Made by a program: the position numbers and the translations under genes
Origin: an uncultured Lutibacter sp.
GTDB taxonomy: Bacteria; Bacteroidota; Bacteroidia; Flavobacteriales; Flavobacteriaceae
Direction of reading: 5' to 3'
Assembly: GCA_947311835.1 (NCBI GenBank)
Contig: CAMZLV010000107.1
Span: 1-34,839, forward strand
DNA length: 34,839 nucleotides
Notes under the pieces: model-generated
The model's input: the letters and a program-made list of their open reading frames with translations, nothing else
Databases searched by the model: none
What the model was told of the DNA's origin: nothing
Part shown: one piece after another, positions 1-34,839 of the stretch
How the letters are laid out: each line of letters opens with the position of its first letter
Position numbering within the stretch: the stretch's first letter is position 1

Positions 1-438
1 AATTGGGGAACAGGAATTGTATTAGCATTTGTTGCTTTTATCTCTTTTATATTATTTTTTATCATAACAATGATTACTGATAAAAAATATGCTCATGATT
101 TGGTTACCGAGGATTATTATGGACAAGAACTCGTATATCAAAAAGATATTGACAAAGAAAATAATGCTAAAAAATTAATAACAAATGTTAGTTGGAAAAA
201 AACACCTGAAGGATTGGTGATACAATTCCCTGAAGATTTAGATTATAAAAAAATAACTGGTACCGTGTTTCTTTACAGACCGTCAAACAAACAGTTTGAT
301 TTTGAAACTCAAATTTCATTATCAAATCACATTTTGCTCATACCTGACAAACGTATGTTAGAGGGTCGTTGGAACATTAAAGTTGATTGGAAACACAACA
401 ATTCATCTTATATGTACAAAAAAGATATTCTTTATTAA
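1..438 (+). CDS. fixH: FixH family protein (cbb3 oxidase assembly), 5' end truncated by the window
   Basis: Frame stays open from base 1 (NWGTGIVLAFVAFISFILFFIITMITDKKYAHDLVTEDYYGQELVYQKDID...), giving the N-terminal TM helix missing from the 70..438 ORF call; FixH-like YYxxELxYQxxID region. Confidence 0.85.
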   Translation, partial: NWGTGIVLAFVAFISFILFFIITMITDKKYAHDLVTEDYYGQELVYQKDIDKENNAKKLITNVSWKKTPEGLVIQFPEDLDYKKITGTVFLYRPSNKQFDFETQISLSNHILLIPDKRMLEGRWNIKVDWKHNNSSYMYKKDILY

Positions 439-441
439 AAA

Positions 442-1143
442 ATGCTGGTATCTGCGTTCATATTTGGTTTGCTTGGTAGTTTTCATTGTGTTGGCATGTG
501 TGGTCCTATTGCTTTTATGTTGCCTGTTGACAGAACAAATTCTACTAGAAAAATAATACAAATCAGTATTTATCATTTAGGGAGATTATTAGCATATAGT
601 AGTATAGGTCTCGTTTTTGGATTGGTTGGTAAAAGTCTATATATTTTTGGGTTTCAACAACAATTATCTATAATTATAGGTGTTTTGATGATTGTAGTTG
701 TGCTATTACCTTATAAAACTATTAGTAAATTCAACTTATCAAAACCTCTTTTTAAAATAATTTCAAAACTAAAATCCTCTTTAGGCGCTGCATTAAAAAA
801 GAAAACAACAGATACATTTTTTACGATCGGTTTTTTAAACGGGTTTTTACCTTGTGGATTGGTATATATGGCTGTTTTTGGATCAATTGCAAGTGGTAAT
901 GCACTACAAGGTAGTTTGTATATGTTTCTATTTGGAGTTGGCACAATTCCGCTTATGACAACTGCCATATATTTAGGAAAGTTTCTTAATGCAACAATAA
1001 AACAACGCATTCAAAGAGCGATTCCAGTTTTTGTTGTTATTATTGGCGTGTTATTTATACTTCGCGGTTTAGGTCTTGGTATACCTTACATCTCTCCTAC
1101 TCCTGTAATTGATGTTGTAAATAGTACGATTGACTGTCATTAA
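442..1143 (+). CDS. Sulfite exporter TauE/SafE-family (UreH-like) membrane protein, cbb3-locus associated
   Basis: FGLLGSFHCVGMCGPIA and GFLNGFLPCGLVYMA motifs; polytopic; directly follows fixH. Confidence 0.85.
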   Translation: MLVSAFIFGLLGSFHCVGMCGPIAFMLPVDRTNSTRKIIQISIYHLGRLLAYSSIGLVFGLVGKSLYIFGFQQQLSIIIGVLMIVVVLLPYKTISKFNLSKPLFKIISKLKSSLGAALKKKTTDTFFTIGFLNGFLPCGLVYMAVFGSIASGNALQGSLYMFLFGVGTIPLMTTAIYLGKFLNATIKQRIQRAIPVFVVIIGVLFILRGLGLGIPYISPTPVIDVVNSTIDCH

Positions 1144-1145
1144 AA

Positions 1146-1182
1146 AAATGCGCTGGATTAGTATTGACAATCCAACGCATTT
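1146..1182 (-). terminator. Rho-independent terminator of the TonB receptor transcript
   Basis: AAATGCGCTGGATT/AATCCAACGCATTT inverted repeat; the single non-Watson-Crick position is a G-U wobble only in the minus-strand RNA, which is also followed by a T-tract. Confidence 0.75.
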
Positions 1183-1224
1183 AAACTAAAACAAATACTT
1201 ATAATCTAACAATTAGTAAGAAAA

Positions 1225-3234
1225 TCACATCAAGTATGATAAATTTATATAAAAATTACGTCCTTGACGAGGAAAATTATTCCAATCAGCATAAGTAGAA
1301 TAATTTTTATCAAATATATTTTCAATTCCCATTTTCAAAATTATACTTGTGTCTTTAAACTCAAATCGGTTTCCTAAATTAAAATTCATAATTGAATAAG
1401 AAGGTGTCAAATCTTCGCCGTAGTTGGCACTGTAATTCGTTTGATTTCCATCTCCTTTTAATTGAAGTGAAGACGAAAACGATTTGTGCATATAATTCAA
1501 TTCAGCTAAATAAGAAAAAGGTCTTATCAAGGGTAAATTTTGATTTGAATCACCTTTTCCATAATTATATCCTATTGATGTATTTATAGCAAATGATGAA
1601 GAAATCTTGTATTCCGTATTTAAAAAAGCACTAAAAATTGATGCATTATCAAGTGCTTTATATATTCTAACGCCATTTGCACCAATTGTCATTGCAATAA
1701 GTGTAGGATCAATTTCACCAATGATATAATCTGAAATATAAAAGTAAGAAGCCTCAATTGCTACATTTAATTTTTTAAATGTACGGTTTGCATTAAAATT
1801 AAATTCTAGTGCTTTCTCATTTTTTAAATTAGGATTCCCTATATAATCGTATTTATCAAAACTATTGAACAAATAAAAACCGTAGCCTTCACTTACACTT
1901 GGCGCTCTTTCACCATATCCCAAACCAAAACTGAGCTCGTAATCGTGTTTTTTGAACGAATAGTTACTTGACAAACTTGTTAAAAATCTACTTTTAGAAT
2001 CTTGCATATCAGGATAATAAATTTGCAAACTCTGTAAGCCTACCGTATTGTCAATTCTGTTTATTTGCAATGCCAATCTCGTTGATAAACTTAGGGTTTG
2101 ATGTGGAGTAATATTAAATTCGTCTTTTAAATAAATACCAGAATTAAACGTTTTAACGTCTGGCCAAGTGTACATAAACATTGTGTTTTCTGTAGGGTCA
2201 TTAGGATACATCGTCATTTCGGCAAGTGAACGGTTATAATGCGAATTTAAATTTGCTATTAAACGATGCTTATTAAGATTAAATTTCACTTTAGAATAAA
2301 AACCATAAGTATCGCTCCATCCAGGCATATCCATACGTATTGGCACATTAGGACGTTTGGAATCATCCATAATATGTGTTATCGTATTGAAATATAATTT
2401 TGTTTCCCAAGCTTTGATTGTTGTTGAATCGTTTTTATAGTTATGTGCTAGAGATGCAATAGTTGCTTTGGCTAAAGAAACATCCATTGGTAATGCTGGA
2501 TAACCAACATCATTGGCTTGGTCATAAATTAAATCAACTTCAATACTATTGCTATCATTTATTTTATAGCCAGACTGTACTGAAATGTTATATTTTTGAA
2601 ACTGAGAATAGTTTACTTCAATATTTCCTCCTGCTGTATAGTTGTCTGATTTTCTAAAAATACCATCAGCACTTATATAAAATTTGTTAGCAGAATATTC
2701 TATATCTAAACCTGTAGATTTGTAATTTCCGTTGGTTTCATAACCCAAATCAATACTAGACTTTAATCCTGAGTCATAAAATTTCGAACTCGGTAATTTT
2801 AAATCAATTCCACCTCCAATACAGTTTGTGTTTTCTGTTCCTTCTTGTCCAGAATTTACAGTAACTTTCTCAAGGTTTGACACATCTACATATGAAGTAA
2901 TAGGATCCATCTTATCAGTACATGCTCCATAAATCTGCATTCCGTCAATAGTTACAGAAAGCCTATCGCTAGTCATATTATTAAGTGAAGGTTCCCATGC
3001 GTAATTACCACGCTTTATCATCGTTATTTTATTTGCTTTTTCAAGATACTCATCAATACTTGAAAGTGTTTTCTGCTGCCGATAATTACTTAATTTACGT
3101 CTACCTGTAAGTACTATTTCATCTAATTTTCTAATTGAATCGTTTGTTTTACGTTGATTTTTATCTTGTGAATACAAAAATCCTCCGATAAAAAAACAAC
3201 CAATAAACAATAATATGTGTTTCATCCGTTTCAT
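1225..3234 (-). CDS. TonB-dependent outer-membrane receptor, OprC/NosA-like (putative copper)
   Basis: Signal peptide, plug (LDEIVLTGRRK), C-terminal beta-barrel ending ...RQGRNFYINLSYLM; CTDKM (C105/M109) and HIM (H287/M289); adjacent to nos genes. Confidence 0.85.
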   Translation of the reverse strand: MKRMKHILLFIGCFFIGGFLYSQDKNQRKTNDSIRKLDEIVLTGRRKLSNYRQQKTLSSIDEYLEKANKITMIKRGNYAWEPSLNNMTSDRLSVTIDGMQIYGACTDKMDPITSYVDVSNLEKVTVNSGQEGTENTNCIGGGIDLKLPSSKFYDSGLKSSIDLGYETNGNYKSTGLDIEYSANKFYISADGIFRKSDNYTAGGNIEVNYSQFQKYNISVQSGYKINDSNSIEVDLIYDQANDVGYPALPMDVSLAKATIASLAHNYKNDSTTIKAWETKLYFNTITHIMDDSKRPNVPIRMDMPGWSDTYGFYSKVKFNLNKHRLIANLNSHYNRSLAEMTMYPNDPTENTMFMYTWPDVKTFNSGIYLKDEFNITPHQTLSLSTRLALQINRIDNTVGLQSLQIYYPDMQDSKSRFLTSLSSNYSFKKHDYELSFGLGYGERAPSVSEGYGFYLFNSFDKYDYIGNPNLKNEKALEFNFNANRTFKKLNVAIEASYFYISDYIIGEIDPTLIAMTIGANGVRIYKALDNASIFSAFLNTEYKISSSFAINTSIGYNYGKGDSNQNLPLIRPFSYLAELNYMHKSFSSSLQLKGDGNQTNYSANYGEDLTPSYSIMNFNLGNRFEFKDTSIILKMGIENIFDKNYSTYADWNNFPRQGRNFYINLSYLM

Positions 3235-3309
3235 TTTAAGAATAAAATAATATCCACTATGAGCCTAATCATACACATAGCGGAATATTATCAATCAACA
3301 ATTATCAAA

Positions 3310-4155
3310 TTAAAATTCTATTTCTAAATACAAACTGCTTTGTTCTACCATTCCATCAACAATATCTTCGCCTTTTAAAACTGTATTTTGAGCATCTAAA
3401 AGTTTAAGATTAAGTTTCCAATATCCTGTCATAGTAAGCGACAAATCGCCATGATACATACTATCTACCATACTATAAGTTAAATCAGTATTGTTTGGCG
3501 AACTATGATTTCCCATAGATGGCATACGAGGATCTAAAGTAATAGTGTAATTTTCTACAACAGGAAAACTCATCATATTTTCCATTTTATATAATCCTAC
3601 AACCATATCATTAATCGCTATTTTAGGGTTATTCGGTTCAATCAACGCCATGATATATTTAACAGAATCTGTTCCTGTAAAAGTAGTTACATTTTGACGT
3701 GTACTTTGCAATACCATAATAGTATCTTGAACCATATAATCAACACCATCAATAGTATACATAAATTTAAGCGACCAACCAGAAGCGTCTAGTCCTGTCA
3801 TTTGAAATACAGTATATCCATTATATAAAGTTGTTGATTCATTTACTTTGGTTAATTCTGATTTTGGACAAGAATGTGTCATTGTAGGCATTTGCATTGT
3901 TGGCATCCAATTAATAGCAATATTTTTAAGATACTTTTGAGTTGCATTATCTTTAATTCGTATACTTATATTATTATATCCTGTATAAAAATTACCTGAT
4001 TCTGTATATACCTCTATGATGTGCGTTTCATTTCTAAATTCTTGAACCTTTATTAGGTTTTCTGTTTCGTCAATTACAGGTTCGTCAGTAGGATCACATG
4101 CTGTGAAAATTGTGAATACGAATAAAATTGGTAATAAATACTTTAAGTTTTTCAT
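3310..4155 (-). CDS. Met/His-rich lipoprotein, YtkA/FixH-like domains (putative copper binding)
   Basis: Start at internal ATG (MKNLKYLLPILFVFTIFTAC, lipobox) rather than the 4212 ORF start; motifs MPTMQMPTMTHSCP and MPSMGNHSSP. Confidence 0.7.
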   Translation of the reverse strand: MKNLKYLLPILFVFTIFTACDPTDEPVIDETENLIKVQEFRNETHIIEVYTESGNFYTGYNNISIRIKDNATQKYLKNIAINWMPTMQMPTMTHSCPKSELTKVNESTTLYNGYTVFQMTGLDASGWSLKFMYTIDGVDYMVQDTIMVLQSTRQNVTTFTGTDSVKYIMALIEPNNPKIAINDMVVGLYKMENMMSFPVVENYTITLDPRMPSMGNHSSPNNTDLTYSMVDSMYHGDLSLTMTGYWKLNLKLLDAQNTVLKGEDIVDGMVEQSSLYLEIEF

Positions 4156-4384
4156 TTTGTTTGTTTTAATGTTAAATACTAGTTTATTGTTGCCTCTTAA
4201 AAAAAGTGACAAGTGATTTTGTTTAATTAAAAAGTTACTATGCTAAAGTGTGCTGTGTTTTAGTTAATAAAATACAGTCATATGTAACTGAATATAAAAA
4301 CTTGATTTTATAAACCAACACATACAATATGTTGCACGAATTAATTTAAAACAAGAAATTATATCTCAAAAAAAGGTGGAAAAA

Positions 4385-4771
4385 TTAGCTAAATAAAGGT
4401 GGAGGAAGTGCTATTTTATAATACTTATTGATAACGTTATAGTTCTTAGTATCAATGCACTTTTTAGGCTGAAATACTATAAATGTGAATAATTTATACT
4501 CATTTACTGGTTGAATATAATTGTAAACTATATTATTTTGATTGCTTTGAATTGGCATTTCAGCATTATTCATGTCTTTTTTCAGTGCCTTTACTAATTG
4601 ACACTTACCAAAACAACCTTGTTGATTATCTTTTTGCACACACAACGTTTTTGCAATCATATCTTGATTGATTGCAAAGTCTATCAAAATTGAAGTATCT
4701 TTAATAAGACTCAAAAACAATACAATCGTCAATAAAAAAGCGATTATTCTATGTGTAAACGAACTATTCAT
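4385..4771 (-). CDS. Small membrane-anchored Cys-motif protein (CxxKDxxxxCxGKC type), unknown function
   Basis: N-terminal TM, CVQKDNQQGCFGKCQLVKAL; preceded by a strong composite promoter; gene context with TonB receptor. Confidence 0.7.
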   Translation of the reverse strand: MNSSFTHRIIAFLLTIVLFLSLIKDTSILIDFAINQDMIAKTLCVQKDNQQGCFGKCQLVKALKKDMNNAEMPIQSNQNNIVYNYIQPVNEYKLFTFIVFQPKKCIDTKNYNVINKYYKIALPPPLFS

Positions 4772-4776
4772 CGTTG

Positions 4777-4819
4777 CAAAATTAATTAATCATTTAGTTT
4801 TAAATTATGACATATGTCA
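4777..4819 (-). promoter_or_regulatory. Crp/Fnr-like box + -7 element (site A)
   Basis: TGACATATGTCA (4808..4819, perfect palindrome), 23 bp, TAATTTTG (4777..4784, minus strand). Confidence 0.7.
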
Positions 4820-4835
4820 GATTTAAAAAAAAATA

Positions 4836-5618
4836 CTAAAAATCTTTCTTTTTCAATTTCATATTGATTCGTAATAATGGTATTGCAACCCAAAAACACA
4901 ATACCAACAGTGATAATATTGCTCCTAAATTTGTACCAAAAAAATCTTTAAAAACGGCTCCTGTATAACCTAACAGGGCAGAAATATCTAGTTTTAAAAG
5001 AATTAAAATTCGAGATAAATCAATTGGATTTAGCATTGTAGCAAATAATGAAAATTTATCTAAAGGATATTCATTAAACATCATCAATGAAATCATAAAA
5101 ATACCATCATAAATTACTGCCAAAAAAAGCCACATTAATATTGCAAAACCAAAACCTTTTATTTTATTTTCGTTAGACAAGGCTATGTTAAAGGCAAGTG
5201 CTACAAAAATAAAATTTAGAAATGCTCCTACTAAAATCAGCAAACTAAAATCAAATATTGCTGCAGATTTAAACAAGCCATAAACTACAAATGGAATTCC
5301 TAATCCTAATAATAAACTGAGTGTTAATGAAAGTGAAATTCCTAAATATTGACCTATAAAAATGGTGCTTCGCTTGATTGGTTGTGCTAATAGTAATTCT
5401 GTAAATTCTTTGGAGTTATAATAATACATCACTCCAAAAATAGTTCCTATTAATGGTGTTAATACGATAATGATATTCATTAAAGTTATTACTGCTTTGT
5501 TTATATCGTTGTTTAAAAACAATAATACGTAGCCTAATAATAGATAAAAAGCAAAGTAAACGTAACTCCATCTACTACGTAATAAATCAACTATTGAATA
5601 TTTTAAAATTTTAAGCAT
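4836..5618 (-). CDS. nosY: ABC transporter permease of the nos maturation system
   Basis: Six-TM ABC-2-type permease; overlaps nosF by 8 bp; nos context. Confidence 0.88.
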   Translation of the reverse strand: MLKILKYSIVDLLRSRWSYVYFAFYLLLGYVLLFLNNDINKAVITLMNIIIVLTPLIGTIFGVMYYYNSKEFTELLLAQPIKRSTIFIGQYLGISLSLTLSLLLGLGIPFVVYGLFKSAAIFDFSLLILVGAFLNFIFVALAFNIALSNENKIKGFGFAILMWLFLAVIYDGIFMISLMMFNEYPLDKFSLFATMLNPIDLSRILILLKLDISALLGYTGAVFKDFFGTNLGAILSLLVLCFWVAIPLLRINMKLKKKDF

Positions 5619-6318
5619 ATTGTTTTGAAATTAAGTTAGCAATTGCATGCTCTAAGTTATCTTGTTCGGTTTGTTTTTTTAGTGCGATAACACTTCCTTT
5701 AAAATAGATTTTACCGTCAAGTAAAAAAACAATTTCATCGGCTATTTCATCAACCAAACTCATAATATGAGTTGTAATCAAAATTGTTTTTCCTTTTTCT
5801 TTTTCTTTATTTATAAGATTTTTTAGATGTATTAAGGCTATTGGATCAAGTCCAGTTGTAGGTTCGTCAAGAATAATTAAATCACTATCAAACATAAAGG
5901 TCAATACCAAATTCACTTTTTGTTTTGTACCTCCTGACAAGTTTCCTAATTTTTTTTTCAAAAATGGAGATAAACCAAATAATTGTATCAACTCCTCTTC
6001 ATTTGATGGTTTTGGTCGTAAATTTTTCACCATCGCAATTAATTCTTTTACTGATAAATTTGCAGGAAAATTGGCTATTTGTGGCAAATAATTTATATCA
6101 TTTCTATAGTTCCATTTTTTTAAAACACTTTTATTATCTAATAAAATTTCACCTTTATTAGGTACAACCATACCTAAAATAGACTTAATTAAGGTAGTTT
6201 TACCTGAGCCATTTGGTCCTAAAATGGCAAAAATACCTCCTTGATTTATAGTTAAATCTAAACCATCTAAAACGGTTAGTTTTCCAAATTTTTTATGTAG
6301 TTTTTTAATTTCAATCAT
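5611..6318 (-). CDS. nosF: ABC transporter ATP-binding protein of the nos maturation system
   Basis: Walker A GPNGSGKTT, signature LSGGTKQKV, Walker B LIILDEP. Confidence 0.9.
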   Translation of the reverse strand: MIEIKKLHKKFGKLTVLDGLDLTINQGGIFAILGPNGSGKTTLIKSILGMVVPNKGEILLDNKSVLKKWNYRNDINYLPQIANFPANLSVKELIAMVKNLRPKPSNEEELIQLFGLSPFLKKKLGNLSGGTKQKVNLVLTFMFDSDLIILDEPTTGLDPIALIHLKNLINKEKEKGKTILITTHIMSLVDEIADEIVFLLDGKIYFKGSVIALKKQTEQDNLEHAIANLISKQYA

Positions 6319-6329
6319 ACAACTAATTA

Positions 6330-7583
6330 TTAGTCTGTTAGTGGATTAATTGGTTTCATTAATGGCTTGACATCCATCAAATCATCAGGAGTAAATACAG
6401 GTGATACTTTTTCTGAAAAATTTATAATATCAACAAATAAACTTCTAAGAAGCACTAAGGTTTCAGGTGTTTTATTTACAACATATGAAAACAGTTTTAC
6501 AGGTCTAAAAGGTACGTCTCCTATTCCGTTTTTATCAATATCATAGCCTGTATATTCACTCCAATAATTGGCTTCAAATTTATTGTCATTCAGTCGGCTA
6601 TTATATGACAAATCAAATGCATTGTGCATAAAATTATTGTATTCAAAGATATTGGTATAACAACCTCCTGTAAACTTTAAAGCCCAACCGTTGCGTATAA
6701 AATGATTGTTTTTATAATTTATTCGATTGCATCCGTCTATATTAATTCCTATTGTATTTTGTTCAAACACATTATCTACAATTTCAGCATCATAAATTTC
6801 TTTGAGCAACAATCCGTAGGATGCTGTTCCCCAATTAAAATGAAATGTATTATGATGCATATTTATATGTTTTGAAAACATCACTGCTACTCCTGCTCCA
6901 TTACCTTTAAATTCGTTATGATGGTATTCATTATAATGCGAAAACATAAAATGCAATCCGTAGCGTATGTTATTTATAGACTTGTTATCAGAAAAATGAC
7001 TATGCTCAGAATATTCAATATAAATACCATCTCGCATACCAGAAATTACGTTTTTTTCGATACGCATATTATCACATTTCCACAGATGAAAACCGTTCCC
7101 TGAAGAAGCCTCTACTTTAGCATTGCCATAAACTTTATTATTACTCAACAACCCAAAACGTGTACGTTGTAAAATAAAAGCATAAAAACAGTTATCTATA
7201 GTGTTGTTTTGAATTACAAAATTTTTACTTTTAGAAACAAAAAAAGCTGCGATTTCTTTAGTATAACTCATCCCAACATTTTTAATATTGAATCCTGAGA
7301 TAGAAAAGTTATTTGCTTTAATAGAAAAAACACTTTCTTGTTTATTTTCTGCGTCTATTGTTGGGTAATTTTCTCCAATTATATGAATACCATTTTGAAA
7401 GCTAATTTTAGTTTCTTTATACAATCCTTTTTTTACAATAATTGTATCTCCTTGTTTAGCCAACAAGGTTGCATCTTTGATGGTTTTTATTTCACAACTT
7501 GCACATACCGTTATAGTTGACGCTTGTAAATTTGAAACTATAAATAAAAAAATTACTAAAAAATAATTTAAACTTTTTTTCAT
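6330..7583 (-). CDS. nosD: Periplasmic copper-binding/maturation protein NosD (parallel beta-helix)
   Basis: Signal peptide; right-handed beta-helix repeats (NNTIDNC.., GNGAGVAVMFSKHINMHHN); upstream of nosFY. Confidence 0.92.
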   Translation of the reverse strand: MKKSLNYFLVIFLFIVSNLQASTITVCASCEIKTIKDATLLAKQGDTIIVKKGLYKETKISFQNGIHIIGENYPTIDAENKQESVFSIKANNFSISGFNIKNVGMSYTKEIAAFFVSKSKNFVIQNNTIDNCFYAFILQRTRFGLLSNNKVYGNAKVEASSGNGFHLWKCDNMRIEKNVISGMRDGIYIEYSEHSHFSDNKSINNIRYGLHFMFSHYNEYHHNEFKGNGAGVAVMFSKHINMHHNTFHFNWGTASYGLLLKEIYDAEIVDNVFEQNTIGINIDGCNRINYKNNHFIRNGWALKFTGGCYTNIFEYNNFMHNAFDLSYNSRLNDNKFEANYWSEYTGYDIDKNGIGDVPFRPVKLFSYVVNKTPETLVLLRSLFVDIINFSEKVSPVFTPDDLMDVKPLMKPINPLTD

Positions 7584-7678
7584 ATATAAAACACTATTAA
7601 AAGTATCGGCAAATATACGACATTATAGTCTTTTAATGAGTTGTCTTACTTCTTTTTTGTCATAATCAAAATACATAA

Positions 7679-7942
7679 TTTTATCATGCTATAAAATATC
7701 GGAATATCAAAAATAGCCATTCCATCTTTTGTGATAATAGCGTTTGGACAGATTATGAAAACGCCTCTAAAATGATTGCTCTTGTTAGACATTTAGGGCA
7801 ACGAATTATATGTATTCCATCAAAAAACATGGTTATTGTACGAACTGGTGATGTAACTGACAAAAAAAATAACCCAAAAAAAATTCCCGGAAAAGAAACC
7901 TATATTTGGGTTAGTGAAGCGTTAAAAATGATAGCTATTTAA
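7679..7942 (+). pseudogene. Remnant of a serine hydrolase (beta-lactamase family) C-terminus
   Basis: Plus-frame open from 7679 without a plausible start: ...VWTDYENASKMIALVRHLGQRIICIPSKNMVIVRTGDVTDKKNNPKKIPGKETYIWVSEALKMIAI*; resembles the (G)HLGQRI..IPSKNMVIVR(T/L)G C-terminal block. Confidence 0.55.
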
Positions 7943-7952
7943 CTTCAAAATA

Positions 7953-8396
7953 TTATTTTACAAACTTTGCTTTTAATTGTTTCCAAGTAAATATTTTTCC
8001 ACTATACATTGATTGTGCTTTTTTAGCCGTTTCTATTGAACTAAACGCCGATAAATTTGCTCCCATCGGACTTTTAATTTTTTCAGAAATTAAGTAAGTT
8101 GCTTTTCTTGCTGGAATTAATTCTCCTGGTTTTGTATAATCTGCAACTAAAATAAATGCGAGTTTTTCTTCATTATTTTCATTATTTATTTTTTGAACCA
8201 AACATTCAATAGCATCAAACATATATGCTTTTCCTTTTTTAGTAACATATTCTGCAGCATGTGTTTTATCAACAACTGTCATGTCACAGTGATAACAATG
8301 ATCATTACCATAGTTAATTTCTTTTGGTTCTACTTTACAAGATACAAGTAAAATTATACTCAAAAAAACAAGTATTAGCGTACGTGAATTTTTCAT
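7953..8396 (-). CDS. nosL: Nitrous oxide reductase accessory lipoprotein NosL
   Basis: Lipobox LLVSC; CYHCDMTV motif; KGKAYMFDAIECLVQ. Confidence 0.93.
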   Translation of the reverse strand: MKNSRTLILVFLSIILLVSCKVEPKEINYGNDHCYHCDMTVVDKTHAAEYVTKKGKAYMFDAIECLVQKINNENNEEKLAFILVADYTKPGELIPARKATYLISEKIKSPMGANLSAFSSIETAKKAQSMYSGKIFTWKQLKAKFVK

Positions 8397-8425
8397 TTTT
8401 AAAAATTTGTTGAATTAAATAAAAC

Positions 8426-8544
8426 AAATGAGGCTGCCGAATTAGTTATATTATCATTATGGATGGTATTGAAAAAACTCAAAGAACTAAAAACGAGTAT
8501 ACTTTTCATTGTATTCATAATGTATCTATCAGACAACCTCATTT
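8426..8544. mobile_element. Putative 119-bp MITE-like element or decayed insertion with imperfect terminal inverted repeats
   Basis: Left AAATGAGGCTG... and right ...CAACCTCATTT are inverted; internal CATTATGGATGGTATTGAAAA vs reverse complement CATTATGAATACAATGAAAA. Confidence 0.4.
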
Positions 8545-8550
8545 AAAAAA

Positions 8551-9174
8551 TTAAGATTTTGCTTCTTTTTTTCCTGTAATAAATGCCATTAATGACAATA
8601 CCATACCGACTACTATAAAATATGCTCCAAGGGCTGGAAAAGAGTAAACTTCAAAGTTTAATAGTTTCTTGTACCCTAAAAATGGCGGTTGATATCCCAT
8701 TGGTTTACCTGTTACAGGATCTGCAATTTTTAATATTGCGTTTGGATCTAAATTATGACCATAAGAGTCCAACCATGCATAAAAATCATACAAGCCTGCC
8801 ATCCCTAAAAATACCATAATTAAAAGCCAATACAAATACCATTTATGATTTCCTTTAAAACCAACAAACAAACCAAAAGCAATCATAACACCAATTACTA
8901 TTGGGAAAATAGTGAATTCTATAAAAGGTTCTATTTCTTTTTTAGCAACATTCTCTTCGGTTGGTAAATGAGCCATACCAATATAATGATTCAACAAATC
9001 TATGTTTTTAACATCGTTATATTGCACACCATCTGACAAGTGTGTAATATGAATATTTAATCCCAAAGGTTCAGGATATTGTGGTGCTACCAAGGTTATT
9101 TTCCATAAAGGTAACACATATAAAGCACCTAATAAAAGCGCTCCAATTATCATTAATATTTTTGATTTTTTCAT
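8551..9174 (-). CDS. nos-cluster-associated four-TM membrane protein of unknown function
   Basis: About 4 predicted TMs; conserved-looking loop NLDPNAILKIADPVTGKPMGYQPPFLGYKKLLNF; between nosZ and nosL. Confidence 0.8.
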   Translation of the reverse strand: MKKSKILMIIGALLLGALYVLPLWKITLVAPQYPEPLGLNIHITHLSDGVQYNDVKNIDLLNHYIGMAHLPTEENVAKKEIEPFIEFTIFPIVIGVMIAFGLFVGFKGNHKWYLYWLLIMVFLGMAGLYDFYAWLDSYGHNLDPNAILKIADPVTGKPMGYQPPFLGYKKLLNFEVYSFPALGAYFIVVGMVLSLMAFITGKKEAKS

Positions 9175-9196
9175 GATGTTTAAATTAATTTTAGTG

Positions 9197-9239
9197 TAAA
9201 ACTACAATCTTATAATTACTATTCTTATGATAAAAGTCA
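9197..9239 (-). promoter_or_regulatory. Crp/Fnr-like box + -7-like element (site B)
   Basis: TGATAAAAGTCA (9228..9239), 23 bp, TAGTTTTA (9197..9204, minus strand). Confidence 0.6.
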
Positions 9240-9272
9240 TATAAAAGATGTTTTTGTCTTTTATTATGCGAA

Positions 9273-9313
9273 AACAAAAAAAACGAGCAACTAGTCTAAC
9301 TATATGTTGCTCG
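9273..9313 (-). terminator. Rho-independent terminator downstream of nosZ
   Basis: CGAGCAAC (9284..9291)/GTTGCTCG (9306..9313) stem; A-rich left flank gives T-tract in minus-strand RNA. Confidence 0.75.
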
Positions 9314-9338
9314 CCTTCTGATTATCAACTAAATGAAC

Positions 9339-11333
9339 TTATTCTTCCTCGCCTGGAATATCACCATCTAAAGTAAATGAGATAGGGATATTAGACCCTT
9401 TAGGAGAAACACGAACATAACCTTGCATTTCTTGGTGCAATGCCGAGCAGAAATCTGTACAATAAAATGGCCAAACTCCTACTTCTTTAGGCTCCCAAAC
9501 AAATGTTGAAGTTCTTCCAGGCATAATTAACAACTCTGATGTGTTAGCACCAATCATTGAAATACCGTGAGGAACATCATAATCTTGTTCTAAATTTGTA
9601 ACATGGAAAAATACTTTATCACCAACTTTTACACCTTCAATATTATCAGGAGAAAAATGAGAACGAATCATAGTCATATAGATATGAACTTCATTTCCTT
9701 TTCTAACTACTTTTGTTTCTGCCTCGCTCTTAACACCATAAGGATGCTTATTCTCATCTAATTTGTATATTTTTCTTGATTTTGGTGCTATTTTATCAGC
9801 AGCAATTCCGGCAGCATAATGAGGTTCTCCAATAGTAGGGAAATCTAATAGCAATTCCATTTTTTCACCTGAAATATCAAATAATTGAGCAGATTGGCAT
9901 ACTTCAGGACCTGTAGGTAAATAACGGTCTTTTGTAATCTTGTTCATTGATATTAAGTATTTATCATCTGGTGTTCTAGAGTTTCCTCCAGGAATCATTA
10001 AGTGACCAACTGAATAATATACAGGATGTCTATCTAACACTTTTAAATCTTTAACATTCCATTTTACAACTTCAGAAGAGATAAAGAATGTAGTATATGC
10101 ATTTCCTCTTGTATCAAACTCAGTGTGTAAAGGTCCTAATCCAGGTTGATCTAGCACTCCAAAGTTAATTGCTTCAAACTTCATAATAGGAATTCCGTAT
10201 TTTTCTCCATCAAAAGCTTTATCAGCTATTGCTTTTTGGAATTTTGTAAATGAATGCACTGTCATAGCAGCTGCTAATTTACCATTACCAATAATATACT
10301 CTCCTGTTGGATCTACGTCACAACCATGAGGTGATTTTGCTGTTGGTAAGAAATAAATTGCTCCTGGAACATCTTTTGGTTCAACAACCAACACTTCTTT
10401 TTCCATTGTTGAAGTTGCTGAATGCGTATCATCACTCCAAGTATTATGTGCATATTTTGCAGGCATTTTTTTACCTCCACCGTTTTTTACATATTCTTCA
10501 ATTTTTTTCCAATTAATTGCTGCAATAAAATCTTTATCATTTTGCGATGCATTAACCTCTAACAATGAGTTTGCTTCTTCTGTATTATAGGTTGAGAAAA
10601 AGAACCAACCATGAGATTTTCCACGTCCTGGATGCGATAAATCATAGTTAAATCCAGGCATTTTTATTTGAAAAGCAATATTCATACGTCCCGTTTCCTT
10701 ATCAATTTTTAAGAATGACAATGCACCTTTAAAATTACCTTTCATATCTTTAATAGACATGTCTCTTTGAGGAAATGGTACTGCAAAACGAGTTCCTGCT
10801 ACTACATATTCTGAGTTTTCAGTAACATACGAAGAAGAGTGATTTCCTGCTGAGTTAGGAATTTCTATAATTTCTTCTGTTTCAAATGTTTCTAAAGAAA
10901 TACGTGCAATACGAGGCGTATTGTTTTCGTTGATAAATACCCAACGACCATCTACTGAACCATTGGTTTGAGAAATATCTGGATGATGTGAATCTCCCCA
11001 AGGCACAAAACCATGAGAGGTTTCTAACATTGGTTTGGTTTCTTCATTGTATCCATATCCTTTTTCTGGGTCTTGAGAAAATACAGGTATCACTCTAAAC
11101 AATCTACCAGAAGGTAATCCGTAAACTGACAATTGACCTGAAAAACCTCCAGATATAAATGCATAATGAGAATCATGTTCTCCTGGAGCAACATATACTC
11201 TTTCTGCAGCGCTTCCTGCTATTGCTCCTTTTGCGTTTCCTCTAGTTTCTTTACTTGCGGTTGTTGGCGCACAACTTACAAAAAAAGTTGCCGTAATAAC
11301 TAAAGAAAAAATTGATTTAATAATTGTTTTCAT
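9339..11333 (-). CDS. nosZ: Nitrous oxide reductase, Sec/lipoprotein-type (clade II-like)
   Basis: WGDSHHPD, CDVDPTGEY, CuA motif CTDFCSALHQEM; non-twin-arginine signal peptide with lipobox FVSC. Confidence 0.96.
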   Translation of the reverse strand: MKTIIKSIFSLVITATFFVSCAPTTASKETRGNAKGAIAGSAAERVYVAPGEHDSHYAFISGGFSGQLSVYGLPSGRLFRVIPVFSQDPEKGYGYNEETKPMLETSHGFVPWGDSHHPDISQTNGSVDGRWVFINENNTPRIARISLETFETEEIIEIPNSAGNHSSSYVTENSEYVVAGTRFAVPFPQRDMSIKDMKGNFKGALSFLKIDKETGRMNIAFQIKMPGFNYDLSHPGRGKSHGWFFFSTYNTEEANSLLEVNASQNDKDFIAAINWKKIEEYVKNGGGKKMPAKYAHNTWSDDTHSATSTMEKEVLVVEPKDVPGAIYFLPTAKSPHGCDVDPTGEYIIGNGKLAAAMTVHSFTKFQKAIADKAFDGEKYGIPIMKFEAINFGVLDQPGLGPLHTEFDTRGNAYTTFFISSEVVKWNVKDLKVLDRHPVYYSVGHLMIPGGNSRTPDDKYLISMNKITKDRYLPTGPEVCQSAQLFDISGEKMELLLDFPTIGEPHYAAGIAADKIAPKSRKIYKLDENKHPYGVKSEAETKVVRKGNEVHIYMTMIRSHFSPDNIEGVKVGDKVFFHVTNLEQDYDVPHGISMIGANTSELLIMPGRTSTFVWEPKEVGVWPFYCTDFCSALHQEMQGYVRVSPKGSNIPISFTLDGDIPGEEE

Positions 11334-11356
11334 TTAATTTGATATTTAATAATTGA

Positions 11357-11860
11357 TTAGTTTTTTGTTCTAAAATATTCTAAGATAGCTCTTGCTTGAT
11401 CTTCTTTTAAACTTTGATTTGCCATTGGCGCATGATATTCTGCAATCAATGCTTTCGCAACAGGATCTTCAGCAACCATTTTTTCTGGATTCATAATCAT
11501 ATTCATAATCCATTCAGGAGAACGTCTTTGAGTTACACCTTTTAATGCAGGTCCTACAAAACGCTTTTTAAATTTATGACAAGCTGTACAATTGGCTTTA
11601 AATAAATCTTTTCCTTTTGCTACCAATTTATCATCAATCTTAGCATCAATTTTAACTGATTTTACATCTCCTACTCCCTTGTTATCAAGTGTTGGAGCCA
11701 ATAAATCTATCTTAGATGATTTTTCTGCTTTTTTGGGAGTTTCTTTTACTTCTTTTTTTGTTGGAAGTTTTATTCCTTTTTTCTCCTCTTTTTTTCCATC
11801 ACCGCAACTTGAAAAAGTGATTGTTAAAATTGCTAATAATGCTACTAGTTTAATTTTCAT
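11357..11860 (-). CDS. Class I cytochrome c lipoprotein (putative NosZ electron donor)
   Basis: Lipobox FSSC, heme motif CTACH, candidate Met ligand HAPMANQ; adjacent to nosZ. Confidence 0.88.
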   Translation of the reverse strand: MKIKLVALLAILTITFSSCGDGKKEEKKGIKLPTKKEVKETPKKAEKSSKIDLLAPTLDNKGVGDVKSVKIDAKIDDKLVAKGKDLFKANCTACHKFKKRFVGPALKGVTQRRSPEWIMNMIMNPEKMVAEDPVAKALIAEYHAPMANQSLKEDQARAILEYFRTKN

Positions 11861-11906
11861 TTTAATTAGTTTTAAGTTTAATATTTAGTTTAGTTATAAT
11901 TAATTT

Positions 11907-12512
11907 TTACTTATCTGATGGTACTAGTACATCTCCTACTACGTGTATCCATCCATTACTTACTTTTACAGACATTAAGACTTCTGTTCCGCCAACAAAT
12001 ATTTTACCGTCTTTATTTTCAACAGTTAAATATTTTCCGGAAGCCATATATAATTTACGTCCTTTTTTTACATCCTTTTTTAATTGCTTAATTGGATAGT
12101 TTGCTGGTGCAACGTGATTTTTTAATATAAAACCTAACTTGGTTTTGTTTTCAGGTTTTAACAATGTCTCCACAGTTCCTGCTGGTAATTTTTCAAATGC
12201 ACTATTTACAGGTGCAAATACTGTCAATGGTCCTGCGTTTACTAATGCATCTTCAACTCCTGCAGCTTGTACCGCAGCAACCAACGTAGAAAATGGTTTA
12301 TTACCTTCTTTGTCTTTGTAGGTCATTGCAACCTGAAGTACGTTTGCATCTTCTCCTTCTGATAATTTTACTGCTGCTTGTCCTTTATGTTCTTTTGGTG
12401 CAGTTTGTTTTGAGTGTGATTCAGTTGTGTTTGTTGTTTTCTTTTCTGTGTCATTTTTACAAGAAATAAACACAGTAAATAATAGTGTTAATAGTAAATA
12501 CTTAAGTTTCAT
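11907..12512 (-). CDS. Fasciclin-domain lipoprotein
   Basis: Lipobox FISC; FAS1 signatures GPLTVFAPVNSAFEKLP and NGWIHVVGDVLVPSD. Confidence 0.9.
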   Translation of the reverse strand: MKLKYLLLTLLFTVFISCKNDTEKKTTNTTESHSKQTAPKEHKGQAAVKLSEGEDANVLQVAMTYKDKEGNKPFSTLVAAVQAAGVEDALVNAGPLTVFAPVNSAFEKLPAGTVETLLKPENKTKLGFILKNHVAPANYPIKQLKKDVKKGRKLYMASGKYLTVENKDGKIFVGGTEVLMSVKVSNGWIHVVGDVLVPSDK

Positions 12513-12538
12513 AATTATAAATTATTTTAGTTATTGTG

Positions 12539-12581
12539 CAAATTTAATTTTATTTGCAATGCAAATATATGATATTTATCA
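12539..12581 (-). promoter_or_regulatory. Crp/Fnr-like box + -7 element (site C)
   Basis: TGATATTTATCA (12570..12581), 23 bp, TAAATTTG (12539..12546, minus strand). Confidence 0.7.
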
Positions 12582-12610
12582 TAAAAAGATATTTTTATCT
12601 TTTTAATAAA

Positions 12611-12638
12611 AAAGAGCCAAATTTTCATTTGACTCTTT
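12611..12638 (-). terminator. Rho-independent terminator of the universal stress protein gene
   Basis: AAAGAGCCAAA/TTTGACTCTTT; mismatch becomes G-U wobble only on the minus RNA; T-tract on minus side. Confidence 0.65.
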
Positions 12639-12686
12639 TCATTACTTTGAAATTAATTAACTAAACTAAAACTCCAAGTATTTTTA

Positions 12687-13520
12687 TTAAATTTTAAATG
12701 TCATTACTGGTAATGTAGAATGGTTAACGATAGATTCTGAAATACTACCATCTATAAAATGTGCCAATCCTTTTTTCCCTCTTGTGAGTGTCGCTATAAG
12801 GTCAGCACCAACAACACTTGAAAAATTTATTATTCCTTTTTCTACTGAATAATCACTTACGTAGGTAACTTGATTAAGTTTATCTAAATTACCATCGGCT
12901 TTTTTAAGAAAATTTGCCACTCTAGCTTCCATTTCAACAGAACTTCTAAATTGCTGATTTGGTAAATTAACATAGAGTAAATGCACTTTTGCATCCATTT
13001 TTTCAAACATTTTTAATGCTTGATGATATGGTTTTATGGCATCTTCAGAAAAATCACAAGCAAATACAACTGTTTCAAAATCTGTTAAAATAGGATTGTG
13101 TTTTACTACTAAAACAGGAATATTAGAATACCTTACAACCTTTTCGGTATTAGATCCTATAAAAACTTCTTTAAATCCACTAGTTCCACGCGATCCCATA
13201 ACAATCAAATCTACATCGTATTCTTTTGCTACTTCACTGACCTCATTAAATACCTTAAAGTGTTTAACTAATGGAGTGATTTTTATTCCTTGCAAATAAT
13301 CTTTATCTAAAAATTCTTTAAATTTCTTTTCAGCAAGTTTTAAGAAAAAAATTGTTTGGGCTTGCACCTCATTCCCTTCTTTTGTTGCCATAGCATTAGA
13401 CAACTCTAGCATATGCAACACAACTAATTCAGCATTATTACGTCTTGCTAATACGGCTGCAGTTTCTAATGCAAATTCAGAATGTTGTGAAAAATCAACT
13501 GGTACAATAATTTTTTTCAT
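12687..13520 (-). CDS. Universal stress protein, tandem UspA domains
   Basis: MKKIIVPVDFSQHSEFALETA, DLIVMGSRGTSGFKEVFIGSNTEKVVRYSNIPVLVVK. Confidence 0.92.
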   Translation of the reverse strand: MKKIIVPVDFSQHSEFALETAAVLARRNNAELVVLHMLELSNAMATKEGNEVQAQTIFFLKLAEKKFKEFLDKDYLQGIKITPLVKHFKVFNEVSEVAKEYDVDLIVMGSRGTSGFKEVFIGSNTEKVVRYSNIPVLVVKHNPILTDFETVVFACDFSEDAIKPYHQALKMFEKMDAKVHLLYVNLPNQQFRSSVEMEARVANFLKKADGNLDKLNQVTYVSDYSVEKGIINFSSVVGADLIATLTRGKKGLAHFIDGSISESIVNHSTLPVMTFKI

Positions 13521-13566
13521 TAGCTTTTGAGTTATATTCTTTTAAAATTTGCTTTCGGTTAAAACG

Positions 13567-13609
13567 CAAATTTAAAACAACATTACTACTTAAAACATGA
13601 TATATATCA
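13567..13609 (-). promoter_or_regulatory. Crp/Fnr-like box + -7 element (site D)
   Basis: TGATATATATCA (13598..13609, perfect palindrome), 23 bp, TAAATTTG (13567..13574, minus strand). Confidence 0.7.
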
Positions 13610-13679
13610 GTTATGATTTTTTTAACATTTCAATAGTTGCAAAAAGTAACTCTGTTTTTTTTAATACAAAAAAAGTATT

Positions 13680-14561
13680 TTAAATCATATTAAGATTGAT
13701 GACTTCTTGTTTAGTTAATGGTCTATAATGTCCTCTTGGTAGATTTTTTTTAGTGAGTCCTGCAAAAATTACGCGATCTAGTTTAACTACTGTATAACCA
13801 AAATGTTCGAAAATTTTACGTACAATTCTGTTTCTTCCAGAGTGTATTTCAATACCAACTTCTGTTTTTGATTGCCCTTCTACATAAGAAATTGCATCAA
13901 CAAAAACCATTTTCCCTTCAAGCACAAAATTTTCAGAAATTTTATGCATGTCTTTGGCTGCTAGTTTTTTATCTAAAGAAGCATGATATAATTTTTTTAC
14001 ATTATGCTTTGGATGTGTTAATTTTTTAGCCAATTCACCATCATTGGTAAACAATAACAATCCTGTAGTGTTTCTATCCAATCTTCCGACAGGATAAATA
14101 CGTTCTTTGGTTGCGTTTCCAATTAAATCCATCACAGTTTTACGACCTCTTTCGTCATCCATCGTTGTGATATAATTTTTAGGTTTATTTAGCAATACAT
14201 AGCGCTTGGCTTCAATTGATAAAGGTTGTCCGTCAAAACGAACAATATCATTTGGTTGTACTTTATAACCCATTTCGGTAATAATCTTACCATTAACGGT
14301 TGCATTTCCTGCTGCTATATATACATCTGCTTCACGGCGCGAGCAAATACCTGCATTAGCAATGTATTTGTTTAATCGAATACCAGTTTCTACATTCTCT
14401 TTTTTAGGAACTGTACTTGATTTCTTTTTAAATGTTTTGATGTTTTGAGGATTTACACGAAAATTCTTCGTTTTCATGTTTGGGTAATCCTTCTTTTTTG
14501 AAGTTGATTTTTTTTCTTTCTTAGCATGTCGTCCTCTCGACGAGTTTTGTTTTGCTGCCAT
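13680..14561 (-). CDS. RsuA/RluB-family pseudouridine synthase with S4 domain
   Basis: S4 region IRLNKYIANAGICSRREADVYIAAG; catalytic YPVGRLDRNTTGLLLFTNDGELA. Confidence 0.92.
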   Translation of the reverse strand: MAAKQNSSRGRHAKKEKKSTSKKKDYPNMKTKNFRVNPQNIKTFKKKSSTVPKKENVETGIRLNKYIANAGICSRREADVYIAAGNATVNGKIITEMGYKVQPNDIVRFDGQPLSIEAKRYVLLNKPKNYITTMDDERGRKTVMDLIGNATKERIYPVGRLDRNTTGLLLFTNDGELAKKLTHPKHNVKKLYHASLDKKLAAKDMHKISENFVLEGKMVFVDAISYVEGQSKTEVGIEIHSGRNRIVRKIFEHFGYTVVKLDRVIFAGLTKKNLPRGHYRPLTKQEVINLNMI

Positions 14562-14699
14562 TCTAATTAAATTTTGTGCAAAGGTATACTATTTTACTGG
14601 TTTTAGAATAGTTTTATCCTTTTTAAAAAAGTGCTGATGTATATCAATAAAAATACAGAACTTGACATTTTATATCTTGCTTTTATTTAATACTATTTT

Positions 14700-15611
14700 T
14701 TAAAATAAACGCTCAATAATTACCGCTTTATCTATCAAAATTAAACTAAAAACTCCTAAAATGATAATTACTTTTAAAAGGTTATGAAGTAATAAATAAT
14801 GCTTTTGTTTGTTGCTTTTCCAAAGGAAAATTATGAAAAACAGTAAGAAAAAAATGACAGCATAGAAATAGTATTTCATCAAACCAGTTTCAGGAGAATC
14901 TAAAATGCCAGAAATAACCATATACGTAAATATCGTTAGTATGGTCGCTAAAATTTTAGTGACTTTCTCTCCGTATTTTACAGTTATTGTTTGGTTATTT
15001 TGAACTATATTTCCTTTTACTTTTTCGAGGTCTTTTATCAATTCTCGTATCAATAATAAAAAGAAAACAAAAACGGCATGAACTAATATTATATTTGCGT
15101 AATTTTTATAGTAAATAAAGATGGCAAAAAATGGTGAAATTGTTAAAATGGTTGCTAATAGCCATCCTATAATCGGATATTTTTGAAGTTTGTGCGAATA
15201 AAACCATATCCAAAAAATATAAACCGCAAAAAATAATGCAGCTCGCCAAGAAACTAAATATGCAATAAAAGTCCCGATAAAATTGAGTGTAAAATAAAGG
15301 TTTAATCGTGTTTGTTGACTTATATAATTGTTGAGTTTTGTTTTTAATGGTTCGTTAATTAAATCTTTGTCTGTATCGTAAAAATTATTGATAATATATC
15401 CTGCGGAAACAACACATACTGATGCCAAAACGATAAAAAATAGACTTTTATCTAACAGAACATATGCTAATGATTTCTTTGGTGAAAAAACAAAAATTGC
15501 GGCTAAATATTGCGCCAAAACCAACATTAAAACATTGTAGCCTCTTACTACGGAAAACAGACTAAGTATTTTAAATAACAGTTGTCTTTTTTTTTGTTTT
15601 TTTACTGTCAT
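14700..15611 (-). CDS. UbiA-family prenyltransferase (geranylgeranylglycerol-phosphate geranylgeranyltransferase-like)
   Basis: NNFYDTDKDLINEP (NxxxDxxxD) and IKDLEKVKGNI motifs, polytopic. Confidence 0.85.
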   Translation of the reverse strand: MTVKKQKKRQLLFKILSLFSVVRGYNVLMLVLAQYLAAIFVFSPKKSLAYVLLDKSLFFIVLASVCVVSAGYIINNFYDTDKDLINEPLKTKLNNYISQQTRLNLYFTLNFIGTFIAYLVSWRAALFFAVYIFWIWFYSHKLQKYPIIGWLLATILTISPFFAIFIYYKNYANIILVHAVFVFFLLLIRELIKDLEKVKGNIVQNNQTITVKYGEKVTKILATILTIFTYMVISGILDSPETGLMKYYFYAVIFFLLFFIIFLWKSNKQKHYLLLHNLLKVIIILGVFSLILIDKAVIIERLF

Positions 15612-15680
15612 AAAGCGTATAATATAATTTAGATGTACACAAAATTTGTATTCGTAAAAATATGACAGTTTTTTGGTTTG

Positions 15681-16628
15681 TTAAAATCTATAAACCAATT
15701 CTAATTTATATTGCTTTAAAAGTTCTTTTGCTTTTTCATAATCTTCAGTAAAGCCAAGAATATAGCCTCCTCCACCTGAACCGCAAAGTTTTAAATAATA
15801 CGCATTTGTATCAATTCCGTTTTGCCAAAGTGTATGAAATGGTTTTGGAATCATTGGTTTAAAATTAGACAAAACTACTTTTGACAATTGTTTTACATTA
15901 CCAAAAAGAGAGGTTACATTACCATGTAAAAAATCATCTATACAAGCGTCTGTATATTTGGCAAAATCTTGGTTTAACATCTTTCTAAAACCTTCGTTTT
16001 TCATTTTATTCATAAAGATATTGACCATTGGTGCTGTTTCTCCAACAATTTCAGAATCTAACAAGAAAACTGCTCCTTTTCCTTCTTTTTGTGAAGGAAT
16101 TCCTGTTGGCTCAACATTGTCTTTTGAATTGATTAAAATTGGCAAACTCAAATACGAGTTTAATGGATCTAAACCTGAACTATTTCCATGAAAAAACGAT
16201 TCCATCAAAGAGAATATTTGTTTTAATTTTAACAATTTATCTCTTGTCAAGTTTTCTAGAACTGTTATCTTATCGTATGCATATTTATCATAAATAGATG
16301 CTACTAATGCACCTGAACTTCCAACTCCATACCCTTGTGGAATACTTGAATCAAAGTACATTCCTTTATCTATATCGTGTTTGAAGTCGTTTAGCCTAAA
16401 CTGAACTAATTCTGTTTTTAAACTTACTAAATAGTTATAAAATTTAACTAAATTTTCATTTGATTTGATTGCTATTTCCGAAGGATTTTCTGAAATTTTT
16501 AAAGCGCCTTGATAAGAGTTGTATGGTATTGCCAATCCTTTTGAATCTTTGATAATTCCATACTCACCAAAGAGTAAAATTTTAGCGTAAAAAAGTGGTC
16601 CTTTCATATTGTTTAAGTTCTTTTCCAA
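15681..16628 (-). CDS. Mevalonate kinase (GHMP family)
   Basis: IPQGYGVGSSGALVASIYD, LCGSGGGGYILGF; next to diphosphomevalonate decarboxylase. Confidence 0.85.
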   Translation of the reverse strand: MEKNLNNMKGPLFYAKILLFGEYGIIKDSKGLAIPYNSYQGALKISENPSEIAIKSNENLVKFYNYLVSLKTELVQFRLNDFKHDIDKGMYFDSSIPQGYGVGSSGALVASIYDKYAYDKITVLENLTRDKLLKLKQIFSLMESFFHGNSSGLDPLNSYLSLPILINSKDNVEPTGIPSQKEGKGAVFLLDSEIVGETAPMVNIFMNKMKNEGFRKMLNQDFAKYTDACIDDFLHGNVTSLFGNVKQLSKVVLSNFKPMIPKPFHTLWQNGIDTNAYYLKLCGSGGGGYILGFTEDYEKAKELLKQYKLELVYRF

Positions 16629-16630
16629 AA

Positions 16631-17713
16631 TTAGTTTTTGAGCTTTGCTCCAAATCCTATTCTATCACAAATATAGTGATTATTTTGACAATATTTTATT
16701 AATTGTGTGACAACAAAATTATTAACTTGTTCTTTTTCATTTTCTGGATATAGTAAATGTACATTAGCGCCTGCATCTAAAGTAAAGCACAAATTTAAGT
16801 TTGTTTCTTTTCTAAATTCCCAAATTTTATTGATGATTTTGAGTGTATTCGGTTTCATTAAAATAAAATAAGGGTTTGAGGTCATCATCATTGCATGCAA
16901 CGTTAAAGCCTCACTTTCAACCAAATTAGCAAATGCTTTTAAATCGCCATTTTGTAATATTTCTTTTATTTTTACTATATTCTCTTCTGCTTGTTTAAAC
17001 CGTTGTTGTGCAAAAGGATGGTTATACATCAACTGATGTCCTACTGTGCTACTCACCTGTTTTTCGCCTTCATCAACTAATAAAATTGTATCGTGATAAT
17101 TCTTGAAATTTTGATGAATTGTATATGGAAATTCTATTCCATACAAATTTGAACTTTCTGAAATTTCTTTATTATTTCCCCAAACAACAACGCTTCCTTT
17201 GACACTTCTACATGCGCTACCTGAACCCAATCGTGCTAAAAAAGATGCTTTTTTATAAAAATAATCATCATCTATTTTGGTATTTAGTGAGCGTTCTAAA
17301 CTCATCACGCACAATGCCAAAGCACTCATTCCACTTGCTGATGAAGCAATTCCACTACTATGTGGAAATGAGTTTCTTGAGGTTATTATAAAATCATATG
17401 ATGATAAATACGGACAATATTTTTCTATTCGCTCAAAGAATATTGCTATTTTTGGTTTAAAGTCGTCTTTCTTTACTCCTTCAAAATAAACTTCAAAACT
17501 TCCTATTTGGTTTTTCTTTTTTGTAAATTCTAGTGTTGTTAAGGTAAAACACGCATCTAAAGTGAAACTAATAGAAGTGTTTTCAGGAATTTGCTGTGCT
17601 TTTTTTCCCCAATATTTTACTAAAGCGATATTACTTGGTGTTTTCCACGTAAATTTACCTTCTTTTAAATTTGCTATTTCTAAACTGTTTGAAATAAAAT
17701 CTTTTTCTGTCAA
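16631..17713 (-). CDS. mvaD: Diphosphomevalonate decarboxylase
   Basis: SNIALVKYWGKK, NSFPHSSGIASSASGMSALA, LDAGANVHLLY. Confidence 0.93.
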   Translation of the reverse strand: MTEKDFISNSLEIANLKEGKFTWKTPSNIALVKYWGKKAQQIPENTSISFTLDACFTLTTLEFTKKKNQIGSFEVYFEGVKKDDFKPKIAIFFERIEKYCPYLSSYDFIITSRNSFPHSSGIASSASGMSALALCVMSLERSLNTKIDDDYFYKKASFLARLGSGSACRSVKGSVVVWGNNKEISESSNLYGIEFPYTIHQNFKNYHDTILLVDEGEKQVSSTVGHQLMYNHPFAQQRFKQAEENIVKIKEILQNGDLKAFANLVESEALTLHAMMMTSNPYFILMKPNTLKIINKIWEFRKETNLNLCFTLDAGANVHLLYPENEKEQVNNFVVTQLIKYCQNNHYICDRIGFGAKLKN

Positions 17714-17788
17714 AGTTTCGTTATTTTATGCAAAGATAGTATTAGTTTTGTCAACTAAAAAATAACAGTTTTGAGCAGAAAAATTAAA

Positions 17789-18004
17789 ATGATTTGGGAC
17801 TTTAGAGGCCCTGACGCTGAGAGAACAGCGCAGCATCATTGCATTCACTTAAAAGAATATGCTGCAATTGAAAAATTACATTTTTACGAAATTGATACGC
17901 TTCAAGCTACGCAAACGCATCATATCGCATTTATGATTGTAGATGAAGTGAACGTACCTCAATTGCGAAAAGTTTTAAAACCGCACAGAGGTCAATTGGC
18001 TTAA
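17789..18004 (+). CDS. Small conserved hypothetical protein
   Basis: MIWDFRGPDAERTAQHHCIHLKEYAAIEKLHFYEIDTLQ...; ATG at 17789 preferred over TTG at 17771; divergent from mvaD. Confidence 0.6.
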   Translation: MIWDFRGPDAERTAQHHCIHLKEYAAIEKLHFYEIDTLQATQTHHIAFMIVDEVNVPQLRKVLKPHRGQLA

Positions 18005-18010
18005 TAATTG

Positions 18011-19027
18011 TTAGATTGTAAGTGATTCGTACGCCACAAGTGCTGTGTGTAAATAGATTTTTACCTCTACTAAATCGCCATATTTTTTTCGTGCGCGTTC
18101 ATAATTTCCCCAAGTTCCGTCATTATTTTGATTTTTTAACAAATATGTTACGGCATTATCCAACGCTAAATCATTTATATTTAACATCTTCATACAAGTT
18201 ACAAGTTCTGCTAATATGTCTCTATTGTTTTTTAATTGATATATTTTTGCGAGTTTAGGTAATACATCGTAAAAATAATTTAAATCTTCCATTCCAAACT
18301 TTGTTTGTGTGCTTTTTGCACCATATTCAAAGGCTATAAAAACAAAATGAGTTAATTCATATACTTGACTTAAAGTATATTGATTTGCTGCTAATTTATT
18401 ATTCAAAACTCCTTTATAATTTTGAGTATCGCTTATTATTGCAGGTTTCCTTAATTTAAAATAATTATAATAATTTTCAAAGGCACATTTTTGCCAATCG
18501 CCTCGTTGTTTTAAATGATTATCTATTCTGCTTTTAACCTTTTTAAGTTCTGATTTATAATACATTACATCAAAATCTAATTCTTCTAACAAATATAAAA
18601 TACGCAGATACGACATGCTATTTCGCTTAAAACTTCTTGCATCCAAACTAGCTAAATTATGAAAATCTTTGAGCAAGGTATAATCATATACTTTCTGTAA
18701 TTTGCTTTTAATTTGTTGTCGCTCAGCATCGGTTTTTGCTTGATTAAACAGTTTCAAACCGAGTCCTAAATATTCAGAAAAATGCTTTTGCAAAGGGTAA
18801 TTTTTATTTTTTATTTTTTCAATATCAAAATCTAATGCTAAAAACCATTCTGCTGTTCTTTTTTTTGCTTTAGTCAATGTATTCCCTACTCCTACTTTAT
18901 CTTTTGAGTGTTTTATTTGTTGTATAACCTTTTGCTTTGGTTTGGTTTTAACGCTGTTTTCTTTATTCTTAGCGCAAGAAATAAATGCTAAAAATAGGCT
19001 TATACTTATTATCAGTCCTTTTTTCAT
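18011..19027 (-). CDS. Lipoprotein with all-alpha / QW-like C-terminus, unknown function
   Basis: Lipobox FISC; C-terminal NAVTYLLKNQNNDGTWGNY (QxxxGxW). Confidence 0.65.
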   Translation of the reverse strand: MKKGLIISISLFLAFISCAKNKENSVKTKPKQKVIQQIKHSKDKVGVGNTLTKAKKRTAEWFLALDFDIEKIKNKNYPLQKHFSEYLGLGLKLFNQAKTDAERQQIKSKLQKVYDYTLLKDFHNLASLDARSFKRNSMSYLRILYLLEELDFDVMYYKSELKKVKSRIDNHLKQRGDWQKCAFENYYNYFKLRKPAIISDTQNYKGVLNNKLAANQYTLSQVYELTHFVFIAFEYGAKSTQTKFGMEDLNYFYDVLPKLAKIYQLKNNRDILAELVTCMKMLNINDLALDNAVTYLLKNQNNDGTWGNYERARKKYGDLVEVKIYLHTALVAYESLTI

Positions 19028-20247
19028 GTGTACGTATATTTATTTGACATTACCATTCCAGCAATATATCCTCCAGTCCATGCATTTTGGAAGTTAAAAC
19101 CGCCTGTAACAGCATCAATATTAAGAATCTCACCTGCAAAAAACAAGTTTTTATGTAGTTTACTTTCAAATCGTTTAAAATCTATTTCTTTTAAACAAAC
19201 ACCTCCTGCCGTAACAAATTCTTCTTTAAAAGTAGTTTTTCCATTAGCATTATAAAGCCCTTTTGTCAATTGGTTTGCTAACTCTTGTAATTGCTTATTA
19301 CTCACATCTGACCAACGTTCGGTTGATGAAATATTACTAACTAATACCAAGCGTTCCCATAATCTTTTAGGAATATCAGCAAATAAAGATTTTAAAACAA
19401 TTTGTTTTTTATTCAGTTGTTTTTTTGCCGATTTTAAGGTTTCAAATACTTTTTCGGTTGATTTTGACAACCAATTTACCTCAACATTATATTGGTAGTT
19501 TTTGGCTGCTAATACACACGCTCCAAAGGCTGATAATTTTAAAACTGCAGGACCACTCATTCCCCAATGTGTGATTAATAAAGGTCCTGATGATGTTAAT
19601 TTTGTTTTTGCAATTTTAACCGTTGCATTTGGCACAGAAATTCCGAGTAAATCTTTTAACCTTTTATCATTAATATTAAACGTAAACAATGATGGAACTG
19701 GCGCTATAATTGAATGACCTAATTTTTCAACCAAACTCCATATTTTCGGATTAGAACCAGTCGCAATCAAGAGTTTATCTGCAATAAAAACGCCTTCACT
19801 TGTAGTGATTTCAAATTGTTCTTCATTCTTTTTTACCGATTCTACATTTTGATTAAATATTACTTTTACACCTGCATTTTCAGCACTTTTGGTCAAACAA
19901 TCAATAATACTTTGTGATGAATTTGACTCAGGAAAAACACGATTGTCATCTTCAATTTTTAGCGGAACACCTCTGCTTTCAAACCATTCCATAGTATCTC
20001 CTGTCATAAACTGATGAAAAGGACCAAGTAGTTCTTTGTTTCCTCTTGGATAAAATTCAACCAAATCTCTTGGCACAAAACAAGCATGTGTTACATTACA
20101 ACGTCCTCCTCCTGAAATTTTAACTTTCTGCAATACATTTTTTCCCTTTTCAAGGATAATTACTTCTGCCTTTGGATTGTTTTCTGCTGCAGTAATTGCC
20201 GCAAAAAATCCTGCTGCTCCTCCTCCTATTATTACTATTTTGCTCAT
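19024..20247 (-). CDS. NAD(P)/FAD-dependent oxidoreductase, HI0933/YhiN-like flavoprotein
   Basis: IVIIGGGAAGFFAAITAAENNP, KVKISGGGRCNVTHA, GEILNIDAVTGGFNFQNAWTGGYIAG. Confidence 0.92.
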   Translation of the reverse strand: MSKIVIIGGGAAGFFAAITAAENNPKAEVIILEKGKNVLQKVKISGGGRCNVTHACFVPRDLVEFYPRGNKELLGPFHQFMTGDTMEWFESRGVPLKIEDDNRVFPESNSSQSIIDCLTKSAENAGVKVIFNQNVESVKKNEEQFEITTSEGVFIADKLLIATGSNPKIWSLVEKLGHSIIAPVPSLFTFNINDKRLKDLLGISVPNATVKIAKTKLTSSGPLLITHWGMSGPAVLKLSAFGACVLAAKNYQYNVEVNWLSKSTEKVFETLKSAKKQLNKKQIVLKSLFADIPKRLWERLVLVSNISSTERWSDVSNKQLQELANQLTKGLYNANGKTTFKEEFVTAGGVCLKEIDFKRFESKLHKNLFFAGEILNIDAVTGGFNFQNAWTGGYIAGMVMSNKYTYT

Positions 20248-20264
20248 TTTTAATTTTGTTTTCT

Positions 20265-20299
20265 AAGACCTCACAGGTTTTTAAAACCTGTGAGGTCTT
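20265..20299. repeat. Perfect 17-bp-stem palindrome, probable dispersed hairpin/bidirectional terminator
   Basis: AAGACCTCACAGGTTTT-T-AAAACCTGTGAGGTCTT followed by a T-run. Confidence 0.75.
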
Positions 20300-20301
20300 T
20301 T

Positions 20302-21231
20302 TTATAAAACCATTTTTTTATAAGAAATTACAGTTTCAAACCCTTTCTCTTTAAAATATTTTGGCGTATCATCATTTCCTGTTACTAAAATAAAATCGCC
20401 TCCCCAAGCGCCCAAACTCTTTGTTTGTCCGAAATAATCATTGAAAATTAATTCTTGAATTGGTTTCGTTTTAATTACTTTTGATATAATTTGCTCGTGC
20501 TCTTTCATTAATTTTTCAAAATCGATTAAAGAATTACATTGAATCATTTGATCAGTAATCATTGCTATTTCTTTAATTTCAGATGATTTATTAACTGTAA
20601 ACTCTTTATATCTTTTTATTCCGCTTTTACTATTTTGTTTTACATTTAAATGCACAAAATAGAGTTGATTCTTGAATTTTGGGTTAAAATCTACTTGCGA
20701 AACAATTGGTTTATTATTCTCCAATTGATACGTTATTGGCGTATTATTTTGCGCACAAGCAATATCATATCCGCTACCTCCAAAAGATACGTTTAATAAC
20801 ATAAACGCGTCAATATTTGCCCAAGTAGCGATATTATTTATCAAAGTTGATGAAGTCCCTAATCCCCAATTCCTAGGAAAAGTCAGATTTGTTGTAATTT
20901 TAAATCCACAATCAGAATTTAAAAAATTTGGATTTAATTTTTTGGCTTCTCGTAGTATTTTTTGAAGTGTTTGCGCTATTGATTCCTCTTTTTTATCGTT
21001 TTCAGAATAAAATGTTTCGTTAATTATTCTTAAATCTGACAAACGGAATTCAGTTTGAAACCAACACAATTGATGATTATCAAAACTTTGCCAAAGTAAA
21101 CTTGGCTCCTTATTTTTTTCAACTACCAAATCTTGACCAAACTTAGTTGGTATCGCTAATGATTTAGCACCATCAAGAACTAAATATTCTCCTGTGATTA
21201 GTAGTTTTCCGTTGCTGAAATAGTTATTCAA
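20302..21231 (-). CDS. GYDIA-family GHMP kinase (candidate phosphomevalonate kinase)
   Basis: NWGLGTSSTL GHMP motif; FGGSGYDIACAQ; located in the mevalonate gene cluster. Confidence 0.85.
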   Translation of the reverse strand: MNNYFSNGKLLITGEYLVLDGAKSLAIPTKFGQDLVVEKNKEPSLLWQSFDNHQLCWFQTEFRLSDLRIINETFYSENDKKEESIAQTLQKILREAKKLNPNFLNSDCGFKITTNLTFPRNWGLGTSSTLINNIATWANIDAFMLLNVSFGGSGYDIACAQNNTPITYQLENNKPIVSQVDFNPKFKNQLYFVHLNVKQNSKSGIKRYKEFTVNKSSEIKEIAMITDQMIQCNSLIDFEKLMKEHEQIISKVIKTKPIQELIFNDYFGQTKSLGAWGGDFILVTGNDDTPKYFKEKGFETVISYKKMVL

Positions 21232-21268
21232 ATTTACTTTTATTCTAGTGTATACTTGTTATACAAAC

Positions 21269-21337
21269 CTCTCGACTGCGCTCGAGGAGACACTTTATTG
21301 ATTTATTTTCTTTTCATCCTCTCGACTGAGGTCAAGG
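21269..21337. repeat. Two related copies of a CTCTCGACTGxxxTCxAGG dispersed motif
   Basis: CTCTCGACTGCGCTCGAGGAGAC (21269) and CTCTCGACTGAGGTCAAGG (21319), in the gap between the HMGR and GHMP kinase genes. Confidence 0.5.
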
Positions 21338-21346
21338 ATATAATTA

Positions 21347-22642
21347 CTATTTTTTCAATTCATTATACGCTTCAACAACTGCACTATGTGATACTTGTTT
21401 GTCAGCAAAATAATTCATCAAATATTCTTTTTCACTTGCTGTTGCACCTAATTGTTTTATGATATTTGACAAGTGCATTTTCATATGTCCATGCTGTATT
21501 CCTGTAGTTGTTAAGGCTCTTAATGCTGCGAAATTTTGTGCCAATCCTGCAACTGCAACTAGCATCATCAATTCTTTTGCTGATGGATTTTGAAGCATTT
21601 GTAAAGAAAGTTTTGCTAATGGATGTAAGGCTGTTAAACCGCCAACAGTTCCAAGTGCTAAAGGTATTTCTATCCAAAATTTAAAAACGCCATCTTTAAT
21701 TTCACAATTGGTCAAACTCTTATACTTTCCGCTTTTAGAAGCAAATGCATGCGCACCAGATTCTACGGCTCTAAAATCATTTCCTGTCGCTAAAACCACA
21801 GCGTCAATTCCGTTCATAATTCCTTTGTTATGCGTAACTGCTCGATGCGGTTCTACATTAGCAATTTGTACTGCTTGCTTGAATTTTTGGGCGTACATTT
21901 CGGCATTTTCTGCATACAATTCTTCTACTTTACATGATACTTCTGCTCTTACCAAACATTCAGGAACATAGTTAGACAAGATACTCATTACTACTTGGAT
22001 ATCATCCTTTTTAAATTCGTTTGCAATAGCCTCTAAACACGAGTTAATGAAGTTCGCTCCCATTGAGTCTTGCGTATCAAAGGTAACGTGTAATTGATAG
22101 TAATTTTCTAAATCTGTAGTTTTATTTCGAAGTTCTATATCTAAAATTCCTCCTCCACGCTTTCGCATATTTTTGGTTATCGATTCGGTAACTTTATATA
22201 AATCTTCTTTTTTATTGCTAAAATAAGTTTCTAAATCTTTAAAATTACCATCATACATAAAATGTACTTGTCCTATTTTTTTTGTCGAAATTACAGTTGC
22301 TTTAAAACCTCCACGAGTACTCCAAAACTTAGCAACCAATGACGCTGCAGCAACAACCGAACTTTCTTCAACTACCATCGGAACAATATAGTCTTTGCCA
22401 TTTATCACAAAATTTGGTGCTACTCCATACGGCAAATAATAATTTGTAATGGTGTTTTCAATAAAATCATCGTGTAGTTCTTGTAATTTTTGATTGGTAT
22501 TCCAATATTGTTTTAAAGTAGTTCTAACATTATCATCATCAGAAAAAAAAGCGCTTACAATCCAATCTATTTTTGCTTCTTTTGATAATTTCGAAAATCC
22601 AGAAATTTGTTTTTGCATGGGTTCTATAATTTTAAAGCACAA
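21347..22642 (-). CDS. mvaA: Hydroxymethylglutaryl-CoA reductase, class II type
   Basis: DSMGANFINSCLEAIA, HNKGIMNGIDAVVLATGNDFRAVESGAHAFA, LGTVGGLTALHPLAKLSLQML. Confidence 0.92.
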   Translation of the reverse strand: MCFKIIEPMQKQISGFSKLSKEAKIDWIVSAFFSDDDNVRTTLKQYWNTNQKLQELHDDFIENTITNYYLPYGVAPNFVINGKDYIVPMVVEESSVVAAASLVAKFWSTRGGFKATVISTKKIGQVHFMYDGNFKDLETYFSNKKEDLYKVTESITKNMRKRGGGILDIELRNKTTDLENYYQLHVTFDTQDSMGANFINSCLEAIANEFKKDDIQVVMSILSNYVPECLVRAEVSCKVEELYAENAEMYAQKFKQAVQIANVEPHRAVTHNKGIMNGIDAVVLATGNDFRAVESGAHAFASKSGKYKSLTNCEIKDGVFKFWIEIPLALGTVGGLTALHPLAKLSLQMLQNPSAKELMMLVAVAGLAQNFAALRALTTTGIQHGHMKMHLSNIIKQLGATASEKEYLMNYFADKQVSHSAVVEAYNELKK

Positions 22643-22715
22643 ATTTAGTCTTTTTAATATTTTTAACAGATTTTATCTCAAAAATTCCGTAAACTTGGGG
22701 TTTAAAATCAAATAC

Positions 22716-24932
22716 ATGAAGAAATTATTTTTACTCCTATTCGCTATTTTGTTAATTAACAGTTGTTCAACTGCTCAAAAAACTACAAAATCAGCAAAAA
22801 TTAATCAAGAAACTAGTAGTGATGATGCTCCAAAAGAAATCACTTTAGAAGATATTTGGAAAAATGGAACTTTTAGAACGAAACGACTAAATTCTTTTCA
22901 TTCAATGGACAAAGGTGACTTTTATGTAGTTGTTAATAACCGTGGAAAAGAGTTAGACCGTTATTCTTATAAAACTTTAGACAAAGTGGAAACCATTTTA
23001 AATGTTGATGCACTTGATGGCATCCATTCTCTTTACGATTATACTTTTTCATCAGATGAAAATAAAATTATTATTGGTACTGAGCAAGAGCAGATTTTCC
23101 GTCATTCATCACGAGGAATTTACTATGTATATGATTTATCATCTAAAAAACTAGAAAAAATTTCTGAAAATAAAATTCAAGAACCTACCTTTTCTCCTGA
23201 TGAAAGTAAAGTAGCATTTATGTATCAAAACAATCTTTATTATAAAGATTTGAGCAATAACAAAACGATTCAAATTACTTTTGATGGTAAAAAAAATAGT
23301 ATAATAAATGGTATTACAGATTGGGTTTATGAAGAAGAATTTGCCTTTGTAAGAGCCTTTGATTGGAATGGAAATTCTGATAAAATTGCTTTTATTCGAT
23401 TTGATGAAACTGATGTTCCTGAGTTTTCTATGGATATTTTTGGCAAAGATTTATATCCTAAACAACAAGTATTTAAATATCCGAAGGCAGGAGAAAAAAA
23501 TGCTGATGTGAGTTTACATATTTACAACTTAAAATTAAACGCAAGCAAAAAAGTTGATTTAGGAGTTAAACAGCAAGATTACATTCCGCGAATTGAATGG
23601 ACAAACAAAGCAAATACACTTTGTGTAACAACTCTAAACCGTCATCAAGATAATTTATACCTTTTATTTGTTGATGGAAATACTCTTCAAAACAAGTTGA
23701 TTTTAAACGAAACAGATGATGCATATGTTGACATTACTGATAATTTAACTTTTTTAAATGACAATTCATTTATTTGGACAAGTGAACGTGATGGTTACAA
23801 CCATATTTATCATTATAATGAAAACGGAACGTTGATAAACCAAATAACCAAAGGTAAATGGGAAGTAACTGCTTATTATGGTTATGATGCAACTACTAGC
23901 AAAATTTACTTTCAATCTACAGAAGATGGCTCTATTAACCGAACCATCTCTGCAATCAATTTAGATGGAACAAATCAACAAAAGTTAAGTACAAAAATTG
24001 GTAAAAACTCAGCATCGTTTAGTCATAGTTTTAATTATTATATCAATACATTTTCTAATGCAAAAACACCAACTTTATACACACTAAACGAAGCAAAAAC
24101 AGGAAAAGAAATCAAAGAAATACGGAATAATAATGAACTTTCTGATTTATTAGCAACTTATAAAATTGGCGAAAAAGAATTTTCAACGATTACTATTAAT
24201 GGAGAAGATTTAAATATGTGGATGATAAAACCTGCAGATTTTAATCCGAATAAAAAATATCCATTATTTATGTTTCAATATTCAGGTCCAGGTTCGCAAC
24301 AAGTAGGGAACCATTGGAATAGTGCAAATGACTATTGGTATTATATGCTTAGCCAAAAAGGCTATATCATTGCGTGTGTAGATGGTAGAGGAACAGGATT
24401 TAAAGGACGTGATTTTAAAAAAATAACGCAAAAAGAGTTGGGAAAATATGAGATTGAAGATCAAATTGCAGCCGCAAAATCACTCGGAAATAGAAGTTAT
24501 ATTGACGCAAGTAGAATTGGAATTTGGGGATGGTCATTTGGAGGCTATATGTCGTCATTAGCAATTACCAAAGGAGCCGATACTTTTAAAATGGCAATTG
24601 CCGTTGCACCTGTTACTTCTTGGCGTTTTTACGACACCATTTATACCGAACGCTATATGCAAACTCCACAAGAAAACGCGAGTGGATATGATGAAAATTC
24701 GCCGATAAACTTCACAAACTTATTGAAAGGAAGTTATTTATTAGTTCACGGAACTGGTGACGACAACGTGCATGTACAAAATACGATGCGTATGATAAAT
24801 GCATTGGTAAAAGAGAATAAACAGTTTGATTTATTTGTATATCCTGACAGAACACACGGAATTTATCGTGGAAAGAATACAAGATTACATCTTTATAAAA
24901 AAATGACTACTTTTATCGAACAAAAATTATAA
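22716..24932 (+). CDS. S9 family (DPP IV-like) serine peptidase, lipoprotein
   Basis: Internal start MKKLFLLLFAILLINSCSTAQ (lipobox); GxSxG as GWSFGGY; HGTGDDNVH; PDRTHGI. Confidence 0.93.
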   Translation: MKKLFLLLFAILLINSCSTAQKTTKSAKINQETSSDDAPKEITLEDIWKNGTFRTKRLNSFHSMDKGDFYVVVNNRGKELDRYSYKTLDKVETILNVDALDGIHSLYDYTFSSDENKIIIGTEQEQIFRHSSRGIYYVYDLSSKKLEKISENKIQEPTFSPDESKVAFMYQNNLYYKDLSNNKTIQITFDGKKNSIINGITDWVYEEEFAFVRAFDWNGNSDKIAFIRFDETDVPEFSMDIFGKDLYPKQQVFKYPKAGEKNADVSLHIYNLKLNASKKVDLGVKQQDYIPRIEWTNKANTLCVTTLNRHQDNLYLLFVDGNTLQNKLILNETDDAYVDITDNLTFLNDNSFIWTSERDGYNHIYHYNENGTLINQITKGKWEVTAYYGYDATTSKIYFQSTEDGSINRTISAINLDGTNQQKLSTKIGKNSASFSHSFNYYINTFSNAKTPTLYTLNEAKTGKEIKEIRNNNELSDLLATYKIGEKEFSTITINGEDLNMWMIKPADFNPNKKYPLFMFQYSGPGSQQVGNHWNSANDYWYYMLSQKGYIIACVDGRGTGFKGRDFKKITQKELGKYEIEDQIAAAKSLGNRSYIDASRIGIWGWSFGGYMSSLAITKGADTFKMAIAVAPVTSWRFYDTIYTERYMQTPQENASGYDENSPINFTNLLKGSYLLVHGTGDDNVHVQNTMRMINALVKENKQFDLFVYPDRTHGIYRGKNTRLHLYKKMTTFIEQKL

Positions 24933-24963
24933 AACTCAAAATTAATTAAAATAACTAAACACT

Positions 24964-26910
24964 ATGTCAACAACAACATTAAAACCACATCAAAAAGAAC
25001 TTTTCGGACATCCAATTGGACTGTACGTACTATTTTTTACTGAAATGTGGGAACGCTTTTCTTATTACGGAATGCGTGCAATATTGGTAATTTATATGAT
25101 TGCAACTGCAATGGATAAAAACGGAGCAGGACTAGGATGGACACGAGGAGAAGCACTAGCACTATATGGCTGGTATGTAATGTTAGTATATGTTGTTTCG
25201 ATTCCTGGAGGAATTTTAGCAGATAAAATATTAGGACAGAAAAAAGCAGTAATGATTGGTGCTTTTATTTTAGTGCTAGGACACGGAACATTGGCTATTG
25301 AAGCGCCTTGGGCATTTTTTGTAGGATTAGGATTAATTATTTTAGGTGTTGGTTGCTTAAAACCTAATATTTCTACAATGGTTGGTGGCTTATATGCAAA
25401 AGGTGATATTCGTAGAGATAAAGGATTTTCTATTTTTTATATTGGTATTAATTTAGGCTCACTATTAGCTACAACATTTATAGGAATGGTAGTTGCAAAA
25501 TGGGGTTGGCACGCAGGATTTGCTATGGCAGGAATTGCGATGCTTTTTGGTTTACTAGTTTATATTTGGGGACAAAAATATATAGCTCACGTAGGAAATA
25601 AACCTACCGAAGCACAAAAAGAAGCCGATGTTTCTTTAATGGAAATATTTGCTAGAATATTCAAATCACCTATACATTTGGTTATTTTAATAGTAATGTT
25701 AGCGCTTTCACTTTATGCAGGTTTTACTTTTGAAGGCGTAGATCATTGGGGTTATGGCGCTTTGTTTATTTTCTTGTCATTTGTAGTAGGACTGCTTATG
25801 ATGATTTATAAAGGTCTAGAAACGCAAGTAGAAAAAGACCGTTTTTTAGTGCTATTACTATCTTTCTTTTTGGTAGTGGTGTTTTGGGGAGCATTTGAGC
25901 AAGCAGGAGGTTTAATGAGTATTTATACCGAAACAAAAACGAACAGAATGCTCTTTGGTTATGAAATACCTACACCAATGTTTCAAGGCTTAAACGCAGG
26001 GTTTATCTTGCTTTTTGCCGTTGCTGTTGCTAACTATTGGGCAAAACGAAAAATAAAAGGCAAAGAAGCATCTTCTTTATTTAAAATGGCTACAGGTACC
26101 ATCATTATGGGACTTGGGTTTGTATTTATGGTTTTTGCTGTAAAAGATTACGAAGCTCACGGTAAATCAGCGATGATTTGGTTAGTTTTAGCATACCTTT
26201 TCCATACCATTGGAGAGTTGAGTTCTTCGCCAGTATCACTTTCTTTTGTTACTAAATTAGCACCAGTAAAATATGCCTCTTTAATGATGGGATTGTATTT
26301 TGCAGCAACAGGATTAGGAGGTAAAATGGCAGGTATTGTTGGTGAATATTCTCAACTAAAACCGTATAAAGCTACTATGACAGCTTCTAAAGAAGCTATA
26401 AATAATGTGGTTGCAAAAGATACTTTAGAATTGTATGATTATAAAACCAAAAAAGAATACAAGGTTTTTGATTATCCTATTAATAAAGACAAAGCATTTA
26501 ATGTAAAAGGCTTAATTTATTTAGCCGATAATAAAGTAGTTTTTGAAGATGAAAAAACAAAAGAACCGTTAAATAATTTATTTAAAATAACAAAAGATGA
26601 AAAACATGATTATTTAGCTTCACTAAAAACATATTTAACAGAAAACAAAGTAACAAAAGCAACTGCGCAACATGTAACATTGAACTTTAAAAAAGACGAA
26701 GAAAAAGCTAAAATACTTGTCAATGTTGGTGATGGTAAAGACTATGCACTTACCTTTACTGTTGATGAGCAGCAAAGTAAACAGGAATTTAAAACTTTCT
26801 TAGGAATAACCATATTTACTGTGATATTTAGTTTACTAGTAATTGCACTCTTAAAACCATTAAAACGCTTAACTCACGGTGCTGAAGATGATGAAGTTGA
26901 AATGCATTAG
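24964..26910 (+). CDS. POT/PTR-family peptide MFS transporter
   Basis: FTEMWERFSYYGMRAILVIYM, GKMAGIVG; polytopic. Confidence 0.93.
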   Translation: MSTTTLKPHQKELFGHPIGLYVLFFTEMWERFSYYGMRAILVIYMIATAMDKNGAGLGWTRGEALALYGWYVMLVYVVSIPGGILADKILGQKKAVMIGAFILVLGHGTLAIEAPWAFFVGLGLIILGVGCLKPNISTMVGGLYAKGDIRRDKGFSIFYIGINLGSLLATTFIGMVVAKWGWHAGFAMAGIAMLFGLLVYIWGQKYIAHVGNKPTEAQKEADVSLMEIFARIFKSPIHLVILIVMLALSLYAGFTFEGVDHWGYGALFIFLSFVVGLLMMIYKGLETQVEKDRFLVLLLSFFLVVVFWGAFEQAGGLMSIYTETKTNRMLFGYEIPTPMFQGLNAGFILLFAVAVANYWAKRKIKGKEASSLFKMATGTIIMGLGFVFMVFAVKDYEAHGKSAMIWLVLAYLFHTIGELSSSPVSLSFVTKLAPVKYASLMMGLYFAATGLGGKMAGIVGEYSQLKPYKATMTASKEAINNVVAKDTLELYDYKTKKEYKVFDYPINKDKAFNVKGLIYLADNKVVFEDEKTKEPLNNLFKITKDEKHDYLASLKTYLTENKVTKATAQHVTLNFKKDEEKAKILVNVGDGKDYALTFTVDEQQSKQEFKTFLGITIFTVIFSLLVIALLKPLKRLTHGAEDDEVEMH

Positions 26911-26935
26911 TCGTTTTAAATTAGTCAAACCGTAG

Positions 26936-28966
26936 TTATTTCAATATAAACGCTCCTTTTTGTGATACGTCATAAAAAGGAGTGTTTTTTTGTTCGCATG
27001 TTTGTTGCCATCTTTTTTTATAGGTTTTATAGTTAGAACCATCAGCAATAATTAATTGAGGCTTTAAATTTTCAATCAATCGTAGTAAGTTTATTTTAGG
27101 AGATTGCTGTAATAGTACAATTTGAGGCTTAAATCCATCAATATTATAAACTCCTAAACTGTCAACAATTAGAATTTTTTTGTCTTTAAAATGATAACTA
27201 TTTGGTATTGAATCTATACTAGTTATCTTTGTTTTTCCAATGCCAATTCTATAATTTTTTAAAATAATGCTTTTTGCAAAACTAATACTATCTAAGTTGT
27301 GAAGTATCTTTATATTATCTCCCTTTCTATCTGCTATTAAAGAATTTCTACTTTTTTTAAAAACAATAAATTCATCAGTTGATTGAAGTACTTTCTTTTC
27401 ATAAATAAATACTGATTGCATCTGTAAAATAGCTGCTAAAAAATAGAACAAACGCTTTGTTGTTCGCTTTTCAAAAAAACGAAATCCGAAAATTATTAGA
27501 AAATATGATACTACAAGCATCAATAAAGAAAATGAGATGTTTTTAAACAAATAATCTTCTTGTGATGCTATCAAACTTATCAACTTATTCATTGTATGAA
27601 TCAAAAAATTATAGCCATTTGACATAAACTCAGGAAGTATATTTAGCAACGCCAACGCAATTACTAAAACGCCAAAACCGAGTATCAAACCAAGCGCTGG
27701 AATAATCAATAAATTAGATATAAAAAACAAACTCGGAAATTGATGAAAATAGTATAAACTCAAAGGTAAAATTCCTATTTGTGCAGCAATTGAAACGGTT
27801 AAAAGTTTCCAGAAAAAGTTGACTATTTTATAATTTGGAAACCATAAACCAACCAATAATGGTTGTAACCAAACAATAAAAAACACAGCCAAATAACTTA
27901 ATTGAAATCCGACATCAAACAAAAAAGAAGGATGAAATAAGAGTAGAAAAAACATTGAAATAATCAATGTATTATACACATTTGTAGGTCTGTTTACTTG
28001 CATTCCGATAGCAACTGCTGTAAACATTGTTACTGCTCGCACTACTGATGCTGACATACCTGCAATAAAAGCAAAAATCCATAAAAAAGAAATTACAACT
28101 ATTAATTTTATGAATTTTCCATTTTTTAATCGTTCTAAAGGTGCAAATAAAAAGTTCAGAATTAGCAGTATAATTCCGACATGCAAACCTGAAACTGCCA
28201 AAATATGGATGGCTCCTGCTCCTGCATAACTTTGCAACAATTCTGGTGAAATATCTTGACGTTGCCCTAATAATAATGCGTTTATAACACCTAATTCATC
28301 TCCTTTAAAACCGTTTTCTTTCAATTTTACATTGATAGTTCTTCTAAAATTAGCAGCCAAACCCTTAAAAGAAAATACACGTTTTGATAAGTGTAAAAAC
28401 TTATGATTTGATGTTCTTATTTGATGATATATCTGTTTGTTTTTAAGATAGCTGCTATAATCAAATGAATAAGGATTTTTGGGTGTATTCACTTGTTTAA
28501 ATTCTGATGATACATATATCTTATCATCTACAAATAGTTTTGTAACACTATCCTTTTTGACACTTAAAAGCACCTTTCCGACTGTAGAATGCATATTTAC
28601 TTTTACTACAAGCGCTTCATATTTATCATTGTAATTTCCTGATTTCAAAACTTTATCAATAATTAAAACGATGTTATTTCCTTCAGAAATAAAATGAGTA
28701 TAATGCCGTGAATTATTCAAGTCATTATGCACAAAACTTGTTGAAATTCCGACAAAAAAAGTGAGTAAATAGGTAAGTAAATTAAAATGTAAATACTGTG
28801 AAAACGATTTATTTGACAGCCAATACGACAAGGTTAAAAGGAAAAACAATCCTATTAAGATAACAGACAAATAATTAAATTGAATATCAAAAACACGTCC
28901 AAATACAATTCCTAAAACAAGAAAAAAAGTGAGTTGAATTGGTATAAATCTAAATAGTCGTTGCAT
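26936..28966 (-). CDS. comEC: ComEC/Rec2 family competence protein
   Basis: HILAVSGLHVGIILLIL, AGMSASVVRAVTMF, DUF4131-like N-terminus. Confidence 0.9.
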   Translation of the reverse strand: MQRLFRFIPIQLTFFLVLGIVFGRVFDIQFNYLSVILIGLFFLLTLSYWLSNKSFSQYLHFNLLTYLLTFFVGISTSFVHNDLNNSRHYTHFISEGNNIVLIIDKVLKSGNYNDKYEALVVKVNMHSTVGKVLLSVKKDSVTKLFVDDKIYVSSEFKQVNTPKNPYSFDYSSYLKNKQIYHQIRTSNHKFLHLSKRVFSFKGLAANFRRTINVKLKENGFKGDELGVINALLLGQRQDISPELLQSYAGAGAIHILAVSGLHVGIILLILNFLFAPLERLKNGKFIKLIVVISFLWIFAFIAGMSASVVRAVTMFTAVAIGMQVNRPTNVYNTLIISMFFLLLFHPSFLFDVGFQLSYLAVFFIVWLQPLLVGLWFPNYKIVNFFWKLLTVSIAAQIGILPLSLYYFHQFPSLFFISNLLIIPALGLILGFGVLVIALALLNILPEFMSNGYNFLIHTMNKLISLIASQEDYLFKNISFSLLMLVVSYFLIIFGFRFFEKRTTKRLFYFLAAILQMQSVFIYEKKVLQSTDEFIVFKKSRNSLIADRKGDNIKILHNLDSISFAKSIILKNYRIGIGKTKITSIDSIPNSYHFKDKKILIVDSLGVYNIDGFKPQIVLLQQSPKINLLRLIENLKPQLIIADGSNYKTYKKRWQQTCEQKNTPFYDVSQKGAFILK
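26950..26991 (+). terminator. Rho-independent terminator of the POT transporter gene, inside the comEC 3' coding end
   Basis: ACGCTCCTTTTTGTGA-TACG-TCATAAAAAGGAGTGT followed by a T-run; two non-WC pairs are G-U only in plus-strand RNA. Confidence 0.75.
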
Positions 28967-28988
28967 AGCACCCTAAAGGTACTAAATT

Positions 28989-30089
28989 TTATTTAACTAC
29001 CTCTTTTGCAACTTTTTCACTAGCGCCTTTCCCTCCAAGTTTCTGTATTAATTCACGGTAATCCTCCAGTATTTTTTGACGATGCGCTTCATCTAAAATT
29101 TTACTGAGTTCTTTTTCTAATTTGGCTTCATTAAAATCGTTTTGAATTAATTCTGTAACAGATTCTCTATTCATAATTAAATTTACTAACGAAATGTATT
29201 TAAGCGTAATTATTCGCTTTGCTATTTGATACGACAGCCAACTTCCTTTGTAACATACTACTTGAGGTACTTTAAATAATGCCGTTTCAAGTGTAGCTGT
29301 ACCTGAAGTTACTAATGCTGCATGAGAAATAGAGAGTAAATCATATGTTTTATTACTGATGAATTTTATAGAATCCGTTTTTATAAACTGCTGATAAAAA
29401 GCATAATCTTGGCTTGGCGCTCCTGCAATTACAAATTGATAATTGGTAAATTTGTCAGTCATTTTAAGCATTATACTAAGCATTTTTTTTATTTCTTGCT
29501 TACGACTTCCAGGAAGAAGTGCTATAATTGGTTTGTCAGACAAATTATGTTCATCTTTGAATTTTTTCGCATCAATTGGAGCCTTATCAGCAATCGCATC
29601 TAACAATGGATGTCCTACAAAGTGTACTTTATAATTGTATTTTTTATAAAAATCTTCCTCAAATGGTAATGTTACAAATAATTTATCTACATCGCGTTTG
29701 ATATCCGCTACTCTACTCGCTCTACTTGCCCAAACTTGTGGTGCAATATAATAGTTTGTCTTAAAGTTTTGTTGTTTCGCCCATTTTGCAATACGCAAAT
29801 TAAAACCAGAATTATCAATAAAAATAATACGGTCAGGCTGATAGTTAGCAATATCATTTTTGCAAAATTTGATAAAACCTAAAATTGTTTTTAAATTTAA
29901 TAGCACTTCTAAAAAACCCATAAAAGCGCGTTCTTTATAGTGCTTTACAAGAGTTCCTCCAACTTGTTGCATGAGGTCGCCTCCCCAAAATCTAAATGTA
30001 GCATTCGCATCTTCTTTTTTTAATGCTTTCATCAAATTAGAGCCGTGTAAATCTCCTGACGCTTCTCCTGCTATTATGTAATATTTCAT
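28989..30089 (-). CDS. lpxB: Lipid-A-disaccharide synthase
   Basis: MKYYIIAGEASGDLHGSNLMKAL, IALLPGSRKQEI. Confidence 0.95.
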   Translation of the reverse strand: MKYYIIAGEASGDLHGSNLMKALKKEDANATFRFWGGDLMQQVGGTLVKHYKERAFMGFLEVLLNLKTILGFIKFCKNDIANYQPDRIIFIDNSGFNLRIAKWAKQQNFKTNYYIAPQVWASRASRVADIKRDVDKLFVTLPFEEDFYKKYNYKVHFVGHPLLDAIADKAPIDAKKFKDEHNLSDKPIIALLPGSRKQEIKKMLSIMLKMTDKFTNYQFVIAGAPSQDYAFYQQFIKTDSIKFISNKTYDLLSISHAALVTSGTATLETALFKVPQVVCYKGSWLSYQIAKRIITLKYISLVNLIMNRESVTELIQNDFNEAKLEKELSKILDEAHRQKILEDYRELIQKLGGKGASEKVAKEVVK

Positions 30090-30377
30090 TTAAACTAACT
30101 TAGAAATCAAAATAATTAAGGCAACCAAAATTGTAGCCATCAATACACCTCTTGCTCTATAATCTTGCTTTTTTTTGATAAATAAGAAAAAAACGGCTAA
30201 ATTAGGAATTACAGCATATCCTAAAACTTTTGCATATAAATTTTGCTGATGAATTAACACCAACGAACGATTAAAACTATATGTTGAAAAAAATTCAAGA
30301 TATATATAAAAACCACATGCTGTAGTTAATATTCCTACTAAAAATCCGATTAAAATTTCTTTTTTTATGTTTATCAT
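30090..30377 (-). CDS. Small membrane protein of unknown function (three predicted TMs)
   Basis: MINIKKEILIGFLVGILTTACGFYIYLEFF...; lies between surE and lpxB. Confidence 0.65.
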   Translation of the reverse strand: MINIKKEILIGFLVGILTTACGFYIYLEFFSTYSFNRSLVLIHQQNLYAKVLGYAVIPNLAVFFLFIKKKQDYRARGVLMATILVALIILISKLV

Positions 30378-30379
30378 TA

Positions 30380-31147
30380 TTAAAAGTTCCAATTAGTTAA
30401 TTTTTGAATAAATTGATGCGCAGTTAAATCAAATTGTACAGGTACAACAGACACATAATTATGTGCCAAAGCCCATTCGTCAGTATCTTTTCCATCATCC
30501 ATCAGTTCAAATTTTCCAGAAAGCCAATAGTACTCTTTTCCCAACGGATTTACCCTTTTATCAAAACTTTCTACCCAATTTCCTCTTGCTTGACGGCAAA
30601 TTTTAATGCCTTTAAAATCCGTTTCCGTTTTTGGAAAATTCACATTTAACACAACACCTTCAGGCAATCCGTTATCTAAAACATTTTTTACTATTTTTTT
30701 TATTGATTGCTCTAAATTATCAAAATTAGCATCCCAAGAATAATCTAATAATGAAAATCCAATTGCAGGTATTCCTTCAATTCCTGCTTCAATGGCAGCG
30801 CTCATAGTACCAGAATAAATGACACTTATTGATGAATTTGAACCGTGATTAATTCCAGAAACGCATAAATCTGGTTTTCTACCTAATACTTCTCTTACTC
30901 CTAACTTTACACAATCTGCAGGAGTTCCTGAGCATTTGTATTCTATCTGATTGCCTTTATCAACAGTAATTTTATCACAAGTAAGCGTTGAATCAATCGT
31001 TATTGCGTGTCCCATTCCACTTTGCGGACTGTCAGGCGCAACTACAACAACATCGCCAATTGAATTCATTATTTCAATTAATTTTCGGATTCCTGGAGAA
31101 GTGATACCATCATCGTTTGTCACTAAAATTAAAGGTTTTTTTGCCAT
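30380..31147 (-). CDS. surE: 5'/3'-nucleotidase SurE
   Basis: ILVTNDDGITSPGI, VVAPDSPQSGMGHAIT, SGINHGSNSS, YSGTMSAAIEA. Confidence 0.96.
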   Translation of the reverse strand: MAKKPLILVTNDDGITSPGIRKLIEIMNSIGDVVVVAPDSPQSGMGHAITIDSTLTCDKITVDKGNQIEYKCSGTPADCVKLGVREVLGRKPDLCVSGINHGSNSSISVIYSGTMSAAIEAGIEGIPAIGFSLLDYSWDANFDNLEQSIKKIVKNVLDNGLPEGVVLNVNFPKTETDFKGIKICRQARGNWVESFDKRVNPLGKEYYWLSGKFELMDDGKDTDEWALAHNYVSVVPVQFDLTAHQFIQKLTNWNF

Positions 31148-31338
31148 CTGATTTTAAAATCTATTAGCAACAAATTTACCATAATTTTATTGTTTTATAA
31201 TTTAAATTAACTTTAACATTTGGTAAACAACTAAAAAATGTATTTTTCGTTAATAAAAAAAAGGATTAAATCGCTATAAATCACAAAAACATAGTATTTT
31301 AGGCATTTCCTAAAAATAACACAAAATAAAGAGAGAAG

Positions 31339-33693
31339 ATGAAACGGAATTTAAGATATTTGACAGCAGCGATACTACTAATTTTTATATTAGTAGGTTT
31401 TACGCACAACAATAAAGAAAATGATAAGGATAAGGTTCTAATTGGTTTGTTAAATAATATTTTAACTAACGGTCATTACGAACCGAAAGAAATTAACGAT
31501 ACTTTTTCGAAAGTTATTTTTGACAATTTTATCAATAGTTTAGATCCTGCAAAACGCTATTTTATACAGTCTGACATAGATGAGTTTTCAAACTATAAAA
31601 CAACCATTGACGATCAAATATTAAATTCTAATATTGATTTTTTTAACTTGGTTTACAAACGTTTTACACAACGTGTAAACGAGGCAAAAAGTTATTATAA
31701 AGATATCTTAAAGAAACCGTATGATTTTTCTATTGATGAAACATTGGATGTAGATTATAAAAACAAACAATTTGCAAAGAGTAAAGATGAAATTTATAAC
31801 ATCTGGAAAAAACAACTAAAACACAGCACTTTGTCAAGATTATATGATGAAATTAACGACAATTTAAATCCAACAAAAAATAAAATTGTATCAAAATTTG
31901 AAAAAGAATTTCAAAAAAACATATTGAAATCAAATTTCAATTTTAGAGATTACTACACCTCAACTAATGAGATTAAAAAAATTCAAAAACTACTTGTTAA
32001 AAACGGTATTAACCTTGGAAACTACGGTAATAACAACAATGGTATAGATGGTTTTTATGGAAGAATGACGCGTGTTGGAATTGCCAAATACAAATCAAAA
32101 ATAAAAGCATCAGAAAAACCTAAAAATGATAAAGTATCAAAAGAGCAGTTTGTAAAATTAGAAGAAGAAGCAAGAGAAAAAACAAAAAAGAATTATGACG
32201 AATTTTATGAAGCCATGAAAGATTTTGGTCATGATGATTGGTTTGCTACATACCTAAACACCATTACTGAAGCTTTTGACCCTCACACTACTTATTTTGC
32301 TCCTCGAAATAAAAAAGAATTTGATGAAAGTATTTCTGGACGTTTAGAAGGTATCGGAGCACGATTATTTAAAAAAGATGATTACACAAAAGTAACCGAA
32401 CTTATTTCTGGTGGTCCAGCTTGGCGTGCTGGTGAACTAGAAGTTGGAGATATTATTTTAAAAGTAGCTCAAGGCGATGAAGAACCTGTAGATATTGTTG
32501 GGATGCGCATTGGTAAAGCCATTGAATATATTAAAGGTCCTAAAGGCACAGAAGTACGACTTACCTTAAAAAAAATTGACGGTTCAACCAAAGTAATTTC
32601 TATTATTAGAGACATTGTAGAACTACAAGAAACCTTTGTAAAATCTAGTATTGTAACTAAAAACGGAAAGAAATTTGGCGTTATTAACCTTCCAAAATTT
32701 TACATCGACTTTAGTGATAGAAATGCAAGAAATTGCGCAACTGATATGGCACTAGAAATTGAAAGACTTAAAGAAGAAAATATCAGTGGAATTCTTATCG
32801 ATTTAAGAAATAACGGAGGCGGATCGTTGCCTTCTGTTATTAAAATGGCAGGGTTATTCATAAAAGATGGCCCTATTGTACAAGTAAAATATAGAGAAGA
32901 TAAACCAATCGTACAAAAAGATAGAGACAAATCTATCCTTTGGGATGGTCCTCTTGTTGTACTTACAAATGAATTATCTGCTTCTGCATCAGAAATTTTT
33001 GCTGCTGCAATGCAAGATTACAAAAGAGCCATTATTATAGGAAGCAAACAAACCTACGGAAAAGGAACAGTTCAAAATGTATTAAACCTAAATAGATATA
33101 TCAAATCTGATGTTGATTTAGGAGGTTTAGCACTTACCATCCAAAAATTTTATAGAATAAACGGAGGCTCAACTCAATTAGAAGGTGTAAAACCAGACAT
33201 TATACTTCCGTCACGCTACGCCTATATGGATGTTGGAGAAAAAGATTATGACAATCCATTGGCTTGGGATCATATCGAAAAAGCAAACTATACACAATGG
33301 AATAATTACACCAATTTTGATGATGTAATAAGTAAAAGCATTAGCAGAATAAACAATAATTCGCAATTCTTACTAATTGATGAAAATGCAAAATGGCTTA
33401 AAAAAGGACAGGATGACACTACAGTTTATTTAAACTACGAAGCCTACAAAAATGATGTAGAACAACATAGCGAAGAAAGCAAACGCTTTGAAAAACTATC
33501 AAAATACGAAACAAATCTTACGTTTACATCTCCTAAGTATGAAATAGATATCATTCAAAAAGACACCTTATTAGGAAAAAAACGAATCGCTTGGCATAAA
33601 AATTTATCCAAAGATATATACATTGAAGAAAGTCTAAATGTTTTAAACAGTTTAAAATTGGTGCAAAATCAATATCAAGCAGTTAAAAATTAA
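31339..33693 (+). CDS. prc: Carboxy-terminal (tail-specific) processing protease, Prc/Tsp type
   Basis: FDPHTTYFAPR, PDZ region GIGARLF...GGPAWRAGELEVGDIIL, catalytic SASASEIFAAAMQDYKRAIIIGSKQTYGKGTVQ. Confidence 0.93.
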   Translation: MKRNLRYLTAAILLIFILVGFTHNNKENDKDKVLIGLLNNILTNGHYEPKEINDTFSKVIFDNFINSLDPAKRYFIQSDIDEFSNYKTTIDDQILNSNIDFFNLVYKRFTQRVNEAKSYYKDILKKPYDFSIDETLDVDYKNKQFAKSKDEIYNIWKKQLKHSTLSRLYDEINDNLNPTKNKIVSKFEKEFQKNILKSNFNFRDYYTSTNEIKKIQKLLVKNGINLGNYGNNNNGIDGFYGRMTRVGIAKYKSKIKASEKPKNDKVSKEQFVKLEEEAREKTKKNYDEFYEAMKDFGHDDWFATYLNTITEAFDPHTTYFAPRNKKEFDESISGRLEGIGARLFKKDDYTKVTELISGGPAWRAGELEVGDIILKVAQGDEEPVDIVGMRIGKAIEYIKGPKGTEVRLTLKKIDGSTKVISIIRDIVELQETFVKSSIVTKNGKKFGVINLPKFYIDFSDRNARNCATDMALEIERLKEENISGILIDLRNNGGGSLPSVIKMAGLFIKDGPIVQVKYREDKPIVQKDRDKSILWDGPLVVLTNELSASASEIFAAAMQDYKRAIIIGSKQTYGKGTVQNVLNLNRYIKSDVDLGGLALTIQKFYRINGGSTQLEGVKPDIILPSRYAYMDVGEKDYDNPLAWDHIEKANYTQWNNYTNFDDVISKSISRINNNSQFLLIDENAKWLKKGQDDTTVYLNYEAYKNDVEQHSEESKRFEKLSKYETNLTFTSPKYEIDIIQKDTLLGKKRIAWHKNLSKDIYIEESLNVLNSLKLVQNQYQAVKN

Positions 33694-33738
33694 ACGTTCT
33701 CAATTAATTTATTAAATTCGCCTTTCAATTTTATTTAT

Positions 33739-34188
33739 ATGAATTTCGAAGTACCTTTTAACACAACTTGGTCAGACTTTGACCCAAACGCACATATGCG
33801 ACATACAGCATATAATGATTACGCTGCAGAAGTGCGTTCACGCTTCTTTTTGCACCATGGTTTTTCATTAACAGAATTTGCAAAACACGGCATTGGCCCT
33901 ATTTTATTTGAAGAAAATACACGCTTTTTTAGGGAAATTCTAATAGGACAAGATATAAAAGCCGACTTACAATTAATAGCTGCTTCACCTAAATTTGAAC
34001 GATTTAAATTCAAGCACAACATCATTAAAACGGATGGCGTAATTGCGGCAGAAATCAAGGTTTATGGCGCTTGGATTGATCTTAAAAAAAGAAAATTGAC
34101 AGTACCTCCTCAAGAAATGATTGCTATTTTTGAAAAATTAGAAAAATCAGCTAATTTTGAGGTAATACCACTAAAAAATGCGAAATAG
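33739..34188 (+). CDS. Acyl-CoA thioesterase, 4HBT hotdog-fold family
   Basis: TTWSDFDPNAHMRHTAYNDYAAEVRSRFF. Confidence 0.88.
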   Translation: MNFEVPFNTTWSDFDPNAHMRHTAYNDYAAEVRSRFFLHHGFSLTEFAKHGIGPILFEENTRFFREILIGQDIKADLQLIAASPKFERFKFKHNIIKTDGVIAAEIKVYGAWIDLKKRKLTVPPQEMIAIFEKLEKSANFEVIPLKNAK

Positions 34189-34839
34189 CAAAGCCATTTA
34201 CGCACTGATATCGCTATTAATTGCTATCGGATTTTATTATTTGAAGCAAAAAAAAGGATATCAAAAAACAAAAATATCCATTGAAGGGTTTAATTATTTA
34301 CCAACCTCAACAACTGGACAAATAGTACAACATAAAAATTATACCTTATCGTATAACGAGTTGTACGAACAAGCAGAATGGGTTGCTTACGAGTTAAAAA
34401 AATCACACTTAACTCACGATGACAGAAAACGCCCATACTTTATTAGCGATCCTAAAATTATAACAAAATCAGCAAATTATAAAAATTACAAACGCTCAGG
34501 ATACGATAGAGGTCATCTTTGTCCTGCAGGCGACAGAAGATTTTCAAAAGAAGCCTACAACGAAACATTTTACACCTCTAATATTACTCCTCAAAAAAAT
34601 AGTTTTAACGCAGGCGTTTGGAATAGATTAGAAATGCAAACACGCTATTGGACAAAAAAATATAGCGATTTATACATTGTTACTGGAGGAATTTTAACCA
34701 AAGATTTAAAAACAATAGGTTTTGAAGATGTTGCTGTACCAAAATTATTTTACAAAATAATTTTAGACTATAAAAACAACAAAGCAATTGCATTTTTACT
34801 TCCTCATAAAGAATCTACAGAATCTTTAAAAAACTTTGT
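34178..34839 (+). CDS. DNA/RNA non-specific endonuclease (NUC1 family), 3' end truncated by window
   Basis: Not in the ORF track (no stop in window). MRNSKAIYALISLLIAIGFYYL...SGYDRGHLCPAGDRRFSKEAYNETFYTSNITPQKNSFNAGVWNRLE: DRGH catalytic motif, N-terminal TM; overlaps the thioesterase end by 11 bp. Confidence 0.92.
   Translation, partial: MRNSKAIYALISLLIAIGFYYLKQKKGYQKTKISIEGFNYLPTSTTGQIVQHKNYTLSYNELYEQAEWVAYELKKSHLTHDDRKRPYFISDPKIITKSANYKNYKRSGYDRGHLCPAGDRRFSKEAYNETFYTSNITPQKNSFNAGVWNRLEMQTRYWTKKYSDLYIVTGGILTKDLKTIGFEDVAVPKLFYKIILDYKNNKAIAFLLPHKESTESLKNF

Follow-up and report, generated by a model that had tools for sequence, protein, structure and literature searches.

Results

Gene Organization Downstream of the nos Operon

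The window, that is, the whole 34,839-nt stretch of DNA from an uncultured Lutibacter sp., a marine flavobacterium, that was analyzed, carries a nos operon with a clade II NosZ. Three further genes lie 3′ of nosZ-TM-nosL-nosD-nosF-nosY and in the same direction (Table 1), and encode a small cysteine-containing protein (CysP), a lipoprotein (LipoY), and a TonB-dependent receptor. An earlier note on this DNA had described these three co-oriented genes 3′ of nosY, and all the features it listed were recovered at their positions on the minus strand. LipoY starts at the ATG at 4155; the mechanical ORF list extends the frame further, to a TTG at 4212. The gene order recurs in Flavobacteriaceae.

Table 1. 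Features of the triad and the adjoining nos operon (positions in the window)
Feature	Position	Strand	Remark
CysP (Cys protein, 128 aa, leader-like)	4385-4771	minus	CVQKDNQQGCFGKC
LipoY (lipoprotein, 281 aa)	3310-4155	minus	lipobox Cys20
TonB-dependent receptor, OprC/NosA-type (669 aa)	1225-3234	minus	
nos operon: fasciclin lipoprotein, cytochrome c, NosZ (clade II), TM protein, NosL, NosD, NosF, NosY	4836-12512	minus	
Site A, perfect palindrome TGACATATGTCA, Crp/Fnr-type	4808-4819		48 nt 5′ of CysP ATG
Palindrome TGATATTTATCA, matches site A	12570-12581		5′ of fasciclin lipoprotein gene (first nos gene)
Bacteroidota −7 promoter box TAATTTTG (TAnnTTTG)	4777-4784	minus	13 nt 5′ of CysP ATG
CxGKC motif, CysP codons 53-57, candidate copper site	4601-4615	minus	
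PPP near CysP end, codons 123-125, candidate ribosome-arrest motif	4397-4405	minus	
CysP-LipoY gap, 229 nt	4156-4384	minus	median 104-106 nt in relatives

Distribution of the Triad and Its Link to nosZ

LipoY and the receptor are encoded by adjacent genes in an identical set of 51 of the 251 family genomes, and CysP was found in 50 of 50 fetched family loci and 79 of 80 named-genome loci; relatedness among the sampled genomes inflates these and all other counts. The receptor genomes contain nosZ in 42 of 51 cases, compared with 75 of the 200 others (p = 1e-8, uncorrected for phylogeny). The proposed coupling to NosZ is thus strong but not exclusive: nosZ lies beside the triad in 25 of the 51 loci, and a distant clade has, in all its members, MbnP-MbnH after the triad in place of the NosZ link.

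The earlier note had also given the triad its own promoter at site A and proposed co-regulation with nos. In the window alone, the palindrome does not exceed chance (2 matches with at most 2 mismatches, 2.06 expected). Among relatives it is far above chance: 70 of 98 upstream regions contain TGAN6TCA, where 4.7 would be expected. The stricter form TGAYN4RTCA precedes the leader gene in 102 of 210 cases, compared with 52 of 1520 in the background; it stands exactly at −47 in 51 of them and at −48 in 12. A TAnnTTTG box at −12 is found in 41 of 98 relatives versus 30 of 1520 background genes at the same position, and because this box lies 13 nt from the CysP ATG, a near-leaderless mRNA is implied. 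Sigma-70-type promoter matches around the locus were at chance level and were set aside in favor of the Bacteroidota box. The palindrome motif also lies upstream of the nos cytochrome c gene, usually the first of its operon, in 70 of 78 relatives. A Crp/Fnr-type operator is common to the leader and nos promoters, which supports the proposed co-regulation.

One possibility that deserves serious weight, though we do not favor it, is that the operon supplies copper generally, to heme-copper oxidases and other cuproenzymes alike, and is tied to nos only through shared anaerobic control and gene order. It would account for the 26 of 51 triads with no nosZ nearby, the MbnP/MbnH clade, the cbb3 assembly genes that converge on the triad, the NirK/SCO neighbors at three loci (L104, L105, and L111), and two loci (L103 and L116) that keep the triad beside the nos cytochrome c gene with nosZ absent. 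The enrichment of nosZ in receptor genomes argues the other way, as does the shared operator, which is rare before MbnP-type leader operons and absent before OMP-type ones.

CysP Resembles Copper-Sensing Leader Proteins

CysP consists of an N-terminal membrane/export helix, judged from sequence and model, followed by C44, C53xGKC57, and a terminal PPPLFS. CxGxC is present in 211 of 211 distinct members, and in 200 of these PP occurs within 7 residues of the C terminus, compared with 2.4% of other ORFs. The CxGKC-to-PP spacing is 68.2 ± 1.9 residues across members, or 69.0 ± 0.8 within the close group, where linker column identity is 0.22. Outside the Cys motif and the terminal PP, conservation of the mature part is poor, and the AlphaFold model, used solely as a sign of disorder, has low confidence past the helix and an unfolded linker. 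A fixed linker length could alternatively reflect a folded domain, though the model is unfolded there.

The gene that follows CysP is co-oriented in 210 of 210 cases and nearly always encodes a copper-type receptor, a YtkA lipoprotein, MbnP, or a Met/His-rich outer-membrane protein. Among 82 independent non-triad loci there were 39 receptors, 22 MbnP, and 15 Met/His-rich outer-membrane proteins, and a search across the phylum (21 loci) and one plasmid showed the same pattern. The family is Bacteroidota-wide and uncurated in Pfam and NCBIfam; a Pfam search matched DUF2946 (PF11162) or any other entry in 0 of 32 members. HYC_CC_PP (NF047658) was rejected as the CysP family, as members do not match it and are distinct, and DUF2946 membership was rejected at an hhalign probability of 0.6%; no homology having been detected, CysP was classed with CruR/CutF by its proposed mode of action.

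CysP has the traits of the CutF-like class: it is shorter than 150 aa, carries an export signal and CxxxC, has PP no more than 15 residues from the C terminus, and precedes a co-oriented gene. CutF of Rhodobacter capsulatus, for which periplasmic copper sensing has been proposed (PMC9973294), is likewise a small exported protein with CxxxC and a C-terminal PP, encoded by the first gene of a copper operon. A survey of CutF-like proteins counts many Bacteroidota members (PMC9973294); the likeness to CysP is one of anatomy. CutF heads a multicopper-oxidase operon and relies on an mRNA stem-loop that covers the following ribosome-binding site, whereas the CysP-LipoY gaps, taken as a whole, fold no more strongly than controls (mean folding z −2.66 vs. 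−3.43 in control gaps), with no such structure detected, and a structured attenuator appears unlikely. No intrinsic terminator was found in this gap.

CruR/DUF2946 of Bordetella pertussis, which heads TBDT, PepSY_TM, and MbnPH operons (PMC9426467), shares with CysP an export signal and a Cys motif at a fixed distance from a proline arrest motif close to the C terminus. The DUF2946 controls have CxxC and RAPP at a spacing of 44 to 47, whereas CysP has CxGKC and [HKR]PP or TPPP at 63 to 73 and lacks RAPP. DUF2946 holds the place of CysP before copper receptors in Proteobacteria, and a recent RAPP-motif survey reported copper-related arrest-peptide leaders to be missing from Bacteroidota (PMC12992588). 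By analogy, CysP is probably a copper-sensing leader of the CutF/CruR type that would act by stalling, and probably not a step in a copper relay.

The earlier note had seen in the triad a copper relay from outer membrane to periplasm. As a true step in such a three-protein relay, CysP would be a working periplasmic or membrane copper chaperone or reductase. Three invariant cysteines, an export helix, and a constant place beside copper-type genes would suit such a protein, but its mature part is poorly conserved and modeled as unfolded, its linker keeps its length while the sequence drifts, it is always the first gene, and PP lies near the C terminus in 95% of members, which makes this role unlikely.

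LipoY Is a Tandem YtkA-like Lipoprotein

LipoY is built of two YtkA-like halves and bears Met/His copper motifs, and the Met/His/Cys clusters remarked on earlier correspond to residues 84 to 96. Residues M211, M214, H217, and M242 are invariant, and a second set (M87/M89/H94/C96/M119) is present in about 80% of members. The YtkA (PF13115) profile matches 36 of 37 members (best, 4.8e-12), with LipoY of the window itself below threshold (18.7 vs. 25.9 bits). The structure model (pLDDT 91) matched Helicobacter pylori CrdA (9ll2_A) in Foldseek with a TM score of 0.76 of CrdA at 3.0 Å, and CrdA was also the sole meaningful match in a PDB profile search (E 0.002). The top-ranked fold matches, antibody folds with TM of about 0.2, were discarded as global mismatches, leaving CrdA as the sole plausible domain-level match.

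A surface-export-like N terminus, with at least two acidic residues at +2 to +6, occurs in 98 of 115 LipoY proteins compared with 1 of 45 NosL and 2 of 62 NosZ; the window's LipoY has a weaker surface-export (LES) signal, CDPTDEP. LipoY is probably a surface-exposed outer-membrane lipoprotein, which also speaks against the relay. It resembles YtkA/CtaK of Bacillus, where CtaK aids CuA assembly (PMC13344008), and CrdA in its Met/His-rich, YtkA-like domain, but differs from them in its two halves, its lipoprotein nature with a surface-export-like signal, and its TonB-receptor partner. The strict pairing of a TonB receptor with an outer-membrane lipoprotein recalls the SusC-SusD pairs of Bacteroidota, although LipoY, unlike SusD, is of the metal-binding YtkA type; we offer as a suggestion that LipoY and the receptor might form a similar lid-like complex.

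The Receptor Carries the OprC Copper Ligands

A PDB search with the receptor returned OprC entries as sole matches (E 6.5e-22). Its residues C105, M109, H287, and M289 (CxxxM-HxM) align with OprC C143, M147, H323, and M325, and M250, M301, and M303 align with the methionine track residues M286, M339, and M341; all seven are invariant (50 of 50), while OprC M343 has no counterpart in the alignment. The receptor falls below the equivalog cut-off of the TonB-copper model TIGR01778 (151 vs. 472 bits) and is the best match to that model within its own genome. Its likeness to OprC/NosA of Pseudomonas extends to the fold, by homology, but it is distant in sequence, is paired with a YtkA lipoprotein, and has a different leader. 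The TBDT of the same locus in Bizionia argentinensis was previously named OprC-like (PMC11213822). The receptor is of the OprC/NosA type and would import copper by TonB. The OprC-like assignment made earlier is thus supported, and so is the proposed role in copper acquisition, given the invariant ligand quartet, the tandem YtkA/CrdA-like LipoY, and the NosZ, MbnP/MbnH, and some NirK/SCO neighbors.

It is rather improbable that the receptor imports a copper chelate (chalkophore), as do MbnT and CrtA, with LipoY as a chelate-binding partner. MbnP/MbnH, found in the distant clade, are partners of methanobactin operons (PMC3621798), and CrtA takes in chelated copper (PMC12914433); however, the quartet and methionine track are invariant here and missing from the other receptors behind CysP, and no methanobactin-type genes were seen adjoining the triads. 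An iron, heme, or cobalamin receptor with incidental copper residues, to which the heme-receptor model (its second-best NCBIfam match) and the sub-threshold TonB-copper score might point, was rejected as very improbable, because the four ligands are invariant down to about 41% identity, OprC is the sole PDB match, and the neighbors at the loci examined are copper-enzyme or maturation genes, with no triads at iron or cobalamin loci.

Discussion

N2O is a greenhouse gas for which clade II NosZ flavobacteria may be an important biological sink, and copper supply can limit NosZ. We favor, with a probability of roughly 0.6, the reading that the triad takes up copper under the control of anoxia and of copper itself, as an operon that is induced along with N2O reductase and that often, but not only, serves NosZ. 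A Crp/Fnr-family regulator, presumably responsive to anoxia, would bind the conserved palindrome at about −41.5 and switch on a near-leaderless transcript, as for the nos operon. CysP, the first product, would be an exported nascent-chain copper sensor. Since CxGKC lies 66 to 69 residues before PP/PPP, it would sit just outside the ribosome and Sec channel during a proline pause and would be able to sample copper in the periplasm. Depending on the copper state, CysP stalling or release may then change, and with it the expression of LipoY and the receptor, most likely as repression at plentiful copper, by analogy with CruR. LipoY would bind Cu(I) through its conserved ligands and hand it to the receptor, which would import it by TonB via the methionine track and the CxxxM-HxM site. 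Periplasmic copper could then reach NosL/NosDFY and NosZ, as well as further cuproenzymes, among them cbb3 oxidase. NosA has been tied to denitrification (PMC8610252), and its deletion in one P. stutzeri strain caused no NosZ defect (PMC8610252), which counts against this reading.

The triad is a conserved, named candidate copper-supply operon that yields residue-level predictions. More tentatively, at somewhat short of even odds, CysP may be the founding member of a family of arrest peptides that sense copper throughout Bacteroidota. Their stall motif would be a variant one ([HKR]PP or [DE]TPPP), and a linker of ∼69 residues would act as a measuring rod that sets CxGKC at the periplasmic Sec mouth during the stall. 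At nos-linked loci, the Crp/Fnr-type promoter and leaderless mRNA would add a second input, restricting import to conditions of low oxygen and scarce copper and so placing a two-input gate on N2O reduction. The members are small proteins found across the phylum and likely nascent-chain copper sensors. A CysP search in plasmids gave no significant match; a Hymenobacter plasmid, reached via its receptor, does carry CysP.

Conservation of the triad and its association with nosZ

The window is one complete 34.8-kb contig of a Flavobacteriaceae-type genome (2.29 Mb, 84% complete). Its minus strand carries a clade II nos operon encoding a fasciclin lipoprotein, cytochrome c, NosZ (925 bits against TIGR04246), a TM protein, NosL, NosD, NosF and NosY, followed by a triad of genes. 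These encode CysP, a 128-residue leader-like protein with an export helix, a CxGKC motif and a terminal PPP; LipoY, a lipoprotein with two YtkA-like halves; and an OprC/NosA-type TonB receptor. An earlier note had proposed that the triad is a copper-acquisition module coupled to N2O reductase, and its coordinates and motifs for the three genes were all borne out when the window was rechecked.

Features of the triad and its surroundings in the window
Feature	Position	Strand
FixH and DsbD_2/SafE-type membrane protein	70-1143	convergent with triad
OprC/NosA-type TonB receptor	1225-3234	minus
LipoY	3310-4155	minus
CysP	4385-4771	minus
207-aa TM protein, between NosZ and NosL	8551-9174	minus
Additional TGAYN4RTCA site	9228	
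Fasciclin-domain lipoprotein	11907-12512	minus

In a fixed set of 251 family genomes, NosZ scored above cut-off in 117 and LipoY was found in 51, with the receptor in the same 51 and adjacent without exception. CysP was matched by profile in all 50 loci fetched from these 51 genomes. It was also present in 79 of another 80 loci, taken from named genomes, and the one locus lacking it is a cut contig. An association with nosZ was found as well: nosZ occurs in 42/51 receptor genomes versus 75/200 others (Fisher p = 1e-8, uncorrected for phylogeny), and it lies within 10 kb of the triad in 65 of the 80 named-genome loci. Three arrangements were seen among relatives. The close group (receptor 62-68% identical) has the order CysP-LipoY-receptor, directly behind nosY in 16/20; the middle group mostly has CysP-receptor-LipoY, in several cases with the nos cytochrome c and NosZ downstream; and in the distant group (receptor 41-44%) genes for MbnP and an MbnH-type di-heme protein come after CysP-LipoY-receptor (10/10). 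A few triads (loci L104, L105 and L111) adjoin a cytochrome-fused copper nitrite reductase and SCO.

The surroundings provided several further observations. No methanobactin operon was seen around the MbnP/MbnH-type copper-protein pair behind the distant triads (L141-L150). Genome G226, whose nos cluster is the most similar among relatives (NosZ 89%), has no triad there (L151, L152), and its closest CysP (48%) is on another contig, heading a different OprC-type receptor. FixH and DsbD_2/SafE-type genes form the end of the operon for cbb3 oxidase, another copper user, in relatives (COX1 ~727 aa). The 207-aa TM protein, found at 46-53% identity in the flavobacterial nos clusters examined, belongs to no curated family and has a NosB-like position (cf. 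PMC9697520). In most flavobacterial nos operons the nos cytochrome c has the fasciclin-domain lipoprotein as a conserved neighbor. At G129:C10, G210:C68 and G236:C7, long NosZ-like ORFs (~670-820 aa) occur in tandem pairs that score 660 and 390-400 bits against TIGR04246, unlike ordinary NosZ.

Receptor and LipoY

OprC structures are the only PDB relatives of the receptor (E 6.5e-22). Its residues C105, M109, H287 and M289 align with the OprC copper ligands C143, M147, H323 and M325 (PMC8610252), and M250, M301 and M303 align with the methionine-track residues M286, M339 and M341; all seven are invariant (n = 50 sequences). Its score against the TIGR01778 copper model falls short of the cut-off, which would be expected of a distant member. 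The OprC-like reading is not new, because the receptor of the same locus in Bizionia argentinensis was predicted to be OprC-like earlier (PMC11213822). The receptor presumably transports copper, which could be delivered to NosZ.

The YtkA profile matches 36/37 LipoY members (best 4.8e-12), and its AlphaFold prediction has high confidence (pLDDT 91). The YtkA-type copper-resistance protein CrdA of Helicobacter pylori is the sole plausible fold match and also the sole meaningful profile match. Both halves carry the same motif type (MPTMTHSCP with M119 and MPSMGNHSSPN with M242), with M211, M214, H217 and M242 invariant (n = 51), and LipoY may itself bind copper; the Bacillus protein YtkA/CtaK aids CuA assembly (PMC13344008). 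From the lipidated Cys onward most members read CSSDDD or a similar sequence, which resembles the surface-export signal of Bacteroidota (PMC5080379); two or more acidic residues fall within +2 to +6 in 98/115 LipoY versus 1/45 NosL and 2/62 NosZ. This acidic N-terminus suggests an outer-membrane location for LipoY, probably on the outer face beside the receptor.

CysP as a candidate copper-sensing leader

No Pfam or NCBIfam family covers CysP. It is phylum-wide, with members in 96/248 Bacteroidota genomes, whereas DUF2946, the family of the copper sensor CruR, gave marginal matches in 5/198. CxGxC is present in 211/211 distinct members and a downstream PP in 210/211, lying within the last seven residues in 200/211 versus 2.4% of other ORFs. 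The two motifs are 68.2 ± 1.9 residues apart overall. In the close group the distance is 69.0 ± 0.8, and pair identity there is only 0.22 in linker columns versus 0.71 in the Cys motif. A linker of ~69 residues is about the length needed to cross the ribosome tunnel and translocon, which on this general ground would favor periplasmic sensing.

The next gene is co-oriented in 210/210 and encodes LipoY (98, a share inflated by the choice of loci), TonB receptors (61), MbnP (23), Met/His-rich OMPs (18), a second CysP (2) or others (8, among them small Met/His-rich lipoproteins and a single cydA). Among 82 independent non-triad loci it encodes a receptor in 39, MbnP in 22 and an OMP in 15, and 21 loci collected by a phylum-wide search and from a plasmid show the same pattern. 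The full copper quartet is present in 23/45 non-triad receptors behind CysP.

This anatomy and gene position are those of two known systems. CruR (DUF2946) has an export signal with CxxC and RAPP ~45 residues apart and heads copper-receptor operons, which it controls by copper-dependent relief of ribosome arrest (PMC9426467; arrest shown in PMC12992588). CutF, with CxxxC and a C-terminal proline motif, is exported co-translationally and is proposed to sense periplasmic copper, and a survey of CutF-like proteins counts many in Bacteroidota (PMC9973294). On plasmids, DUF2946 directly precedes copper receptors, the slot held by CysP in Bacteroidota, and a Hymenobacter plasmid has CysP-receptor-PepSY_TM, matching the gene order in the cruR-crtA operon of Bordetella. 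CysP was not assigned to DUF2946: homology was undetectable, and its motif spacing differs from that of DUF2946 controls (44-47). We somewhat favor a CutF/CruR-like function for CysP (probability roughly 0.55), in which it would bind copper and stall, with a direction of copper response presumably like that of CruR. In the CysP-LipoY gap, folding showed no special RNA structure and no terminator was found.

CysP also heads operons with a Phenol_MetA-type His/Met-rich outer-membrane protein (HTHHKGEFMFSYRYMTMDM; L154, L158, L159 and others), accompanied by a small HDEVMPKM lipoprotein. The presence of cydAB after this operon at L158 and of cydA directly behind CysP at L280 suggests a copper-independent oxidase under the same sensor. 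HYC_CC_PP proteins (NF047658; e.g., L357, G000:C115:21101-21499) share with CysP an N-terminal helix, clustered cysteines and a PP close to the C-terminal end, and may be another metal-sensing leader family.

A shared operator upstream of CysP and nos

The palindrome TGAYN4RTCA lies upstream of CysP in 102/210 cases (63 at -47 or -48), compared to 52/1520 background genes, and upstream of the nos cytochrome c in 70/78, mainly at -62 to -67. It precedes LipoY in 0/116 and the receptor in 2/160; the cruder form TGAN6TCA precedes MbnP-type leaders in 5/23 and OMP-type leaders in 0/18. TAnnTTTG is found at -12 of CysP in 41/98, a position from which transcription would begin at the ATG or next to it. 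The center of the palindrome would then fall near -41.5, the class II activator position. The common operator supports the coregulation of triad and nos proposed earlier, putatively by a Crp/Fnr-type protein. An additional copy lies upstream of the 207-aa TM protein gene.
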